A DNA stretch of 64,000 nucleotides from Actinomycetospora corticicola (GTDB lineage: Bacteria; Actinomycetota; Actinomycetes; Mycobacteriales; Pseudonocardiaceae): the NCBI RefSeq assembly GCF_013409505.1, contig NZ_JACCBN010000001.1:4154001-4218000 (forward strand), written 5' to 3'. Under the pieces are notes generated by a model. That model had not been told where the DNA came from. It was given only the letters and a program-made list of their open reading frames with translations, and searched no databases. The translations under genes were made by a program, and so were the position numbers. Within the stretch, counting starts at the first letter, position 1. Every line of letters starts with the position of its first letter. Shown here one piece after another: positions 1-64,000 of the stretch.

Positions 1-61
1 TGTTCGGTACATCACGACCCTTCTTCTGCTCGGTACTTCCGAGTGAGCCCCGGGGATGGAC

Positions 62-931
62 TCACCTGATCAGCTGCCTAATCAGCTCAACACTTCTCTC
101 GTTGTCCAGAGAGTCGCTCAAGAGTCCCGCGAAAGCGCTGCGAAATTCGTCGACCTGACCCGACTCCTCGACGTAGTGATCACGACCGGCGGCCTCCACG
201 CAGACGATCACGGGGTCGTAGGAGGCCTGCCGCGGGAAGAAGATCGTCCACGGGCTGAGACCGTAGCGCCGAACCGGAGCCGAGAGAGGCCGTATCCGCA
301 GGTCGACGTTGTGACGCAACGCCAGGAGGTGCCTGAGTTGGGCGGTCATCACGCCGTCGTCGCCGATCCGGTGGAGCAGCGCCCCCTCGTCGAGAACAAC
401 TCGCAGCGCCAGCGGGTCGTCCTCACGAGCCAGGACCTCCTGCCGCTTCACGCGGACGTTGACCAGCCCGTCGATCGCGGAGTCCGAAAGCCCGTGCCGC
501 TCGGTGAGCATGTCCGTCAGGATTGCACGGGCGTACCCTTCGGTCTGCAGCAGACCCGGAATGACCGAGCAGAAATGGTGAATAGACGACGCTTCGGCCT
601 CGAGCGAGATGAAATAATCGAGGTCGCCCGGATCCGCATCGGAGAACGGCTGCCACCAGGCGACCGCTCGGGCCTCCTCGACCCAGCGCAGGATATCGGC
701 GCGCAGGTCACCCGACTCCATCCCGTAAACGGTGAGCAGGTTCCGGACGTCCCACGTCTTGGCGATCGAGTGGCCGGTCTCGAGTCGACTGATCTTCGAC
801 GCCGACCACTCGAGTTCGGCGGCCACCTGATCGAGCCGCAGGCCGGCCTCTTCACGCAGGCGGCGCAGGGCCGCGCCGAGTCGTCTGCGCACGACCACAG
901 GCCCGAAGGCGCCCGTGGACCCGGTGCTCAC
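62..931 (-). CDS. XRE-family regulator with DUF5753 domain
   Basis: Predicted cytoplasmic DNA-binding regulator of 289 aa. The N-terminal helix-turn-helix (about residues 12-65) contains the LRREEAG-like and SASKISRLETGH segments typical of XRE proteins. The remainder (about 95-285) has the FCSVIPGLLQTEGYA signature of DUF5753, a domain common in actinomycete regulators that often sit beside small partner proteins. I chose the GTG at 929-931 because the frame stays open upstream to 1174 only through sequence unlike this family, and 289 aa is the usual family length. A TTGCA/TGCAA inverted repeat lies 25 bp upstream. The gene is divergent from the small gene at 1107. Target genes are unknown. 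Confidence 0.85.
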   Translation of the reverse strand: MSTGSTGAFGPVVVRRRLGAALRRLREEAGLRLDQVAAELEWSASKISRLETGHSIAKTWDVRNLLTVYGMESGDLRADILRWVEEARAVAWWQPFSDADPGDLDYFISLEAEASSIHHFCSVIPGLLQTEGYARAILTDMLTERHGLSDSAIDGLVNVRVKRQEVLAREDDPLALRVVLDEGALLHRIGDDGVMTAQLRHLLALRHNVDLRIRPLSAPVRRYGLSPWTIFFPRQASYDPVIVCVEAAGRDHYVEESGQVDEFRSAFAGLLSDSLDNERSVELIRQLIR

Positions 932-955
932 ACGAACCCCCAAGATCGATGCAAG

Positions 956-968
956 TTGCACGCTGCAA
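956..968. promoter_or_regulatory. Candidate operator, TTGCA-CGC-TGCAA
   Basis: This is a perfect 5-bp inverted repeat with a 3-bp spacer in the 175-bp gap between the XRE regulator and the divergent small gene. GCAA/TTGC half-sites also occur immediately to the left (952-956) and near 1012. Position and symmetry fit an autoregulatory operator for the XRE protein. No binding evidence exists beyond the sequence. Confidence 0.35.
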
Positions 969-1106
969 AGAGGGCGTTGTGCACGACTAGTTCGATACAG
1001 CTCCCGCGCTGCAAGCGCGGAGATTAGCATCACAGCAGTCGGCATCTTGAACGAACCCGCCACCACGATCGGGGACGTCACGCCGATCCGAGGGGGTGTC
1101 ATCGAG

Positions 1107-1370
1107 ATGACCGCCGAGAACGGGTCCCAAGGACCGGCCACGCAGGGTAGAACCGTCGAGGGCTCCGACGTCATGGGCTGCTATCTCGAGCTGCTCGACC
1201 ACGCCTATCAGTGGGGCGTTCGACAGGCGCTCCTGCGCCGCCGCCTGGACCTGCTGTGCGACCGGGCCGGCGGGGAGGGTGCAGGGGCCGAGGACGTCGA
1301 CGAGCTCCTCGCCACGTGGCAGATGCTGCGCGCCTTTCCCGCGGATCGACCCCCTTCGCTCACCGCCTGA
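1107..1370 (+). CDS. Small hypothetical protein
   Basis: Encodes 87 aa starting at ATG 1107 (MTAENGSQGP). I do not recognise a family. The C-terminal half is helical and charged, with LLDHAYQWGVRQALLRRRLDLL and a DVDELLATW segment, compatible with a small helical soluble protein. It is divergent from an XRE/DUF5753 regulator; such regulators are frequently paired with a short neighbouring protein, but this one does not look like the usual DUF397 partner. No strong ribosome-binding site is visible. The call rests on codon structure and position. Confidence 0.4.
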   Translation: MTAENGSQGPATQGRTVEGSDVMGCYLELLDHAYQWGVRQALLRRRLDLLCDRAGGEGAGAEDVDELLATWQMLRAFPADRPPSLTA

Positions 1371-1460
1371 TCGAGGAGCGCGAGGTCCTGGCACGTAGGG
1401 CGGATGCGTATTACGCTGCGGTGCCACAATGCGCTCGTCGTAGCTGTGAGGGGTTCGTTC

Positions 1461-1745
1461 ATGCCGGATTCAGCGTCGCCCACGACGATCCGGTTCGATC
1501 CCAGAGACAGGGCACTGATCGAGGCCGTCGCCCACGCGTGCGACATGACCTTGTCGGAGTACATCCGAGAGGCCTCTCTCGCAGCTGCTCGCGGGTACCG
1601 GGACACGATGGGCATGGACACGGTGCTCGAGCGCGACCAGGCCTACCTCGAGGAGCGGGCCCGGCGTTCGAGTCGGAGCGCCGACCGCCGACGCGCTCTC
1701 CTCGAAGACGTTGCCACCGAGGACCCCGGTCGTCCTCGCGGCTGA
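1461..1745 (+). CDS. Ribbon-helix-helix (CopG/MobC-like) protein
   Basis: Encodes 94 aa from ATG 1461. Residues about 8-45 match a ribbon-helix-helix fold: a short strand (TTIRFDPRDRALIE) followed by two helices with the MTLSEYIREAS pattern seen in DUF1778, CopG and MobC-type proteins. The C-terminal 40 residues are highly charged. Members of this fold act as dimeric DNA-binding antitoxins, plasmid copy repressors or relaxosome accessory proteins. No toxin or relaxase partner is visible next to it, so the specific role is open. An in-frame upstream start at 1404 exists but adds residues outside the family core. It converges with the minus-strand gene at 1756. Confidence 0.55.
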   Translation: MPDSASPTTIRFDPRDRALIEAVAHACDMTLSEYIREASLAAARGYRDTMGMDTVLERDQAYLEERARRSSRSADRRRALLEDVATEDPGRPRG

Positions 1746-1755
1746 CTCGCTGCTT

Positions 1756-2166
1756 CTACTGCATGAATTTGGCGTCGTCGCGCCGAGATACCTGGGCCAG
1801 CGTCACGGCCGTGGCTGCGGCACCGACCCTCTCGCGCGCCCGCAGCATCCGATCGTCCTGTGAAGCAGTGCCGCAGTCCTGACCCTCGAGGCTCTGCAAG
1901 ACCTGGTGGAGACACGCCGTCGTGTTGACGATGCTCGTGATCCGCACACGGACCTCGGGCTTGGCCAGGACTCGGAGCGACTGGATGTAATAGAGCGCCA
2001 GCGCAGCGGTCGCCGTGAGGTCCTCGTCCTCGGAGCGGGCGCGGTCGACCCTGGAGAGGTCGAACGTGTGCCGTGCGGGAACGCCGAACGCGTCCCTGAC
2101 CGCCTCGAACATCCACGTCGCGTCGTCGTACAGAGCTATCAGCTCGGGCGGCTTCGCCAGACACAT
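1756..2166 (-). CDS. Hypothetical helical protein
   Basis: Encodes 136 aa from ATG 2166, preceded by a purine-rich stretch (gagggggc) that serves as a ribosome-binding site. The predicted protein is soluble and mostly helical. No family is recognised. It has a conspicuous RVDRARSEDEDLTATAALALYYIQSL segment, and the C-terminus is KFMQ. It converges with the ribbon-helix-helix gene with a 10-bp gap and is not obviously operonic with anything. The regular codon bias supports a real gene. Function is unknown. Confidence 0.5.
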   Translation of the reverse strand: MCLAKPPELIALYDDATWMFEAVRDAFGVPARHTFDLSRVDRARSEDEDLTATAALALYYIQSLRVLAKPEVRVRITSIVNTTACLHQVLQSLEGQDCGTASQDDRMLRARERVGAAATAVTLAQVSRRDDAKFMQ

Positions 2167-2267
2167 GTCCACGCCCCCTCGCCGGCCCCTCGGGCCCAGC
2201 TCCCGCCCCACGATCGGGTGACCAACCTAACCGACCGGTGAGCCAGGTCCGACCAACCTGTTGCACC

Positions 2268-2298
2268 TTGACTACCCGCCGGGCGCGACTCGTATGCT
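2268..2298 (+). promoter_or_regulatory. Candidate sigma-70-type promoter
   Basis: TTGACT at 2268-2273 and TATGCT at 2293-2298 are separated by 19 bp, in a conspicuously AT-richer patch than the surrounding DNA. The arrangement resembles a housekeeping actinobacterial promoter with a slightly long spacer. It would transcribe the small membrane protein at 2330. Confidence 0.45.
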
Positions 2299-2303
2299 GT
2301 AGT

Positions 2304-2318
2304 TGTATTACACATACA
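2304..2318. promoter_or_regulatory. Candidate operator, TGTAT-N5-ATACA
   Basis: A perfect 5-bp inverted repeat with a 5-bp spacer lies 6 bp downstream of the candidate -10 box at 2293 and 12 bp before the ATG at 2330. A repressor bound here would occlude transcription initiation. The cognate regulator is not known. Confidence 0.4.
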
Positions 2319-2329
2319 CGGGGGCCACC

Positions 2330-2638
2330 ATGCACAGCACCGTCCAGCTCGCCTCGACGTCGACCACGACGACACTCGATCAACCCGGTCTGATGGTGCT
2401 CGGCGTCGTGGCCGCCATCGTGCTCATCGCCATGTGGCGCCCGCTGCTGCGTCTCCTGCTCATCGCCGTCGTCGCCCTCGTGTTCATTGGCCTCGGCGTC
2501 GTCGTCAGCGCGACATCGACGCCTGCCGGCTCATCGCCGCCGGCGATCGATGCGCCGGCGACGCCCGGGACAGACCTGCGCGCGCGGGCGGGCACCCAGG
2601 GTAGGTCCCGAGCCGGGCGCTCGTGGCCGCCGTCATAG
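2330..2638 (+). CDS. Small membrane protein of unknown function
   Basis: Encodes 102 aa from ATG 2330, preceded by a G-rich Shine-Dalgarno-like run (gggggcc). Residues about 20-65 form one or two hydrophobic membrane segments (MVLGVVAAIVLIAMW and LLLIAVVALVFIGLGVVV) separated by RPLLR. The N-terminus is Thr/Ser-rich and the C-terminus is Pro/Arg-rich and probably disordered. It follows a recognisable promoter and palindrome. No family is recognised. The C-terminal end is the least certain part. Confidence 0.45.
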   Translation: MHSTVQLASTSTTTTLDQPGLMVLGVVAAIVLIAMWRPLLRLLLIAVVALVFIGLGVVVSATSTPAGSSPPAIDAPATPGTDLRARAGTQGRSRAGRSWPPS

Positions 2639-2725
2639 AGGTGGGCGTGTAGTCGATCGGCGGGGTCGGGCATCTCGACCCACCGATCCCGACACCGCTG
2701 CACGCACCTCCCGGAGAGCTACCTC

Positions 2726-3871
2726 ATGGCCGACCGCCACGTCCGCCCGTCCGACGACGGCTGGATCGTCGTCAAGCCCGCCGCCACCCGACCCAGCGCC
2801 CACGCCCCCACCCAGGCCGAGGCGATCACCCGCGCCGTCGAGATCGTCCGCAACGACGGCGGCGGCGCCGTGATGGTCCACGACCTGCAGGGGGAGCTCG
2901 TCGAGGCCGCCGACGTCCCGGTGAACACCCAGGACTCCGACCGCATCGCCACGGAGCTGTCGGCCGCCGCGGAGGCCGCGACGCCGGCGGTCGCCGACGG
3001 TGCCCCCGCCACCGCCCAGGCCGCCCAGGCCGGGGTGGAGGTCGCCGACCTCGACCAGGCCCGCCTCGAGGCGTCCGGCCAGAGCAGCGCCGCCGAGCGC
3101 GACGCCGCCCGGAAGAAGGCGAAGTCCGGCTCGAAGGCGTCGTCGACCTCCTCGTCCACCTCCTCGTCGAACGGCGCCGACGGTGGTCCCCGCGAGGTCG
3201 CCGACGACGCCGCGCAGCGCGCCGGCACGGTGGCCGACCAGGCCGCCGAGTCCGCCCGCACGGTCGGGGACGAGGCCGCCGAGACCGCCGACGAGGTCTC
3301 CGACGACGTCGCGACCACCGCCAAGAAGGTCCGCGGGCACGCCGCGGGCTCCGCCGAGCGCGTCGGCCGGACCGTCTCCGCCGGCGCCGAGCAGATCGCC
3401 GACGACGCCTCCGCCGCGGGCCAGTCCGTCGAGGCGGCCGCCAAGGACGCGGCCGACGTCGCCCGGGCCACCGGCCAGGAGGCGGCCGAGGAGGTCCGGG
3501 GCACCGCGCGTGAGGTCGCGGGCGAGGCCCGGGCCGCCGCTCGCCGGACCGCCGCCTCCGTGGAGGCCACAGCTGCCGACGCGACCGACGAGCTCCGCAA
3601 CACGACCCGCCGGGCCGCCCAGCAGGGCGCCCAGCTCGACGAGGAGCTCACCGACGCCGCCGACCGCGCGGGCCAGACGATCCACGCCTACACCGAGGCC
3701 GCGGCCGCCCCGCTCGACCAGCTCGCCGCAGCGCTGAACCCGGTCCGCATCACCGGTCGGCTGATCAACGTCGTCACCGTCGTCGGGCTCCGCATCGTCG
3801 GGTCGGCCACCGGCATCGGCACCCAGAAGGCGGACGAGGGCGCGCGTCGCCTGCAGTACGCCACCAGGTGA
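2726..3871 (+). CDS. DUF2188 protein with long alanine-rich repeats
   Basis: Encodes 381 aa from ATG 2726. Residues 1-65 match DUF2188 (RHVRPSDDGWIVVKP, TQAEAITRAVEIVRNDGGG, MVHDLQGE). Residues about 90-320 are low-complexity Ala/Asp/Glu/Arg/Thr repeats of roughly 11-residue periodicity (EAAE, ADDAA, VADQAAESAR), resembling LEA-like amphipathic helices or coiled coils. A more hydrophobic C-terminal stretch (GRLINVVTVVGLRIVGSATGIG) could associate with membrane. Such proteins are usually linked to desiccation or envelope stress, but no enzyme activity is implied. The gene ends 7 bp before the left end of the IS, so the insertion probably hit its terminator region. Confidence 0.7.
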   Translation: MADRHVRPSDDGWIVVKPAATRPSAHAPTQAEAITRAVEIVRNDGGGAVMVHDLQGELVEAADVPVNTQDSDRIATELSAAAEAATPAVADGAPATAQAAQAGVEVADLDQARLEASGQSSAAERDAARKKAKSGSKASSTSSSTSSSNGADGGPREVADDAAQRAGTVADQAAESARTVGDEAAETADEVSDDVATTAKKVRGHAAGSAERVGRTVSAGAEQIADDASAAGQSVEAAAKDAADVARATGQEAAEEVRGTAREVAGEARAAARRTAASVEATAADATDELRNTTRRAAQQGAQLDEELTDAADRAGQTIHAYTEAAAAPLDQLAAALNPVRITGRLINVVTVVGLRIVGSATGIGTQKADEGARRLQYATR

Positions 3872-3877
3872 CCTCCG

Positions 3878-3924
3878 GTCAGGTGAGCATTAACGGTCGC
3901 TATCGAGGCTGTCGGATTTTGTAG
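3878..3924 (+). repeat. Left inverted end of IS
   Basis: This 47-bp end is the inverted partner of 5480-5526. It begins GTCAGGTGAGCATTAACGG and reads into a divergent but alignable inner portion (TGTCGGATTTTGTAG). The outer part shares the TCAGGTGAGCA core with the hairpin at 7033-7078. Confidence 0.8.
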
Positions 3925-3944
3925 ACGGCTGCCACCGGTCCTGA

Positions 3945-5390
3945 TTGGATCTTGTGGTGGCTCGTGGGTTCCGTCCGGTCGATCGTGACACCGGGTTCTT
4001 GCTGCCCCCGGACATGCGGGACTGGCTTCCGGAAGGCCATCTGGCATGGACGGTGCTCGACGCGGTCGACGCGCTGGACCTCAGCGCGTTGACCGGGTCC
4101 TACCGGCTCGGTGGGCGGGGCCGGCGGGCCTACGACCCGGCGATGATGCTGGCGCTGTTGATCTACGCCTATGCGGTCGGGGAGTCCTCGTCGCGCCGCA
4201 TCGAGGCCCGCTGCGAGCACGACGTGGCGTTCCGGGTGATCGCCGCCGGGGACGCACCGGATCACAGCAGCATCGCCGGGTTCCGGGTCCGGCACCGGGA
4301 CACCTTCGCGGACCTGTTCGTCCAGGTCCTGCGGCTGTGTCGGGAAGCGGGGCTGGTCAAGGTCGGCACCATCGCCCTCGACGGCACCAAGATGCGCGCC
4401 AACGCCTCCTCCGGGGCCAACCGCACCGCCGCCGGCATCAAGGCCGCGCTCGACGCCGAGACCGCCCCTGACGCCGAGACCGCCCCTGGGGCTGGGGGTG
4501 ACGCGGCGGTGGTCGCCGAGCAGCTGCGGCGCGCGGAGGCGACCGACGCGGCCGAGGATGCCGAGTTCGGCTCCGATCGCGGCGACGAACCGCCGCCGGG
4601 GATGCGGGACCGGTCGGGGCAGCGGTCCCGGTTCGCGGCGGCCGCGGCGCGGATCGCGGCCCGCGAGGCGGCCGAAGCCGCCCAGCAGCAGGGGGCGCAG
4701 GCCCGCTACGAGCAGAAGGTCGCGGCGCGGGAGGCCTACCGGGCCGAACACGGCCGCAACCCGCGCGGGCGGCCCCCGAAGCCACCGGCCGCTCCCGATC
4801 CCGACCGCAAGCCGGGCCGGGCGAACACCACCGACCCGGACTCGGTGGTGATGGCGACCCGCCAGGGCTTCGTGCAGGGCTACAACACCCAGGTCGTGGC
4901 CAGCGAGGACCAGGTCATCCTGGACGCCGAGGTCGTCACCGACACCAACGACACCCAGCAGCTCGCGCCGATGACCCGCGCCGCGCTGATCATGCTGCGG
5001 CTGCTCGGGCTCGAGGTCCCGCACACCGTGCTCGCCGACGCCGGCTACTGGAACACCACCGCCATCACCGAGATGGACACCGCCCACGACCGAGGTCTCG
5101 GCCCGGAGCCGGTGGTGCCGCCCGACCGGGCGGCGCTGCGACCCGAGCCCGGCGGGCACGACCCGCAACGCCAGTCCACCCGCGCCCGGCGCATGCGTGA
5201 ACGGCTCCGCGAACCCGACCGACGCGCCCACTACCAGCGCCGCTCCGGGATCATCGAACCCGTCTTCGGGCAGATCAAGCAACGCACCGGCGACCGGTTC
5301 CGGCTCCGCGGACTGGCCGCGGTCAACGCCGAGTTCAAGCTGATCGCGATGACCCACAACCTGCTCAAACTCCACGTCGCCAGCCCCTGA
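3945..5390 (+). CDS. IS1182-family transposase
   Basis: Encodes 481 aa and catalyses transposition of the surrounding element. The N-terminal DUF772 domain (about residues 20-110, with AYDPAMMLALLIYAYAVGE and DHSSIAGFR) is followed by a DDE nuclease core. The catalytic acids are probably Asp in ALDGTK (about 148), Asp in VLADAGYW (about 367) and Glu in GIIEPVFGQIK (about 445). Between them lies an Ala/Arg-rich, low-complexity insertion (about 190-290) common in actinobacterial members. The frame opens with TTG at 3945; GTG at 3954 is an alternative start. The frame is intact, so the element may be active. Confidence 0.88.
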   Translation: MDLVVARGFRPVDRDTGFLLPPDMRDWLPEGHLAWTVLDAVDALDLSALTGSYRLGGRGRRAYDPAMMLALLIYAYAVGESSSRRIEARCEHDVAFRVIAAGDAPDHSSIAGFRVRHRDTFADLFVQVLRLCREAGLVKVGTIALDGTKMRANASSGANRTAAGIKAALDAETAPDAETAPGAGGDAAVVAEQLRRAEATDAAEDAEFGSDRGDEPPPGMRDRSGQRSRFAAAAARIAAREAAEAAQQQGAQARYEQKVAAREAYRAEHGRNPRGRPPKPPAAPDPDRKPGRANTTDPDSVVMATRQGFVQGYNTQVVASEDQVILDAEVVTDTNDTQQLAPMTRAALIMLRLLGLEVPHTVLADAGYWNTTAITEMDTAHDRGLGPEPVVPPDRAALRPEPGGHDPQRQSTRARRMRERLREPDRRAHYQRRSGIIEPVFGQIKQRTGDRFRLRGLAAVNAEFKLIAMTHNLLKLHVASP

Positions 5391-5479
5391 ACCGCTGGGT
5401 GGCGGCGCCCTCCGGGCGCCGCCACCCCGCCATCAGCAACCCGCCGTCAGGAATCACCTACCGCGGGGCAGTCATCGAA

Positions 5480-5526
5480 CTACAAAGTTCGACAGGCTCT
5501 ATCGCGACCGTTAATGCTCACCTGAC
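5480..5526 (-). repeat. Right inverted end of IS
   Basis: This 47-bp segment is the inverted partner of the left end at 3878-3924. The outermost 23 bases are identical, and five mismatches fall in the inner half. The transposase stop at 5390 lies 90 bp inside. Confidence 0.8.
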
Positions 5527-5544
5527 GGAGCCACACCCGGCCCC

Positions 5545-6984
5545 TCACCGGGCGCGGGCGCTGACCTCGGGACTGCGCGGCCCGACGGCGCCCCGGTCGT
5601 TCATCGCCGCGACCTGGAAGTACGCCGTAATGCCGGCCGCGACCGACGTGTCGCGCCACGCGCACGTCGCCGTCCGGCAGACCAGGACGCCGAGCACCGT
5701 CTCCCGCCCCGGCGCGGTGCCCCGCAGGATCACGTACCGGTTCACCGGGCTACCGCCCGTCTGTGCCGGGGCCGTCCAGCGCAGGACGATGCCGCGGGTC
5801 GGGTCGGTCGTCGCGGTCACCGCGGTCGGTGCGCCGGGCACCGTGGGCGCCGGCGTGGTGGTGGTCGGGCGGGTCGTGGTCGTCGGAGCCACCGTGCTCG
5901 TCGGAGCCACCGTGCTCGTCGGAGCCACCGTGCTCGTCGGAGCCACCGTGCTCGTCGGAGCCACCGTGCTCGTCGGAGCCACCGTGCTCGTCGGAGCCAC
6001 CGTGGTCGTCGAGACCGGAGTGGTCGTCGGCGCCACGCTGCTCGTCGGCGCCACGCTGCTCGTCGGCGCCACGCTGCTCGTCGGCGCCACGCTGCTCGTC
6101 GGCGCGACCGTCGTCGGCTTCGTCGTCGGAGCGACCGTCGTCGTCGGCACCGGGGTCGTTGTCGGCGCCGCGCCGCACACGAGGTCGCCGTCGAGGTTCC
6201 CGTCCGAGTACTGGGCGAGAGCCGCCTTCGCGCCCGTGAAGCTCGTGCCGCAGTTCTTCGACGCCGCGTCGACGGTGGAGAGCCCGGCGATCCACAGCGG
6301 CGCCGACTCGAGCGCCCGCTTCGGGGTGAACGCCTTGGCCCAGCCGCTCCGGTAGGTCGCCGCATTCGACGTCGAGTAGCCGCCGGTGATCTGCCCCCAC
6401 TGGTAGCTCGTGGAGTAGATGCCGACGGTGCCGATCCCGCCGCCGACCAGCGCGTCGAGCGCGCCCTGCAGCGAGGCCGCGTTGGCCGCCGGGGTGCCGT
6501 TCCAGCTGTTCGCGAGCTCGACGTCGAGCCACCAGGTCCGACCGGTCACCCCGCTGCCGAGGGCGTTCCGGGCGATGCGCAGCGAGTCCTGCCCGCCGTG
6601 CCAGCCGTAGTTGTAGGCGCACCCCGCGTCGGAGGAGGAGTTCCGGTCGGTGCACAGCGCCGGGTCGCGCGTGCCGCTCTGCGACCAGTAGAAGGTCGAG
6701 ATCGCGCCCGGGTTGCCGGTGTTGACGTAGAGGTCGGCGCCGTTCGCGGTGCCCGACGCCCACGCGTACTGCGCGGACAGACAGGGGTTGGCGGTCGACA
6801 CCTTCCCGCCGTTGACTCCCACGATGCCGAACCGCCCCGTCGTCGGGAGGGCCGTACCGCACTGCGGGTAGGAGACGTCGTGCCCGACCGTGCCGCTCGG
6901 CGCGGAGACCGCCCAGGCCGTGGCCCCGCCGGCGACGACGACGGCCACGGCGAGCACCAGGGCGAGCCACACACGGCGAGACAC
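5545..6984 (-). CDS. Secreted glycoside hydrolase-like protein with repeat linker and FN3 domain
   Basis: Encodes 479 aa and is predicted to be exported. A signal peptide covers about residues 1-27 (SRRVWLALVLAVAVVVAG, cleavage near AWA). Residues about 33-265 form a TIM-barrel-like domain resembling the glycoside hydrolase-like (GH25/DUF1906-type) family: GHDVSYPQCG, FGIVGVNGG, WLDVELANSW and GIYSTSYQW. The WLDVE acidic pair is the likely catalytic region. A Thr/Pro linker follows, built from VAPTSS and VAPTST hexapeptides (about 290-355). A fibronectin type III-like domain (about 375-479) ends the protein. A role in cell-wall or extracellular polysaccharide turnover is inferred. The gene stands alone between the IS and an acyl-CoA synthetase. 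Confidence 0.75.
   Translation of the reverse strand: MSRRVWLALVLAVAVVVAGGATAWAVSAPSGTVGHDVSYPQCGTALPTTGRFGIVGVNGGKVSTANPCLSAQYAWASGTANGADLYVNTGNPGAISTFYWSQSGTRDPALCTDRNSSSDAGCAYNYGWHGGQDSLRIARNALGSGVTGRTWWLDVELANSWNGTPAANAASLQGALDALVGGGIGTVGIYSTSYQWGQITGGYSTSNAATYRSGWAKAFTPKRALESAPLWIAGLSTVDAASKNCGTSFTGAKAALAQYSDGNLDGDLVCGAAPTTTPVPTTTVAPTTKPTTVAPTSSVAPTSSVAPTSSVAPTSSVAPTTTPVSTTTVAPTSTVAPTSTVAPTSTVAPTSTVAPTSTVAPTSTVAPTTTTRPTTTTPAPTVPGAPTAVTATTDPTRGIVLRWTAPAQTGGSPVNRYVILRGTAPGRETVLGVLVCRTATCAWRDTSVAAGITAYFQVAAMNDRGAVGPRSPEVSARAR
5886..6110 (-). repeat. 18-bp tandem repeats encoding a Thr/Pro linker
   Basis: Two blocks of 18-bp units lie inside the secreted glycosidase-like gene. About seven near-identical units (ctcgtcggagccaccgtg on the plus strand) fall at roughly 5886-6005, and about four units of a variant (ctcgtcggcgccacgctg) fall at 6030-6105. 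They encode VAPTST and VAPTSS hexapeptides. Because units are in frame and nearly identical, copy number should vary by slippage without breaking the frame. Confidence 0.85.
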
Positions 6985-7032
6985 GCCCCGATGTCGATCC
7001 CGCCGTCGGAACGGTTACGGGCGACCTCCGAT

Positions 7033-7078
7033 CAGGTGAGCAGTAAGTGGGGCTATAGCCCCACTTACTGCTCACCTG
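7033..7078. terminator. 46-bp perfect palindrome, terminator-like
   Basis: Two 23-bp arms are exact inverted complements with no spacer (centre ggcta/tagcc). The stop codon and last three codons of the acyl-CoA synthetase (TAA at 7065-7067) lie inside it, so the hairpin would form at the very end of that message. It also lies just upstream of the glycosidase-like gene starting at 6984. No U-tract follows, as is common in actinobacteria. Confidence 0.75.
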
Positions 7079-8642
7079 GCGAAGCCACCTCCCGCTCCCG
7101 CAACACGTTCTTCTGGATCTTGCCGGTCGAGGTCTTGGGCAGCTCGCCGAACACGATCCGTCTGGGCGCCTTGAAGCGGGCGAGATGGGTGCGGACGTGC
7201 TCGACGAGCTCGTCCGGGTCGACCTCCTCGGTGGTGGTCACGTACGCCACCGGGATCTCGCCCCACCGCTCGTCGGGCACCCCGACCACGGCGGACTCGA
7301 TCACCGCCGGATGGCTGTCGAGCACCCGCTCGACCTCGACGGACGCGATGTTCTCGCCCCCCGAGATGATCACGTCCTTGGACCGGTCGCGGATCTCGAC
7401 GTAGCCGTCGGGGTGGACCACGCCGAGGTCGCCGGTGCGGAACCAGCCGGCCGCGTCGACGGCCGCGGTGGCGGCGACGTCGCGGTAGTAGCCGAGCATG
7501 ACGTCGTTGCCGCGGACCACCAGCTCGCCGAGGGTCTCGCCGTCGGCGGGCACGTCGTGGCCGTCCTCGGCGATCACGCGCAGCCGCGCGGCGACCACGT
7601 TGCCGACGCCCTGGCGCGCCTGCAGGCGGGCCCGCTCGTCGGCGTCGAGGTCGTCCCACTCGGGGTGCCAGTCGTTCACGACGGCGGGTCCGTAGGTCTC
7701 GGTCAGCCCGTAGAGGTGGGTGATGTCCATGCCGAGCTTCGTCATGCGCGACAGCAGGGTCGGCGACGGCGGGGCGCCACCGGTCGCGACCGTGACACGC
7801 TGGTCCAGGGGCGCGGCGCTCGACCCGCCCGCGATCATCCTCAGGACCGTCGGGGCGGCGCAGAAGTGCGTGACGCCCTCCTCGCGCAGCAGCCGCCAGA
7901 TCTCGTCGGCGTCGATGGCCCGCAGGCAGACGTGGGTGCCGCCGGCGGCGGTGACGCCCCACGGGAAGCACCAGCCGTCGCAGTGGAACATCGGCAGCGT
8001 CCACAGGTAGTGCGACGCCGGGGTGAGGCGCAGGTGGAACGCCATCGCCAGCGCCTGCAGGTAGGCACCGCGGTGGTGGTACATCACGCCCTTGGGCAGG
8101 CCGGTGGTGCCCGAGGTGTAGTTGATCGCGAGCAGGCCGCGCTCGTCGGCCACCGGCACCACGCTCGGGGCCGCCCGCCCGAGGCGCTCCTCGTACTCCT
8201 CGCCCTCGACCAGCAGGGCCGCCCCGGTCCGACCGGCGACCGTCTCCGCGATGTCCTCGAGCTCGCGGGTCGCGAGCAGCACCCGGGCGCCGGAGTGGCT
8301 GACGATGTGGGTCAGTTCGTCGGCCGAGAGCCGGGTGTTGAGCGGCACCAGCACGCCGCCCGCGAAGGGCACGCCGTGGTGCGCCTCGAGCATGACGTGG
8401 CTGTTGGTGGCCAGGGCAGCCACGCGGTCCCCGGGCTGGACGCCGAGCGCCCCGAGCGCCCCCGCCAGGCGTCGGGAACGCTCCGCGAACTGCGCGTAGG
8501 TGAACCGCAGGTCGCCGTCGACGATCGCCGTCCGCTCCGCGAACGCGTGCTCGGAGCGTTCCAGGAACGCGGTGGGCGTCAGCTCGGCGAAGGTGAACGC
8601 CGCGGGTGGCGGGGTGTTCGACCTGAACGGTCCGGTGGTCAC
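7065..8642 (-). CDS. Acyl-CoA synthetase (AMP-forming)
   Basis: Encodes 525 aa, a member of the ANL adenylating superfamily that activates a carboxylic acid with ATP and CoA. The P-loop-like motif YTSGTTGLPKG is at about residue 176. The A5 motif HLYGLTETYGP, the A7 motif GWFRTGDLG and the A8/hinge motif DRSKDVIISGGENI are present, and the C-terminal catalytic lysine sits in KTSTGKIQKN. The closest resemblance is to medium/long-chain fatty acyl-CoA ligases of the AlkK/FadD type. The substrate cannot be told from sequence. The gene is monocistronic; its last four codons lie in the palindrome at 7033-7078. A second, different synthetase occurs at 12628. Confidence 0.88.
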   Translation of the reverse strand: MTTGPFRSNTPPPAAFTFAELTPTAFLERSEHAFAERTAIVDGDLRFTYAQFAERSRRLAGALGALGVQPGDRVAALATNSHVMLEAHHGVPFAGGVLVPLNTRLSADELTHIVSHSGARVLLATRELEDIAETVAGRTGAALLVEGEEYEERLGRAAPSVVPVADERGLLAINYTSGTTGLPKGVMYHHRGAYLQALAMAFHLRLTPASHYLWTLPMFHCDGWCFPWGVTAAGGTHVCLRAIDADEIWRLLREEGVTHFCAAPTVLRMIAGGSSAAPLDQRVTVATGGAPPSPTLLSRMTKLGMDITHLYGLTETYGPAVVNDWHPEWDDLDADERARLQARQGVGNVVAARLRVIAEDGHDVPADGETLGELVVRGNDVMLGYYRDVAATAAVDAAGWFRTGDLGVVHPDGYVEIRDRSKDVIISGGENIASVEVERVLDSHPAVIESAVVGVPDERWGEIPVAYVTTTEEVDPDELVEHVRTHLARFKAPRRIVFGELPKTSTGKIQKNVLREREVASPGEQ

Positions 8643-8690
8643 GGTGGTCCTCCCCGCGGGCGACGTGGTCGGGACGCGAGCGTAGGTGGT

Positions 8691-9509
8691 TCACGCCTGT
8701 TCGGCGCTGCACCACCAGGTCGTCCGACTTCCCACGGTTCCCTTCTCCATGGGTGCCCCACACCGGGGACAGGTCTCGTCCTTCTTCCGGAACGGGATGA
8801 CCTCGCCCGTGTGCACGCCGCCGTGCTTGATCGCCTCCCGCGTGGCGTGGCGCAGGACCCGTCGGAGCTCGTCGAGCTCGTCGGTCGAGAGCTCTCCCGA
8901 CGGCCGGTGCGGGTCGAGCTTCGCCTCCCACAGGGTCTCGTCGGCGAGGAGGTTCCCGACGCCGGCGATGGCGCTCTGGTCGAGCAGCCTCGCCTTGATG
9001 GGGGCGGTGCCCTTGCCGATCCGCTCGCGGAACTCGTCGCGGGTGATCTCGTAGGCGTCCGGGCCGAGCGCCTCGAGGTCGGGCTCGAGCCGCACCCGCC
9101 CGAGCCGCCGCTTGTCGAAGAGCTTGAAGGTCCCGCCGTCGTCGAAGAAGAAGGTGACGCGGTCCCACTCCGGCTTCTGCTTCTCCTCGGTGGACTTCTT
9201 CGGCAGGCCGCCGGCGTACTCGGAGTCGCGGTCGCCGTCGGGTCCGGTGATGCGGATGCGGCCGCCCATGCCGAGGTGCACGCCGAGGTTCGGGCCCGGC
9301 TCGCCGTCGGCGGTGACCGTCTCGCACCACATCGTCTTGCCGAGCCGCTTCGCCGCCGTCAGCTTCCCGCCGACCAGCGCCTTCGCGATCTCGCCGGGCT
9401 TGTGCGGACGGCACACGTACTCGTCGGTGTCGTCGACGTCGGTGATGGTGCGGTCCAGCGCCTTCTCCAGGACCTGGCGGGCGCTCTCCACCTCGGGCAG
9501 CTCGGGCAC
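8691..9509 (-). CDS. Fpg/Nei-family DNA glycosylase/AP lyase
   Basis: Encodes 272 aa and acts in base-excision repair of oxidised bases. The GTG start at 9507-9509 places PELPEVE at the N-terminus; in this family the exposed Pro is the catalytic nucleophile and the following Glu is essential. Other landmarks are the LGKTMW region with its conserved Lys, HLGMGGRI, and the H2TH core (KARLLDQSAIAGVGNLLADE). The C-terminal zinc finger reads CPRCGAPM...WWCSAEQA: three of the usual four Cys are present and the protein stops before the fourth. It is divergent from the deaminase at 9652. Mycobacterial Nei2/Fpg-type homologues are the closest match by eye. Confidence 0.85.
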   Translation of the reverse strand: MPELPEVESARQVLEKALDRTITDVDDTDEYVCRPHKPGEIAKALVGGKLTAAKRLGKTMWCETVTADGEPGPNLGVHLGMGGRIRITGPDGDRDSEYAGGLPKKSTEEKQKPEWDRVTFFFDDGGTFKLFDKRRLGRVRLEPDLEALGPDAYEITRDEFRERIGKGTAPIKARLLDQSAIAGVGNLLADETLWEAKLDPHRPSGELSTDELDELRRVLRHATREAIKHGGVHTGEVIPFRKKDETCPRCGAPMEKGTVGSRTTWWCSAEQA

Positions 9510-9651
9510 CCCGTCGTGATACCCCCGTTCCCCCGGCTCACGCCCGGGCACCGTCCCGGGCGGCTCCTCCGGCCCCATCAGTCGAACGGGTGACACTCGA
9601 TCCGCTCGGCGGACACTTAACGTCCATGTCACCTCCGGGAAGATCGGAAGG

Positions 9652-10116
9652 ATGACGCTGCACCCCGTGCCCTCCCCCTCCGAGATGCTCGCCGTCGCGC
9701 TGCGTGAGGCGCGCACCGGCTACGACGAGGGCGGGGTCCCGGTGGGCGCCGCCCTCTTCGGTCCCGACGGCGAGCTCCTCGGGGCCGGGCAGAACCGGCG
9801 CGTCCAGGACGGCGACCCCGCGACGCACGGCGAGACGGCCGCCTTCCGGGCCGCCGGGCGCCGCCCCGACTACGCGGGCACCACGATGGTCACCACCCTC
9901 TCCCCCTGCTTCTTCTGCGCCGGCCTCATCCGGCAGTTCCGCATCCCGCGACTGGTGGTCGGGGAGGCCCGCACCTTCGGCGGGCAGCACGCCTGGCTCG
10001 CGGAGCACGGCGTCGAGGTCACGGTGCTCGACGACCCGGAGTGCGCCGAGCTGATGAGTCGCTTCGCCGCCGAGCAGCCGGACACCTGGCTCGAGGACAT
10101 CGGGGGGCCCGAATGA
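9652..10116 (+). CDS. Cytosine/nucleoside deaminase-like protein
   Basis: Encodes 154 aa of the zinc-dependent cytidine/deoxycytidylate deaminase superfamily. The zinc and proton-shuttle motifs are HGETAAF (His ligand plus catalytic Glu, about residue 63) and SPCFFC (two Cys ligands, about 83-87). Length and the GVPVGAALFGPDGELLGAGQNRR N-terminal half resemble yeast-type cytosine deaminases and nucleoside/guanine deaminases. Hydrolytic deamination of a free base is the most likely reaction. It starts an apparent operon: its TGA overlaps the ATG of the downstream oxygenase, followed by a nucleobase permease, which supports a base-salvage or catabolic role. Confidence 0.82.
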   Translation: MTLHPVPSPSEMLAVALREARTGYDEGGVPVGAALFGPDGELLGAGQNRRVQDGDPATHGETAAFRAAGRRPDYAGTTMVTTLSPCFFCAGLIRQFRIPRLVVGEARTFGGQHAWLAEHGVEVTVLDDPECAELMSRFAAEQPDTWLEDIGGPE

Positions 10117-11081
10117 CCGGGATTCCGCTGGTCGACATCGCGGACGGGGCCACCCCCGCCGTCGGGAAGGCCGTCGACGAGGCGCTGCGGACCTCCGGGT
10201 TCCTGCTGGTCACGGGCCACGGCGTTCCCGACGACGGGCGTCGCGCGGCCCGGGCGGCCGCCCGCGAGTTCTTCGCCCTGCCCACCGCGGTGAAGCAGCG
10301 CTACGCCGTCGCGGTCGGCGGGCACGGCTACCTCGGGCCGGGCGCGGAGGCGAACGCGGCCGCCGAGGGGACGACCGGGCCGCCCGACCTCAAGGAGTCG
10401 TGGACGGTCGGTGCCGACGACCCGACCGGCGACGCGGAGATCGACGCGGTCTGGTTCGCCGCCAACGTGTGGCCGGTGGAGGTGCCGGCGCTGCAACGCG
10501 AGCTCGAGGCGCACATGGCCCGGATGCGGGCGGTCGCGGACACCCTGCTGGAGATCGGCGCTGTCGGACTGGGCCTGCCGGCCGACCACTTCACCCGGCA
10601 CACCGGGCACCCGAGCTACACCCTCAACGTCAACCGGTACCCGCCGCTGACCGAGGTCGGACCGCCCGGCGAGGACCAGTTCCGGATCGGGCCGCACACC
10701 GACTTCGGCACGTTCACCGTCCTCGACCGTGAGCCAGGTGCCGGCGGCCTGCAGGTCGACATGAGCGGGGCGAGCGGAGCGACGGGGGACGACGGGGCCG
10801 TCTGGGTCGACGCCCCGTACGTCGAGGGCGCCTTCACGATCAACGTCGGGGACCTGCTCTCCCGCTGGACCGGCGAGCGGTGGCGCTCGACCCGCCACCG
10901 CGTCCTGCCGCCGCAGGCCACGGCGCCGGACGAGGACCTCGTCAGCCTCGTCTACTTCTACGAACTGAACCCGCACACCGTCGTCGAGTCCCTCGGCCCG
11001 CCCGTCGGGCACACCGCCGCGCCGCCCGTCCGGGCCGCGGACTACCTGGCGGACAAGCTCGCCGCCATCACCGTCGCGTGA
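10113..11081 (+). CDS. Isopenicillin N synthase-like 2OG/Fe(II) oxygenase
   Basis: Encodes 322 aa from ATG 10113, overlapping the deaminase stop by 4 bp. The N-terminal DIOX_N region (PLVDIADG, GFLLVTGHGVP, REFFALP, YLGPGAE) precedes the jelly-roll core. Likely iron ligands are His and Asp of GPHTDFGTFTV and the distal His of RSTRHRVLPP; the Ser of LVSLVYFY may correspond to the 2OG-binding region. Family members hydroxylate or demethylate small molecules using O2 and 2-oxoglutarate. Its place between a base deaminase and an NCS1 permease suggests a purine or pyrimidine substrate, which is inference only. Confidence 0.82.
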   Translation: MTGIPLVDIADGATPAVGKAVDEALRTSGFLLVTGHGVPDDGRRAARAAAREFFALPTAVKQRYAVAVGGHGYLGPGAEANAAAEGTTGPPDLKESWTVGADDPTGDAEIDAVWFAANVWPVEVPALQRELEAHMARMRAVADTLLEIGAVGLGLPADHFTRHTGHPSYTLNVNRYPPLTEVGPPGEDQFRIGPHTDFGTFTVLDREPGAGGLQVDMSGASGATGDDGAVWVDAPYVEGAFTINVGDLLSRWTGERWRSTRHRVLPPQATAPDEDLVSLVYFYELNPHTVVESLGPPVGHTAAPPVRAADYLADKLAAITVA

Positions 11082-11091
11082 GGAGCCAGCC

Positions 11092-12498
11092 ATGACGGTC
11101 ACCGAGGAACCGGCGGACGTCGTCGTCCGGGAAGGCGTGTACGGCGACAAGGTCGTCGCCGTCGAGCCCGGCGGCGCGGAGTTCATCCCGCTCGCCGAGC
11201 GCCACGGGCGCCCACGGCAGTTGTTCTGGACGTGGTGCTCGCCCAACCTCGAGTTCGCGACGATCTTCGTCGGGGTGCTCGCGGTCGGCGCGTTCTCGCT
11301 GGGGTTCTGGGGGGCCTTCCTCGGCATCCTCGTCGGGACCGCGCTGGGGTCGCTCACGCACGGGCTGCTGTCGGCGCGCGGCCCGGCGGCCGGGGTGCCG
11401 ATGATGGTGCTCTCGCGGCTGGGCTTCGGGTTCACCGGCAACGCGCTGCCGGCGGGCCTGAACGCCGTGGTCGGGGGCATCGGCTGGTTCGCGGTCAACA
11501 GCGTGTCCGGGGCGCTCGCCCTGTCGACGCTGACCGGGATGCCCGGCTGGGTGGCGCTGCTGATCGTGGCCGCGGTGCAGATCGGGGTGGCCCTGCTCGG
11601 GCACAACCTGATCCACGGGTTCGAGAAGCTCGTGCTGCCGGTCCTCGCGGTGGTCTTCGCGATCACGTCGGTCGTCATCCTGACGCAGGTCGACACCACC
11701 TTCGTGCCCACGGGCGGGCAGCCCGCGGGGACGGTCGCGGGCTTCCTCCTCACGGTCGGCGCGACGTTCGGCTACGCCGCCGGCTGGAACCCCTACGCCA
11801 CCGACTACACCCGCTACCTGCCCGCCGACGCGAGCCCGCGGGCGGTCGGCTGGGCGGCCGGACTGGGCGTGTTCGTGCCCTGCCTGGTGCTGGAGACGGT
11901 CGGGGCGGCGTCGGCCACCATCGGCGGGATCGGCGGCGGCGCGCTGGACGACCCGACCGGGGTGTTCACCGGGCACCTGCCCGGCTGGCTCGGGGCGCTG
12001 ACCCTGCTGTGCATCGCCGTGGGCGCGATCGCCGCGAACGCGATCAACATCTACTCGGGCTCGATGTCGTTCGTCGCACTCGGCATCAAGCTGCCGCTGA
12101 CGCTGCGGCGGGCGCTGGCCGTGGGCGTGTTCGGCGTGCTCGGCTTCGTCGTCGCCCTGCTCGGCCTCGCCGACGCCGGCCACGCCTACGAGGGCTTCCT
12201 GCTGATCATCGCCTACTGGATCGGCCCGTGGCTGGCGGTCGTGTTCGTCGACCGGTGGCTGCGCCGGGGCAGCGGTGAGCAGCTGCTGTTCGACACCTCG
12301 TACCGCAACCACGCCGGCCCGATCGCGATGCTCGCCGGGATCGTCGTGTCGATCGTGCTGTTCGCCAACCAGACCTCGTTCACCGGGATCGTCGCCTCGG
12401 CGGTGCCGCAGGTCGGGGACATCGCCTTCGAGGTCGGGTTCCTCGTGTCGGCGGCGGTCTACTGGGCGCTGCGGCGGGGGGCGACGACGGAAGCATGA
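11092..12498 (+). CDS. NCS1-family nucleobase:cation symporter
   Basis: Encodes 468 aa with about 12 predicted membrane helices and no signal peptide. Features typical of cytosine/purine permeases (CodB, Fcy families) are the amphipathic N-terminus before WTWCSPNLEFATIFVG, the first helix GVLAVGAFSLGFWGAFLG, the AGLNAVVGGIGWFAVN region and the AAGWNPYATDYTRYLP segment. It lies 10 bp downstream of the oxygenase, with an aggagcc ribosome-binding site, and closes the three-gene operon. Import of a purine or pyrimidine base for the two upstream enzymes is the simplest reading. A strong hairpin follows. Confidence 0.88.
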   Translation: MTVTEEPADVVVREGVYGDKVVAVEPGGAEFIPLAERHGRPRQLFWTWCSPNLEFATIFVGVLAVGAFSLGFWGAFLGILVGTALGSLTHGLLSARGPAAGVPMMVLSRLGFGFTGNALPAGLNAVVGGIGWFAVNSVSGALALSTLTGMPGWVALLIVAAVQIGVALLGHNLIHGFEKLVLPVLAVVFAITSVVILTQVDTTFVPTGGQPAGTVAGFLLTVGATFGYAAGWNPYATDYTRYLPADASPRAVGWAAGLGVFVPCLVLETVGAASATIGGIGGGALDDPTGVFTGHLPGWLGALTLLCIAVGAIAANAINIYSGSMSFVALGIKLPLTLRRALAVGVFGVLGFVVALLGLADAGHAYEGFLLIIAYWIGPWLAVVFVDRWLRRGSGEQLLFDTSYRNHAGPIAMLAGIVVSIVLFANQTSFTGIVASAVPQVGDIAFEVGFLVSAAVYWALRRGATTEA

Positions 12499-12503
12499 TC
12501 ATC

Positions 12504-12550
12504 GAGCACCCTCGGTGCCCGTCCGGGTCGCCGGACCACCGAGGGTGCTC
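12504..12550 (+). terminator. Hairpin terminator after permease
   Basis: A perfect 14-bp outer stem (12504-12517 with 12537-12550) encloses a second 6-bp stem (12521-12526 with 12531-12536). It begins 5 bp after the permease stop and closes the nucleobase operon. Confidence 0.8.
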
Positions 12551-12627
12551 GCTCGTCGTCGACCCTCTTGGCAACCACCGGCGCGTCCGGGCAGGTTGTA
12601 CCGGGGTCGCGGCGACGAGGGAGTCGG

Positions 12628-14139
12628 ATGGACGAGAGCATCGGGGCGTGGGTGGCCCGGCGGGCGGAGCGTTCGCCGGACGCGGTGGCCCTGGTCGACG
12701 GACCGAGCGGTGCCCGCACGACGTACGCCGAGCTCGACGACCGGGTGTCCGCCCGCGCAGCCGACCTCGCGGGGCTCGGCGTCGGGCCCGGTGACCGCGT
12801 CGCCCTGCTCGGCGAGAACTCGTGCGCCTCCCTCGAGTGGCTGTTCGCCGTCGCCCGGATCGGCGCGATCACGGTGCCGGTGAACGTGCGGCTCGCCCCC
12901 GCCGAGGTGGCGTTCGTGCTCGCCGACGCCGGCGCCACGCTGCTGATCCGCTCGACGGCCTTCGAGGCGCTCGGCGACGCGGCGGCCGCGGAGCTCGACG
13001 CGGCCCCCACGCTGGTGGACCTGGCCACCGAGCCCGGCCCGATCCGTCGTCGGGAGGGGGATCCCGCGCCCGGACGGGGCGACGAGCCCTGCGTGATCAT
13101 GTACACCTCGGGGACCACCGGCCGCCCGAAGGGCGCGGTGCTGACGCACGACAACATGCTGTGGAACGCCGTCAACCTGTGCGTGGCGGGCCCCGGCATC
13201 GCCTCGACCGACGTGACGATCGCGGCGGCGCCGCTGTTCCACATCGGTGCGCTCGGGCTGTCGGCGCTCCCGCTGCTCTACGCGGGCGGGACGGTCGTGG
13301 TGGTGCCGTCGTTCGACCCGGTCGGCTTCCTCGACCTGATGGCCTCCGAGGGCGTGACGACGCAGTTCCTCGTGCCCGCGATGTGGGCCGCGCTGACCCG
13401 GGTCCCCGACCTCGCCGAGCGCTCCTTCCTCGCCCTGCGCTGGGCGATCTCGGGTGGGGCGCCGTGCCCCGTCGTCGTGATCGAGCGGTTCCTCGCGCTC
13501 GGCTGGACGTTCACCGAGGGCTTCGGGATGACCGAGCTGTCGCCCGCCGCGCTGTTCCTCGACGCGGCGGACGTGGTGTCCCGCGCCGGCTCGGTGGGGC
13601 GGCCGTTCCTCCACGTCGACGCGCGGCTGGTCGGTCCCGACGACGAGCTCGTGGACGCGGGTGAGGTCGGCGAACTGGTGCTGCGCGGACCGACGGTCTT
13701 CGCGGGCTACTGGAACCGGCCGGAGGAGACCGCCGAGGCGATGCGCGGCGGCTGGTTCCACTCCGGGGACCTCGGCGTGCGCGACGAGGACGGGTTCGTC
13801 ACCCTGGTCGACCGCAAGAAGGACATGATCATCACAGGTGGGGAGAACGTGTACCCGGTCGAGGTCGAGCAGGTGCTGCACCGCCATCCCGCGGTGTCCG
13901 ACGTGGCCGTCGTCGGGGTCGGCGACCCGCAGTGGGGCGAGTCGGTGCTCGCGGTGGTGGTCGCCGAGGGCGCCACCGCCGAGGAGCTGATCGCCTTCGC
14001 CCGGGACCGGATCGCGCACTTCAAGGCCCCGAGCCGGGTCGAGTTCGTCCCCGAGCTGCCGCGCAACGCGACGGGCAAGCTGCTCAAGCGGGTGCTGCGG
14101 GAGCAGTTCGCCGGCTCGGCCGCGGCGGTGTCGCGGTGA
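12628..14139 (+). CDS. Acyl-CoA synthetase (AMP-forming)
   Basis: Encodes 503 aa from ATG 12628. ANL-superfamily motifs are in order: YTSGTTGRPKGAV (about residue 158), FTEGFGMTELSP, GWFHSGDLG, DRKKDMIITGGENVYPVEVE, and the catalytic Lys in NATGKLLKR near the C-terminus. It resembles long-chain or aromatic acyl-CoA ligases. The stop overlaps the GTG of the acyl-CoA dehydrogenase, so the two enzymes probably perform consecutive steps: CoA activation, then alpha-beta oxidation of the thioester. The chain length or ring substrate is not determinable. An in-frame upstream ATG at 12568 is less likely because it adds residues outside the family. Confidence 0.87.
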   Translation: MDESIGAWVARRAERSPDAVALVDGPSGARTTYAELDDRVSARAADLAGLGVGPGDRVALLGENSCASLEWLFAVARIGAITVPVNVRLAPAEVAFVLADAGATLLIRSTAFEALGDAAAAELDAAPTLVDLATEPGPIRRREGDPAPGRGDEPCVIMYTSGTTGRPKGAVLTHDNMLWNAVNLCVAGPGIASTDVTIAAAPLFHIGALGLSALPLLYAGGTVVVVPSFDPVGFLDLMASEGVTTQFLVPAMWAALTRVPDLAERSFLALRWAISGGAPCPVVVIERFLALGWTFTEGFGMTELSPAALFLDAADVVSRAGSVGRPFLHVDARLVGPDDELVDAGEVGELVLRGPTVFAGYWNRPEETAEAMRGGWFHSGDLGVRDEDGFVTLVDRKKDMIITGGENVYPVEVEQVLHRHPAVSDVAVVGVGDPQWGESVLAVVVAEGATAEELIAFARDRIAHFKAPSRVEFVPELPRNATGKLLKRVLREQFAGSAAAVSR

Positions 14140-15302
14140 CGGCGACCGTGGAGCGGGCCGAGCGGTCCCCCTGGGACACCGAGGAGCGCCGCGAGCTGCG
14201 GGCCCTGGTGCGGCGCTTCACCGAGCGGGAGATCGTCCCGTCGCTGCCGGACTGGGAGGACGCCGGCGCGATGCCGCGGGAGCTGCACCGGCGGGCCGGG
14301 GAGCTGGGCCTGCTGGCGCTCGGCTTCCCGGAGAGCGCGGGCGGGGAGGGCGGGCACCTCGACTCGGCGATCGCCACCGAGGAGCTGATCCTCGCGGGCG
14401 GGTCGAGCGGGGTGGTCGCGGGCCTGTTCACGCACGGCATCGCCGCACCGCACATCGCGCTGCACGGCTCGCCGGAACTGGTCGACCGCTTCGTGCGCCC
14501 GACCCTGCGCGGCGAGCTCATCGGGTCGCTCGGCATCACCGAGCCGGGCACCGGCTCCGACGTCGCCGCCGTCACCACCCGCGCCGCGCGCGACGGCGAC
14601 GACTACGTGGTGACCGGCGCGAAGACCTTCATCACCTCCGGCACCCGCGCGGACTTCGTGACGACGGCCGTGCGCACCGGCGGCCCCGGCCACCGCGGTA
14701 TCTCGCTGCTGGTCATCGAGACCGCCCGGCCCGGCGTGCACCGCACCGCGCTGCGCAAGATGGGCTGGCACTGCTCCGACACCGCCACGATCTCGCTCGA
14801 CGAGGTCCGCGTCCCGGCGTCGAACCTGGTCGGGGCCGAAGGCAGCGGGTTCCGGCAGATCATGGAGCGGTTCGGGTCCGAGCGGCTCTCGCTCGCCGTC
14901 CAGGCGACCGCCACCGCCCAACGTTGCGTCGACCTGACGATCGCCTGGGCGCGGCAGCGCGAGACGTTCGGGGCGCCGCTCGCGACCCGGCAGGTCGTCC
15001 GGCACAGGATCGCGCAGATGGCGCGCCGGGCGACGGTCGCCCGGGTCTACGTGCGTGACGTGTTCCTGCGGTGGGAGGCCGGCGACGACGTCGTCACCGA
15101 GCTCGCGATGGCCAAGAACCAGGCCGTCGAGGCGTGCGACTGGGTGGTCGACCAGGCGGTCCAGCTGCACGGCGGCGCCGGGTACCTGCACGGGGTCGAG
15201 GTGGAGCGGCACTACCGCGACGCCCGCATCCTGGGCATCGGTGGCGGGACGAACGAGATCATGGACGAGGTGATCGCGGCCCGGCTGGGGCTCGACGGCT
15301 GA
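14136..15302 (+). CDS. Acyl-CoA dehydrogenase
   Basis: Encodes 388 aa from a GTG overlapping the upstream TGA. It is an FAD flavoenzyme that introduces the C2-C3 double bond into an acyl-CoA. The three-domain ACAD architecture is visible: helical N-terminus, mid domain with GSLGITEPGTGSDVAAV and VTGAKTFITSGTRAD, and C-terminal helical domain with AVQLHGGAGY. The segment HYRDARILGIGGGTNEIM carries the typical C-terminal signature, where the catalytic base normally lies close by. It is co-transcribed with the synthetase at 12628. Electron acceptor is presumably ETF, which is not encoded here. Confidence 0.88.
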   Translation: MTATVERAERSPWDTEERRELRALVRRFTEREIVPSLPDWEDAGAMPRELHRRAGELGLLALGFPESAGGEGGHLDSAIATEELILAGGSSGVVAGLFTHGIAAPHIALHGSPELVDRFVRPTLRGELIGSLGITEPGTGSDVAAVTTRAARDGDDYVVTGAKTFITSGTRADFVTTAVRTGGPGHRGISLLVIETARPGVHRTALRKMGWHCSDTATISLDEVRVPASNLVGAEGSGFRQIMERFGSERLSLAVQATATAQRCVDLTIAWARQRETFGAPLATRQVVRHRIAQMARRATVARVYVRDVFLRWEAGDDVVTELAMAKNQAVEACDWVVDQAVQLHGGAGYLHGVEVERHYRDARILGIGGGTNEIMDEVIAARLGLDG

Positions 15303-15355
15303 ACCGATCGGGCCACGGAGGTGCGAGCGGCGGGCGATCGGGTATGCCTGGCCCC

Positions 15356-15469
15356 ATGACCGAGCCGCAGGACGACACCGTCCGGAGCCTCATCGCCCAG
15401 GCCCGCGAGGAAATCCTCGACGAGCAGACCGAATCCAGCGAGAAGGCCGCCCAGGAAGCCGCCGAGTGA
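15356..15469 (+). CDS. Small acidic protein (37 aa)
   Basis: A short ORF from ATG 15356 encodes an acidic, helical, 37-residue protein (MTEPQDDTVRSLIAQAREE, then DEQTESSEKAAQ). It is not part of a longer gene in that frame and falls exactly between the dehydrogenase and the membrane protein. Its codon use matches the genome. No Shine-Dalgarno sequence is evident. It could be a genuine small protein or chance; no family is recognised. Confidence 0.4.
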   Translation: MTEPQDDTVRSLIAQAREEILDEQTESSEKAAQEAAE

Positions 15470-15484
15470 CATAGCTTACGTCGT

Positions 15485-16054
15485 GTGAACGCACCGTTCG
15501 GTTCTGCCGAGCCCCAGCAGCCCGGACACGGGGTCCCGCCTCCCGGGTACGGGACCCCCGCGCCCGAGCCCGCGTCCGTCCGGACCGCGTTCCTGCTCTG
15601 GTGCGTGGCGCTCGCCCTCTACGTCATCGCACAACTGCTCGGCGTGCTCTTCCCGCCGTCGGCCGCGGACTACGCCGCGTACTTCGAGAGCCTCGGCCTG
15701 CCGCCTGCGGCACAGCAGCAGGCCATGGCGAACATCGGCTCGGCGACGACCATCGCCTCCGTCGTCGGACTGGTGGTCACCGTGGTGGTGGCGGCGGTCT
15801 TCCTCTGGTTCGGGCTCCGGGTGCGCGCGGGCGCGAACTGGGCCCGCATCACCACCGCGATCCTCGCCGGCGTCGGCATCCTGTTCTCCCTGGGTGGCGC
15901 CGTCACCTCCCTCGTCGCCCCGGTGCCCGTGGCGGCCGGGGGCGTGCCGTCGGTGCTCCAGCTCGTCACCGCCGTCCTCCTCGTCGGGTACCTGGTCCTG
16001 TTGTTCCGGAAGCCGTCGAGCGAGTACTTCGCGTCCCGCGCCGTGCCGCGTTGA
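15485..16054 (+). CDS. Four-helix membrane protein, unknown function
   Basis: Encodes 189 aa from GTG 15485. A Pro/Gly-rich cytoplasmic N-terminus (about 1-30) precedes four predicted membrane helices: about 33-55 (FLLWCVALALYVIAQLLGVL), 85-110, 117-140 and 150-172. This layout is common among actinobacterial proteins of unknown function with a proline-rich head. A TAGCTT box lies only about 10 bp before the start, suggesting a leaderless or very short-leader transcript. No clear functional partner adjoins it. Confidence 0.6.
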   Translation: MNAPFGSAEPQQPGHGVPPPGYGTPAPEPASVRTAFLLWCVALALYVIAQLLGVLFPPSAADYAAYFESLGLPPAAQQQAMANIGSATTIASVVGLVVTVVVAAVFLWFGLRVRAGANWARITTAILAGVGILFSLGGAVTSLVAPVPVAAGGVPSVLQLVTAVLLVGYLVLLFRKPSSEYFASRAVPR

Positions 16055-16106
16055 CCGAGATCGATCCGCGCTGACGCGGGTCGTCCGGGCGTGTAGAACG
16101 GCGGAC

Positions 16107-17405
16107 GTGGAGAACGCGGAACGACCCTGGGGCTTCGCCACGCGCGCGGTCCACGCCGGCGCGGTGCCCGATTCCTCGGTCGGCGCCCGGGCGGTCCCGA
16201 TCTACCAGTCGACGAGCTTCGTCTTCGAGGACACCGCAGACGCGGCGAACCTGTTCGCGCTGCAGAAGTACGGGAACATCTACAGCCGCATCGCGAACCC
16301 CACCGTGGCGGCGTTCGAGGAGCGGGTCGCGAGCCTCGAGGGCGCCCTCGGGGCCGTCGCCACGGCCTCCGGCCAGGCTGCGGAGTTCCTCACCTTCGCC
16401 TGTCTGGCGGGCGCGGGCGACCACGTCGTGAGCGCCGCCAGCCTCTACGGCGGCACCGTCACCCAGCTCGACGTCACGCTGCGCCGCTTCGGGGTCGACA
16501 CCACGTTCGTCGCGGGGGATGACCCGGAGGCCTTCCGCGCGGCGATCCGGCCGGAGACCCGGTTCGTGTTCGCCGAGATGGTCACCAACCCCTCCGGCGA
16601 GGTCACCGACGTCGAGGCCCTGGCGGCGGTCGCGCACGAGGCGCGGATCCCGCTGATCATCGACGCCACCACGGCCACGCCCTACCTGTGCCGTCCGATG
16701 GAGCACGGCGCGGACATCGTCATCCACTCGGCCACGAAGTTCATCGGGGGCCACGGCACCACGCTCGGTGGTGTGGTCTGCGAGTCCGGCCGCTTCGACT
16801 GGGGCAACGGCAACTTCCCGCAGATGACGGAGTCGATCCCCTCCTACGGCGGGCTCTCCTGGTGGGGCAACTTCCAGGAGTACGGCTTCCTGACGAAGCT
16901 GCGGTCCGAGCAGCTGCGCGACATCGGCGCCTCGCTGTCCCCCCACTCGGCGTTCCTGCTGCTGCAGGGCGTGGAGACGCTGCCGCAGCGGATGGCCGCG
17001 CACGTCGCGAACGCCCAGCGGGTCGCGGAGTGGCTCGAGGCCGACGACCGGGTCGACTGGGTCCGCTACTCGGGGCTCCCCAGCCACCCCCACTACGAGC
17101 GTGCCCGCCACTACCTGCCGCAGGGCCCCGGCGCGGTGTTCGCCTTCGGGGTGAAGGGCGGCCGCGACGCCGGCCGACGCTTCATCGAGTCGGTGCAGCT
17201 CTGCAGCCACCTCGCCAACATCGGGGACGCCCGCACGCTGGTGCTGCACCCGGCGTCGACCACCCACCAGCAGCTCTCCGAGGACCAGCTGCGGGAGGGC
17301 GGGGTGCGCCCCGACCTGATCCGCATCAGCGTCGGCATCGAGGACGTCGACGACATCCTCTGGGACCTCGACCAGGCCCTCACCGTGGCCACGAAGGACG
17401 CCTGA
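16107..17405 (+). CDS. metY: O-acetylhomoserine sulfhydrylase-type enzyme
   Basis: Encodes 432 aa from GTG 16107. It is a PLP enzyme of the Cys/Met metabolism family that makes homocysteine from O-acetylhomoserine and sulfide. Signatures are TRAVHAG and YQSTSFVF at the N-terminus, YSRIANPTVAAFEERVASLEG, and the PLP lysine in HSATKFIGGHGT (Lys about 211). The length, larger than cystathionine gamma-synthase, fits MetY. It is translationally coupled to a CoA-binding protein (TGATG overlap). No SAM riboswitch is recognisable in the short 52-bp upstream gap. Confidence 0.85.
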   Translation: MENAERPWGFATRAVHAGAVPDSSVGARAVPIYQSTSFVFEDTADAANLFALQKYGNIYSRIANPTVAAFEERVASLEGALGAVATASGQAAEFLTFACLAGAGDHVVSAASLYGGTVTQLDVTLRRFGVDTTFVAGDDPEAFRAAIRPETRFVFAEMVTNPSGEVTDVEALAAVAHEARIPLIIDATTATPYLCRPMEHGADIVIHSATKFIGGHGTTLGGVVCESGRFDWGNGNFPQMTESIPSYGGLSWWGNFQEYGFLTKLRSEQLRDIGASLSPHSAFLLLQGVETLPQRMAAHVANAQRVAEWLEADDRVDWVRYSGLPSHPHYERARHYLPQGPGAVFAFGVKGGRDAGRRFIESVQLCSHLANIGDARTLVLHPASTTHQQLSEDQLREGGVRPDLIRISVGIEDVDDILWDLDQALTVATKDA

Positions 17406-17875
17406 TGAGCTGGGACGGCCCCACCGCACTGGACCGGCAGCAGATCCTGCGGGACACGAGGAGCGTGGCGATGGTGGGCGCGTCGGCGAACCCGGCGCGC
17501 GCGTCGAACTTCGTCGCCACCTACCTGCTGTCGAGCACCGACTTCGACGTCTACTTCGTCAACCCGAACGCCACCGAGATCCTCGGGAAGCCGGTCTACC
17601 CGTCGCTGGCGGAGCTCCCCGTGGTGCCCGACCTCGTCGACGTCTTCCGCCGCCCCGAGGACCTGCCCTCGGTGCTCGACGCGACCATCGAGGCCGGCGC
17701 CAGGACGTTCTGGCTGCAGTTCGGGCTCTACGACGAGGAGCTCGCGCGGCGCGGCGAGGAGGCCGGGCTGACGGTCGTGATGGACCGGTGCCTCAAGGTC
17801 GAGCACGCCCGCTTCCACGGCGGGCTGCACCTCGCCGGCTTCAACACCGGGGTCATCAGCGCGAAGCGGAGGTGA
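17405..17875 (+). CDS. CoA-binding (YccU-like) protein
   Basis: Encodes 156 aa from ATG 17405, overlapping the metY stop by one base. It is a single Rossmann-like CoA_binding_2 domain: SVAMVGASANPARAS, VYFVNPN, GKPVYPSLAELP, VDVFRRPEDLP, and the conserved MDRCLKVEHARF near the C-terminus. Family members bind CoA-type nucleotides but have no settled reaction. Repeated linkage to sulfhydrylase genes suggests a role near sulfur amino-acid metabolism, which is inferred from position. Its stop lies directly against a long hairpin. Confidence 0.8.
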   Translation: MSWDGPTALDRQQILRDTRSVAMVGASANPARASNFVATYLLSSTDFDVYFVNPNATEILGKPVYPSLAELPVVPDLVDVFRRPEDLPSVLDATIEAGARTFWLQFGLYDEELARRGEEAGLTVVMDRCLKVEHARFHGGLHLAGFNTGVISAKRR

Positions 17876-17877
17876 CT

Positions 17878-17925
17878 GCGAGTGCGGCGGAGTGCGTCAG
17901 CCGTGACGCACTCCGCCGCACTCGC
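17878..17925. terminator. Bidirectional hairpin terminator
   Basis: Two perfect 22-bp arms (17878-17899, 17904-17925) with a 4-nt loop lie between the convergent CoA-binding gene (stop 17875) and the minus-strand membrane protein (stop 17933). It serves both directions. Confidence 0.85.
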
Positions 17926-17932
17926 GTCGGGG

Positions 17933-18352
17933 CTACGCCCGGGCGCGAGCCGAGGGCAGGAACGCCCACACGGCGACGGCCACGGCGCCGATCGTGAGGA
18001 TCATGGCGCCGGGGACGTGGATCCACAGCGTCGACCGGCCGCCGTAGTAGGCCTGCACGAACGACAGCACGAACACGAGCAGGGCGGTGACGGCGGGCCA
18101 GAGGGCGGCGCCGCGGAGCCGCCAGAACGCGAAGGCGGCGATCATGGCGATGCCGGACAGGACGTGGAGCACGATCGCCCCGGCCGCGTGGGACGCCTCG
18201 AAGGCGTCGTTCACCGGACGGTTGACCAGCTCGCCGGCCGACAGGAACTGCCAGAGCAGGTTGACGACGGTGAGCACCGCGAACACGCGCACCGTCGTCA
18301 GGATCGGATCGGACGTCCGCTGCGCCGGCACCGTGTCCGTCGTGTGAGCCAT
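17933..18352 (-). CDS. Four-helix membrane protein, DUF6220-like
   Basis: Encodes 139 aa from ATG 18352. Four predicted membrane helices lie at about 20-38, 55-77, 84-103 and 110-132. Features include a WQFLSAGE segment after helix 1 and a His-containing second helix (EASHAAGAIVLHVLSG), resembling small DUF6220-type or cytochrome-b561-like membrane proteins. The spaced His residues might bind haem, but this is speculative. It is divergent from the GNAT gene at 18428 and shares its 75-bp promoter region. Confidence 0.55.
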   Translation of the reverse strand: MAHTTDTVPAQRTSDPILTTVRVFAVLTVVNLLWQFLSAGELVNRPVNDAFEASHAAGAIVLHVLSGIAMIAAFAFWRLRGAALWPAVTALLVFVLSFVQAYYGGRSTLWIHVPGAMILTIGAVAVAVWAFLPSARARA

Positions 18353-18427
18353 CAGTGGGTTCCCCTTCGTCGCCTGGATGAGTTCGCATACCCGGAGATC
18401 GGCGAACAGAACACTTGAAAGGACAAT

Positions 18428-18925
18428 ATGCCGGGCGGCGAGCTGGCGCGGTATGAGTTCGGTAAGCATCGGGTGTCCCTGCGTCGGGCGGAGGTGTCCG
18501 ACGTCCCCGCCCTCGCGGCGCTGTTCGGGGCCGATCCGGTCTCGGCGGCGCGCGGCGACTCCGGCGAGGGTGACCTGACCGACTACGAGCGGGCGTTCGC
18601 GGCGGTCGACGCCGACCCCCGGCACCTGCTGGTGGTCGCCGTCGAGGACGAGGGACCGGTCGTCGGGACCCTGCAGCTCTCGTTCCTCCCCGGGCTCGCC
18701 CGTCGCGGGGCCTGGCGCGGGCAGATCGAGGCGGTCCAGGTCGCGGCCTCCCAGCAGGGCCGCGGGGTCGGCGCCTGGATGGTCGGATGGGCCGTGGACG
18801 AGTCCCGACGACGGGGGTGCGGGCTGGTGCAGCTGACCAGCGCGACCGAGCGGGTCGACGCGCACCGGTTCTACGAGCGGCTCGGCTTCACGGCGAGCCA
18901 CGTGGGGTTCAAGCTCACGTTCTGA
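18428..18925 (+). CDS. GNAT-family N-acetyltransferase
   Basis: Encodes 165 aa. GNAT core motifs are present: VSLRRAEVSDVPAL (motif C/D start), IEAVQVAASQQGRGVGAWMV (motif A acetyl-CoA pyrophosphate loop Q-x-x-G-x-G), and AHRFYERLGFTAS (motif B). It transfers an acetyl group from acetyl-CoA to an unknown amine. Many actinobacterial homologues have small-molecule or ribosomal protein substrates. It is divergent from the membrane protein at 17933 and lies 77 bp upstream of the helicase. Confidence 0.8.
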   Translation: MPGGELARYEFGKHRVSLRRAEVSDVPALAALFGADPVSAARGDSGEGDLTDYERAFAAVDADPRHLLVVAVEDEGPVVGTLQLSFLPGLARRGAWRGQIEAVQVAASQQGRGVGAWMVGWAVDESRRRGCGLVQLTSATERVDAHRFYERLGFTASHVGFKLTF

Positions 18926-19002
18926 CCCGTCGTCGGGAAAGCACTCGCGCGGCGGGGGACAATGGGGAGTCGGCAGTCTCCTCCATCGACCCCGGGACCG
19001 GA

Positions 19003-22000
19003 GTGACCACAGCGACCACCCCCACCGCCGACCTCTCCGACCTGCAGCGACGCGTGCGCGCACTCGGCGGCGCCGACTCCCACCGGCTCGCCCGCCGGCT
19101 CGACGGGGCGCGGCGGATCGACGACGAGGAGAAGCGGGCCGGGACGCTCGGGAAGATCGCGGGCGACGTCGAGCGGGCCGAGCAGCGCCTGGAGCGCCGA
19201 CGGGCCTCGGTCCCGGTCGTCTCCTACCCCGAGCAGCTGCCGATCTCGGCGCGCGTCGACGACATCAAGGCTGCGCTCGAGCACCACCAGGTCGTGGTGG
19301 TCGCCGGGGAGACCGGGTCGGGCAAGACGACGCAGCTGCCGAAGATCGCCCTCGAGCTCGGGCGTGGTGTCACCGGCACCATCGGGCACACCCAGCCGCG
19401 CCGGATCGCGGCGCGGACGGTGGCCGAGCGGGTCGCCGACGAGCTGGGCACCTCCGACTCCGACGTCGTCGGCTACCAGGTCCGCTTCACCAGCCGCGCG
19501 AGCGAGGACACGCTGGTCAAGCTCATGACCGACGGCATCCTGCTCGCCGAGATCCAGCAGGACCGGCTGCTGCGCCGCTACGACACGCTCATCATCGACG
19601 AGGCGCACGAGCGCAGCCTCAACATCGACTTCCTGCTCGGCTACCTCGCGCAGCTGCTGCCGCGTCGCCCCGACCTCAAGGTGATCATCACCTCGGCGAC
19701 GATCGACCCGGAACGGTTCTCCGCGCACTTCGGCGACGCCCCGATCATCGAGGTCTCCGGGCGCACCTTCCCCGTCGAGATCCGTTACGAGCCGCTGGTC
19801 GACCCGGACGACCCCGCCGCCGAGGAGCGCGACCAGCTCGACGGCATCGTCGACGCCGTCACCGAGCTGCGTCGCGAGGGCCCGGGCGACGTCCTCGTGT
19901 TCCTCGCGGGCGAGCGGGAGATCCGCGACACCGCCGACGCCCTGAACGCGCTGCCCGAGAGTCCCACCGACCCGCTCGACGTGCTGCCCCTCTACGCCCG
20001 GCTCTCCGCCGCCGAGCAGCACCGGGTGTTCGAGCCGGGCCGCTCGAGCCGACGCCGCGTCGTCCTCGCCACCAACGTCGCCGAGACCTCGCTGACGGTG
20101 CCGGGCATCCGCTATGTCATCGACCCGGGCTACGCCCGCATCTCGCGCTACAGCCAGCGCACGAAGGTGCAGCGGCTGCCGATCGAGAAGATCTCGCAGG
20201 CGTCCGCCACGCAGCGCGCGGGTCGCTGCGGCCGCGTCGCGGACGGCATCTGCATCCGGCTCTACGCCGAGGACGACTTCGACGCGCGGCCCGAGTTCAC
20301 CGACCCCGAGATCCAGCGCACCAACCTCGCCTCGGTGATCCTGCAGATGGCCGGGGCCAAGCTCGGGCCGGTCGAGGAGTTCCCGTTCGTCGACCCGCCG
20401 GAGCGCGCGGCGGTCCGCGACGGCGTCCGGCTGCTGACCGAGCTCGGCGCGATCGTCGACGGGGACGCCACCCGGCTCTCCGACGTCGGGCGCGACCTCG
20501 CGCGGCTGCCCGTCGACCCCCGCATCGGCCGCATGATCCTGGCCGCCGACCGGCTCGGCTGTCTGCACGAGGTCACGGTCATCGCCGCCGGCCTGTCCGC
20601 CCAGGACCCGCGCGAGCGCCCGACCGAGAAGACCGCGGAGGCCGACGCCGCGCACGCCCGCTTCACCGACCCGCGCTCGGACTTCCTGTCGTGGCTGAAC
20701 CTCTGGGAACACATCCGCACCCAGCGCAAGGAGCTGACCGGGAACCGGTTCCGCAGGCAGTGCGCCGCCGAGTACCTCAACTTCCTGCGCATCCGGGAGT
20801 GGCAGGACCTCGCGGCGCAGCTGCGGCAGCTGACCGACGAGCTGGGGCTCACCCGCAACCAGCCGTCCGAGGAGATCACGAAGGACCTCGCCGACCGCGT
20901 GCACCAGGCGCTGCTCACCGGGCTGCTCTCCCAGCTCGGGCTCGCGCTCGAGCCACCGAAGCCCAAGCAGGGGCAGCCGAAGCCCAAGCGGCGCCCCATC
21001 ACCGAGTACGAGGGCAGCCGGGGCGCGCGGTTCACGATCTGGCCCGGGTCGTCGCTCGCGAAGCGGCCCCCGACGTTCGTCATGGCCGCCGAGCTGGTCG
21101 AGACCTCCCGGCTCTGGGGCCGAACCGTCGCCGGGATCGACCCGCGTTGGGCCGAGGAGGCGGCGGGCGATCTGGTCACCCGCACGTACTCCGAGCCGCG
21201 CTGGTCGAAGCGGCGCGGGTCCGCCGTCGCCACGGAGCGGGTGACGCTGTTCGGGGTCCCGCTCGCGATGGACCGCAGCGTCGACTTCGGCCGGATCGAC
21301 CCGGAGCTCTCCCGCGAGCTGTTCCTCCGGCACGCGCTGGTGGAGGGCGACTGGAGCACGCGGCACGAGTTCGTGCGCCGCAACGCCGCCGAGATCGAGC
21401 GGGTCGCGGAACTCGAGCGGCGGGCGCGTCGCGAGCTGCTCGTCGACGAGGAGACCCTCTACCGCTTCTACGACGAGCGGGTCCCCGCGTCGGTCGTCTC
21501 GGTGCGCCACTTCGACCGGTGGTGGCAGAAGGAGGCGCGGCGGAACCCGCGGCTGCTCGACCTGGACCCCGCGACGCTGCTCGCCCACGAGGCTCCCGAC
21601 GCCGGGTCGTTCCCCGACTCCTGGCAGGCCGGGGGTCTCACCCTCCCGCTGTCCTACGCCTTCGAGCCCGGCACCGACACCGACGGCGTCACGGTCACCG
21701 TCCCGCTCGCGGTGCTGGGCCAGGTCCGCGCGGAGGACCTGGCGTGGCAGGTGCCGGGGCTGCGCGAGGAACTGCTGACCTCGCTCATCCGCACGCTGCC
21801 CAAGCCGCTGCGCCGCTCGCTCGTCCCGGCCCCCGACACCGCGCGGGCCCTGCTCGCGCGCCTGACCGCCGGCCGTCGCCCCGCGGAGGGCGAGTCGCTG
21901 CTGCGCGCTCTCACCGAGACCGTCAAGCGACTCTCCGGCGTCGACGTCCCCACCGACACGTGGAACGTCGCGGGCCTGCCGTCGCACCTGCGGCTGACGT

Positions 22001-23013
22001 TCGCGGTGGTGCGCGACGACGGGTCACCGGTCGCCTCGGGCGGGGACCTCGGCGCCCTGCGACGCCGCTACGCCCAGGAGACGAAGGCCGCCGTCGCGAA
22101 GGTCGCCGACGGTCTCGAGCGGCGCGGGCTGACGTCGTTCGCCGAGATCGGGGACCTGCCGCGGACCCGCGAGCAGTCCCGGGCCGGCGGCACCGTCACC
22201 GCGCACCTCGCGCTGGTCGACGAGGGTTCGACGGTGGGCGTGGGCGTGTTCGACTCCGCGCTGGAGGCCCGCGACGCGATGCGGGCCGGCACCCGGCGGC
22301 TGCTGCTGCGCTCGATCTCGTCGCCCGCGAGGTCGCTGGTGCGCTCCCTCGACAACCGCGCGACCCTGCGGCTCAAGAGCGCCATGGCCGAGTCGGACTA
22401 CGCGGGGGTGGCCGACCTCGCCGACGACTGCGTCGCCGCCGCCGTCGACGGGCTCGTCGTCGCGCTCAAGGGCCCGGTCTGGCAGGCGGCGGCGTTCGAG
22501 AAGCTCCGCGGCGACGTGGCCGCCCGTCTGCCCGCCGGTGCGGCCGAGGTGCTGACGCGCGCCGAGACCGTGCTCGCCGAGGCGGGCGTCGTGCGGGGTG
22601 CCCTGGACCGGCTCCGGGCCCGACCGGGCAGCGGACTGCTCGACCCGGCGCTCGAGGACGTCCGCGACCAGCTGTCGACGCTGGTCGGGGGCCGGTTCGT
22701 CACGCGCTGGGGCGTGACCCGGCTCCCCGACGTCGCCCGCTGGCTGCGCGCGGCGGCCCGGCGTCTCGACAAGCTCGCCGAGGCCCCCCGTCGGGACGCC
22801 GAGCTCATGGCCGAGGTCCACGCCGTGGAGACGACCTACCGCACCCGACGTCGGGCCGCGGCGCAGGAACCGCGCACGTTCGACCGCGACGGCTGGGACG
22901 CGGTGGCGGTGATGCTGCAGGAGCTCCGGGTGAGCCGGTTCGCGCAGGAGGTGGGCACGGCGGGCCCGATCTCCGAGCAGCGGATCACGAAGGCGCTGAC
23001 CGCCCTGGGCTGA
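19003..23013 (+). CDS. hrpA: ATP-dependent RNA helicase HrpA
   Basis: Encodes 1336 aa from GTG 19003, the full length expected for bacterial HrpA. It is a DEAH-box helicase: Walker A GETGSGKTT (residues 102-110), DEAH box (199-202), SATID motif III, TNVAETSLTVPG motif V and QRAGRCGR motif VI. Helicase-associated and OB-fold domains follow, then the long HrpA-specific C-terminal DUF3418 region. It remodels structured RNA and has been linked to mRNA processing and stalled-ribosome resolution in other bacteria. Several in-frame starts lie upstream; this GTG is best placed relative to family N-termini. It ends in a short hairpin before a convergent gene. Confidence 0.92.
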   Translation: MTTATTPTADLSDLQRRVRALGGADSHRLARRLDGARRIDDEEKRAGTLGKIAGDVERAEQRLERRRASVPVVSYPEQLPISARVDDIKAALEHHQVVVVAGETGSGKTTQLPKIALELGRGVTGTIGHTQPRRIAARTVAERVADELGTSDSDVVGYQVRFTSRASEDTLVKLMTDGILLAEIQQDRLLRRYDTLIIDEAHERSLNIDFLLGYLAQLLPRRPDLKVIITSATIDPERFSAHFGDAPIIEVSGRTFPVEIRYEPLVDPDDPAAEERDQLDGIVDAVTELRREGPGDVLVFLAGEREIRDTADALNALPESPTDPLDVLPLYARLSAAEQHRVFEPGRSSRRRVVLATNVAETSLTVPGIRYVIDPGYARISRYSQRTKVQRLPIEKISQASATQRAGRCGRVADGICIRLYAEDDFDARPEFTDPEIQRTNLASVILQMAGAKLGPVEEFPFVDPPERAAVRDGVRLLTELGAIVDGDATRLSDVGRDLARLPVDPRIGRMILAADRLGCLHEVTVIAAGLSAQDPRERPTEKTAEADAAHARFTDPRSDFLSWLNLWEHIRTQRKELTGNRFRRQCAAEYLNFLRIREWQDLAAQLRQLTDELGLTRNQPSEEITKDLADRVHQALLTGLLSQLGLALEPPKPKQGQPKPKRRPITEYEGSRGARFTIWPGSSLAKRPPTFVMAAELVETSRLWGRTVAGIDPRWAEEAAGDLVTRTYSEPRWSKRRGSAVATERVTLFGVPLAMDRSVDFGRIDPELSRELFLRHALVEGDWSTRHEFVRRNAAEIERVAELERRARRELLVDEETLYRFYDERVPASVVSVRHFDRWWQKEARRNPRLLDLDPATLLAHEAPDAGSFPDSWQAGGLTLPLSYAFEPGTDTDGVTVTVPLAVLGQVRAEDLAWQVPGLREELLTSLIRTLPKPLRRSLVPAPDTARALLARLTAGRRPAEGESLLRALTETVKRLSGVDVPTDTWNVAGLPSHLRLTFAVVRDDGSPVASGGDLGALRRRYAQETKAAVAKVADGLERRGLTSFAEIGDLPRTREQSRAGGTVTAHLALVDEGSTVGVGVFDSALEARDAMRAGTRRLLLRSISSPARSLVRSLDNRATLRLKSAMAESDYAGVADLADDCVAAAVDGLVVALKGPVWQAAAFEKLRGDVAARLPAGAAEVLTRAETVLAEAGVVRGALDRLRARPGSGLLDPALEDVRDQLSTLVGGRFVTRWGVTRLPDVARWLRAAARRLDKLAEAPRRDAELMAEVHAVETTYRTRRRAAAQEPRTFDRDGWDAVAVMLQELRVSRFAQEVGTAGPISEQRITKALTALG

Positions 23014-23014
23014 C

Positions 23015-23039
23015 CCGGTCGGTCAGCGCGTCCGACCGG
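23015..23039. terminator. Short hairpin between convergent genes
   Basis: An 8-bp perfect stem (CCGGTCGG at 23015-23022 with its complement at 23032-23039) and a 9-nt loop overlap the 10-bp gap between hrpA (stop 23013) and the minus-strand DUF3040 gene (stop 23023). Confidence 0.5.
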
Positions 23040-23346
23040 AGTCCGGGTCGACGTGGCCCTGGCGCATCGCCCACACCACGAGTCCGGTGGGCACGACGAC
23101 GAGCAGCGCCACCGCCGCGACGGCCAGGACGTAGGCGGACGGGAGCACGAGCGGCGCGACCGCCACGGCGGTCACGCCCGCGAGCGCCAGCCCCGCCGTC
23201 CGCCGCGGCCGGCGCCGGGCGGGCGGCACCCCGTCCGAGAGCGCCTCGGCGAAGCGCGCGTCGGTGCGGTGCTCGTGGTCCGAGATGGACGCGAGGACGG
23301 CCTGCTCCTCGCCGGTGAGCGGCGTGGGGTCGGACGGGGTGTGCAT
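23023..23346 (-). CDS. DUF3040 membrane protein
   Basis: Encodes 107 aa from ATG 23346. The N-terminal LTGEEQAVLASISDHE...DARFAEALSDG matches the DUF3040 pattern (charged helix with DPRFA-like motif). Two hydrophobic segments follow (about 50-68 and 72-93). Such proteins are small, actinobacteria-specific and of unknown function, thought to be membrane-anchored. A paralogous-type protein is encoded at 26770. It converges with hrpA. Confidence 0.65.
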   Translation of the reverse strand: MHTPSDPTPLTGEEQAVLASISDHEHRTDARFAEALSDGVPPARRRPRRTAGLALAGVTAVAVAPLVLPSAYVLAVAAVALLVVVPTGLVVWAMRQGHVDPDSGRTR

Positions 23347-23405
23347 GGCGCGCTCCGGGACGTCGTTGTCCTCCTGATCGACCCACTGTGCACGCGTCGT
23401 GCCCC

Positions 23406-23828
23406 TCACACAACGGCACCGGGCGCCAGCTCCACCGCCGCCCGGAACGAGCCGTCCATGTGGAAGGGCACCGACTCGTGCCGGTGCACCACGAGCCACC
23501 GCCCGTCGAGGCGTCGCAGCCCGATCGTCGACCGGAACCAGAGGGTGAACTCCCCGCCCTTGTCCCCGGTCATCGAGGTGAGCGCGTGGACGAGGGCGAC
23601 GTCGCCGTCCGCGTGCACGACGGGGTCGTGGTGGGCCAGCACGGGCGGCGCGCCGAACGACGCGATCCAGTCGGCCAGCTCGGCGACCCCGGTGTGCTGC
23701 ACGAGCGGCGGGGCGAGGTCGAAGACGACGGCGTCGGGCGCGGCGGTGGCCATCGCCCGCTCGGCGTCGCCGGCGGCGATCGCGGCGTGCTGCTCGGTCA
23801 GGACGGCGAGAATCTCGTGGGTGCTCAT
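23406..23828 (-). CDS. SnoaL/NTF2-like protein
   Basis: Encodes 140 aa from ATG 23828. The cystatin-like alpha+beta fold of SnoaL_3/DUF4440 proteins is recognisable: an N-terminal helix (ILAVLTEQHAAIAAGDAERAMATAAPDAVVFD), then strands with LVQHTGVAELADWIASF and a WFRSTIGLRRLDGRWLVVHRHESVP C-terminal half. These domains act as small ligand-binding enzymes or as companions of ECF sigma factors. It is divergent from the YCII/ECF42 pair with a 78-bp gap, so it may be part of the same regulatory unit. Confidence 0.7.
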   Translation of the reverse strand: MSTHEILAVLTEQHAAIAAGDAERAMATAAPDAVVFDLAPPLVQHTGVAELADWIASFGAPPVLAHHDPVVHADGDVALVHALTSMTGDKGGEFTLWFRSTIGLRRLDGRWLVVHRHESVPFHMDGSFRAAVELAPGAVV

Positions 23829-23906
23829 GCCCTCGTGTCGAGACCGGCCCCCGCGGCCTCGACACCGGGGCGGAAGCGATCCGGAGGACCGGGAGGACCC
23901 GTCGTC

Positions 23907-24278
23907 GTGAAGTTCATGATCCTGCTGCACTCGAACCCGCACTTCGCGCAGCGCTGGGAGGCCCTCACCCCCGAGCAGCGGGCGCGGTTCGGCGTCGACC
24001 ACCTGGCGCTGACCCGCGAGCTGGCCGGCTCGGGTGAGCTCGTCGTCTCCGAGGGACTGGCCGACCCCGCCCTCGCCCGGTGGGTGTCGACGGCGGACGG
24101 GAGCCCCGTGGTGGCCGACGCGCCCTTCGCGGAGACCAAGGAGCACCTCGCGGGCTTCTACCTGGTCGACGTGGCGGACGCCGCGCGTGCCGAGGAGATC
24201 GCGGCGCGGGTGCCGGACGCGGTGTGGGGCCTGGTCGAGGTCCGTCCGGTGCTGGACATGAGCGGGTGGGACATGTGA
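23907..24278 (+). CDS. YCII/DGPF-domain protein
   Basis: Encodes 123 aa from GTG 23907 with an aggacc ribosome-binding site. The YCII fold (ferredoxin-like) is marked by VKFMILLHSN at the N-terminus and DAPFAETKEHLAGFYLVDV, a variant of the DGPF-E-TKE signature. Genes of this type sit next to ECF group 42 sigma factors across actinobacteria and are considered part of that regulatory module, with unknown biochemical activity. Here its stop overlaps the GTG of the downstream sigma gene by 4 bp. Confidence 0.82.
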   Translation: MKFMILLHSNPHFAQRWEALTPEQRARFGVDHLALTRELAGSGELVVSEGLADPALARWVSTADGSPVVADAPFAETKEHLAGFYLVDVADAARAEEIAARVPDAVWGLVEVRPVLDMSGWDM

Positions 24279-25483
24279 TCGAGGCGCTCCGCGAGGCCGC
24301 ACCGGTCGCCCTCGCCGTGCTCGTGCGGCGGCACCGGGACTTCGACGCCTGCGAGGACGCGCTGCAGGAGGCGTTGCTCGCGGCGTCGCGGATCTGGGCG
24401 GCCGACGGGGTGCCGGACAACCCGACCGGGTGGCTGGTCACCACCGCCACCCGACGACTGGTGGAGGGCGTCCGGCGGGACACCGCCCGTCGTCGTCGGG
24501 AGGAGGCCGACGCCCGGCGCGCGTCGGAGGGCGCGGTCGGCGCGACCGACGACACGCTCGCCCTGCTGCTGCTCTGCTGTCATCCCGCGCTGCGCGTGCC
24601 GAGCCAGGTGGCGCTCACCCTGCGGGCCGTCGGCGGACTGACCACCGCCGAGATCGCCCGCGGCCTGCTGCTGCCCGAGCCCACCGTCGCCCAGCGGATC
24701 AGCCGCGCCAAGGCGAGGCTCACCGAGCTCGGGCGGGCGTTCGAGGTCCCCGACGCCGGGCAGCGCCGCGACCGGCTCCCGGCCGTGCTCGCCGTGCTGT
24801 CGGTCGTGTTCACCGAGGGCCACACCGCCTCCGCCGGCGAGACGTTGCAGCGCACCGACCTGGCCGACGAGGCGATCCGGCTCGCCCGCGTGCTGGCCGC
24901 CGCACTGGAGGGGGCCCCGGAACACGGGGAGGCGGCGGGGCTGCTCGCGCTGATGCTGCTCACCGACGCCCGGCGCGCGGCCCGCACCGGTCCCGACGGC
25001 GGGCTCGTCCCGCTGGCCGAGCAGGACCGGACCCGGTGGGACCCGGCGCGGATGGCGGAGGGCACGGCGCTGGTCACGGCGGTCCTGCGCGACGGGGTGC
25101 CGGGGCCGTACACGGTGCAGGCGGCGATCGCCGCCGTGCACGCGGAGGCCGGCCGGGCGCAGGACACCGACTGGCCGCAGGTCCTCGCCCTGTACGACAC
25201 CCTCGTCGGGCTGTGGCCGGACCCGATGGCCCGCCTCGGTCGGCTGGTGGCGCTGGGCGAGGTGCACGGCCCCGCGGCGGCCCTCGCGGAGCTCGACGCC
25301 CTGGACGAGCCGGGACTGCGCGGCCACCACCGGGTGGCCGCCGTCCGTGCCCACCTCGCCGAGGCGGCCGGGCGGCCCGACGAGGCGGTGGCGGCCTACC
25401 GGGAGGCGGCCCGGCGCACCGCGTCGGCGCCGGAGCGGGCCTACCTGCTCGACCGGGCCTCGCGGGTCGGCGGGACCGGGTGA
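24275..25483 (+). CDS. ECF sigma factor, ECF42 type with C-terminal TPR-like domain
   Basis: Encodes 402 aa from GTG 24275. Region 2 (about residues 10-75, with DFDACEDALQEALLAASRIW) and region 4 (about 100-165, with TAEIARGLLLPEPTVAQRISRAKARL) are normal for ECF factors. The extra 230 residues are a helical TPR-like domain, which together with the adjacent DGPF gene defines ECF42. No anti-sigma factor is encoded beside it; the C-terminal domain is believed to regulate activity. The cognate signal is unknown. The stop codon falls inside a hairpin at 25478. Confidence 0.85.
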   Translation: MIEALREAAPVALAVLVRRHRDFDACEDALQEALLAASRIWAADGVPDNPTGWLVTTATRRLVEGVRRDTARRRREEADARRASEGAVGATDDTLALLLLCCHPALRVPSQVALTLRAVGGLTTAEIARGLLLPEPTVAQRISRAKARLTELGRAFEVPDAGQRRDRLPAVLAVLSVVFTEGHTASAGETLQRTDLADEAIRLARVLAAALEGAPEHGEAAGLLALMLLTDARRAARTGPDGGLVPLAEQDRTRWDPARMAEGTALVTAVLRDGVPGPYTVQAAIAAVHAEAGRAQDTDWPQVLALYDTLVGLWPDPMARLGRLVALGEVHGPAAALAELDALDEPGLRGHHRVAAVRAHLAEAAGRPDEAVAAYREAARRTASAPERAYLLDRASRVGGTG

Positions 25484-25546
25484 TCACCGGGCCCTGATGG
25501 GGCTCGAGGACCGACCGCGGGCCCCGTGCGGGTCCGTTGATCACCC
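25478..25546 (+). terminator. Candidate hairpin after ECF42 gene
   Basis: An outer 9-bp perfect stem (GGGTGATCA at 25478-25486 with 25538-25546) contains the sigma factor stop codon. Inner GGGCCC-rich segments can pair as well. The long loop makes this weaker than other hairpins in the window. Confidence 0.4.
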
Positions 25547-25577
25547 GACGCCGGTGCGCCCCGGCAGAATGGGAGCC

Positions 25578-25763
25578 ATGGCCGACGGGGTGCGCGCGTC
25601 CGACGTCGAGCGGAACCTGACCGTGGAACGGCTCGACCGGGCGATGGAGCACGGGCGGCTCACGGTGGCCGAGTACGACGAACGGGTCGTCGCGGCGTAC
25701 GCCGCGACGACCCGTGGTGAGCTCACCGCTCTGACGAAGGACCTACCCGGTCACCTCTGGTGA
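25578..25763 (+). CDS. DUF1707 protein
   Basis: Encodes 61 aa from ATG 25578. The whole protein is the DUF1707 motif: RASDVERNLTVERLDRAMEHGRL, VAEYDERVVAAYAATTRGEL, then LTKDLPG. In actinobacteria this short domain is found alone or fused N-terminally to membrane domains; its function is not established, although its relatives are thought to be DNA-binding or SHOCT-like adaptors. The 3' end overlaps the convergent stomatin-like gene by 13 bp. Confidence 0.8.
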   Translation: MADGVRASDVERNLTVERLDRAMEHGRLTVAEYDERVVAAYAATTRGELTALTKDLPGHLW

Positions 25764-26704
25764 GCCGCGCCGTTCGGCACCGGCTCGGGCTCCGCGGTGC
25801 GGGTCCCCTCCTGCTCGCGCGCGGCCTCGAGCGAGGTGGGCACGGGCCCGATCGCGGTGCGTGCCGCGGCGGCGACGTCCTCCAGCGCGCTCGACCCGCC
25901 GTCGGGACGGGCGTCCCGCTCGGCCGCGTGCCGCGCGACGGCCTCCTCCGAGGGGCCGCGGTCGAGGAAGCGCAGCAGCTCCACCGGCAGCGGCATGACC
26001 AGCGTCGAGTTCTTGTCCGACGCGACGTCGGTGACCGTCTGCAGGAGCCGCAGCTGCAGCGCACCGGGCGCCGAGCTCATCCGCTCCGAGGCCTGCGTCA
26101 GCTTCTCCGAGGCCTCCAGCTCGCCCTCCGCACTGATGACGCGGGCACGGCGGTCCCGCTCGGCCTCCGCCTGCCGCGACATCGACCGGCGCATGCCCTC
26201 CGGCAGGGCGATGTCCTTGATCTCGACCCGGTCGATGCTCACGCCCCAGTCCTCGGTGGGAGCGTCGATCACGGCCCGCAGCTCGGCGTTGATCTGCTCG
26301 CGGTCGGCGAGCAGCGTGTCGAGGTCGGCCCGGCCGATCACCGAGCGCATCGAGGTCTGCGCGACCTGCGACGTGGCCCGCAGGTAGTCGTCGACGTTCA
26401 CCACGGCCCGCACCGGGTCGGTCACCTTGAAGTAGACGACCGCGTCGACGCCGATGGTCACGTTGTCGCGGGTGATCGCGTTCTGCGACGGCACGTCGAG
26501 CACCGTGGTCTGCACCGGCACCTTCGTCATGCGGTCGACGAACGGGACGATCACCCGCAGCCCCGGCTCGCGGACCGTCGACTGCAGCCGACCGAAGCGC
26601 AGCACTACGCCGCGCTGGTACTGCTGCACGGCGTGCACGGCGGCGCCACCGGTCGTCAGCACGACCAGTGCCACCACCACCAACAGGACGACCAGGAACT
26701 CCAT
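25751..26704 (-). CDS. SPFH/Band 7 (slipin/stomatin-like) protein
   Basis: Encodes 317 aa. An N-terminal membrane segment (MEFLVVLLVVVALVVLTTGG) is followed by the Band 7 domain (about residues 28-215): QYQRGVVLRFGRL, EPGLRVIVPFVDRM, DVPSQNAITRDNVTIGVDAVVYFKV, IGRADLDTLLADRE and IKDIALPEGMRRSMSRQAEAERDRRA. The C-terminal third is Ala/Glu-rich. Slipins scaffold lipid microdomains and modulate membrane proteases or channels; the frequent NfeD partner is not encoded here. Upstream on the same strand is a DUF3040 gene. Confidence 0.87.
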   Translation of the reverse strand: MEFLVVLLVVVALVVLTTGGAAVHAVQQYQRGVVLRFGRLQSTVREPGLRVIVPFVDRMTKVPVQTTVLDVPSQNAITRDNVTIGVDAVVYFKVTDPVRAVVNVDDYLRATSQVAQTSMRSVIGRADLDTLLADREQINAELRAVIDAPTEDWGVSIDRVEIKDIALPEGMRRSMSRQAEAERDRRARVISAEGELEASEKLTQASERMSSAPGALQLRLLQTVTDVASDKNSTLVMPLPVELLRFLDRGPSEEAVARHAAERDARPDGGSSALEDVAAAARTAIGPVPTSLEAAREQEGTRTAEPEPVPNGAAHQR

Positions 26705-26769
26705 GGACGTCTCCTCTCCTCGAACCGCCGCCGGTGGACACCCGGCGGCGCAGTCTCACGCCGCCGGTG

Positions 26770-27153
26770 TCAGGGCCGGTCGGGCCGCGGCGCGGGCGGC
26801 TCCAGGCCGCCCTGGCGCAGGGCCCTCGTCACCACGTAGACCGGCCCGACCAGCAGCACCACGGTGAGCACGAGCGCGACCGTCCAGGCGACCGGGAGGA
26901 CGAGCGCCAGGATCACGCCGACCACCGCCAGCTGCACCACGAGGTCGCGGCGCCGGCCCCGCGCGACGGTCGCCTCGCGGGCCTCCGCCCACGCCGCCCC
27001 GGCCGGACCGGAGGGCCCGGGGCGGGCGGGTGCGTTCATCCGGAGCACGTAGCCCGGGTCGGCGGCGTTCTCGTGGGCCGCGAGCTCGTCGAGGACCCGC
27101 CGTTGTTCCTCGGACAGGCCGGTGGGGTCGGGAACGGGTGCAGCGGCGCTCAC
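26770..27153 (-). CDS. DUF3040 membrane protein
   Basis: Encodes 127 aa from GTG 27153, which has a good aggag-type ribosome-binding site. The N-terminus (GLSEEQRRVLDELAAHENAADPGYV) fits DUF3040, and two membrane helices follow at about 73-90 and 93-110. It resembles the protein at 23023 in layout. It is probably transcribed with the stomatin-like gene 65 bp downstream. Function unknown. Confidence 0.6.
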   Translation of the reverse strand: MSAAAPVPDPTGLSEEQRRVLDELAAHENAADPGYVLRMNAPARPGPSGPAGAAWAEAREATVARGRRRDLVVQLAVVGVILALVLPVAWTVALVLTVVLLVGPVYVVTRALRQGGLEPPAPRPDRP

Positions 27154-27266
27154 GGGAACCTCCCCGGGGTCGGACGACGACACCCTCCACATTCCGGACG
27201 AAACCGGCACGGAAGCTGGTCACAGCCTGATGATCGGCTGAGAATCCGACGCGGCGCCGGAGCCGG

Positions 27267-27446
27267 TCAGCGCCGCGGCATGATCACCCACAGTGCGAGG
27301 TAGATGAGCACCTGCGGCCCCGGCAGCAGGCAGGACAGCACGAACAGCAGGCGCACGACGTTCGCGGAGACGCCGAAGCGCGCCCCGAGGCCGGCGCACA
27401 CGCCGCCGATCCAGGCGCCCTCGCGGGGTCGGGTCATGACGGCCAT
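27267..27446 (-). CDS. PspC-domain protein
   Basis: Encodes 59 aa, a stand-alone PspC domain: RPREGAWIGGVCAGLGARFGV, then VVRLLFVLSCLLPGPQVLIYLALWVIMP, which is one long hydrophobic segment. PspC domains respond to membrane stress in the phage-shock systems; isolated small versions are common in actinobacteria. It is a single gene between the DUF3040 gene and the IclR-like gene. The 165-bp region to its right holds candidate regulatory sequence. Confidence 0.85.
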   Translation of the reverse strand: MAVMTRPREGAWIGGVCAGLGARFGVSANVVRLLFVLSCLLPGPQVLIYLALWVIMPRR

Positions 27447-27560
27447 GGTGATTCCTCTCGATCGGGGTGGGATGCGTTCCCCACGCTCGTCCAACGTGCG
27501 GGGGGCCGCCTCCGTGCCCGACCCCGGGATCACTCGGGGTCGGCCCTGAGACACCCACCG

Positions 27561-27577
27561 TGTCCCGAACTGAGACA
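27561..27577. promoter_or_regulatory. TGTCYC-N5-GAGACA site 1
   Basis: TGTCCC-GAACT-GAGACA is a 17-bp palindrome with one mismatch, centred about 44 bp before the IclR-like GTG at 27613. The same pattern recurs at 30457 and 43630. A related GAGACAC...GTGTC half-pair overlaps it at 27547-27565. Confidence 0.5.
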
Positions 27578-27612
27578 GGCGCCCCGCGGCCGCGTCCCTA
27601 GTGTCGAGCGCT

Positions 27613-28566
27613 GTGAGCGGGGACACGTCGGGTGCACGGTCGTTGAAGACGGCGGCGATGGTCCTGCGGGCGCTGCGGCTGCTCGGGGACCATCCCGAGG
27701 GCCTGTCCGCGGCCGAGATCGGGGAACGACTCGGGAAGAGTCCGGCGACCGCCCGCTACATGGTCAACACACTCTGCGAGGCGGGGTTCGCACGCCGGGA
27801 CGACTCGGGGCGCTGTCGCCTGGGCACGGCGCCGCCGTGGGGGGCGTGGGTCCCCCCGGAGCAGCCCGCCGCCCCGAGCGACCTCGGGCCCGGCGACCCG
27901 GCCCCGGGTGCGGTGCTGGCCGAGGCCGTCACCGAGCTCTACCGCCGGACCCGGCAGCGGGCCTACCTGGTCCGCCGCACCGGCACCCTGGTCGCGAGCG
28001 TCTCCGACGTGCGTGGACACCAGGGCCTCGCCCGGCTCCCCGGCCTCGACACCCACGTGCCGCCGGAGCGCGCCCACGGTCTGGCCTTCACCAAGGTGCT
28101 CCTCGCCGCGTCCCCGACTTACCGCGAGGCCGTCGCCACCGAGCCCCTCGCCGCCCTCACCCCGGCCACCGTGACCTGCCCGGTGCGTCTGGGCGCCGAG
28201 CTCGACGCCGTGGCCCGGCAGGGCTGGGCGCGCGACGAGGAGGAGTACGCGCGCGGATTCGGCACGCTCGCCGCGCCGATCACCTCGCCGTCGGGCACCT
28301 CGACGGTGGCCCTCGGCCTGTCCTGCTCGTCCCGACGGCTGGTGGCGCACGCCGACGAGCTGCTGGCCGACGTGGTCGCCGTCGCCCGGGACGCGGCCCG
28401 GCAGTGGGCCACCGGCACGGACCACGACGACCCCGACGACCCCGACGACGGGCCCGGGGAGGCCCCCGGCGTCGTCGCCCCGCCCGCCCGTCCCGCGGGC
28501 GGCCGGGGACCGACCCGGCCGGTCCGCCGCCGGGGCGGGCGCGGGGTCAGCGCCCGACGTCGGTGA
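27613..28566 (+). CDS. IclR-like transcriptional regulator (paralogue A)
   Basis: Encodes 317 aa; GTG 27613 is preferred, GTG 27601 is possible. The N-terminal winged helix (about residues 8-65: SLKTAAMVLRALRLLGDHPEGLSAAEIGERLGKSPATARYMVNTLCEAGF) is followed by an IclR-type ligand-binding domain (about 100-270). The C-terminal 40 residues are Pro/Arg/Asp-rich and disordered. It is a paralogue of the regulator at 42450 (shared RSLKTAA, SATARYLLNTLC-like and VTELYRRTRQR segments). The 3' end overlaps the convergent MimR-like gene by 20 bp. Role in the monooxygenase regulon is inferred from position and the paralogue. Confidence 0.78.
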   Translation: MSGDTSGARSLKTAAMVLRALRLLGDHPEGLSAAEIGERLGKSPATARYMVNTLCEAGFARRDDSGRCRLGTAPPWGAWVPPEQPAAPSDLGPGDPAPGAVLAEAVTELYRRTRQRAYLVRRTGTLVASVSDVRGHQGLARLPGLDTHVPPERAHGLAFTKVLLAASPTYREAVATEPLAALTPATVTCPVRLGAELDAVARQGWARDEEEYARGFGTLAAPITSPSGTSTVALGLSCSSRRLVAHADELLADVVAVARDAARQWATGTDHDDPDDPDDGPGEAPGVVAPPARPAGGRGPTRPVRRRGGRGVSARRR

Positions 28567-30352
28567 TGCCGAAGGCGCGCAGCCGGCGGTAGAGCGTCGC
28601 CCGACCCATCCCGAGGGCCGCCGCGGCCTGCACCCGGTTGCCGCGGGCCTCGATGAGCGCCGCGACGATGAGGTCCCGCTCGGCGGTCTCCAGCGGCGTC
28701 AGCCGACGGCGGGTGCCGTGCACCGCGACCTCCGCCGGGAGGTCGCCCGCCTCGATGTCACCCGCCGGACGCGCGGCCAGCGCCCGGCGCAGGACGTCCG
28801 AGAGCTGCGCGACGTTGCCCGGCCACCGGGCCCCGCCGAGCAGGGCGAGCGCCTCCGGGGTGCACCGCACCCGTCGTCCGGGGGCGAGCCGGGCGAGGAG
28901 GGACTCCACCAGCGGGGCGACGTCCTCGGGGCGCCGCCGCAACGGTTCCACCACGACCGACCCCTCGAACCCGCCGAGCACGGCCTGCACCGGTCGGCCG
29001 GAGGGGACGGCGTCCCCGGTGACGAGTCCGACCACCCACACGTCCGACGGCACGTCCGCGAGCAGCTCGGACAGGGCGTCCGCGCCGTTCTCGTCGAGGC
29101 TCTGCGCCCGCCGGACCACCACGGTCGCGGGCTCGCCGAGGTCGTCGGTCGTCGCCGCGATGTCCTCGGCGGCATCCGGGCCGTCCCCGTCGACCACCAC
29201 CAGGCGGGCGGCCGGCCGGATCTCGCGGTGGGCCGCCCGCACCGCGGCGAGCTTCCCGACCCCGGTCTCGCCGAGCACCAGCGTGCTGCGCACCGCGGTC
29301 GCGGAGGTCCGCAGGGCGGCGCTCGTGGAGCGCCACGAGCGGGTGGTCCCGGCCAGCCCGGCGAGCGGCCGCTCCCGGTGCGTCGACGGCCCCGGCAGGG
29401 TCGACGTCGTGGACGTGCGCGGGAGGGTGGCGCCGCCGTTCGTGGCGAGGCGCAGCGTGCTCGTGCTGTGCAGCACCTCGACCACCACGCCGGCCGGCCG
29501 GTCGGCCGGTGCGGGGGTGATGACCAGGCGGACCGGCCCGTCGTCGAGCAGGGCCCGCTCCTCGTTCGGACCGAGCCGCCGGTACTCCGCCGCGAAGCGG
29601 GCGATGAGGTCCCGGTCGGCCACCGAGAGCGAGTCGTCGGCCGCGCGGTTGGCGATGACGAAGTCGTCGGCGAGCGCGATCACCGGGCCCCGCACGCGCG
29701 CGCACGCCGCCCGGAAGGCGGCCATCACCGCCCGGGACCCGGCTCCGCCCCGTTCCCGCAGGACCTCCTCGATGTCCCGGGCGGCCTGCTGGGCGAGGAA
29801 GCGCATGAGGTCGTTGGCCTCGGCGGCCAGGCAGGTGACGTCGAGGATGCCCGCGAGTCCGCCCTCGGGACGGTGGACCGGGGCGCCCGCACAGGCGAAG
29901 GGGCGGAGCAGGTCGGTGTAGTGCTCGGCCCCGATGACCATGGCCGGCCGGTTGCCCTCCAGGGCGGTGCCGACGCCGTTGGTGCCGGCGAACTCCTCGG
30001 CGTAGCTGAACCCGGGCGCGAGCGAGATGTCGTCGAGCCGGCGCTGGAGCTCGCCCTCCCCGACCCGGCGGTCGAGGACGTGGCCGTCGGCGTCGGAGAG
30101 CACGACGGCGACCGACATGCCGGAGAGCCGTTCGGCGAGGTCGTCGAGGACGGGCCGGGCGCAGTGCACGAGGCTGCCGTCGAAGTCGAGGTCCGGGTCG
30201 TAGGGCAGCGACAGTTCCTCGGCGTCGACCCCGGCGCGCAGCGAGCGCTCCCAGGACCGGACGATCTCCGGGCGGAGCCCGGTGTCGAGCGTGCCGTCCC
30301 CCAGGAACCGCTCGCGGGCACGGTCGAGGTGGACACCGCCGTGTTCGGTCAT
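28547..30352 (-). CDS. mimR: MimR/AcoR-type activator (GAF, degenerate AAA+, Fis-type HTH)
   Basis: Encodes 601 aa from ATG 30352. The N-terminal part (about 20-190) has the GAF/AcoR pattern RSWERSLRAGV, DGHVLDRR, FAGTNGVGTAL and ILDVTC. The central domain keeps a Walker A (GETGVGK, about 382) but I see no GAFTGA sigma-54 contact loop and only weak Walker B features. A Fis-type HTH ends the protein (LIEARGNRVQAAAALGMGRATLYRRLRAFGI). In actinobacteria homologues of this architecture activate propane/alkane monooxygenase operons without sigma-54. The gene symbol reflects architecture and context, not a tested function. Confidence 0.82.
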   Translation of the reverse strand: MTEHGGVHLDRARERFLGDGTLDTGLRPEIVRSWERSLRAGVDAEELSLPYDPDLDFDGSLVHCARPVLDDLAERLSGMSVAVVLSDADGHVLDRRVGEGELQRRLDDISLAPGFSYAEEFAGTNGVGTALEGNRPAMVIGAEHYTDLLRPFACAGAPVHRPEGGLAGILDVTCLAAEANDLMRFLAQQAARDIEEVLRERGGAGSRAVMAAFRAACARVRGPVIALADDFVIANRAADDSLSVADRDLIARFAAEYRRLGPNEERALLDDGPVRLVITPAPADRPAGVVVEVLHSTSTLRLATNGGATLPRTSTTSTLPGPSTHRERPLAGLAGTTRSWRSTSAALRTSATAVRSTLVLGETGVGKLAAVRAAHREIRPAARLVVVDGDGPDAAEDIAATTDDLGEPATVVVRRAQSLDENGADALSELLADVPSDVWVVGLVTGDAVPSGRPVQAVLGGFEGSVVVEPLRRRPEDVAPLVESLLARLAPGRRVRCTPEALALLGGARWPGNVAQLSDVLRRALAARPAGDIEAGDLPAEVAVHGTRRRLTPLETAERDLIVAALIEARGNRVQAAAALGMGRATLYRRLRAFGITDVGR

Positions 30353-30456
30353 CGGCCACCTCGCCCCGCGCAGCACAGCACCGGCGACCGGCCGCCGTCG
30401 TTGGATGCGCAACCGGCGATGCTAGAGGTGATCCGGGCCACCGTGAACCGTCCTGG

Positions 30457-30473
30457 CGTCTCGATCCGAGACA
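30457..30473. promoter_or_regulatory. TGTCYC-N5-GAGACA site 2
   Basis: CGTCTC-GATCC-GAGACA is a 17-bp palindrome with one mismatch, centred about 113 bp upstream of the MimR-like start codon and just beyond the Nramp stop. This supports autoregulation of the activator. Confidence 0.5.
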
Positions 30474-30481
30474 CCCGGTGT

Positions 30482-31693
30482 TCACCCCGCGAAGGTGTCC
30501 ACGACCAGCACGACGTTGAGCGTGATCACCACGGCGCTGATGAGACCGAGGACGGCCTGCATCGGGCGACCGATCGCCTCGTCGCCGAGCAGCCGCCGGT
30601 CCCGCGCCACCCGCAGCAGCGCGTACAGCGCGAACGGGATCCCGAAGCAGAGCACGACCTGGCTCCCGACCAGCGCCGCCGTCGGGCTGACCCCCACGGC
30701 GAGGAGCACCAGCGCGGGCAGCATCGTCACGAAGCGGCGCACGAGCAGCGGCAGCCGGACGTCGACGAAGCCCTCCATGACGACCTGGCCCGAGTAGGTG
30801 CCGACCGCGGCCGAGGACAGCCCGCTGGCCAGCAGGGTGGCGGCGAACGCGAGGGCGACCGCCCCGCCCGCGAACTGGCCGAGCCCCGCGTGGGCGGCCT
30901 CCAACCCGTCGACGCCCGGGGCGGCCGACGTCCCGCTGAACACCCGCGCCGCGATGAGCAGCATCGACAGGTTGACCAGGCTCGCGACCGTCAGGGCCAC
31001 GACCACCTCGGTGCGCTGGAAGCCGAGGAGCCGGGCGCGGCCCGACCGGCCGACCCCGCGGACCCGGCCCGCGGTCAGGGCGGAGTGGGCGTAGATGGCG
31101 TGCGGCATCACGGTGGCGCCGACGATCCCGACGGCGAGCACCAGCTGGGTCGAGTCGGCGAAGCCGGGCACCAGCCCGCCCGCCAGCCCGCCGGGGTCGA
31201 CCCCCACGGAGAACAGCTGGAACGCCACCCCGGCGACGATGAACGCGAGGAAGGCGATGATCCCGACCTCGAACGGGCGGTGGCCCCGGCGTTGCAGCCC
31301 GAGCACCGCGAACGAGATCACGGCGGTGATCAGGCCCGACTCGAGCAGGCCCAACCCGAACAGCAGCTGCAGCCCGACGGCGGCCCCGAGGAACTCGGCC
31401 ACGTCGGTGGCCATCGCGACGATCTCGGCCTGGAGCCACATGAGGATCCGGGTGGGCCGGCTCATCGTCTCCTTGGCCGCGCGCGGCACGCTGCGCCCGG
31501 AGGCGATCCCCACCTTCGCCGCGACGTACTGCACCGGCATCGCCATCAGCCCGGCGCCGACGACCACCCAGGCCAGTGCGTAGCCCGACGTCGCCCCCGC
31601 GACCGAGTTCGTCGCCACGTTCCCGGGGTCGACGTACGCGATCGAGGCGATGAACGCGGGGCCCGCGAGGGCCACCCGCGGACGACGGAACAT
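30482..31693 (-). CDS. mntH: Nramp-family divalent metal transporter
   Basis: Encodes 403 aa, an integral inner-membrane, proton-coupled importer of Mn2+/Fe2+ with about 11 helices. Helix 1 carries the metal-binding DPGNVATN motif (about residue 22) and helix 6 carries MPHAIYAHS (about 202). It is the last gene of a four-gene run (33140 to 30482) and its ATG overlaps the upstream TGA. Location between the monooxygenase operon and its activator gene suggests, but does not prove, iron or manganese supply to the di-iron enzyme. Mycobacterial MntH is the nearest recognised relative. Confidence 0.85.
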   Translation of the reverse strand: MFRRPRVALAGPAFIASIAYVDPGNVATNSVAGATSGYALAWVVVGAGLMAMPVQYVAAKVGIASGRSVPRAAKETMSRPTRILMWLQAEIVAMATDVAEFLGAAVGLQLLFGLGLLESGLITAVISFAVLGLQRRGHRPFEVGIIAFLAFIVAGVAFQLFSVGVDPGGLAGGLVPGFADSTQLVLAVGIVGATVMPHAIYAHSALTAGRVRGVGRSGRARLLGFQRTEVVVALTVASLVNLSMLLIAARVFSGTSAAPGVDGLEAAHAGLGQFAGGAVALAFAATLLASGLSSAAVGTYSGQVVMEGFVDVRLPLLVRRFVTMLPALVLLAVGVSPTAALVGSQVVLCFGIPFALYALLRVARDRRLLGDEAIGRPMQAVLGLISAVVITLNVVLVVDTFAG

Positions 31694-32208
31694 CAGCGGC
31701 CGTCGCCGCCGTCGCCATCCTCGGCGCGGAAGTCGTCGGGGGTCACCTGGTCGAGGAACGCGCGCATCTCGTCGACCTCCACGCTCTGGGGATGGGGCTC
31801 GTCGCCCTGCAGCTCGCGCCAGGACTGACCGGCCTCCGCCATCACGTGGTCGGCGACCGTGATGGGTAGTGCATCACGGATCGCCACGGCGAGCGCGTCG
31901 CTCGGGCGGACCGGGACCTTCGTCCCGTCGTCGAGCCGCAGCTCGGCCCGGAACCGCTCGTCGACCAGGTCGGTGATCTCGGCCCCGGTCAGGAACCGGC
32001 CCAGCGCCGCCGCGACGTCGGCCACCACGTCCTGGGTGAGGCGCGCGTCGTCGTCTCGCGTCGGGTGGGGTCCCGCGGCCATGATCTCGGCCTGGGGCCG
32101 ACGGACCGCCACCACGAGGCAGCGGTCCTCGGCCGCGTCGGCCAGGACCGCCAGCGGCTCGCGGGTCACCCGGTGGACCACCATCGTGACGAGGTGGAGC
32201 TCCTCCAC
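31693..32208 (-). CDS. Bifunctional nuclease (BFN/DUF151) domain protein
   Basis: Encodes 171 aa. The BFN domain occupies about residues 1-135: EPLAVLADAAEDRCLVVAVRRPQAEIM, DVVADVAAALGRFLTGAEITDLVDERF and VPVRPSDALAVAIRDALPITVADHVM. Plant members have DNase/RNase activity; bacterial members are poorly characterised. The C-terminus is acidic and disordered. It is in the middle of the run with short hypothetical proteins and the Nramp transporter, separated from the upstream gene by 3 bp. Confidence 0.82.
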   Translation of the reverse strand: MEELHLVTMVVHRVTREPLAVLADAAEDRCLVVAVRRPQAEIMAAGPHPTRDDDARLTQDVVADVAAALGRFLTGAEITDLVDERFRAELRLDDGTKVPVRPSDALAVAIRDALPITVADHVMAEAGQSWRELQGDEPHPQSVEVDEMRAFLDQVTPDDFRAEDGDGGDGR

Positions 32209-32211
32209 GGC

Positions 32212-32505
32212 TCAGCGCTCGCCGGACGCGGGAGTGCCGTCGCCGCCCGGGACGGGGTCGAACAGGGAGCGGATCTCCGCGAGCCTGTCCTGGATCTGCG
32301 TCGCGTCCTGCCCCCGCGCCCACGACGGGTCGCCGGGGACGATGCCCATCGCGCGCAGGAGCTCCGCGGCGGGCTCGGAGGGGTCGCCCACCTCCCCGAG
32401 GACGGGGTGCAGACCCTGCCCCGCGAGGTGGTCGAACACCAGGTGCACCACCGACCAGGGGTTGAACTTCTCCTCGCCGGGGGCGCCTGCTCCGGGCGCG
32501 CTCAC
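32212..32505 (-). CDS. Hypothetical protein
   Basis: Encodes 97 aa from GTG 32505, overlapping the upstream stop by 4 bp. The N-terminal half is a conserved-looking helix (FNPWSVVHLVFDHLAGQGLHPVLGEVGDP), followed by GIVPGDPSWARGQD and an acidic tail. No family is recognised. Tight spacing on both sides shows it belongs to the 33140-30482 operon. It may be a small adaptor; nothing more can be said. Confidence 0.6.
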   Translation of the reverse strand: MSAPGAGAPGEEKFNPWSVVHLVFDHLAGQGLHPVLGEVGDPSEPAAELLRAMGIVPGDPSWARGQDATQIQDRLAEIRSLFDPVPGGDGTPASGER

Positions 32506-33140
32506 GACCGTCCCTCCGCGTCGTCCTCCGGCCGCGGCGGCGGGGCCCCGTCGCCGGTCACCTCGATCTCGTCGAGCGTCTCCAGCTCCTTCGTCGTGAG
32601 CGCCTGCGCGCCCTCGAGGACGGTGGCCTGGTGCTCGGCGATCCGGGCGTCGACCAGCTTCGACAGCGCGAACGCCAGGGCGCCGGTCTGCCGCACGGTC
32701 TGCTCGTCGACGGGGTCCTGGCGCGCGGAGGTGATCGCCACGCCGGCGGGGGCCCCGTCGGCGACCGCGACGCCCACCGTGAACGTCTCGCGCGGGTTCG
32801 CGGCCGGGTCGGCGAAGTGCTTCTTCAGGCGTCGCAGCATGCGGTGCCAGGCGAGCTTCTCCCCCTTGAGCTCGAGCCCCTCGACGTCGTCCTCGGTGAG
32901 GCCCATCCCCCGCTCGCCGCCCGCGAAGCACCGCGAGTAGGAGATCAGGGCCGTGGTCCACAGGGCCTCGGTGAGGACCTCGTCGTGCTGCTTCGCGAGC
33001 CCGGGCCGCAGTTCGGCCACGAGACGCTCGCAGCAGAGCAGGACGGTCTGGAGGTCGTCGAAGATGGCGGCGAGGTCGGCGAGAGCGGCGGCCGCGGGCG
33101 ACCCGATCCGACGGACGGTGCGTGGTGCCACGTCGGTCAT
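32502..33140 (-). CDS. Hypothetical protein, first gene of Nramp operon
   Basis: Encodes 212 aa from ATG 33140, preceded by a strong aaggagg ribosome-binding site. Residues about 20-100 look like a helical bundle (LAAIFDDLQTVLLCCERLVAEL, EALWTTALISYSRCFAGGERG), and the second half includes a FTVGVAVADG strand pair plus an acidic C-terminus. No family is recognised. The long helical region with many charged residues resembles HEPN-like or hemerythrin-like bundles, but the required motifs are not evident. It starts a four-gene run ending at mntH. Confidence 0.6.
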   Translation of the reverse strand: MTDVAPRTVRRIGSPAAAALADLAAIFDDLQTVLLCCERLVAELRPGLAKQHDEVLTEALWTTALISYSRCFAGGERGMGLTEDDVEGLELKGEKLAWHRMLRRLKKHFADPAANPRETFTVGVAVADGAPAGVAITSARQDPVDEQTVRQTGALAFALSKLVDARIAEHQATVLEGAQALTTKELETLDEIEVTGDGAPPPRPEDDAEGRS

Positions 33141-33192
33141 GACGCAATCCCTCCTTGACTTCTCGTGGTGGTGGAGGAGGACCGGGCCCGGA

Positions 33193-33234
33193 CGCACGGC
33201 ACTCCCGCGACCCTTGGTGCGGGAGTGCCGTGCG
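33193..33234. terminator. Hairpin terminator after the monooxygenase operon
   Basis: A perfect 16-bp stem (33193-33208 with 33219-33234) and a 10-nt loop begin 10 bp beyond the stop of the last gene of the operon (33244). It separates the operon from the downstream Nramp run. Confidence 0.85.
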
Positions 33235-33243
33235 ACCTCCGGT

Positions 33244-33981
33244 CTAGAGGCCGTAGCGGACCGCGAGCTGACCGCGGCAGATGCTGGTGTTCGCGTCGAC
33301 GCCGACCTGGTAGCTGCGGGCCTTGCGCAGGTGCAGCGGCAGCGCCTCGACGCCGACAGTGGCACCCGACGGGTCGACGACCAGCGGGTCGGAGTCCTCG
33401 GAGGGGATCCCCAGTTCCCGACGACGGGCGCGCAGACGTCGCAGGTCGTCCGAGGACCCGCTGGACTCCACGGCGTCGCCCAGCGTCATCCCGGCGACCT
33501 GCTCCGGCGTCGCGCCGGCCCGCATCAGCGGGCGGACGACGAGGTCCGTGCCGGCCATCAACGCCCGCTCGGTGAACGTCCGCCGCAGGTCGTGCAGCTC
33601 CGAGACGGCCTCGCCGACCTCGGTGCCGGCCATGGAGGTCACGAACCCGGCCCGGGCGGCCACCCCGGCGTTGATGGCGTCGGAGGCGAAGTGGTCGATG
33701 AGCACCACCTCGACGTCGACGAGCCCCTCGACGCCCGACACGGCGTCCCAGGCGTCGGCGACCATGAGGAAGGCGAAGTTCGGGGCGCAGAAGTAGGTGG
33801 GCAGGCGCAGCCTCACGTGGGCGACCGGGCCGGAGTCGGCCTCGGCGAGCTCGACCGACGCCACGAAGTCCAGCGAGACGACGTCGGTGTCGAGCTCGGG
33901 GTCGCGCACGGTGCGCAGCGCCTCCCACACCCGCCCGACGACCTCCTCGGACGTCGGGCGGGTGAGGAAGGAGATGGTCAT
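33244..33981 (-). CDS. DUF59/MIP18-family Fe-S assembly-like protein
   Basis: Encodes 245 aa. Residues about 10-110 match the DUF59 domain (VWEALRTVRDPELDTDVVSLDFV, RLPTYFCAPNFAFLMVADA). The Cys of YFC is a candidate metal or iron-sulfur ligand. The C-terminal half is helical and distinctive (LRRLRARRRELGI, SYQVGVDANTSICRGQLAVRYG), with a second Cys. DUF59 proteins such as PaaD and SufT mature metalloenzymes. Its ATG overlaps the amidohydrolase stop by 4 bp, so it is the final gene of the monooxygenase operon. A maturation role for the di-iron or [2Fe-2S] subunits is inferred. Confidence 0.72.
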   Translation of the reverse strand: MTISFLTRPTSEEVVGRVWEALRTVRDPELDTDVVSLDFVASVELAEADSGPVAHVRLRLPTYFCAPNFAFLMVADAWDAVSGVEGLVDVEVVLIDHFASDAINAGVAARAGFVTSMAGTEVGEAVSELHDLRRTFTERALMAGTDLVVRPLMRAGATPEQVAGMTLGDAVESSGSSDDLRRLRARRRELGIPSEDSDPLVVDPSGATVGVEALPLHLRKARSYQVGVDANTSICRGQLAVRYGL

Positions 33982-35021
33982 GCCTGGGCCACCTCGCGCT
34001 CGTCGACGAGCTGGGCGCCCTCACCCGCGGGCAGCTGGAACTCCGCCGGCACGTCGATGCCGTAGAGCTTCGCGGCGTTGAGGCCGAGGATCTTCTTCTT
34101 GCCCTCGACGCCCAGGCGCGGGTAGTCGGAGAACTCGTCGGACGGGTAGTCCCAGTCCACGAGGCCCTCGATCTGCCAGCGCGGGGTCCAGATGTTGTAG
34201 TCCGAGCCGAAGGTCATCTTGTCCTCGCCGACCCAGAACAGCAGCTCGCCCATGACCTTGGCGAAGAACTTCGGGCGGGCGTGCATGAGGCCGCCGATGA
34301 CCACCGAGAGGCCGGCGTAGACGTTCGGCTCCTGCGTCGCCATGAAGCAGAAGTCCTCGATCCGCGGCAGACCCACGTGCTCGACGATGAAGTTCAGGCC
34401 CTGGAAGTCGGTCGCCGCGTGGTCGACGTCGGAGACGTCGAACGCGTCCTTGTCCAGCGGCCAGATCGTCGGGCCCTTGTGGACGTGGATGTTCTTGACG
34501 CCGAGCTCCTGGGCCCGCTCGAGGAAGCGGTAGGCCTCGGGGTCGGTCAGCTTGAAGCCGCGCGAGTCGCCGTTCCACTCCGCGGTGTAGAGCTTCGCGC
34601 CGATCGCGTTGAACCGCTTGGTGTTCTCCTCGAACTCGCGCATGCCCTTGTCGCCGTCGCGCGGGTCGAAGCGGGTGTTGACGATGAACTTGTCCGGGTG
34701 CTTCTCGAACAGCGACCCGTTGCGCTCGGTCGTGTTGAAGCCGTCCTTGTACCACTCGCGCAGGTAGGTCGACTGGAAGATGGCCTTGTCGACGTACCCC
34801 TCCTCGAACACCTCGCGCATCAGCTGGTCCTCGGAGACCCGCTGGAACTCCTCGATCGGCTGGTGCGTCTCGGCCGGGCCGAGGCCCTGGTAGGCGTGGA
34901 AGCACTCGATCCAGCCCTTGGCGTACTGCTCCGCGCCCTCCACCCAGTTCTCGGGCGACGCGTCCCAGTAGTGCATGTGGGAGTCGACGATGAAGTACTT
35001 CTCGCCGTTCTTCTCGTACAT
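33978..35021 (-). CDS. Amidohydrolase-family protein of the monooxygenase operon
   Basis: Encodes 347 aa of the amidohydrolase_2 (TIM-barrel) family. Metal-binding signatures include DSHMHYWD at the N-terminus (HxH), HVHKGP in the middle, EHVGLPR and FGSDYNIW near the C-terminus. Homologous genes recur in propane-monooxygenase operons, where they are needed for activity in Gordonia-type systems, but the reaction is unsettled. It lies between the alcohol dehydrogenase and the DUF59 gene, with short gaps and a clear ggagagg ribosome-binding site. Hydrolysis of a metabolite or a maturation role are the main possibilities. Confidence 0.8.
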   Translation of the reverse strand: MYEKNGEKYFIVDSHMHYWDASPENWVEGAEQYAKGWIECFHAYQGLGPAETHQPIEEFQRVSEDQLMREVFEEGYVDKAIFQSTYLREWYKDGFNTTERNGSLFEKHPDKFIVNTRFDPRDGDKGMREFEENTKRFNAIGAKLYTAEWNGDSRGFKLTDPEAYRFLERAQELGVKNIHVHKGPTIWPLDKDAFDVSDVDHAATDFQGLNFIVEHVGLPRIEDFCFMATQEPNVYAGLSVVIGGLMHARPKFFAKVMGELLFWVGEDKMTFGSDYNIWTPRWQIEGLVDWDYPSDEFSDYPRLGVEGKKKILGLNAAKLYGIDVPAEFQLPAGEGAQLVDEREVAQA

Positions 35022-35065
35022 GGAATACCTCTCCGCAGTTCGTGGTGGTTTCTTGCGGCTGCTTG

Positions 35066-36094
35066 TCAGGGCACGAGGATCGCCCGGCCGCGGACCTTGC
35101 CCGCGTCGAGGTCGTGCAGGGCGTCCAGCGCCTGGTCGAGGCGGTACTGGACGGTGTGGAGGGTGACCTTCCCGGCCTGCGCGAGGACCATCAGTTCCGC
35201 GAGGTCGTTGTAGGTCCCGACGATGTTGCCGATGACGTTCTTCTCGCCGGCGACGAAATCGAGGGTCGGGGCGGAGAACTGTCCGCCGTAGCCGAGCACG
35301 AAGCAGTAACCGGCCGGCCCGGTCATCGCCCAGGCGTCGTGCTCGGCGCCCTGCTCGGCGACGAAGTCGAAGACGACCGTGGCGCCGCCACCGGTGAGGT
35401 CCTGGACGGCCTGGACGTGGTTGCCGTCGGCGACCACGGTCTCCTCGGCCCCGATCTGCTTCGCGAGGTCCAGCGCGGCCTGGTTGCGGTCGACCGCGAT
35501 GATCTTCGTGGCCGTCAGCGCCGCCAGGGCCTGCACGGCGATGTGGCCCAGGCCGCCGACCCCCTGCACCACCGCCGTCGTCCCTGGGTACAGGTACGGC
35601 ACCGACTTGCGCACCGCGTGGTAGGCGGTGATGCCGGCGTCGGCGAGCGCGGCCACGTCGGCCGGGTTGGTGTCCGGGTTCAGCTTCACGCAGGCCCGGG
35701 CGGTGGTGCGCAGGTACTCGGCCATGCCGCCGTCGTTGTTGGACAGGCCGGGGAAGAAGGCGTCGCCGGTGCACTGCATGTCGCGGCCCGCCCGGCAGGC
35801 GAGGCACAGCCCGCAGGAGGGCTGCGGGTGCAGGATCACCGTGTCGCCGACCTTGACGTTGGTGACCGCGTCCCCGATCTCGTGCACCCACCCGGCGTTC
35901 TCGTGGCCGATGACGTAGGGCAGGTCGGGGTTCTGGATCGCCTCCCAGTCCCCGTTGACGATGTGCAGGTCGGTGCGGCAGACGCCGGCCCCGCCGATCT
36001 TGACGATGACGTCGAGCGGGCCCTGGAGCTTCGGCTCGGCGATGTCGTCGATCGACGGATCCTGCTGGTACTGGTGGACGCGGACGGCCTTCAC
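35066..36094 (-). CDS. Zinc-dependent alcohol dehydrogenase
   Basis: Encodes 342 aa of the medium-chain dehydrogenase superfamily. Catalytic zinc ligands are Cys in GAGVCRTDLH and His-Glu in IGHENAG; the structural-zinc cluster is CGLCLACRAGRDMQC. The Rossmann NAD motif is VQGVGGLGHIAVQ (about 178-190). Position between GroEL and amidohydrolase in the monooxygenase operon supports oxidation of the alcohol formed by the monooxygenase, for example a secondary alcohol to a ketone. Substrate range cannot be read from sequence. Confidence 0.87.
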   Translation of the reverse strand: MKAVRVHQYQQDPSIDDIAEPKLQGPLDVIVKIGGAGVCRTDLHIVNGDWEAIQNPDLPYVIGHENAGWVHEIGDAVTNVKVGDTVILHPQPSCGLCLACRAGRDMQCTGDAFFPGLSNNDGGMAEYLRTTARACVKLNPDTNPADVAALADAGITAYHAVRKSVPYLYPGTTAVVQGVGGLGHIAVQALAALTATKIIAVDRNQAALDLAKQIGAEETVVADGNHVQAVQDLTGGGATVVFDFVAEQGAEHDAWAMTGPAGYCFVLGYGGQFSAPTLDFVAGEKNVIGNIVGTYNDLAELMVLAQAGKVTLHTVQYRLDQALDALHDLDAGKVRGRAILVP

Positions 36095-36135
36095 GGGTGC
36101 TGCTCCTTCTCGACGTCGGGGGTGGCCGGGTCTGC

Positions 36136-37944
<1,809 letters not shown>

Positions 37945-38325
37945 TCAGGACTTGTTCACCACGGGCGGGAGCATGTCGCCGATGAATTCGGCGGCCTCCT
38001 CCATGTTCCCGAACATCACGGTCCGATCGTCCATGTGGACCATCTTCCCGTAGTGGGTGGACATGTTCTCCTCGAACTCGGCGGCGTCGTAGAAGCCTTC
38101 CTCCTCGCCGAGCGCCTCGGAGATCTCGTCGTAGACGAAATCCATCCGACCCTTGCAGTCGACCCGGATCATCGCCGGCAGGTGCGTGACCGTCACGTTC
38201 TCCTGACGGTCCATCACCTCCGCGACGACCACGCCGATCTGGTTGTTCATCAAGGTGACGCCGGCCATGCCGGACTCGGTCTTGTCCGCCTTGAACGGGC
38301 TCTCGGCGGTCTTGAACTGGGTCAC
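37945..38325 (-). CDS. prmD: Monooxygenase coupling/effector protein (MmoB/DmpM type)
   Basis: Encodes 126 aa from GTG 38325, with an aaggagc ribosome-binding site; start overlaps the small hydroxylase stop by 4 bp. It belongs to the MmoB/DmpM regulatory family: AGVTLMNNQIGVVVAEVMD followed by VTVTHLPAMIRVDCKGRMDFVYDEISEALG, a cofactor-free component that binds the hydroxylase and controls electron flow and substrate access. The length and order (large, reductase, small, coupling) fit group 5-like propane or cyclic ether monooxygenases. Confidence 0.88.
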   Translation of the reverse strand: MTQFKTAESPFKADKTESGMAGVTLMNNQIGVVVAEVMDRQENVTVTHLPAMIRVDCKGRMDFVYDEISEALGEEEGFYDAAEFEENMSTHYGKMVHMDDRTVMFGNMEEAAEFIGDMLPPVVNKS

Positions 38326-39506
38326 TGGGAGAGCTCCTTCGGGACGTCGAGGCCGAGGTCGCCGAGAATGCCTGCGAAGCGGTTCTTGGCGCGGTCGAGG
38401 GAATCCTCGAAACGGGGCGGCTTGTTGTCGGGCTGCGACCACAGGGGCGACATCTGCCGGGCAGCCTCGAGGCACTGCGGCACCCACTTCGAGAGCCACT
38501 CCCCCATGAGCGCCTTGTTGTGGTCGGCGAACTCCTTGTCCTGCGTGAGCAGCCCGAAGCACGCCTGGCTCCAGCGCAGGTCGCGCTGGGAGTAGTCGTA
38601 CTCGCCGGCGCCCATGACGGTCGGGGTCACGTAGTCGCCGTTGCCGGGGGCCGCCTGCTGCACGAGGTTCGACCGGAACAGCTCGCCGAGCAGCGGCTCG
38701 AAGATGATGTTCGTCGCGAAGATCGTCTCCGCCCAGTCGTCCTCGATCGCGGTGAGCGCCTCACAGACCTTGCGGACGCCCTGCCACTCGGTGTCGTTGT
38801 TCCAGGCGTCGACGTGTGCGGTGCCGTCGAAGCCGTCGATCTCCTCGGAGAGCGTGAGGTTGTAGAGCGCGATGTCCTGGGCGAACCGGATCTTGTGCGC
38901 GCTGTTCACGGCCATCGCCGTGTTGTGCATGTTCGTGGGGCCGGAGCGGTTGCAGGCGGCGAACACGTACAGCCCGAAGATGTGCTCGATGTGCATCCAC
39001 GTGCTGACGTGGCGCTCGACGAACTTCACCCAGTTCGGGTTCCACTGCTCGAACGCCTTGGCGTTGCGGGCGTTCTCGACGTTCGCCGTGATCTGCCGCT
39101 CGACGTTGGCGTTGTTCCGGAAGATCGTGAGGTCCCACTCCTCGTTGGGATCCCGGAACTCGTGCCAGCCGTGGGCGGGCCAGTCCTGCACCGGCTTGCC
39201 GCCGGAGCCGGGGCCACGCTCGGGCTCGGGGTTGTCGACCCCCCACGCCTTGAGCTTGGTCCAGGTCAGCGGGTAGCCCGAGGAGCCGTCCGCGAAGCCG
39301 TAGATCCACCCCTGCGACAGGTAGTGCCGCGGGTCGGGCTGGACCTCGACCGTGACGTCCTCGTAGTGGGTCTGCTTGCGCTTGGCCGGCTTGTAGTAGT
39401 TGTAGCGCCGCGCCGACGGGCCGGAGTCGGGGAATTCTTTCGCCCCGGCCTCGGCGTCGGTGAACTGCGGCTTCGGTACGCTTCTCTCGGTCTCGGTGCT
39501 CGTCAT
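38322..39506 (-). CDS. prmC: Monooxygenase hydroxylase small (beta) subunit
   Basis: Encodes 394 aa from ATG 39506. It has the non-metal-binding ferritin-like fold of SDIMO beta subunits: YNYYKPAKRKQTHYEDVTVEVQPDP at the N-terminus, then helices with NNANVERQITANVENARNAKAFEQWNP, EHIFGLYVFAACNRSGPTNM and IALYNLTLSEEIDGFDG. It forms the (alpha-beta) hydroxylase core with the large subunit. It lies 8 bp downstream of the reductase gene. Size and sequence are characteristic of propane-monooxygenase small subunits. Confidence 0.9.
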   Translation of the reverse strand: MTSTETERSVPKPQFTDAEAGAKEFPDSGPSARRYNYYKPAKRKQTHYEDVTVEVQPDPRHYLSQGWIYGFADGSSGYPLTWTKLKAWGVDNPEPERGPGSGGKPVQDWPAHGWHEFRDPNEEWDLTIFRNNANVERQITANVENARNAKAFEQWNPNWVKFVERHVSTWMHIEHIFGLYVFAACNRSGPTNMHNTAMAVNSAHKIRFAQDIALYNLTLSEEIDGFDGTAHVDAWNNDTEWQGVRKVCEALTAIEDDWAETIFATNIIFEPLLGELFRSNLVQQAAPGNGDYVTPTVMGAGEYDYSQRDLRWSQACFGLLTQDKEFADHNKALMGEWLSKWVPQCLEAARQMSPLWSQPDNKPPRFEDSLDRAKNRFAGILGDLGLDVPKELSQ

Positions 39507-39514
39507 GTGTCGCC

Positions 39515-40561
39515 CTATTCCTCCGGCTCTCCGGTGGTGGTGAATTTGTCGAAGAAGATGTTGCGCTCGTCGATCCCACGCTGACTCAGGAGTGCGATGG
39601 CCGCGTCCACCATGGGTGGTGGGCCGCACACGTAGGCATCCCTTCCCTTCAGATCGGATTCCTCCGCACGGACCGCTTCGGTGACGAAACCGGTCAGTCC
39701 GTCCCACCCCTCTCCCTCGTGATCGGAGAGCACGGGGATGTAGCGGAAGCCGGGGAGCTTGGTCTCGAGCTCGCGCAGTTCGTCCTCGAAGCAGAGGTCG
39801 TCCTTCGTGCGGGCCCCGTAGTAGAGGACCGTGCGCCGGGTCGTCTCCTTCTCGACGAGGCCGCGGAGCAGGCCGAGCAGCGGCGCCATTCCCGCGCCCC
39901 CACCGACGAAGATGATGTCCGAGGTGCGGTTCTCGCGGAGGGTGCAGGTGCCGAACGGCGCCTCGACCTCGAGCTTGTCGCCGGCCTGCACCTCGTTCTT
40001 CAGGAACTGCGAGAACAGACCGTCGGGGTAGATCTTGATGACGAACTCGAACACGCCCTCGCGGTTCGGCGTGTTCGCCATCGAGAAGGACCGGCTCTCA
40101 CCCGACTCCGGGAGGATGAAGTCCATGTACTGACCGGGGAAGAACTTGATGTCGTCCCCGGCGACCTGGCGCACCACGAGGTGGCGCATGTCGTGGGTGA
40201 CCGGCTCGTTCGAGAGGACCTCGACGGTGCCCCGCCGCACCGGCAGCCCCGAGCGCAGGACCTCCTCGTCGTAGTTGAGCAGTTCGATCGTGAGGTCGTC
40301 ATAGGCGTGGGCGCGGCACAGGAGCGTCTGGCCGTCCTCCCGCTCCATGTCGGGCAGGGCGAAGGTCGAGTAGCTGTCGAGCTCGATGTCGTCGATCTCG
40401 CCCTCGAGGACGAAGGACTTGCACGCGGCGCACTGGCCCTCCTTGCAGCCGTGCATGAGCTGGACGCCCTGTTCGAAGGCGGCGCGCAGGATCGTCTGGT
40501 CCTCGTCGACCTCGATCTCGATGCCCACCGGTTCGAACCGAACACGGTGCTTGTCACCCAT
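39515..40561 (-). CDS. prmB: Monooxygenase NADH reductase
   Basis: Encodes 348 aa. It passes electrons from NADH through FAD to the hydroxylase. The N-terminal plant-type [2Fe-2S] ferredoxin domain has Cys39, Cys44, Cys47 and Cys82 (GCKEGQCAACKSF, LLCRA). The FAD domain includes GQYMDFILPE and RSFSMAN, and the NAD domain includes FVGGGAGMAPLLGLL and YVCGPPPMVDAA. It lies 160 bp downstream of the large subunit gene, with a hairpin in that gap, and 8 bp upstream of the small subunit gene. Confidence 0.9.
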   Translation of the reverse strand: MGDKHRVRFEPVGIEIEVDEDQTILRAAFEQGVQLMHGCKEGQCAACKSFVLEGEIDDIELDSYSTFALPDMEREDGQTLLCRAHAYDDLTIELLNYDEEVLRSGLPVRRGTVEVLSNEPVTHDMRHLVVRQVAGDDIKFFPGQYMDFILPESGESRSFSMANTPNREGVFEFVIKIYPDGLFSQFLKNEVQAGDKLEVEAPFGTCTLRENRTSDIIFVGGGAGMAPLLGLLRGLVEKETTRRTVLYYGARTKDDLCFEDELRELETKLPGFRYIPVLSDHEGEGWDGLTGFVTEAVRAEESDLKGRDAYVCGPPPMVDAAIALLSQRGIDERNIFFDKFTTTGEPEE

Positions 40562-40668
40562 CGATGAACTCCTGGAAGAGGGGGATTCGGACACAGCTCG
40601 GCCGTAGCCGGAATGCGTTTGAGAAAAGAAAACGCCGGGCCGGGATCGACACACGGCACGGCGGGGGA

Positions 40669-40701
40669 CCGCGAGGGGCCGGAAACACCGGCCCCCCGCG
40701 G
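40669..40701 (-). terminator. Intra-operon hairpin after the large subunit gene
   Basis: A 14-bp GC-rich stem with one mismatch (40669-40682 with 40688-40701) and a 5-nt aaaca loop begins 20 bp downstream of the large-subunit stop. It may partially terminate, or protect the 3' end of a processed large-subunit mRNA. Confidence 0.6.
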
Positions 40702-40721
40702 TTTACTGCTGGTCCGTCAGA

Positions 40722-42374
40722 TCAGGACGTCGCGCCGGCCGGACGGCCGGCCGGGCCCTGCGCGTTGTAGTCCGCCACGAAGGCGGACCGCTCCGAGTCG
40801 CTCATCTCGTTGAGGATGACGTTCGGGCTGGCCACGTGCGGCATGCGCCGCATGTGGTCGAGCGTCCACATCTTCTTCGGGTCGAGGTCCAGGTGCGGCT
40901 GCGCCGTGAGCGTCTTGCCGTCGTCACGCACGAAGCCCATGTCCTGGATGACGTCGGCCCAGTTCCAGCCGTGGTACAGCGTCTCCCACTCGCGGTGGCC
41001 GACGAGCTTGCCCATGTTGGGCGTGTCGCGACCCTCGTAGGTGGGACGGAACGCGACGGCGTCGGTCCAGCGGCAGGCCTCGTGGCAGTACGTGCGCCAC
41101 TGACCGTCCACCTTGTCGACGACCATGTCCTCACGCACCAGGCAGGGGACCATGCAGGTCCAGCAGCGGTGCGGGTACACGTAGTCGACGTCCTCGGCCA
41201 CGATCGCGTGGTGACCGTTCGGGCGCGACAGGCGGTTGTAGTTCTCCCACCACTTGCCGTACCGGTCGTACCAGCCCGGGTACTTGTACTCGAACCACTC
41301 GAAGTCCTCGTCGGTCATGCCGTCGATCCGCCAGTAGTTGGCGACCCAACCGGTGGCGAAGAACTGCGCGACCTCGTGGACGTAGCCCTTGTTCCAGATC
41401 TGGTTCCACGACTCCTCGATGAGGTCGTGGGGGATCACCAGGCCGTACTTCTCGAGCGGCAGGAGGTAGGCACGGTAGTAGTCGTCGTAGATCCACCGAC
41501 GCCACATCTCCGCGTAGGACTCGCGGTCCTTGCGGCGGTCCTTCGTGCCGTACTCGATGAAGGTACCGATCGCGGCGTCCACGACGCGGTGGTTGTTCCA
41601 CCACGCGTAGCGCAGGTCGCGCTCGAGGAGCTGGCGGTTGTCCTCGTCCGACAGCGCCATGAGCAGCGTGGCGTAGCCGTTCGAGATGTGCCGCGACTCG
41701 TCGGACTGGACCGAGTGGAACACCGTCGGCAGCAGGTAGTCGCCGTTGGCGGCCGCCTCACCGGGCATGGCCACGAACAGGGTGTTCGTGAAGGCCGTCT
41801 CGGCGACGATCGTCAGGTAGATGCTGGCCGCGGTGATCGCGTCACCGGTGATGAAGCCCTCGGCGAACTGCCGGCCGATGGTGCCGCAGTAGTCCGAGTG
41901 GAAGTTGCGGAGCGTGTTGTTGAACCCCGCCGGGTCGATGTAGTTGTTCATGTACAGGCGCTTGAGGTTCTGCTGGATCGTGCTGTGCCGAACCTCGTCG
42001 ATCATCTGGATCGCCTGGCCGTTGTGCAGCTCCGGGTTCGGAACCGCCTGGAACAGCATCGGCATCGAGCGCGCGGCCGAGATCTCCGGCAGCGGGATGA
42101 TCGACAGGAAGAGCTTCTGCCACTCCAGCCAGCGCTCCTGCACCTGGCGGAACATGTTGCCGCGGATCGCGCCGTCCGACGCGCCGTACACGCGGCTGTC
42201 CTTCTCCTCCTCCATGGGGAAGTAGGAGCGGAGGACCTGCTTCAGCGGGTCCTTCTTGGCAGCCTTCTTGAAGGTGTAGTCCGTGCCGTATTTCATGTAC
42301 GGCTCGTGGTACTGCGGCTCCCAGGAGAGTTCCTGGATTTTCTGGTGAGCCTTCGCCAAACTCTGACGGCTCAT
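40722..42374 (-). CDS. prmA: Soluble di-iron monooxygenase hydroxylase large (alpha) subunit
   Basis: Encodes 550 aa. It holds the di-iron active site of a soluble di-iron monooxygenase. All six ligands expected from methane monooxygenase alignment are present: Glu97, Glu127, His130 (DEVRH), Glu192 (AETAF), Glu226 and His229 (DESRH); each is offset by 17 from MmoX numbering. The C-terminal half includes a Cys/His-containing segment ([12 protein letters not shown]). Start has a gaggaggaa ribosome-binding site. Neighbouring GroEL, alcohol dehydrogenase and amidohydrolase genes favour a propane/alkane enzyme (PrmA/MimA) over a tetrahydrofuran enzyme (ThmA), but these are close relatives and substrate needs testing. 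Confidence 0.92.
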
Positions 42375-42449
42375 GCTTTCCTCCTCGGAAAGTACGACGG
42401 TGGATGTCTCGGGAGTTCCTGCGGTGCGGGCCGCCGCGCGGCCCCGGAG

Positions 42450-43355
42450 CTACGCCGGCCTCACCCCCTCCTCGTCGTCGTCGATGCGGTCGGCCGCGAC
42501 CCGGGCCCGCCACTCGCGCATCGCGGTGGCGGCCACCTCCCGGACCGCGGTGGTCAGGGCGTCGCCGTCCTGGGCGAACCGCCGGGCGGGGCTCGAGACC
42601 GCGATGCTCGCCGCGACCCGGCCGTCGGGGGCGACGATCGGCGCGCCGACGCAGCAGAAGCCCTCGGCGAACTCCTCGCGGTCGACGGCCACGCCGTCGC
42701 GACGCACGCGTGCGAACTCGCGCTCGAGCCCCGGCGTCGTGGTGATGGTGGTGGCGGTGAAGGCCGTCCGGTCGGGCTGCGCGAGGAGCAGTTCCTCGAT
42801 CTCCGACGACGTCGCGACCAGCGCCTTCGTGACGGCGAGCGCGTGGGCCTGGGCGACCGGGATGCGCTCGCGCAGGTCGGGGATGCGGGCGAGGCCCTGG
42901 TGGCCGCGGGCGTCGACGATCACGGTCGCGTCGCCGTCCCAGCGGGCGAGGTAGGAACGCTGCCGCGTGCGCCAGTAGAGCTCGGTCACCGCGTCGGCGA
43001 GGCTCTCGGGCAGCTCGTAGCGGCTGACCGGGTCGTCGTGCCGGCGCAGCGGGCGCGGCTCGACGACGTCCGGCGCCTCGATCCCGTCGGTCGCGTCCTC
43101 CTCGGCGGCCCCCCACGGGTCGCCCCAGGGCGGGGCGTCGCTCAGGCGGTAGACGCCGGTGTGGCCGTCGCGGCGGGCGTAGCCCTCCTGGCAGAGCGTG
43201 TTGAGCAGGTACCGCGCGGTGGCGGAGCTCTTGCCGATCTCGACGGCGAGCCCCTCGGCGGTGACGCCGTCGCGGGCGGCGGCGAGGTAGCGCAGGGACG
43301 TCAGGGCCTCGGCGGCGGTCTTGAGGGAACGCCCTCCGGAACGCTGGTCCGACAT
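42450..43355 (-). CDS. IclR-like transcriptional regulator (paralogue B)
   Basis: Encodes 301 aa from ATG 43355. The winged helix (about 9-65: RSLKTAAEALTSLRYLAAARDGVTAEGLAVEIGKSSATARYLLNTLCQEGY) is followed by an IclR effector domain (about 105-290) with WDGDATVIVDARGHQG, AVTKALVATSS and GAPIVAPDGRVAASIAVSSPARR. It lies 75 bp upstream of, and in the same direction as, the monooxygenase large-subunit gene, so it may be co-transcribed with the operon or control it directly. Paralogue of the regulator at 27613. The effector could be an alkane metabolite. Confidence 0.8.
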   Translation of the reverse strand: MSDQRSGGRSLKTAAEALTSLRYLAAARDGVTAEGLAVEIGKSSATARYLLNTLCQEGYARRDGHTGVYRLSDAPPWGDPWGAAEEDATDGIEAPDVVEPRPLRRHDDPVSRYELPESLADAVTELYWRTRQRSYLARWDGDATVIVDARGHQGLARIPDLRERIPVAQAHALAVTKALVATSSEIEELLLAQPDRTAFTATTITTTPGLEREFARVRRDGVAVDREEFAEGFCCVGAPIVAPDGRVAASIAVSSPARRFAQDGDALTTAVREVAATAMREWRARVAADRIDDDEEGVRPA

Positions 43356-43528
43356 CACGCCTCCTCTCCGCCGACGGTGCGAGCGGTCCCGGGTCGCGAC
43401 GACCCGGTCCCCCGACGGGCCCGGTGGTGGTGGTGGGGCCCGTCGCGCCTCGCCGGAGCGGTGCTCCTCGGCGAGACGTGGACCACTGAACGCGGCGGGA
43501 CGACCTGTGGTCAACATCACCGTTTCGA

Positions 43529-43545
43529 TGTGCAGATGCTGCACA
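43529..43545. promoter_or_regulatory. Candidate IclR operator, TGTGCAG-N3-CTGCACA
   Basis: This is a perfect 7-bp inverted repeat with a 3-bp spacer, 174 bp upstream of the IclR-like start. Size and symmetry suit an IclR-family dimer or a general regulator. Confidence 0.45.
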
Positions 43546-43629
43546 CCGCCGTCGAACCCGGTCGAATGACCGTTCGTCGCAGGTCAGAGAGGTATGGACG
43601 CCGCCGAAGTGGGTATCACGAGCTGTTGG

Positions 43630-43646
43630 TGTCTCAGAGGGAGACA
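43630..43646. promoter_or_regulatory. TGTCYC-N5-GAGACA site 3 (perfect)
   Basis: TGTCTC-AGAGG-GAGACA is a perfect palindrome, extended by GG and CC to 8-bp arms. It lies about 283 bp upstream of the IclR-like gene that precedes the monooxygenase operon, a distance typical of enhancer-like sites. It could alternatively be a weak terminator of dinB, which ends at 43706. Confidence 0.5.
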
Positions 43647-43705
43647 CCGCGAGGTCGAGATCCACTCGGTTCCGGCGGGGTCCGCGACCCGCCGTCGGGA
43701 GCGGA

Positions 43706-44989
43706 TCACTCGTGCTCGGGCAGCACCGGGACCGAGATTCCCGGGTCCCGGCCGAGCTGGGTCGCGCGGCCGACCGCAGCGGCGCCGAAGCGGGCACGGA
43801 CGGCGTCGAGGGCGGAGTCGAGCGCCGCCGGGTCGCGTTCGGGCCCGGGTCCGGCGAGCGCGGTGTGCGGCTCGTCGCGCTCGTCGAGGGCGAGCTCGAG
43901 CTGCTCGCGGCCGTCGCGATCCAGGTTGGCCAGCGAGAGCCCGATCAGCGTGATGCCGCGCTGCAGGATCATCGACATCGACTCCGTGAGCAGCTCGCGG
44001 GCGGCCGCGTCGAGCGCGGCCGTGCGGTCGGTCGCGGTGCGCAGCGTGTGCGAGCGCGTGACGCGCGTGAAGTCGCCGAAGCGCAGCCGGAGCACCACGG
44101 TGCGGCAGGTGCGGTCGCCCTCGCGCAGGCGGCGGGCGAGCCGGTCGACGATGCCGGCCAGGATCGTGTCCAGCTCCTCGGGGCTGCGGCGCCGGTTGCC
44201 GAGCGCGCGCTGGGAGCCGATCGAGCGGCGCGAGACCCCGGGGGTGACCCGCCGCGGGTCGGAGAACGTCGCGAGGGCGTGCAGGTGGTGCCCGGAGGCC
44301 GGACCGAGCAGGGAGACCAGCGCGGACTCGCCCAGCGCCGCCACGTCGGCGACGGTGTGGACCCCCAACCCGTGCAGCTTCGCCGCGGTCACCTTCCCCA
44401 CGCCCCACAGCCGCTCCACCCGCAGCGGGTGCAGGAACTCGCGCTCGGCGTCGGGCTCCACGACGAGCAGGCCGTCGGGCTTGGCGACGCCGCTCGCGAC
44501 CTTCGCCAGGAACTTCGTGCGCGCCACCCCCACCGTGATCGGCAGCCCGACCTCGGCGAGCACCCGGCCGCGCAACCGCGCGGCGATGTCCCGCGGGGTG
44601 CCGACGAGCCGGGCGAGCCCTCCGACCTCGAGGAACGCCTCGTCGACGGAGATACCCTCCACCAACGGCGTGGTGTCGCGGAAGATCGCGAACACGTCCT
44701 TCGACGCCGCGGAGTAGGCCTCCATCCGGGGCGGGACGACGATCGCGTCCGGGCACAGCGCCCGGGCCTGCCGGCCGTTCATCGCGGTCCGCACCCCGGC
44801 CCGCTTGGCCTCGTAGCTGCAGGCGAGCACCACGCCGCCGCCGACGAGGACGGGCCGACCGCGCAGATCGGGGTCGTCGCGCTGCTCCACCGAGGCGTAG
44901 AAGGCGTCGAGGTCGGCGTGCAGGATCGTCGCGGCGGTGGGCGGGCGCCCGGGGCCCGCCGGCCCGCTCCCGACGCGCGCGTCCGACAC
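43706..44989 (-). CDS. dinB: DNA polymerase IV (Y family)
   Basis: Encodes 427 aa from GTG 44989 (an upstream in-frame GTG at 45016 is possible). It is a translesion polymerase. Catalytic acidic residues occur in ILHADLDAFYASVEQ and SVDEAFLEVGG. The thumb/HhH region has LWGVGKVTAAKLHGLGV, and the little-finger domain follows (VTRSHTLRTATDR). The C-terminal tail is short, ending PVLPEHE, and a beta-clamp motif is not obvious. It is divergent from the DUF2505 gene with a 38-bp gap. Confidence 0.9.
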   Translation of the reverse strand: MSDARVGSGPAGPGRPPTAATILHADLDAFYASVEQRDDPDLRGRPVLVGGGVVLACSYEAKRAGVRTAMNGRQARALCPDAIVVPPRMEAYSAASKDVFAIFRDTTPLVEGISVDEAFLEVGGLARLVGTPRDIAARLRGRVLAEVGLPITVGVARTKFLAKVASGVAKPDGLLVVEPDAEREFLHPLRVERLWGVGKVTAAKLHGLGVHTVADVAALGESALVSLLGPASGHHLHALATFSDPRRVTPGVSRRSIGSQRALGNRRRSPEELDTILAGIVDRLARRLREGDRTCRTVVLRLRFGDFTRVTRSHTLRTATDRTAALDAAARELLTESMSMILQRGITLIGLSLANLDRDGREQLELALDERDEPHTALAGPGPERDPAALDSALDAVRARFGAAAVGRATQLGRDPGISVPVLPEHE

Positions 44990-45027
44990 GAGGTCCAGTG
45001 TGCCCCGGCCGGGCACAATGTCCTGAT

Positions 45028-45558
45028 GTGACGACCCGTCTCCAGGCCGGCCGGGAGTACCCCCACCCCGTCGCCGCCTTCGCCCGCGCGCTCGCCGACC
45101 CGGACTTCCACCGGGCCCGGCTCGACGCGGGCGGCGGGGGTGAGGTGGAACGCCACGAGATGCACGGGGCACGGTTGGAGGTGGTGGTGCGCCAGCCCGT
45201 GCCCACGGGACAGATCCCGCCCGCGATCGGGCGGCTGCTGACCGGTGGGCTGGTGCTGCGGCGCACCGAGCGGTGGACCCTGTCCGACGACCGCTGCCAC
45301 GGCACCGTCGAGGTGAGCGTGCCGCTGGCCCCGGTCCGCGCCGAGGGGCGGATGTCGGTCGACCCCGTGGGCGCGGCGGCCTGTCTGCTCGACGTGGACG
45401 TCGCGGTCACGGTGACGATCCCGTTCGCCGGGGCGCTCGTGGAGGGCACGGTGGTCGACGGCGTCCGACAGCTGACCGGGGTGGAGCACGACAACATCAC
45501 CCGCTGGCTCGACGGGGCCGGGGCGAGCGGAGCGACGGGGTCGGGGGGCGACTCCTGA
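45028..45558 (+). CDS. DUF2505 protein
   Basis: Encodes 176 aa from GTG 45028. It matches DUF2505 (polyketide-cyclase/SRPBCC-like fold): YPHPVAAFARALADPDFHRARLD, EMHGARLEVVVRQPVPTGQIPP, and a C-terminal TVTIPFAGALVEGTVVDGVRQL helix. Such proteins are common in mycobacteria and relatives and probably bind a hydrophobic ligand; no function is established. Its TGA overlaps the next ATG by one base, starting a run with the NERD-like, SPL and MFS genes. Confidence 0.8.
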   Translation: MTTRLQAGREYPHPVAAFARALADPDFHRARLDAGGGGEVERHEMHGARLEVVVRQPVPTGQIPPAIGRLLTGGLVLRRTERWTLSDDRCHGTVEVSVPLAPVRAEGRMSVDPVGAAACLLDVDVAVTVTIPFAGALVEGTVVDGVRQLTGVEHDNITRWLDGAGASGATGSGGDS

Positions 45559-46673
45559 TGCCGGCCCGGCGCAACCGCCTCGGGCGCGGTGACAAGGTCG
45601 TGGTCATCTCCCCCTACGGCAGCCGCCTCGGCGTCTACGACCTGGAGACCGGTGAGGTCACCGACGTACCGCCTGCGTTCCGGGCGACGTTCGTGGCCGA
45701 GCTCGACGAGTGGCTGGCCGCGCACGGTCTCGACCCGTTCCCCGGCTTCGGGGAGAACGGCGCCACGACGCGGCCCCCGAGCCGACGGCAGCGGATGCGC
45801 GACACGCTGAGCTTCCAGCGACCGCGCGACACCGCGGCGCCGCCGCCACCGGCGGCCCCGCGCGGCCCCGACCCGACCCGTCGTCGGGAACCCGCGGCGT
45901 TGGAGGCGGGCGTGCCGACCCCCACCGGCGGCTGGTCGGCCGACTCGGCCGACGGCTACCGCTTCGACGCGTTCGACGACGGCGGGCCGCGTGCCGCCGG
46001 TCACCCGCGGCCCGACCGGCGGCCCGGGGACGAGTGGACGGACCTCGCCCGCTACACCCCCGACCACGGCCTCGCCCGGCGGGCCGCCGCGGCCCGACGG
46101 GACGGCAGGCGCGAGGAGGACGTGGCCCTGCGGCGGCAGGCGGACGCCCGGCTGGAGGTCGCGCAGTCGTTGAGCCGGGAGCTCGCCGCGCCGGTGTCGA
46201 GCCGGATCGGGCGCGTCGCGCGCTGGCGGATGCTGCACGGGATCGACCTCGTGATCGGCCGCGAACCGGTGGTCCTCGACCACCTCGTCATCTGCCCGGG
46301 CGGCGTGTTCGTGCTGGAGGACCGGCCGCAGCCCGGGAGCAAGGTGCACGCCTCCACCGACGGGCTCGAGGTCGACGGCCAGCACGTCGACCTGGCGCGC
46401 ATCCGCACGATCGGCGAGGAGGTGGCGGATCGGCTCGCCGAGGCCATCGCGCTCGCCGCGGGCTTCGAGGAGGTGCTCAACCCGCCGACGGTGACCCCCG
46501 TCGTCGTGGTGGTGGGCGCGACGATCGTCAACCACAGCCGCCCCCGCGGGGTGATCGTCACCCGGGCCGGCGACCTGGGACGCGCCCTGCGCAGCCGGGG
46601 TGACCGGCTGACCGCGGCCGCCATCGAGGAGACCTACGCGGTGGCGCGGCGCTCGGACACCTGGACCTCGTGA
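45558..46673 (+). CDS. NERD-domain-like protein
   Basis: Encodes 371 aa. A disordered, Pro/Arg-rich N-terminal half (about 1-215) precedes a C-terminal domain (about 225-365) that resembles NERD nuclease-related domains: RMLHGIDLVIG, VVLDHLVICPGGVFVLED, then a DGQHVD segment. NERD domains normally have a D-x-K or E-x-K catalytic triplet after the FVLxxK strand; here the strand reads FVLEDRPQPGSK, so the Lys is displaced and catalysis is doubtful. The gene is coupled at both ends (TGATG and GTGA overlaps), so it is functionally tied to the radical-SAM gene downstream. Confidence 0.55.
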   Translation: MPARRNRLGRGDKVVVISPYGSRLGVYDLETGEVTDVPPAFRATFVAELDEWLAAHGLDPFPGFGENGATTRPPSRRQRMRDTLSFQRPRDTAAPPPPAAPRGPDPTRRREPAALEAGVPTPTGGWSADSADGYRFDAFDDGGPRAAGHPRPDRRPGDEWTDLARYTPDHGLARRAAAARRDGRREEDVALRRQADARLEVAQSLSRELAAPVSSRIGRVARWRMLHGIDLVIGREPVVLDHLVICPGGVFVLEDRPQPGSKVHASTDGLEVDGQHVDLARIRTIGEEVADRLAEAIALAAGFEEVLNPPTVTPVVVVVGATIVNHSRPRGVIVTRAGDLGRALRSRGDRLTAAAIEETYAVARRSDTWTS

Positions 46674-47731
46674 CCGTCTCCGACCTCCTCGACGTGCGCA
46701 CCGTGTGGGCCGAGCCCGCGTCGCTGGTGTCGATGCGCGGCCAGGAGGTGCTCGCGCGGTTCCCCGACGCCGAGATCCGCGAGGTCGCCTCGCACTGGGC
46801 GATCCCGGAGCTGCACGGCAACGCGGGGAACGTCTCGCGGTGGGTGCGGGTGAAGGCGGAGAACCTCGTCCTCGGCGAGAAGAAGTCGCTGACGGTGCGG
46901 CCCAACGGGCGCTCCGCGGACTTCATCGCGCCGTCCTCGGCCAACGGGTGCGCGATGGCGTGCGCCTACTGCTACGTGCCCCGCCGCAAGGGGTACGCGA
47001 ACCCGATCACGGTGTTCACCAACGTCGACGACATCCTGCGGGCCGTCACCCGCCACCTCGCCCGCACCGGCCCGAAGCCGGAGCCCAACCAGTGCGGCAC
47101 CGCATGGGTCTACGACCTCGGGGAGAACTCCGACTGCTCGGTGGACGCGCTGGTCAGCGACGGCGTCGCCGACGCGGTCGCCCACTTCCGCGGCCTCGCC
47201 GGGGCCCAGGCCTCGTTCGCCACCAAGTACGTCAACCGCGGCCTGCTCGACCTCGACCCGCAGGGCTCCACCCGGATCCGGTTCTCTCTCATGCCGCCGG
47301 AGGACGCGCAGCTGCTGGACCTGCGCACCTCGTCGATCGACGAGCGCATCGGCGCCGTCGACGACTTCCTGACGGCGGGCTACGAGGTCCACCTGAACTT
47401 CTCCCCCGTCGTGCTGCGCGAGGGCTGGCAACGCCGCTGGGCGACCCTGCTCGACGAGCTGTCCGACCGGCTCTCGCCCGCCGCGCGCGAGCAGGCGGCG
47501 TGCGAGGTCATCCTGCTGACCCACAACGAGGGACTGCACGAGGTCAACCTCGGCTGGCACCCGAAGGCCGAGGACGTGCTCTGGCGGCCCGAGGCGCAGG
47601 AGGCCAAGACGTCGCAGAACGGGCAGGACAACGTGCGCTACCGGGTGGACGTCAAGCGCCGCGCCGTGGCCCGGATGCGGGAGCTGATCGGCGTCCACGC
47701 CCCGTGGCTCACGGTCCGGTATGCCTTCTGA
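46670..47731 (+). CDS. Spore photoproduct lyase-family radical SAM protein
   Basis: Encodes 353 aa from GTG 46670. The radical SAM cluster motif is ANGCAMACAYCYVPRR (Cys at about 93, 97, 100), a C-x3-C-x2-C pattern typical of SPL. Further conserved parts are SWxRVKAENLVLGEKKSL, FATKYVN and LLTHNEGLHEVNLGWHP. SPL reverses the thymine spore photoproduct with SAM; actinobacterial homologues exist without demonstrated activity. Overlap with the NERD-like and MFS genes suggests a single transcript. Neighbouring dinB fits a DNA-damage theme. Confidence 0.83.
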   Translation: MTVSDLLDVRTVWAEPASLVSMRGQEVLARFPDAEIREVASHWAIPELHGNAGNVSRWVRVKAENLVLGEKKSLTVRPNGRSADFIAPSSANGCAMACAYCYVPRRKGYANPITVFTNVDDILRAVTRHLARTGPKPEPNQCGTAWVYDLGENSDCSVDALVSDGVADAVAHFRGLAGAQASFATKYVNRGLLDLDPQGSTRIRFSLMPPEDAQLLDLRTSSIDERIGAVDDFLTAGYEVHLNFSPVVLREGWQRRWATLLDELSDRLSPAAREQAACEVILLTHNEGLHEVNLGWHPKAEDVLWRPEAQEAKTSQNGQDNVRYRVDVKRRAVARMRELIGVHAPWLTVRYAF

Positions 47732-48890
47732 CATCGCCGTCGACCGACGCGCGCGGGGCGCGGTCATGGCGCTGTTCGCGGTCAACGGCGCCACCTACAA
47801 CTCGCTCGTGCCCCGCTTCCCCGCGCTGCGCGACGGCCTCGGGCTCTCGAACGCCGAGCTCGGGACCGCGATCGCCGCGTTCCCGGCGGCCGCCCTGCTC
47901 GTCGGGGTGCTGGCCGGCCCGCTGGTGGCCCGGTTCGGCAGCGGGCGGGTCGCGGCGTCGGTGTCCCTGCTCGGGGCGCTGCTGCTGCCGCTGGTGGCGG
48001 TGGCGCCGGGCTGGTGGGCGCTCGCGGCCGCCCTGTTCGTGCTCGGCGTGACCGACGCCTGGACCGACGCCGCGATGAACGCGCAGGGCCTCGTCGTCCA
48101 GGAGCGCTACGGCCGCTCGATCATCAACGGCCTGCATGCCACGTGGAGCGTCGCCGCGGTCGGCGCGGGCCTGCTCGGCGCGGGGGCCGCGGGGCTCGGC
48201 GTGCCCATCGGGTGGCACCTGGCCGCGGTGTCCGTGGCCCTGCTGGTGACCTCCGCCGTGGCCTGGGTGTTCACGGTGCCGGACCCCGTACACCACACCG
48301 AGGAGTCCTCGGCCGGCGTCCGCTCGGTGCTGCGGTCGCGACCCGCCGTGCTCGGGCTGCTCGCGATCGCGGGCCTCATGGTGTGCTCGGGCGCGGTGGA
48401 GGACTCGTCGGCCTCGTGGGGCGCGGTGTACCTGCGCGACGACCTCGGAGCGGGCGCCTTCGTCGCCGGCCTGCCCTTCGTCGCCTTCCAGGTCTTCATG
48501 ACGGCGGGCCGCATCGGCGGCGACCGCGTGGTCGACCGGTTCGGGGCGGTGCGCGTGGCCCGGCTCGGTGCGCTCGTCGCCGCCGTGGCGCTGGCGGTGG
48601 CGCTGCTCGTGGCGCACCCCGTCGCGGCGGTGGTCGGCTGGGCCGTCGCCGGGCTGGGCGTGGCGACCCTCTTCCCGCTCGCGTTCGCGGCCGCCGGTGC
48701 GGTGCCGGGGGTCCGGCCGGGCGACGGGATCGCCGTCGTGGGGTTCCTCGCCCGGCTCGGCTTCCTCGTGACCCCGCCCGTGATCGGCGCGATCGCGGAC
48801 GCCTCGACGGTGGGCACGGGACTCCTGCTCGTCCCGGTCGCGGCCCTCGGCGCGGCGGCGCTCGCCCGGTCGTTGCGGCCGGCCCGCTGA
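47721..48890 (+). CDS. MFS transporter
   Basis: Encodes 389 aa with about 12 membrane helices, of the compact MFS group resembling YbjJ-like transporters. It has a VARFGSGRV loop between helices 2 and 3 and GGDRVVDRFGAVRV between helices 8 and 9. It overlaps the radical SAM gene by 11 bp. The substrate is unknown. It stops 14 bp before the left arm of the long inverted repeat. Confidence 0.82.
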   Translation: MPSDIAVDRRARGAVMALFAVNGATYNSLVPRFPALRDGLGLSNAELGTAIAAFPAAALLVGVLAGPLVARFGSGRVAASVSLLGALLLPLVAVAPGWWALAAALFVLGVTDAWTDAAMNAQGLVVQERYGRSIINGLHATWSVAAVGAGLLGAGAAGLGVPIGWHLAAVSVALLVTSAVAWVFTVPDPVHHTEESSAGVRSVLRSRPAVLGLLAIAGLMVCSGAVEDSSASWGAVYLRDDLGAGAFVAGLPFVAFQVFMTAGRIGGDRVVDRFGAVRVARLGALVAAVALAVALLVAHPVAAVVGWAVAGLGVATLFPLAFAAAGAVPGVRPGDGIAVVGFLARLGFLVTPPVIGAIADASTVGTGLLLVPVAALGAAALARSLRPAR

Positions 48891-48904
48891 CCGGCCCCCT
48901 CCGC

Positions 48905-49026
48905 GGCAGCGAAGCGTCGTTGCTGTCATCCAGCGGCAGGATCTCCCCGTTGCTGGTCCAGAGCCCCGACCCGGACGCCGGCCATACGTCACTGCCGGCA
49001 CTGGACGCCAGGAACGCCACACCGTC
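48905..49026 (+). repeat. Left arm of long inverted repeat flanking GIY-YIG-like gene
   Basis: The 122-bp arm pairs with 49587-49712. It has two conserved blocks: outer 48905-48946 (38/42 to its partner) and inner 48977-49026 (46/50), with a diverged 30-nt spacer. Inside each arm the two blocks are themselves weakly inverted copies of one another (shared CTGCCG, CTGGA, AACG). Confidence 0.85.
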
Positions 49027-49063
49027 GCGGCCCGCGCTCCCTGCCCGCGGCAGACTCGTCGTC

Positions 49064-49588
49064 GTGACCCCCGACGAGGCCGCCGCCGTGCTCTCCGCCG
49101 CTCCGGGCGACCTCGACGGGACGGTCGCCGACCTCCCCGGCGCGCCCGGGCTCCACGCCTGGTGGACGGTCGAGCCGCTCGGTCTCGGCGGCGTGGTGCA
49201 CGACGGCCGGACCCTGCTCGACGTCGGCGCCGCGCGCATGCTGCGCAACCGCATCCGTCGACAGGACCTCTACCGCACCGGGGTGTCGCGCCTGCGCCGC
49301 GTGCTGGCCGGACTGCAGCTCGACGAGCTGGCGCTCGCCCCGACGTGGGCGGCCGAGGTGGTGCTGCCGAAGGCCGACGAGGAGCGGCTCTCCGCCTGGA
49401 TGCGCGAGCGGCTGCTGCTGACGGTCCTTCCCGACGACGGGGCGGCGGACCTGCTCGGGCCCGTCGCGGTCCGGCTCGGGGAGACCGCTCTGGCGTCGGA
49501 GGCGGCGGCCGGAGCGGAGGAGCGGTTCGTCGCCGCGGCCGGCGCGAAGCCGGTGCGGCCCGTCGGCGAGGTGTTCCGCCGCCCCTGA
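49064..49588 (+). CDS. GIY-YIG-like nuclease-family protein inside inverted-repeat cassette
   Basis: Encodes 174 aa from GTG 49064. A GIY-YIG-like core is suggested by GAPGLHAWWTVEPLG (GIY position), GRTLLDVGAARMLRNRI (YIG position and Arg helix), then SRLRRVLAGLQLDEL and a VVLPKADEERLSAWMRERLLLTVLP segment found in actinobacterial members. The YIG tyrosine position is Asp (LDVG), so catalysis may be altered. The gene fills the space between two inverted-repeat arms: its start lies 38 bp after the left arm and its TGA overlaps the first base pair of the right arm. Function unknown. Confidence 0.5.
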   Translation: MTPDEAAAVLSAAPGDLDGTVADLPGAPGLHAWWTVEPLGLGGVVHDGRTLLDVGAARMLRNRIRRQDLYRTGVSRLRRVLAGLQLDELALAPTWAAEVVLPKADEERLSAWMRERLLLTVLPDDGAADLLGPVAVRLGETALASEAAAGAEERFVAAAGAKPVRPVGEVFRRP

Positions 49589-49712
49589 CGGTGTGGCGTT
49601 CCTGGCGTCCGGCGCCGGCAGTGACGCACGGCCGGCATCCGGGACGGTGGCCCGGGACCGGCGACGACGTGGCGATCCTGCCACTGGATGACAGCAATGA
49701 CGCTCCGCTGCC
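49587..49712 (-). repeat. Right arm of long inverted repeat flanking GIY-YIG-like gene
   Basis: This 126-bp arm is the inverted partner of 48905-49026: inner block 49587-49636, outer block 49671-49712. It starts within the stop codon of the GIY-YIG-like gene and ends 11 bp before the stop of the convergent DksA/TraR gene. Confidence 0.85.
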
Positions 49713-49722
49713 ACGGGGGCAC

Positions 49723-50052
49723 TCAGGCGTGCCGCACGCACCGCCGCGCGGCGGGCCGGGCCTCGAGCCGTTCGCCGGGGATCTCGCGCCCGCACACCTC
49801 GCAGATCCCGTAGGTGCCCGCGTCGAGCCGGGCGAACGCGGCGTCGATCTCGGCCAGGTCCGTGCGGGCGCGCGCGAGGAGGGCCTGGGCCTGCGCACGG
49901 TCGTAGGCGATCGTCTGGCCCTCGGGATCGTGTTCGTCGTCGCCGGAGCTCGACGACGCCGTCTCGACGATGTTCGCGATCTGCGCCTCGAGCGCCGCGA
50001 TGCGGGCGCGGGTCTCGTCGCGGGCGACGCCGAGGTCGTCGGCGGCGCTCAC
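49723..50052 (-). CDS. DksA/TraR-type zinc-finger protein
   Basis: Encodes 109 aa from GTG 50052, overlapping the lipid-kinase stop by 4 bp. The N-terminal helix is a coiled coil (TRARIAALEAQIANIVETAS), followed by a helix with LLARARTDLAEIDAAFARLDAGTYG and the motif CEVCGREIPGERLEARPAARRCVRHA. The zinc-finger has CxxC and a final Cys in place of the CxxC pair, so zinc binding may be partial. DksA/TraR proteins bind RNA polymerase and alter initiation. It is short, like phage or plasmid TraR. Confidence 0.78.
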   Translation of the reverse strand: MSAADDLGVARDETRARIAALEAQIANIVETASSSSGDDEHDPEGQTIAYDRAQAQALLARARTDLAEIDAAFARLDAGTYGICEVCGREIPGERLEARPAARRCVRHA

Positions 50053-50996
50053 CGGACGGTCGCCAGCGCCCCGGGGACGAGCTCGATCGTCACCGAGGTG
50101 TCCTCGGGCACCGTGATGACCTCGCCGTCGAGCTGCAGCGGCAGCTCCTCGATGCTGCGGAACCGCAGGTGGCGGGCGCTCGGCTGCCAGCCCAGCCCCT
50201 TCCAGGCGGCCCGGATGCCGGTGAACAGCAGCCGGAGGCGGCCGCGGTGCGGGATCGAGACGATCTCGAAGCGGCCGTCGGCCGGGTCGCCGTCGGAGAG
50301 ACGCGCGTACTTCGCCATCTCCGAGAGGTTGGCGACGATGAGGCTGTCGTAGCTCCGCCGACCGAGGTAGTCGCCCACCCCCACCCCGTCGCGCGACTCG
50401 CCCTCGAACGCCTCGAGCTCGATCTCGAACGGCCGGAACCGGAGGAACTCGCGCCCGGTCGTGATGAGCTCGCGGATCGTGCCCTTGCCGTGCTTCTCGA
50501 TCGCGAGCGCGACGACCGGGGTGATGCCGAGCCCGATGTAGGAGTGGGCGTAACGCACGTGGCCACCGATCGTCAGCCGGAGCACGTCGAGGTACTCCAC
50601 CTCGCGCCCGGCGATCGCCTCGGCCAGCGGCCGACGCCGGGTGACCCGCCGGTGGTCGTTCGCGTTGCCCGCCGAGGTGACGGCGACGACCGTGCCGGTC
50701 ATGTGCCCGTCCCCGCCGGCCATGGCGCCGTCGACGACCTCGTTGTAGCCACCGTCGCCGGACACCGACACCACGAGCGGCTTGTAGGTGCGCGCCGCGC
50801 TCTCCGCGATGCGGCGCGCGTGCCCGGCGTACTCGGTCGGCACGAGCTCGACGTCGAGGTCGGGCGCGCGCTCGCGCAGCTCCCGCGCGAGCGTCTGCGC
50901 CTTGCCCTCGCCGCCGCCGGTGCTGTGCGGGTTGTAGACGAGCAGCACGTGACGGTACGGGGAGTCGTCCGGGGCTGACCCGGCCGCAGCGGACAC
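50049..50996 (-). CDS. Diacylglycerol/lipid kinase-family protein
   Basis: Encodes 315 aa from GTG 50996 (the frame extends to 51023). The DAGK catalytic domain covers about residues 15-145: LLVYNPHSTGGGEGKAQTL, and the nucleotide motif VVSVSGDGGYNEVVDGAM (a variant of GGDGTxNE). A C-terminal all-beta lid has the expected DGEVITVPEDTSVTIELVPGAL ending. The reaction is ATP-dependent phosphorylation of a diacylglycerol, sphingoid or related lipid. In the usual motif the second G-D-G-T contains Thr; here it is GDGGY, so activity toward the standard lipid is uncertain. Confidence 0.78.
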   Translation of the reverse strand: MSAAAGSAPDDSPYRHVLLVYNPHSTGGGEGKAQTLARELRERAPDLDVELVPTEYAGHARRIAESAARTYKPLVVSVSGDGGYNEVVDGAMAGGDGHMTGTVVAVTSAGNANDHRRVTRRRPLAEAIAGREVEYLDVLRLTIGGHVRYAHSYIGLGITPVVALAIEKHGKGTIRELITTGREFLRFRPFEIELEAFEGESRDGVGVGDYLGRRSYDSLIVANLSEMAKYARLSDGDPADGRFEIVSIPHRGRLRLLFTGIRAAWKGLGWQPSARHLRFRSIEELPLQLDGEVITVPEDTSVTIELVPGALATVR

Positions 50997-51047
50997 GAAC
51001 CGGACAGTACCGCCGCGCCCCACGACACGACCGGACGAACGACCTGG

Positions 51048-51914
51048 TCAGGGGGTGACGAGGGCCGCCCGGACGGCCTGCTCCACCACCTGCGTCCACG
51101 GCTGCGCCGGACGGCCCAACAGGCGGGCGAGGTCGTCGCCGGGGGCCGCGAGCAGCCCGGCCGCGGCCCCGCGGTCGCTGTCGGCGAGGACGGCCGCGAA
51201 CCCCTCGGGCAGACCGGCACCCACCAGGGCGGCGGTGTAGTCCTCGACGGACAGGTCCGTGTAGGTCACCGGGCGGCCCGCGGCCTGCCCGATCCCGGCG
51301 GCCAGCTCGGCCCGTGTGAAGCCCGGGGCACCGAGCTCGAACACGTCGCCGGCCGTCGCGCCGCCGGTCAGCGCCGCGACGGCCGCCGCGGCGAAGTCGG
51401 CCCGCGTGGCGGCGTCGAAACGGCCGTCACCGGAGGCCCCGACCATGCCGTGCTCGATCGTCACCGGGAGCGCGCCGAGGAAGTTCTCGACGTACCAGCC
51501 GTTGCGCAGCAGCACGGCCGGCAGCCCGGCTTCGGCGAGGAACCGTTCGGTCCCGGCGTGCTCGGCGGCGAGGACCAGGTCCGAGGTCTGCGCGTACAGG
51601 ATGCTCGTGTAGGCCACCAGCTCGAGCGTCCCGACCGCGGACAGTGCGTCGACGACGGCGCGGTGCTGCTCGAGGCGCGCCCCCGCGTCGCTGCCGGAGA
51701 CGAACAGGACGCGGGTGGCCCCGGCGAACGCCTCGGCGAGCGACGCCGGGTCGGTGTAGTCCGCCCGACGGACGTCCACGCCTCGCGCGGCGAGGTCGTC
51801 GAGCGTCCCGACGCGCCGTCCGGTCGCCCGGACCTGCTCCGCGGGCACGCGCTCGAGCAGGGACTCGACGGCGAGACGACCCAGGGCCCCGGTGGCTCCG
51901 GTGATCACGTACAC
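51048..51914 (-). CDS. qorB: NmrA/QorB-like NAD(P)-binding oxidoreductase
   Basis: Encodes 288 aa, an atypical short-chain dehydrogenase. The NAD(P) motif MYVITGATGALG begins the protein, then RATGRRV and RVLFVSGS. The active-site region has ELVAYTSILYA and LLRNGWYVENFL, as in QorB-type NADPH:quinone oxidoreductases. It is divergent from an HxlR-family regulator gene (51989), a classical arrangement in which the regulator controls the reductase and both share a short promoter region. It probably reduces quinones or electrophiles for detoxification. Confidence 0.85.
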   Translation of the reverse strand: MYVITGATGALGRLAVESLLERVPAEQVRATGRRVGTLDDLAARGVDVRRADYTDPASLAEAFAGATRVLFVSGSDAGARLEQHRAVVDALSAVGTLELVAYTSILYAQTSDLVLAAEHAGTERFLAEAGLPAVLLRNGWYVENFLGALPVTIEHGMVGASGDGRFDAATRADFAAAAVAALTGGATAGDVFELGAPGFTRAELAAGIGQAAGRPVTYTDLSVEDYTAALVGAGLPEGFAAVLADSDRGAAAGLLAAPGDDLARLLGRPAQPWTQVVEQAVRAALVTP

Positions 51915-51980
51915 GGCTTCTCCTTCACGACGACGGGTGCGGCTGCCCGGGCCAACCCCACCTGCGGTCCGACACTTCCC

Positions 51981-52032
51981 GATAGAGAGTGAGCACCTTG
52001 AAGTGGCGTAGGTACCTGGTGGATAGTGAGCA
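51981..52032. promoter_or_regulatory. Direct-repeat boxes in the qorB/HxlR region
   Basis: GATAGAGAGTGAGCA at 51981-51995 and GATAGTGAGCA at 52022-52032 share GATAG and GTGAGCA elements and are about 40 bp apart, roughly four helical turns. They fall in the divergent control region and overlap the predicted 5' end of the regulator gene. They are candidate operators for the HxlR protein. Confidence 0.45.
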
Positions 52033-52405
52033 GGTGCAGGCCGACCTCTTCGACGCGAAGTGCCCGAGCCGTCAGGTGCTGGACCGGATCGGCGACCGGT
52101 GGAGCGTCCTCGTCGTGAGCACGCTCGCGGAGGGCACGCTGCGCCACGGCGAGATCGCCGGCCGCATCGGCGGCATCACGCCGAAGATGCTCACGCAGAC
52201 GCTGCGGGGGCTCGAACGCGACGGCCTGGCGCGGCGCACGGTGTACGCCGAGGTGCCGCCGCGCGTGGAGTACGCGCTCACCGACCTCGGCCGCGACCTC
52301 GTCGGGCTCGTCCGGCAGCTCACGCGGTGGGCCGAGGTCCACATCCCCGACGTCGAGGCGGCGCGGGCGGACTACGACGCGCGCCCGACCGCCTCGAGGA
52401 AGTAG
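51989..52405 (+). CDS. HxlR-family regulator
   Basis: Encodes 138 aa from GTG 51989; GTG 52019 and 52034 are shorter alternatives, and the first one overlaps a candidate operator. The HxlR winged helix is evident: CPSRQVLDRIGDRWSVLVVSTLAEGTLRHGEI, then ITPKMLTQTLRGLERDGL, RTVYAEVPPRVEYALTDLGRDL. The conserved Cys in CPSRQVL is a redox or electrophile sensor in this family (QorR and HypR types), so it may sense quinones and derepress qorB. Its 3' end overlaps the convergent GH88-like gene by 34 bp. Confidence 0.85.
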   Translation: MSTLKWRRYLVDSEQVQADLFDAKCPSRQVLDRIGDRWSVLVVSTLAEGTLRHGEIAGRIGGITPKMLTQTLRGLERDGLARRTVYAEVPPRVEYALTDLGRDLVGLVRQLTRWAEVHIPDVEAARADYDARPTASRK

Positions 52406-53631
52406 TAGTCGGCGTAGACCATCCCGACGTCGACCTCGCTGTCCTGCGGCTTCCCGCCCACCGCGTGCGCGAGCAGGGCGGGCCCGGCCGGCGCGACGTC
52501 GCGGCCGGCCAGCTCGTCGAGGGTCTCCAGCGCGACCTGCCGGTAGCGCGCGTCGCCGGTCTGCTGCGCGAGGTCGAGCAACCCGGACGCGGCGACGGCG
52601 GCCGCACTGGTGTCGCGCTCCTCGCCGGGTCGCGAGAAGTCCCACGGCGGGACGCGGGCGCCGGGCGCGGTGTGGGCGAGCCACCAGTCGGCGGCCTTCC
52701 GCGCGGCGGCCAGCAGCTCCGGGTTCCCGGCCGCGCGGGCCTGCGCGGCGAACCCGTGGATCGCCCAGCCCTGCCCGCGGCTCCAGGTCGAGTCCGGGGC
52801 GGCGCCCTGCCAGGTATCGCGCTTCACCAGCTGTCCCGACGCCGGGTCGAAGACGGCCACGTGCGCGATGCTCCCGTCGGGACGCATGTTCGTCGTCGAC
52901 GCCGTGAGCGCGTGCCGGGTGGCGAGGTCCTTCCAGCGCGGGTCACCGCCCGGCAGCGCCGCCGCCCGGTCCAGCAGCGGCAGGTTCATCACCGTGTCGA
53001 TGATGACCGGGAAGCGCCACGACCCCCGTTTGTCGTCGTCGCCCTCGGTGTCCCAGCTCTTGATCGCCCCCACCGTCGGGGAGTACCGCGTGGCGAGCGA
53101 CCGGGCGGCGGTGACGACCTGCTCGGCCCCCTGCCCGGTCGCGTCGAGCTCCGCGCCGAAGCTGTCGTCCACGACGAAGCCGAGGTCGTGGGTGTCGGTG
53201 CGCGTCACCTGGCCGGCGATCGGGGCGGTCCAGCGCTGCGCGCGGGCGGTCCACGCCGGGTCGCCGGTGAGCCGCCCCGCGAGCCAGAGCTCGCCGGGGA
53301 AGAAGCCGGAGGTCCAGTCGTCGACGGGCTTCGTCGTCCACGTGGCCTCCCCGCCCTCGACCGAGCGCGGGTAGCCGGCCACCGGGTCCAGCCGGTCGGC
53401 GCTCGCCGCGAGCCGTTCCCACGCCGTCGGCAGCACGCGGGTCACGGACGACGGGAGGCCATCGGTGCTGCTCGGAGCGGCCGTGGACCCGGGAGCAGCC
53501 ACCGGGGCCGACGACGGGACCGGCACCGACCCGGCGTCGGGAACGGACCCGCAGCCGACCAGCAGCACCCCGGCGAGAACCACTCCTGCCACACCCGTCA
53601 CACGCCCAGCGTGCCCGCCCCCGGCCCCCAT
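52372..53631 (-). CDS. GH88/105-like secreted lipoprotein
   Basis: Encodes 419 aa from ATG 53631. A lipoprotein signal (VTGVAGVVLAGVLLVGCGS; lipobox LVGC) suggests surface anchoring, then a Ser/Pro/Ala-rich linker. The catalytic domain has six-hairpin motifs of unsaturated glucuronyl hydrolases: WTSGFFPGELW, PVIIDTVMNLPLL, TWSRGQGWAIHGFA and WDFSRPGEERDTSAAAVAA. GH88/105 enzymes release unsaturated uronic acid from polysaccharide-lyase products. No lyase is encoded next to it. A 23-bp-stem hairpin stands upstream near 53671. Confidence 0.8.
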   Translation of the reverse strand: MGAGGGHAGRVTGVAGVVLAGVLLVGCGSVPDAGSVPVPSSAPVAAPGSTAAPSSTDGLPSSVTRVLPTAWERLAASADRLDPVAGYPRSVEGGEATWTTKPVDDWTSGFFPGELWLAGRLTGDPAWTARAQRWTAPIAGQVTRTDTHDLGFVVDDSFGAELDATGQGAEQVVTAARSLATRYSPTVGAIKSWDTEGDDDKRGSWRFPVIIDTVMNLPLLDRAAALPGGDPRWKDLATRHALTASTTNMRPDGSIAHVAVFDPASGQLVKRDTWQGAAPDSTWSRGQGWAIHGFAAQARAAGNPELLAAARKAADWWLAHTAPGARVPPWDFSRPGEERDTSAAAVAASGLLDLAQQTGDARYRQVALETLDELAGRDVAPAGPALLAHAVGGKPQDSEVDVGMVYADYYFLEAVGRAS

Positions 53632-53670
53632 GACGCGGGACCGTAACCCGAACGGGGAGGTGCGCTCCGC

Positions 53671-53718
53671 GCCTGTGAGTACTTTTCCGTGCCTGGGCAC
53701 GGAGAAGTACTCACAGGC
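53671..53718. terminator. 23-bp-stem hairpin between GH88 and amine oxidase genes
   Basis: Arms 53671-53693 and 53696-53718 pair over 23 bp with one mismatch and a 2-nt loop. The amine oxidase stop (53728) lies 9 bp to the right, so on the minus strand this is its terminator and it separates that operon from the GH88-like gene. Confidence 0.85.
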
Positions 53719-53727
53719 CGAAGGCAC

Positions 53728-55674
53728 CTAGTGGCAGGGCTCCCCGTGGGCGTCGGACGCCGGGAGGTCCAGCGCCGGGTTGCCGTCGAAGAACCCGGAC
53801 GGCCGGAGCATGAAGCCGATCGTCGACACCGGCATCACCGGCCAGTCCTCCGGTCGCACCACGTGGTGGGCGCCGAAGGTGTACCAGACGACGACGTCGG
53901 AGCCCTCGAGCGGACGGTCGCCGTCGAGGTAGTACGGCAGGCCCGTCCCCACCGGCGCCTGGAGCGGGTAGTCGCCCGCGGCGAAGCGCTGGGCCGGGTC
54001 GTTCGCGGTGACCCAGAGCGTGTGCTCGGTGAACCCGGACCGCGGCGCGAAGACGGCCTCCGGCGAGTACATCGGCGGCACCGTCGAGCCCGGCAAGAGC
54101 GCGTAGGCGGTGGGCGCCCCCGTCGGGCCGGTCTCCGTGGCGCTCTCGATCTTCCAGAACCGGGCCCGCTCGGGCGCGGTGTCCCGGGCGCCACCGGCCT
54201 CCGAGATGATCGGCGTCCGGGTGGTGACCCAGGCGTTGCCGTGCGGGTTCGCGGGCCCGGGCGGCGAGGGCATCGAGTCGATCTCGGTGACCGTGTTGGC
54301 CGCGCCGTCCACCGTCATGTCGAGGCGCACGCAGAAGAAGTGCTGGTGGTGCGGGCCGTAGAGGCCGGGGGCGACCAGCGTGCCGTGCCCGGGCACGTCG
54401 CCGACCGGGATCGAGCCGGTGGAGATCACGCCGGAGAGCTTGACCTCGTACTCGATCATGCCGTCGTTGTAGAGGTACCAGAAGTAGCCGTACTCGTAGT
54501 TCCCGACCGTGACGATCGAGGAGATGACGAGGCGCCGTCGGCGGCGGACCTCGACCTTCTCGGTGCGGAAGTCGGTGTGCTTCCACGCGATCCCGGTGTC
54601 CTCCTCGTGCATGCAGATCGCGTTCGGGATGACGACGGCCTCGCCGTCCTGGTCGTTGACGACGCCGTCGAAGTACCGGATGTGCCCGACGCAGTCGCAG
54701 CCCAGGGTCAGCGGGTTCGCGAGCCAGCCGACGCCGTACTCGCCCTGGTCGAACACGTTCTTGAAGCGATGGGTGGGCGCCGGGTCGCCGTAGGGCACGT
54801 ACATCTCGGCGAGCGAGGCGCGGTGCAGGATCGGGCGCCGGGTGCCGCGGTCGTCGTAGGAGACGTCGTGCAGGACGAGGCCCTCGCGCGGGGTGAACCC
54901 GATCCGCAGGTGCCACTTCTGCCAGGAGACGGCGTGCCCGTCGACGGTGAAGCTCGGCCCCTCGGGCTGCGTGATCTCGATCGGCTTCACGTCGTCGCGG
55001 ATGGTCTCGACCCGCGGGACGTTCGCCGGGTCGTGGATCCACGGCTGCTCGTAGTTGGCGGGCTGCGGGGGCAGGTCGACGACGCCGTGGTCCTCCACGT
55101 CCACGACCTCGCGGAGATCGAGGTCCACGGTGACGATCAGGCCGTCGACCGGGCGGGCGTAGCCGTGCTCCCCGGGCGCGGACCGCATCCAGGTCAGCGG
55201 GCGGACGATGCGCCGGGCCGACGGGTCGTCCTCGGGCCCGGTCCACGACGAGGCCCACGGGTCGATCATCGCCAGGTCGAACTGCTCGATCCCGCGCCGC
55301 CGCATCGCCTCCTGCCAGCGCGGGTCGGCGCGGACGATGTCCTCGGTCGCGAAGAACTCCTCCGCCATGATCGGCGCCTGCACGCCGGGGCGGGGGCGCC
55401 AGTCGACGACCGTGCGGTCGCTCAGCGAGACGACGGCCTCGTACAGCGTCCTCTCGGCCCGCTCGTAGAGCACGATCTCGGCCTCGCGGGGCAGCGGCTG
55501 CCCGGACGCCAGGGCGGCCTTCGACGGCTCGTGGAGGTGGACGAACACGAAGCGGGCCGTGGGACCGAGGCCCCGGGCCTCCTTGAGGATCGCCGCCGCC
55601 GCGGTGACCTCGTCGGCGGTCAGCGGCTCGAGCGGGTGGGTGACGGACACCTGGGGTTCGTCCAGCGCGGTCAT
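53728..55674 (-). CDS. Copper-containing primary amine oxidase
   Basis: Encodes 648 aa from ATG 55674. It oxidises primary amines to aldehydes with release of NH3 and H2O2. The TPQ precursor is Tyr393 in VGNYEYGYFW; the catalytic base is Asp309 (FDQGEYG), and the gate Tyr is 295 (YVPYGDP). Copper ligands are the His pair in PHHQHFFCVRLD (about 443/445) and the late His in GAHHVVRPEDWPVMP. Length is typical of the bacterial tyramine/phenethylamine oxidases. It is coupled by ATGA overlap to an amino-acid-type permease, so an imported amine is its likely substrate. Confidence 0.92.
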   Translation of the reverse strand: MTALDEPQVSVTHPLEPLTADEVTAAAAILKEARGLGPTARFVFVHLHEPSKAALASGQPLPREAEIVLYERAERTLYEAVVSLSDRTVVDWRPRPGVQAPIMAEEFFATEDIVRADPRWQEAMRRRGIEQFDLAMIDPWASSWTGPEDDPSARRIVRPLTWMRSAPGEHGYARPVDGLIVTVDLDLREVVDVEDHGVVDLPPQPANYEQPWIHDPANVPRVETIRDDVKPIEITQPEGPSFTVDGHAVSWQKWHLRIGFTPREGLVLHDVSYDDRGTRRPILHRASLAEMYVPYGDPAPTHRFKNVFDQGEYGVGWLANPLTLGCDCVGHIRYFDGVVNDQDGEAVVIPNAICMHEEDTGIAWKHTDFRTEKVEVRRRRRLVISSIVTVGNYEYGYFWYLYNDGMIEYEVKLSGVISTGSIPVGDVPGHGTLVAPGLYGPHHQHFFCVRLDMTVDGAANTVTEIDSMPSPPGPANPHGNAWVTTRTPIISEAGGARDTAPERARFWKIESATETGPTGAPTAYALLPGSTVPPMYSPEAVFAPRSGFTEHTLWVTANDPAQRFAAGDYPLQAPVGTGLPYYLDGDRPLEGSDVVVWYTFGAHHVVRPEDWPVMPVSTIGFMLRPSGFFDGNPALDLPASDAHGEPCH

Positions 55675-57230
55675 CGGGCGACCTCCTGCGGGCTGTCGAG
55701 CTGCGGGCTGTCGAGCTCGGGATCGGTGAGGGTGAAATGTCCGAGTCCCGCGTACACGGCGGGCCTCCGCGCGCGCAAGACCAGCGCGATGACGACGCCG
55801 ACCACGAAGATGGCGACCGGCACGTACGGCAGCACGGTGATGAAGGGGACGCCCTCCGCGGCGGCGAGCTCGGCCCGGTTCGAGACGAGCAGGTAGCACG
55901 CGCCGACCATGGCCGCGCACCCCACGACGGGCGCGATGAGCGTCGTCAGGACGTTGAAGCCGTCGCGACCCGTCGTCAGGAAGTAGCGGACGATCGCGAC
56001 GCAGACCAGCGCCTGGACGGCGAGGATGCCGAGCACGCCGAGCAGGGGCGACCAGGTGCCGAGCTTGGTCAGCGCGGCCTCGGTCGAGGGGTCGTAGAGC
56101 GTGAAGCCGAGCATGTAGAGCGCGACGATCGCCGTCGTCGTCATGGCCGCGACGCCGGGCCCGTGGTGCTTCGAGGTGCGCGCGAGCACCCGGGGCAGGA
56201 CGCCCTCGCGGCCGAGCGCGAACAGGTAGCGCGCCGAGGTGTTGTAGAACGCCATGGCGCACGCGAACGAGCTGGTGACCGCCAGGATCTCGATGATCAC
56301 GGTCAGCCATCCGCCGACGAAGCGGTCCGAGAGCGGGTAGAAGGCCGACGCGTACGTGCCGTTCAGCTGGTCGGACACCGCCTGGACGCTGCCGGTGAGC
56401 CCCCAGCCGGTGACGAAGGCGTAGGAGACGAACATGTAGAAGATCCCGAGCCCGATCACCGACCCGTAGGTCGCGATGGTCGCGATCCGGTGCGGGTCGC
56501 GGGACTCCTCGGCGTAGTTCGGCGCCATCTCGAAGCCGACCCAGGACCAGAAGGCCGCGAACAGGGCGATGCCGGCCGCCGTCGTCCCGAAGATCTGCAG
56601 TGCGCCGGCGTTGCCGAACACCTGTGTGGGGTCGAACGGCGCGGCCGAAAAGCCCTCGGCGCCACCGGCCACGAAGATCGCCAGCGAGAGGACGATCAGG
56701 GCGAGCACCTCGGCGACGAGCATGACCCCGAGGACCTTCGCGGTGAGTTCGATGTGGAACCAGGCGAGCAGGCTCATCACCGCGAGGCCCACGGCCATGT
56801 AGAGCCAGGCCGGCAGCGCGAGCCCGGTGAAGGTCTCGACGGTCGAGGCGGCGAAGTAGCCCATGACCCCGATGACGGCGCCGACGAAGATCATGTAGCA
56901 GAGCGCGATGAGCAGCCCGGAGCCGACGCCCACCACGCGGCCGAGCCCCCGGCTGACGAACGTGTAGAAGCCCCCCGCGCTCGTCACCCGCTTCGACATC
57001 GCGATGTAGCCGACGGAGAAGATCGTCAGGGCGATCGTCGCGATCCCGAAGGCGGCCGGCGCGGCCCAGCCGCCGCCGTTCACCGCGACCGGGACGTTGA
57101 AGAGCATCGCCGTCAGCGGGGCGGCCCCGGTGACGATGCAGAAGAGGACCGAGGGCAGGCCGAGCGCGTTGTCGGCGAGGCGGCCGTGCGAGACCTCGGG
57201 TGGCGCCGTAGGCGGGGCGGTGGCGGTCAT
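55671..57230 (-). CDS. APC-family amino acid/amine permease
   Basis: Encodes 519 aa with about 12 membrane helices of the APC superfamily. Helix 1 carries GLPSVLFCIVTGAAPLTAMLF, helix 6 carries FWSWVGFEMAPNYAEESRDPHR, the typical substrate-gate segment. It lies immediately upstream of and overlapping the amine oxidase gene, so it probably imports the amine, or an amino acid such as ethanolamine or tyramine-like compound. The 160-bp upstream region contains the promoter but no clear operator. The gene is not part of a regulator-coupled locus in this window. Confidence 0.87.
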   Translation of the reverse strand: MTATAPPTAPPEVSHGRLADNALGLPSVLFCIVTGAAPLTAMLFNVPVAVNGGGWAAPAAFGIATIALTIFSVGYIAMSKRVTSAGGFYTFVSRGLGRVVGVGSGLLIALCYMIFVGAVIGVMGYFAASTVETFTGLALPAWLYMAVGLAVMSLLAWFHIELTAKVLGVMLVAEVLALIVLSLAIFVAGGAEGFSAAPFDPTQVFGNAGALQIFGTTAAGIALFAAFWSWVGFEMAPNYAEESRDPHRIATIATYGSVIGLGIFYMFVSYAFVTGWGLTGSVQAVSDQLNGTYASAFYPLSDRFVGGWLTVIIEILAVTSSFACAMAFYNTSARYLFALGREGVLPRVLARTSKHHGPGVAAMTTTAIVALYMLGFTLYDPSTEAALTKLGTWSPLLGVLGILAVQALVCVAIVRYFLTTGRDGFNVLTTLIAPVVGCAAMVGACYLLVSNRAELAAAEGVPFITVLPYVPVAIFVVGVVIALVLRARRPAVYAGLGHFTLTDPELDSPQLDSPQEVAR

Positions 57231-57389
57231 CGGATTCCTTCGGGCCGGGGCGGGGGCCCGTCCACTCTCAGAAGGTCATGTGTCCTCCAGGTGACCGCCA
57301 GGTCAAGCCGCACGACGCTGACCAGCGCGAACAGGACGATCCGGACCCGTCATGACGGCGGGTGTCCGTGCGGTCGCGCTGCGGTACGG

Positions 57390-57701
57390 CTACGGATCTC
57401 CGCCGGCCGCGACACGCAGCAGCACGTCGGCGTGGCAGGCCTCCTCCAGGCCGCACCAGCAGGCGAGGTCGTGACCCGCGAGCTCCTCGCGTGCCCGCTC
57501 GACGAGCTCCGGGTGCTCGACGAGCCAGCGGCGGTACAGCGCGATCATCAGGTCGCGGTCGAGCGTGACGCGCTCGCCGCCCACCTCGACGGTCTCGCCG
57601 AGCTTGAACGGGTTCCCCCACGACGACGGCCGCGCGACCGTGATCGCGCCATCGGGCTTGCGCCACCCCTTCGCGCGTCTCAGCTGGATGCGGTCCGGCA
57701 C
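57390..57701 (-). CDS. DUF4326 protein
   Basis: Encodes 103 aa from GTG 57701. It matches DUF4326 (RRAKGWRKPDGAITVARPSSWGNPF and LACWCGLEEACHADVLL), a short family with a conserved CWC...CHAD motif. It is found in phages and bacteria with no known function; the Cys/His cluster suggests metal binding. The 5' end overlaps the cysteine desulfurase-like stop by 22 bp, so the two genes are probably translationally coupled. Confidence 0.83.
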   Translation of the reverse strand: MPDRIQLRRAKGWRKPDGAITVARPSSWGNPFKLGETVEVGGERVTLDRDLMIALYRRWLVEHPELVERAREELAGHDLACWCGLEEACHADVLLRVAAGGDP

Positions 57702-58888
57702 ACCTGCTCCAGCCCGTCGAGAAGTCGGTCGACGTCGTGGTCGTCCGAGTAGGGCGCGAGCCCGATCCGCAGTCCGCCCGCGTCGCCGAGGCCGAGCCGG
57801 TGCGACGGCCCGACCGCGTAGAACGATCCGCTCGGTGCGAACACGTCGCGCTCGGCGAGGAGGGCCGACGCCCGCGCGTCGCCGCCGGGGACCCGCACGA
57901 GCAGGGTCGGCGTCCGGTGCCGGGCACGGCTGAGCACCTCGACGCCGAGGTCCGCGAGCCCCTCCTCGATCCGCCGCCGCAGCCGGTCCTCGTGCGCCTC
58001 GACCGCGGCCATCCCGAGGACGAGCCGTTCCCGCCGGCTCCCGTCCGTCCCGCCGAGCGACGCCAGCACGTCGACCGCAGCGGTGGTGCCCGCGAGCAGC
58101 TCGTAGGGCAGCGTGCCGAGCTCGAACCGTTCCGGCACGGCGTCGGTCGAGGGCAGCAGCTTGTCCGGGTGCAGCGTCTCCAGGAAGGCCGGGTCGGCCG
58201 CGAGGACGCCGCAGTGCGGGCCGAGGAACTTGTAGGGCGAGCACAGGAAAATGTCCGCGCCGAGGGCCGCGACGTCGATCGACGCGTGGGCGGTGAGGTG
58301 CACGCCGTCGACCACGAACAGCGCGCCGCGTGCGTGGACCGCCGCCGCGGTCCCGACGAGGTCCGGCCGGGTGCCGACGAGGTTCGACGCCCCGGTGACG
58401 GCGACCAGCCGCGTGCGGTCCGACAGGACCGTCGCGACGTCGTCGAGCTCGCACGTCGCCGGGTCGAGGTCCAGCCACCGCACGGTCGCCCCGGCGCGTT
58501 CCGCCGCGATCACCCAGGGGCGGACGTTCGCGTCGTGGTCGAGCCGGGTCACCACCACCTCGTCCCCAGGACCCCAGCCGGTCGCGAGCGTGCGGGCGAG
58601 CGCCATGGTGAGCTCGGTCATCGAGCGGCCGAACACGATCCCGCCCGGGTCGGCGGCGAGCAGGTCCGCCATCGCCTGCCGTGCGGCGAGCACGACGAGC
58701 TCGGCGTTCCGGGCCGCCGCATAGGTCGTGCCGCGGTTCGCGATCGGCATCGTCAGCGTGTCCGCCACCGCCCGCGCGACCTCGACCGGGACCTGCGACC
58801 CGCCGGGCCCGTCGAAGTGCGCGAAGCCCGCGTCGAGCGCCGGGAACCGGGCACGCAGGGCGGCGACGTCGTAGGTGGGCTCCGGCAC
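57680..58888 (-). CDS. Cysteine desulfurase-like class V aminotransferase
   Basis: Encodes 402 aa. A PLP-dependent fold-type I enzyme with the PLP lysine in LCSPYKFLGPHCGVL and the aspartate in FVVDGVHLTAH. Other marks are FDGPGGSQVP at the N-terminus and the C-terminal IGLAPYSDDHDVDRLLDGLEQV. It belongs to the cysteine desulfurase-like group rather than housekeeping IscS/SufS, because the catalytic Cys loop is not obvious. Reaction unknown. Its product may form a unit with the metal-binding DUF4326 protein. Confidence 0.82.
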   Translation of the reverse strand: MPEPTYDVAALRARFPALDAGFAHFDGPGGSQVPVEVARAVADTLTMPIANRGTTYAAARNAELVVLAARQAMADLLAADPGGIVFGRSMTELTMALARTLATGWGPGDEVVVTRLDHDANVRPWVIAAERAGATVRWLDLDPATCELDDVATVLSDRTRLVAVTGASNLVGTRPDLVGTAAAVHARGALFVVDGVHLTAHASIDVAALGADIFLCSPYKFLGPHCGVLAADPAFLETLHPDKLLPSTDAVPERFELGTLPYELLAGTTAAVDVLASLGGTDGSRRERLVLGMAAVEAHEDRLRRRIEEGLADLGVEVLSRARHRTPTLLVRVPGGDARASALLAERDVFAPSGSFYAVGPSHRLGLGDAGGLRIGLAPYSDDHDVDRLLDGLEQVCRTASS

Positions 58889-59169
58889 CCGCCCATCCTC
58901 GCGCGCCGACCCCGGTCGGGCGAGACGTCACGTGTCGGTCTCAGGCGACCCCGTCGGCCCCGACCGGTGAGGTCCCGCCGGGCGAGTCACGACGCGGCCG
59001 GGGATACGACCGATCGGGGAGACGGATACGCCGACCGAAGGATTCCCGGGGCCGATTCATCCGATCCGGGGCCTCCAGGGTTTCGGGGTAACGAAAGCGG
59101 ACCATTCCGCGGATACACGTGCGACGACCGGCGCGACGGGCGCGCCGGACGGGAAACGGGGTGGACGAG

Positions 59170-59340
59170 ATGGACGAGCGACTCGTGCGACACGACGTCA
59201 CGGCCACGCAGCGTGCCCTGGCCTCCGTCCCCTCCGAGACCGAGCGCCCCCTCCCGCGCTGGCGTGAGGCCGTCGGCGCCGCGGTGCTGCTGTCGGTCAT
59301 CGACACGGTGCGCGCGCAGGAGTCCGCAGCCAGCGCGTAG
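59170..59340 (+). CDS. Small hypothetical protein (56 aa)
   Basis: A short frame from ATG 59170 (GTG 59161 in the same frame) encodes 56 aa: an N-terminal charged helix and WREAVGAAVLLSVIDTVRAQESA at the end, which could be a single amphipathic or weakly hydrophobic segment. It follows a 280-bp gap containing no other gene and is upstream of an MFS transporter. A reasonable but unproven gene. Confidence 0.35.
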   Translation: MDERLVRHDVTATQRALASVPSETERPLPRWREAVGAAVLLSVIDTVRAQESAASA

Positions 59341-59393
59341 GCCTGATCAATAGCGGGAACAACTTCCTCCGTCCGACCCGACGGAGGTCCGCC

Positions 59394-60599
59394 ATCAGTA
59401 CGACGTCCGAGACCGGCACGCGCCGCGGCCTGCGAGGCCCGGCCGCCGCCGTCGTCGTCGCCCTCGCCTTCCTGGTCACCATGCTCGGCGCGACGCTGCC
59501 GACGCCGCTCTACCCGCTCTACGAGCGCGAGCTGGGGTTCGGCCAGATCGTCGTGACGCTGATCTTCGCCGCCTACGCGGTCGGCGTGGCGGCGGCCCTG
59601 ATCTTCTTCGGCCGGCTCTCCGACCAGCTCGGACGCCGCGCGGTGCTGCTGCCCGGTCTCGCGCTCGCCGCCGTGTCGAGCGCGGTGTTCCTCGTCCCGG
59701 ACAGCCTCACGGCGCTGTTCGTCGGCCGTGTCCTCTCCGGGCTGTCGGCCGGCATCTTCACCGCGACCGCCACCGCCACGCTCGTCGACCTCGCCCCCGA
59801 GGGACGGCAGGCCCGCTACAGCCTGGTCGCGGCCTGCGTGAACATGCTCGGCCTCGGGCTGGGCCCCGTGCTGGCGGGCGCCCTGGCCCAGTTCGCGCCG
59901 CTGCCCCTGTTCCTGCCCTACGCCGTGCACATCGTGCTGGTGCTGCTCGTGGCGATCGGGGCCTACCTCGTCGCCGAGCCCCTCGACACGACCGGCCGGT
60001 CGGTGTCGTTCGCCCCGCAGAAGCTCGGCGTCCCGGCCGAGGTCCGCGGCGTGTTCGTCGGCGCGGCCATCGCCGGGTTCGCGGGCTTCGCCGTGCTCGG
60101 ACTCTTCACCGCCGTCTCCCCGGCGTTCCTCACCCAGGTGCTGCGGATCGAGAACCACTTCGTCAGCGGCCTCGTGGTGTTCACGCTGCTCGGCTTCTCC
60201 ACGCTCGGCCAGATCGCCTCGTCCCGGCTCGCGCTGCGCCCGGCCCTGCTGACCGGGTGCGTCGGCCTCGTGATCGGCATCCTCGTGGTGGGCCTGTCCG
60301 TCGCGGTCGCGTCGCTGTGGGTGCTGCTCGCGGGCGCGGCGGTCGCGGGCGTCGGCCAGGGGATGTCGTTCCGGGCGGGGCTCGGGGCGGTCAACGCCGG
60401 CAGCCCGCCGGAGCGGCGCAGCGAGGTCGCGTCGAGCTTCTTCCTCGTCCTCTACGTGGCGATCTCGCTGCCCGTGATCGGTGAGGGCATCCTGTCCTCG
60501 GCCATCGGGCTGGTGACGGCGGCCGTCGTCTTCTCCGTCGTCGTCGCCGTCCTCGCCGCGATCGCCTTCGTGAGCCTGCTGCGCGTGCGGATGTCCTGA
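59394..60599 (+). CDS. MFS transporter with apparent ATC start codon
   Basis: Encodes about 401 aa if initiated at ATC 59394. The next in-frame start is ATG 59481, which would remove the first half of helix 1 (GPAAAVVVALAFLVTMLGATLPTPLYP). A near-consensus ggaggt lies at 59383-59388, ideally spaced before the ATC, and the next codons (AGT ACG ACG) match the common MSTT start. Twelve membrane helices, the LSDQLGRRAVLLPG loop between helices 2 and 3 and QRGMSF-like later loops indicate a drug or solute exporter. A sequencing substitution or genuine non-AUG initiation must be told apart. Confidence 0.8.
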   Translation: MSTTSETGTRRGLRGPAAAVVVALAFLVTMLGATLPTPLYPLYERELGFGQIVVTLIFAAYAVGVAAALIFFGRLSDQLGRRAVLLPGLALAAVSSAVFLVPDSLTALFVGRVLSGLSAGIFTATATATLVDLAPEGRQARYSLVAACVNMLGLGLGPVLAGALAQFAPLPLFLPYAVHIVLVLLVAIGAYLVAEPLDTTGRSVSFAPQKLGVPAEVRGVFVGAAIAGFAGFAVLGLFTAVSPAFLTQVLRIENHFVSGLVVFTLLGFSTLGQIASSRLALRPALLTGCVGLVIGILVVGLSVAVASLWVLLAGAAVAGVGQGMSFRAGLGAVNAGSPPERRSEVASSFFLVLYVAISLPVIGEGILSSAIGLVTAAVVFSVVVAVLAAIAFVSLLRVRMS

Positions 60600-60605
60600 G
60601 CCGGG

Positions 60606-61250
60606 TCAGGCCGCCGCGAGCACGCGCCGTCCCGTCGGGCCGTCACACAGGACCCGCCCCCGGAGCTCGGCCGGGACCCGTCGTCCGGACAGCACCAACA
60701 GCAACGCCACCGCGTCCGCCTCGAGGGTCTCGGGGGCGCCCGCGCCCGTCGTCGGGAGGACGCGGTCGACGACCCGGCGGTCGGTCCGCACCACCACCCG
60801 CAGGCTCGACGCCCGCGGCTCCGGCACGTGCGCGAGCAGCCGCGGGATCATCCCGACGACGAGCCGGCACGCCTCGGCGGCCGCGGGTCCGGCCTCGTCG
60901 CGGTCCAGGTCGCGGCCGAGGGCCGCCAGCAGGTCGTGGGTGTGCAGGCACATGTCCAGGCACTGGGCGGCCAGCTCCTCCCCGCGCGGCGCCGCGTGGA
61001 CCAGCTGCCGACCGGCCCGGGCGTGGGCGGTGACGAGCGCCGCCCGGAGGCGGTCCGGCCCGGCGTAGTGGACGCCGCCGAGGTGGGTGACCAGGTCCGC
61101 CACGACCGTGCCGCCGGTGTCGAGGACGGCGGCCGCTCGGGCCCGGTCGGTCCGGGCGAGCGGCCGGTTCCAGTCCGGCGCCGCGAGGGCCTCCACCGTG
61201 TCCTCGGTGGTGTCCCAGAGGTCGAGCAACGCCCGCGTCGCGTCGTCCAT
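60606..61250 (-). CDS. Mycothiol-dependent maleylpyruvate isomerase-like (MDMPI/DinB-fold) protein
   Basis: Encodes 214 aa from ATG 61250. The N-terminal helical bundle has DATRALLDLWDTTEDTVEALAAPDWNRPL and GGTVVADLVTHLGGVHYAGPDR, then CLHTHDLLAALGRDLDRDEAG, patterns typical of TIGR03083/MDMPI proteins with a metal-binding three-histidine arrangement (THLGGVH, LHTHD). A C-terminal SCP2-like half follows (EADAVALLLVLSGRR). Members act with mycothiol or other thiols. It converges with the MFS gene (6-bp gap). Confidence 0.72.
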   Translation of the reverse strand: MDDATRALLDLWDTTEDTVEALAAPDWNRPLARTDRARAAAVLDTGGTVVADLVTHLGGVHYAGPDRLRAALVTAHARAGRQLVHAAPRGEELAAQCLDMCLHTHDLLAALGRDLDRDEAGPAAAEACRLVVGMIPRLLAHVPEPRASSLRVVVRTDRRVVDRVLPTTGAGAPETLEADAVALLLVLSGRRVPAELRGRVLCDGPTGRRVLAAA

Positions 61251-61408
61251 GGTCGGTCCCCTGCTCGTCGACGAATGTCCACGGTAGGTGACCCAGGACA
61301 CACCCGGCAACGACCGTCCGGCGATCGCAGGCGTCGGGCGGAGCCGCTCCGGGCATTCCGATCGGGCTCGGGAAGGAATGGTCCTCCCCCGTGGAAAGTG
61401 CGGCAACA

Positions 61409-61567
61409 ATGGTCGGAATCCTCGTTCTCGTCCTGATCGTCTGGCTCGTGCTCGCCATTCTCGGATTCGTCATCAAGGGCTTGTTCTGGCTCGCGATCGT
61501 CGGGATCGTCCTGTTCGTGGCGACGGCGATCCTCGGCGGCGTGAAGCGGTCGTCGCTGCGCCGCTGA
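61409..61567 (+). CDS. Small two-helix hydrophobic membrane protein (52 aa)
   Basis: A short frame from ATG 61409 to TGA 61567 encodes 52 residues: MVGILVLVLIVWLVLAILGF, a short KGLFW turn, then VGIVLFVATAILGG and a basic tail KRSSLRR. It is almost wholly hydrophobic and fits a small inner-membrane protein. Related short proteins with the same VWLVLAxLGFVIKGLFWL pattern occur in actinobacteria. It lies upstream of the lactate dehydrogenase-type gene (71-bp gap) and could be co-transcribed. Function unknown. Confidence 0.65.
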   Translation: MVGILVLVLIVWLVLAILGFVIKGLFWLAIVGIVLFVATAILGGVKRSSLRR

Positions 61568-61637
61568 TCGCCGGCGCGCTTGCACCCCCGGCGGGGGCGT
61601 GTTGTGGTCGATCGATCCCGCGACGAAGGAGTCCCGC

Positions 61638-62858
61638 GTGCCCGTTCGACGCCAGCTCCCCCGCTACTCCGACCTGAGGCCGCTGGTGCGCGTCCGGCCG
61701 CCGCGCCTGGACCCGGTCCGACGCCGGCTGGAGTCCTCGTTCACCGTCGCCGACCTGCGGGAGGCGGCCCGGAAACGGGCCCCGCGGGCCGTCTTCGACT
61801 ACGTCGACGGGGCCGCCGAGCAGGAGATCGGGCTCCGGCGGGCCCGCGACGCCTTCTCGCGGGTCGAGTTCTCGCCGCGGGTGCTGCGCGACGTCGGGTC
61901 GATCGACACGTCGACGACGATCCTCGGCGAGTCCGCGTCGATGCCGGTGATCCTCGGACCGACCGGCTTCACGCGGATGGCCCACCACGAGGGTGAACGG
62001 GCCGTCGTGCGCGCGGCCGAGTCGGCCGGCGTGCCCTACGCGCTCTCCACGATGGGGACGACGTCGATCGAGGAGTTCCGCGACGAGGCCCCCCTGGCCC
62101 GCCACTGGTTCCAGCTCTATCTGTGGCGGGACCGGGACGCCTCCGGCGAGCTCGTCGAACGCGCCCGCAAGGCCGGGTTCGACACGCTCGTGCTCACCGT
62201 CGACACCCCGGTGCCGGGCGCCCGGCTGCGCGACAACCACAACGGGCTGACGATTCCGCCGTCCCTGACGACGCGGACGCTGCTCGACATGGCGCGGCAC
62301 CCCGCGTGGTGGGCGAACCTGCTCACCAGCGAGCCGCTCACGTTCGCCTCGCTGAGCTCCTGGAACGGCACGGTCGCCGACCTCGTCACGCACATGTTCG
62401 ACCCGACCGCCGTGGCCCGTGACGTCACCTGGCTGCGCGAGCAGTGGCCCGGACATCTCGTGGTCAAGGGCATCCAGCACGTCGACGACGCGAAGGCCGT
62501 GGTCGACCTCGGGGCCGACGGGATCGTCGTGTCCAACCACGGCGGCCGGCAGCTCGACCGGGCCCCGGTGCCGTTGGAGATCCTCCCCGACGTCGTCGCG
62601 GCCGTGGGCGACCGGACGAACGTCTTCCTCGACACCGGGGTGATGAGCGGCGCCGACGTCGTCGCCGCGAAGGCGTTCGGGGCGAAGGCCGTCGTCCTGG
62701 GGCGGGCCTACATGTACGGCCTGATGGCCGGCGGCGAGGCCGGGGTGACCCGGATGCTCGACATCGTCCGCGCCGAGATGACGCGGACGCTCGCGCTCAT
62801 GGGCGTGGAGCGGATGGACGACCTCGACCCGTCGCGGGTGCGTCTGCGACCCGTGTGA
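61638..62858 (+). CDS. lldD: FMN-dependent alpha-hydroxy acid dehydrogenase, LldD-type
   Basis: Encodes 406 aa from GTG 61638 with a gaaggag ribosome-binding site. It oxidises L-lactate or a related 2-hydroxy acid to the ketoacid, passing electrons from FMN to the respiratory chain. Family residues are evident: [12 protein letters not shown] near the N-terminus, MGPTGFTRM-like PTGFTRM loop, and the catalytic [12 protein letters not shown] (His and Arg) motif. [23 protein letters not shown] and [16 protein letters not shown] follow. It is close to mycobacterial LldD2. Its stop overlaps the small ATPase gene start by 4 bp. Confidence 0.9.
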
Positions 62859-63403
62859 ACGCCGAGGTCTGGGTCGTGGCCGGCGCGCCCGGCGCGGGGA
62901 AGTCGACCGTCGCCGCGCGCCTGGCCGACCGCCTCGACCCGCACCCGGCGCTGCTCGACAAGGACACGCTCTACGGCGGCTTCGTGGGGGCGACGCTCGC
63001 CGCGGCCGGTCGGTTCGACGGGGAACGCGAGGGCCCCTGGTACGACGAGCACGTCAAGGTCCACGAGTACGCCGGCATGACGGCGGCGGCGCGCGAGATC
63101 CGGGCGCACGGGTGCCCGGTGGTGCTCGTCGCCCCGTTCACGTCGCAGATCCGCGACCCGGACCGATGGTCGGCGTGGCTGGCCGAGCTCGGCGGCGACC
63201 CGGTCCGGCTGGTCTGGGTGCGGATCGACCCGGCGACGCTGCGGGAGCGCCTCGTCGCCCGGGGCCGTCCGCACGACGCGGGCAAGCTCGAGGCCTGGGC
63301 CGCCTTCATGGAGCGCATGTGCCCGGACGTCCCGCCACCGGTGCCGCACCTCGTCGTCGACACCTCGGGGGACGGCGAGCTCCCGCCGGCTCTAGGCAGA
63401 TGA
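62855..63403 (+). CDS. P-loop ATPase/kinase-like protein
   Basis: Encodes 182 aa from GTG 62855. Walker [16 protein letters not shown] is at about residues 10-24. Other segments are [20 protein letters not shown], a [19 protein letters not shown] region and [25 protein letters not shown], characteristic of the AAA_33/shikimate-kinase-like P-loop kinases. It may phosphorylate a small molecule. Being coupled to lldD suggests linked expression only. The TGA stop lies inside a 23-bp-stem hairpin. Confidence 0.8.
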
Positions 63404-63452
63404 TCATGCCGAGCGCGACGTCCCGGGGTGTCGCGCTCGACATGATCATCTG
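63397..63452 (+). terminator. 23-bp-stem hairpin after the lldD operon
   Basis: Arms 63397-63419 and 63430-63452 pair over 23 bp with one mismatch and a 10-nt loop. The stop codon of the P-loop gene (63401-63403) lies in the left arm. Confidence 0.85.
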
Positions 63453-63555
63453 ACTGGCGTCGGCCGACGCGTCATCCATCCGGCTCGCGGGCCCCTCACG
63501 AGCCCGACACGTGACGTCTCGGCGGCGTCGGCGACCGGGCCCTAGCCTGCGGCCC

Positions 63556-64000
63556 GTGGACACACGGCGGATCGGTGCCCTCCTGCGCGCGGCGCAGCCG
63601 CTCTACATCGTCGTCGAGCTGCTGGTCGCGGCTGTCGTCCCCGGGCCGTACTCGCTCGCCCGCGACACGATCTCCCAGCTCGGCGTCGTGGCCGTCTCGC
63701 CCGGGCACGCCGTCATGAACGGTGCGTTCGTGCTGTTCGGGACCACCCTGGCGCTCGGCGCGGCGCTGTCCGACCGGCGCCCCCGGTACGCCGGAGTCCT
63801 CTGGGTGATCGCCGGGTTCTCCTCGATCGCGACCGGGCTGGCACCGTTGGACTCCGCCCCGGTCGCCCACCTCGTGGTGTCCGCCCCGGTCTTCCTCACC
63901 CAACCCGTCGCGCTGCTGCTCACCGGTCTCGCGCTGCGCTCCCGCGTGGCCGCGGGGCTCGGGATCGTCAGCGTCGTCGCGAGCGTGCTCTTCCTGCTCG
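63556..64000 (+). CDS. DUF998 membrane protein (truncated by window end)
   Basis: An open frame runs from GTG 63556 to the end of the window, 148 codons so far. It has hydrophobic helices of DUF998 type: LLRAAQPLYIVVELLVAAVV, LARDTISQLGVVAVSPGHAVMNGAFVLFG, and YAGVLWVIAGFSSIATGLAPLDSAPVAH. DUF998 proteins are multi-pass membrane proteins of unknown function. A TAGCCT box lies 9 bp upstream of the GTG, consistent with a leaderless transcript. Only the N-terminal part is visible. Confidence 0.72.
   Translation, partial: MDTRRIGALLRAAQPLYIVVELLVAAVVPGPYSLARDTISQLGVVAVSPGHAVMNGAFVLFGTTLALGAALSDRRPRYAGVLWVIAGFSSIATGLAPLDSAPVAHLVVSAPVFLTQPVALLLTGLALRSRVAAGLGIVSVVASVLFLL

What the first reader, a model, noticed from the sequence alone, without database searches (positions are those of the whole stretch)
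48905..49712. GIY-YIG-like gene enclosed by a pair of ~125-bp inverted repeats
Two arms (48905-49026 and 49587-49712) are inverted copies, 84/92 identical across two conserved blocks. They abut the gene closely: its TGA overlaps the right arm. Within each arm, the outer and inner blocks are also weakly inverted copies of one another, giving a nested palindrome. No transposase is present and I know no element class of this form. The unit could be a single-gene mobile cassette of about 0.8 kb with a nuclease-like protein, or a regulatory cruciform. The YIG Tyr is replaced by Asp, so the protein may bind rather than cut DNA. The boundary between MFS and DksA/TraR genes is a plausible insertion point.
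Basis: partly seen in the sequence, partly recalled or inferred. Interest (0 to 1): 0.8.

Follow-up and report, generated by a model that had tools for sequence, protein, structure and literature searches.

The report
Stop-codon hairpin repeats flanking conserved gene
The inverted repeats around this gene are not the ends of a mobile cassette but copies of a short hairpin repeat that occurs over a hundred times in this bacterium, usually about a dozen bases after a gene's stop codon, much like the REP repeats of other bacteria; the gene in between is an old resident that looks like a disabled DNA-cutting enzyme.

Summary
The inverted arms and the GIY-YIG-like gene are real, but the cassette reading fails. 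The genus is Actinomycetospora, not Pseudonocardia. Each arm is two head-to-tail units of a dispersed ~53-nt repeat. A 27-nt core of it (up to 3 mismatches) occurs 121 times in this genome and never in the reversed-pattern control. Most copies follow a same-strand gene (61 of 81); of 77 such copies with both neighbours called, 63 start 5-17 nt after its stop codon (16.1 expected by uniform placement in the same gaps), behind a C-rich spacer. The left arm trails the MFS stop, the right arm the convergent DksA/TraR stop; hence "inverted repeats enclosing a gene". The first hairpin covaries across species and folds better on the mRNA strand. The gene is in 18 of 18 genus genomes; in 10 it overlaps or nearly abuts the MFS gene with no room for a repeat. 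It has lost residues its paralogues keep at GIY-YIG motif positions. Best reading: a REP-like 3'-UTR RNA hairpin family, mobiliser unidentified, probably acting on translation termination, coupling or mRNA decay. Function is inferred, not shown.

The parts
47721..48890 (+). MFS transporter gene; its TGA (48888-48890) is followed after 12 nt by the left outer element
   Evidence: Pfam MFS_1 E 1.3e-23; position
48903..48955 (+). left outer 53-nt element (type A)
   Evidence: model R2 hit 48899-48959, 67.9 bits; this copy and the right outer one are 2 of the 41 rows of alignment A1 from which R2 was built
48975..49027 (+). left inner element (type B variant), head to tail with the outer one
   Evidence: weak model hit 48971-49031, 10.4 bits, E 0.61; a type-B DNA query has 26 matches in the genome at E up to 0.1, 40 of 80 candidates scored, the two arms included
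49064..49588 (+). 174-aa GIY-YIG-like protein, probably without nuclease activity; conserved in the genus
49586..49638 (-). right inner element (type B), overlapping the stop codon of the GIY-like gene
   Evidence: model hit 49582-49642(-), 22.5 bits, E 0.0006
49662..49714 (-). right outer 53-nt element (type A), 8 nt after the DksA/TraR-like gene's stop on the minus strand
   Evidence: model hit 49658-49718(-), 79.2 bits
49723..50055 (-). DksA/TraR-type zinc-finger protein gene (start codon not determined)
   Evidence: Pfam zf-dskA_traR E 7e-11

Best explanation
The arms are copies of a REP-like dispersed element of Actinomycetospora. The unit is stop codon, then a C-rich spacer of about 11 nt, then GTGGCAGCGAAGCGTCGTTGCTGTCRTCCAGTGGCAGGAACGCCACATCGTCG. 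As RNA it can form two hairpins and an unpaired TCGTCG tail. SHOWN: copy number, prevailing orientation, spacing, covariation of the first hairpin across species, better predicted folding on the mRNA strand, and the presence of the gene without the repeats in the more distant relatives. SHOWN here: the left arm trails the MFS gene and the right arm the convergent DksA/TraR gene, so inverted repeats enclose the gene by geometry. INFERRED: the elements spread as mobile DNA by an unidentified route and were kept where they sit in 3' untranslated mRNA. There the first hairpin lies at the edge of a terminating ribosome, so the likely effects are to slow release, to separate translation of the next gene, or to block 3' exonucleases, as described for E. 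coli REPs.
For: Copy number: 121, 95, 89 and 139 matches in G000, G002, G008 and G013, 54 in G009, 14 in G017, 8 in G010, 0 in the other 11 of 18; reversed-pattern control 0 in all 18. Position: 61 of 81 G000 copies follow a same-strand gene against 14 an opposite-strand gene, and 46 of 81 start 5-17 nt after its stop. Of 77 copies (four genomes) that follow a same-strand gene and have both neighbours called, 63 lie at 5-17 nt against 16.1 (sd 3.2) expected for uniform placement in the same gaps. Spacer 59% C over 75 copies against 38% C after 28 window stops without an element. Structure: on 34 copies from 17 genomes, 36 double-change cells against 14.5 shuffled, 0 of 500 shuffles; pair 8-28 is CG 15, GU 11, UA 7, AU 1 with none broken. 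Sense MFE -20.7 against antisense -16.2 and shuffled -16.6 kcal/mol in G000; sense lower in 76 of 81. History of the locus and of two others.
Against: No expression data, so any effect on translation or decay is unproved. Copies within one genome are related, so 76 of 81 is not 81 independent tests, and within-genome covariation is not significant (127 of 500 shuffles reach the double-change count). The cross-species rows were found with a model that contains the structure, which leans towards it; one of the five measures, further pair types, does not exceed its shuffles (17 against 16.8, 296 of 500). The second hairpin is less well kept (83.5% of cells paired). In G000 14 of 81 copies follow an opposite-strand gene; in all, 14 of 123 fall inside a gene called by my simple caller, 5 of 15 in G017 (rows). 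No mobiliser was identified: no Y1 transposase family match in this genome; other transposases were not tested. For RbfA the empty site with the same next gene is seen in one relative only (G017), so gain and loss cannot be told apart there.
Confidence: 0.78

Rival explanations
1. Single-gene mobile cassette: the arms are terminal inverted repeats that move the GIY-YIG-like gene.
For: Inverted arms close to the gene; the gene is nuclease-like.
Against: Gene in 18 of 18 genus genomes, beside the MFS gene in 18 and DksA in 17; no room for a repeat in the MFS-gene gap in 10 of 18; the core occurs 121 times in this genome, which holds one match to the protein, so the other copies stand without it.
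Confidence: 0.02
2. The elements are transcription terminators of the upstream genes without a U-tract.
For: Sense-oriented hairpins just after stop codons; 21 of 81 G000 copies lie between convergent genes with the element in the sense of the upstream one; in nine distant species the GIY-DksA gap holds a different terminator-like palindrome (by eye).
Against: No T-run follows in the 44 copies printed (by eye). Copies between co-oriented genes are common (40 of 81 in G000), and 23 of the 123 have the next start codon 0-60 nt downstream, leaving little room for a promoter. No termination data.
Confidence: 0.22
3. DNA-level elements (protein-binding sites or cruciforms, or purely selfish DNA) with no role as RNA; placement after stops is only insertion preference or tolerance.
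For: High copy, palindromic, with hits only in the genus among 120 sampled family genomes apart from one weak hit; present or absent at gene junctions between relatives.
Against: Prevailing orientation to the upstream gene, tight stop spacing and G-U pairs that work on one strand only are not expected of a double-stranded site. A single-stranded DNA transposition intermediate could explain the last point.
Confidence: 0.2

Closest known systems
REP elements (repetitive extragenic palindromes), E. coli and other bacteria
   Same: Short palindromic repeats in high copy, extragenic, mostly behind genes; E. coli REPs within 15 nt of the stop are reported to stall ribosomes (PMC12306157, passages seen, citing Liang 2015, which I did not read).
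   Different: Two-hairpin 53-nt unit, a dominant sense orientation, a narrow 10-13 nt mode, a C-rich spacer, an actinobacterial host. Whether E. coli REPs share any of the first four was not compared here.
CGTC-tagged REPs (Di Nocera et al. 2013, PMC3733652; abstract, two sections and passages seen)
   Same: Palindromic repeats near 3' ends of genes, without a dedicated transposase; a CGTC motif at one end and a CCA beside a stem also occur here.
   Different: Their stems are 8-9 bp with loops of 4-5; here 10 bp/7 nt and 5 bp/6 nt, with the CGTC at the 3' end of the unit. The word actinobacteria does not occur in that paper's main text.
MIRUs of mycobacteria (PMC12548453, passage seen; Supply 1997 not read)
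   Same: Short actinobacterial repeats described as apparently mobile and inserted at start codons, that is at gene junctions.
   Different: MIRUs carry an ORF coupled at -4 nt to the next gene; 7 of 23 copies tested have an ORF coupled at -4 or -1. Sequence was not compared.
GIY-YIG nucleases (Pfam GIY_YIG_2, UvrC N-domain)
   Same: Weak profile and fold similarity of the enclosed protein.
   Different: The motif tyrosines and other residues kept in paralogues are replaced.

Membership tests
REP elements (general) | short palindrome in high copy (>100) outside genes | tested here: met
   121 pattern matches, control 0; 5 of 81 G000 copies, 14 of 123 in four genomes, inside called genes
REP elements (general) | located downstream of coding regions | tested here: met
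   61 of 81 G000 copies follow a same-strand gene; 63 of 77 at 5-17 nt after its stop, 16.1 expected
RAYT-mobilised GTAG REPs | terminal GTAG and a Y1 (RAYT) transposase in the genome | tested here: not met
   no GTAG in the consensus; no PF01797 match in this genome, while 6 of 14 control genomes rang
CGTC REPs | CGTC at one end, 8-9 bp stem, 4-5 nt loop, CCA tail at the other end | tested here: inconclusive
   conserved TCGTCG tail and CCA present, but stem and loop sizes and polarity differ (against the text seen)
MIRU | internal ORF overlapping the next start codon by 4 nt | tested here: not met
   7 of 23 copies with a near downstream start have an ORF coupled at -4 or -1
MIRU | sequence similarity to mycobacterial MIRUs | not tested
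   no MIRU sequence was fetched
Gene cassette or MITE with captured gene | gene and arms move together | tested here: not met
Intrinsic terminator | GC-rich hairpin followed by a T-run | tested here: not met
   no T-run after the hairpins in the 44 copies printed (by eye)
GIY-YIG nuclease (enclosed protein) | catalytic Tyr (GIY), Tyr (YIG), Arg, His/Tyr, Glu (motif list recalled) | tested here: not met
   YIG Tyr is Asp/Glu in 18 of 18; GIY Tyr present in 4 of 18; the NH and the VE block before PPLN of the paralogues are replaced; Arg kept
GIY-YIG fold (enclosed protein) | profile or fold match | tested here: inconclusive
   below Pfam cut-off for the window protein, 18 of 18 orthologues match at E up to 1; best Foldseek hits are UvrC GIY-YIG domains but at E 0.43 and above, none at E 0.001 or better

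The most novel reading that the evidence does not exclude
A stop-codon-positioned mRNA element class in Actinobacteria: an oriented two-hairpin unit placed a dozen bases after the stop codons of around a hundred genes, which separates genes that used to overlap and sets release, coupling or decay of the upstream message. The element keeps its place at some orthologous gene ends while its sequence type changes from species to species (TrkA, RbfA and DksA sites, types by eye), which would point to a partner in trans evolving with it.
Probability: 0.3. Interest if true: 0.7.

Novelty: new variant of a known kind. Interest (0 to 1): 0.45.

Why it matters
It turns an apparent new element class into a clear example of REP-like repeats in a genus for which I found no description of them (searches, listings only; other wordings not tried). 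The tight stop-codon spacing, prevailing orientation and placement at gene junctions make this a convenient natural series for testing whether hairpins after stop codons control translation termination and coupling. It also shows that a pair of such 3' elements on convergent genes can imitate the ends of a mobile cassette.

Tried and rejected
Mobile cassette with terminal repeats: rejected. Known RNA family: none at the locus (only a mir-3960 match far below its gathering score). RAYT mobilisation: no Y1 transposase family match. Solved relatives by sequence: nothing convincing (best E 0.8). Saccharopolyspora transcriptome paper PMC3610266 opened as a lead: nothing on such repeats in the abstract and passages seen. 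Within-genome covariation was not significant; cross-species was. NCBIfam gave no useful match for the protein (one at E 0.094).

Errors of my own: and the first protein used a wrong reading frame of the gene and are replaced; one search used the same wrong frame for its GIY row (its synteny of the other genes stands; repeated in the right frame). Model R1 had its second stem shifted by one column and was replaced by R2. The draft also gave 18 genomes for the covariation set; it is 17 (the G003 hit had an indel and was left out). Neither changes the odds.

Rows dropped: alignment A1 holds 41 of the 44 copies; left out were L098 and two palindromic hits in L102. A4 holds 34 rows: the 2 window elements and 32 of the 55 hits (full-length, ungapped, spread over genomes). 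The spacing test used 77 of 123 copies: those not inside a called gene, with a same-strand upstream gene, a downstream gene called and no overlap. Copies fetched were the better-scoring ones, not a random sample.

Full report
OBSERVATION. The two inverted arms exist at the stated places: blocks 48898-48950/49667-49719 (53 nt, 87% complementary) and 48966-49036/49577-49647 (71 nt, 86%), 84% over 133 nt as one match. The gene runs 49064-49588; its TGA lies in the right arm. The outer and inner blocks of an arm are same-strand relatives in head-to-tail order rather than inverted copies (the left inner one is weak, E 0.61).

THE ARMS ARE A GENOME-WIDE REPEAT. A search with the left arm gave 49 matches in the window's own genome, the two arms included, with only 40 of 251 candidates scored. 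A 26-nt core with up to 3 mismatches gave 39 places and 0 in the reversed control. A better 27-nt core gave 121 in G000, 95 in G002, 89 in G008, 139 in G013, 54 in G009, 14 in G017 and 8 in G010, none in the other 11 genomes of the genus, control 0 in all 18. A covariance model gave at least 149 hits in each of the four rich genomes (cap 150 scored candidates) and 6-86 in the other 14; the best hits there are diverged types. In 120 genomes of the family, sampled with stricter filters, 5 had a match at E up to 1e-5: 4 of the same genus and one weak single hit. The genus is Actinomycetospora by named relatives; equal contig lengths tie G008 to A. soli, G002 to A. chiangmaiensis, G013 to sp. NBRC 106378, G017 to A. 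termitidis and G005 to A. endophytica.

POSITION. With a simple codon-usage gene caller of my own, 37 of 44 copies followed a same-strand gene. In an enlarged set of 123 copies from four genomes (control on reversed sequence: 0), 61 of 81 G000 copies followed a same-strand gene, 14 an opposite-strand gene, 5 fell inside a called gene and 1 was unresolved; 46 of 81 began 5-17 nt after the stop, mode 10-13. In the other three genomes 26 of 42 followed a same-strand gene, 6 an opposite-strand gene and 9 fell inside a called gene. Against uniform placement in the same gaps, 63 of the 77 that could be tested lay at 5-17 nt where 16.1 (sd 3.2) were expected. Distances to the downstream gene are broad (from slight overlap to over 600 nt), an internal control. 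The spacer is 59% C and 4% A over 75 copies, against 38% C after 28 window stops without an element.

STRUCTURE. The consensus folds as two hairpins. Within the genome covariation is not significant. Across 34 copies from 17 genomes it is: 36 double-change cells against 14.5 and covariation score 0.320 against 0.182, neither reached in 500 shuffles; 7 pairs with a double change against 4.8 (4 of 500); further pair types not above shuffles (296 of 500); and far above all slid versions on score. Hairpin 1 is 95.3% paired, hairpin 2 83.5%. The rows were found with a model that holds this structure, so the set leans towards it. G-U pairs favour the mRNA strand: sense -20.7, antisense -16.2, shuffled -16.6 kcal/mol in G000, sense lower in 76 of 81; 21 of 21 in G002, 13 of 15 in G017, 5 of 6 in G013. 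Copies are related by descent, so these are not independent counts.

WHY IT LOOKS LIKE A CASSETTE. The left arm's first unit starts 12 nt after the MFS stop; the right arm's, on the minus strand, starts 8 nt after the DksA/TraR stop. The two neighbours converge on the GIY-like gene, so their 3' elements face each other.

HISTORY OF THE LOCUS. In the right frame the protein is in 18 of 18 genus genomes, with one match in 16 and two in 2. The MFS neighbour is found in all 18 and DksA in 17; in the MAG G011 no DksA is found in the 842 bases downstream. In 10 of 18 the MFS-gene gap is -7 to 11 nt (start codons estimated) and the gene-DksA gap, in the 9 where it can be read, 33-53 nt. In G009, G010 and G005 the gaps are 47-59 and 56-78 nt, with an element hit on the DksA side (G009 58.0 bits, G010 30.9, G005 21.0). 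In G017 they are 62 and 61 nt, with a different palindrome by eye and no model hit at E up to 0.05. In the four rich genomes they are 142-185 and 113-134 nt. The simplest reading is that the elements arrived around a resident gene. Elsewhere: after RbfA, G000, G013 and G002 have a type-A element and G008 a type-B one, 77-83 nt from stop to a shared point of the next gene, while G017 has 2 nt; G009, G010, G005 and the 10 distant genomes show none by eye but have a different next sequence. After TrkA, type A in G000, G002 and G013, a degraded one in G008, another type in G017, G009 and G010, and none of these types in G005 and the 10 distant genomes, some of which have an unrelated palindrome (types judged by eye).

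THE PROTEIN. Pfam GIY_YIG_2 at 20.9 bits, below its cut-off of 22.4; all 18 orthologues match, best E 2.2e-6. AlphaFold2 model pLDDT 83.9; best Foldseek matches are UvrC GIY-YIG domains, weak (E 0.43 and above). Paralogues L039, L040 and L165 keep GLY/GVY, YVG, NH and a VE block before PPLN. In the 18 orthologues YVG is D/E-V/L-G, the GIY Tyr is present in 4, and the NH and PPLN-block residues are replaced. A loss of nuclease activity is inferred.

MECHANISM. E. coli REPs within 15 nt of a stop codon are reported to stall ribosomes and lead to mRNA cleavage (PMC12306157, passages). The same geometry here, with copies between co-oriented genes where the next start is 0-60 nt away (23 of 123), favours an RNA role in termination, coupling or decay over a terminator. 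No RNA data were available. How the elements spread is unknown: no Y1 transposase match in this genome, as the paper on CGTC REPs reports no dedicated transposase for those (PMC3733652).

VERDICT. A real repeat pair, wrongly read as one unit. The broader find, a stop-codon-positioned REP-like family in Actinomycetospora, is a new variant of a known kind. I found no description of it in four library searches (listings only).

Noticed in passing
G000 chromosome, about 0.5-2.0 Mb: Elements are sparse there: 5 of 77 listed places in 1.5 Mb of 6.17 Mb; the list is incomplete.
   Followed up: partly
L029, L030, L032-L038 (GIY-DksA gap): In nine distant species the 33-53 nt gap between the convergent genes holds a different palindrome that also carries stop codons at its ends (by eye).
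   Followed up: no
L039, L040, L165: Paralogues of the enclosed protein with an apparently intact GIY-YIG motif set.
   Followed up: partly
window 46670-47731: Spore photoproduct lyase family gene (TIGR03886, E 2.7e-173) just upstream of the MFS gene.
   Followed up: no
L116 1501-1561, L134 1501-1561: In G005 (A. endophytica) these two copies fold into one long hairpin of about -49 to -50 kcal/mol instead of two short ones.
   Followed up: no
L072 and L102: In three G000 copies the stop codon lies inside the first bases of the element (distance -4), as if the repeat supplied it; L072 and one in L102 are two of them, with the variant start GTGACAG in L072.
   Followed up: no
L031 1-842: In the MAG G011 the GIY-like gene is followed by sequence without a DksA match, the one break of this gene order among 18.
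   Followed up: partly
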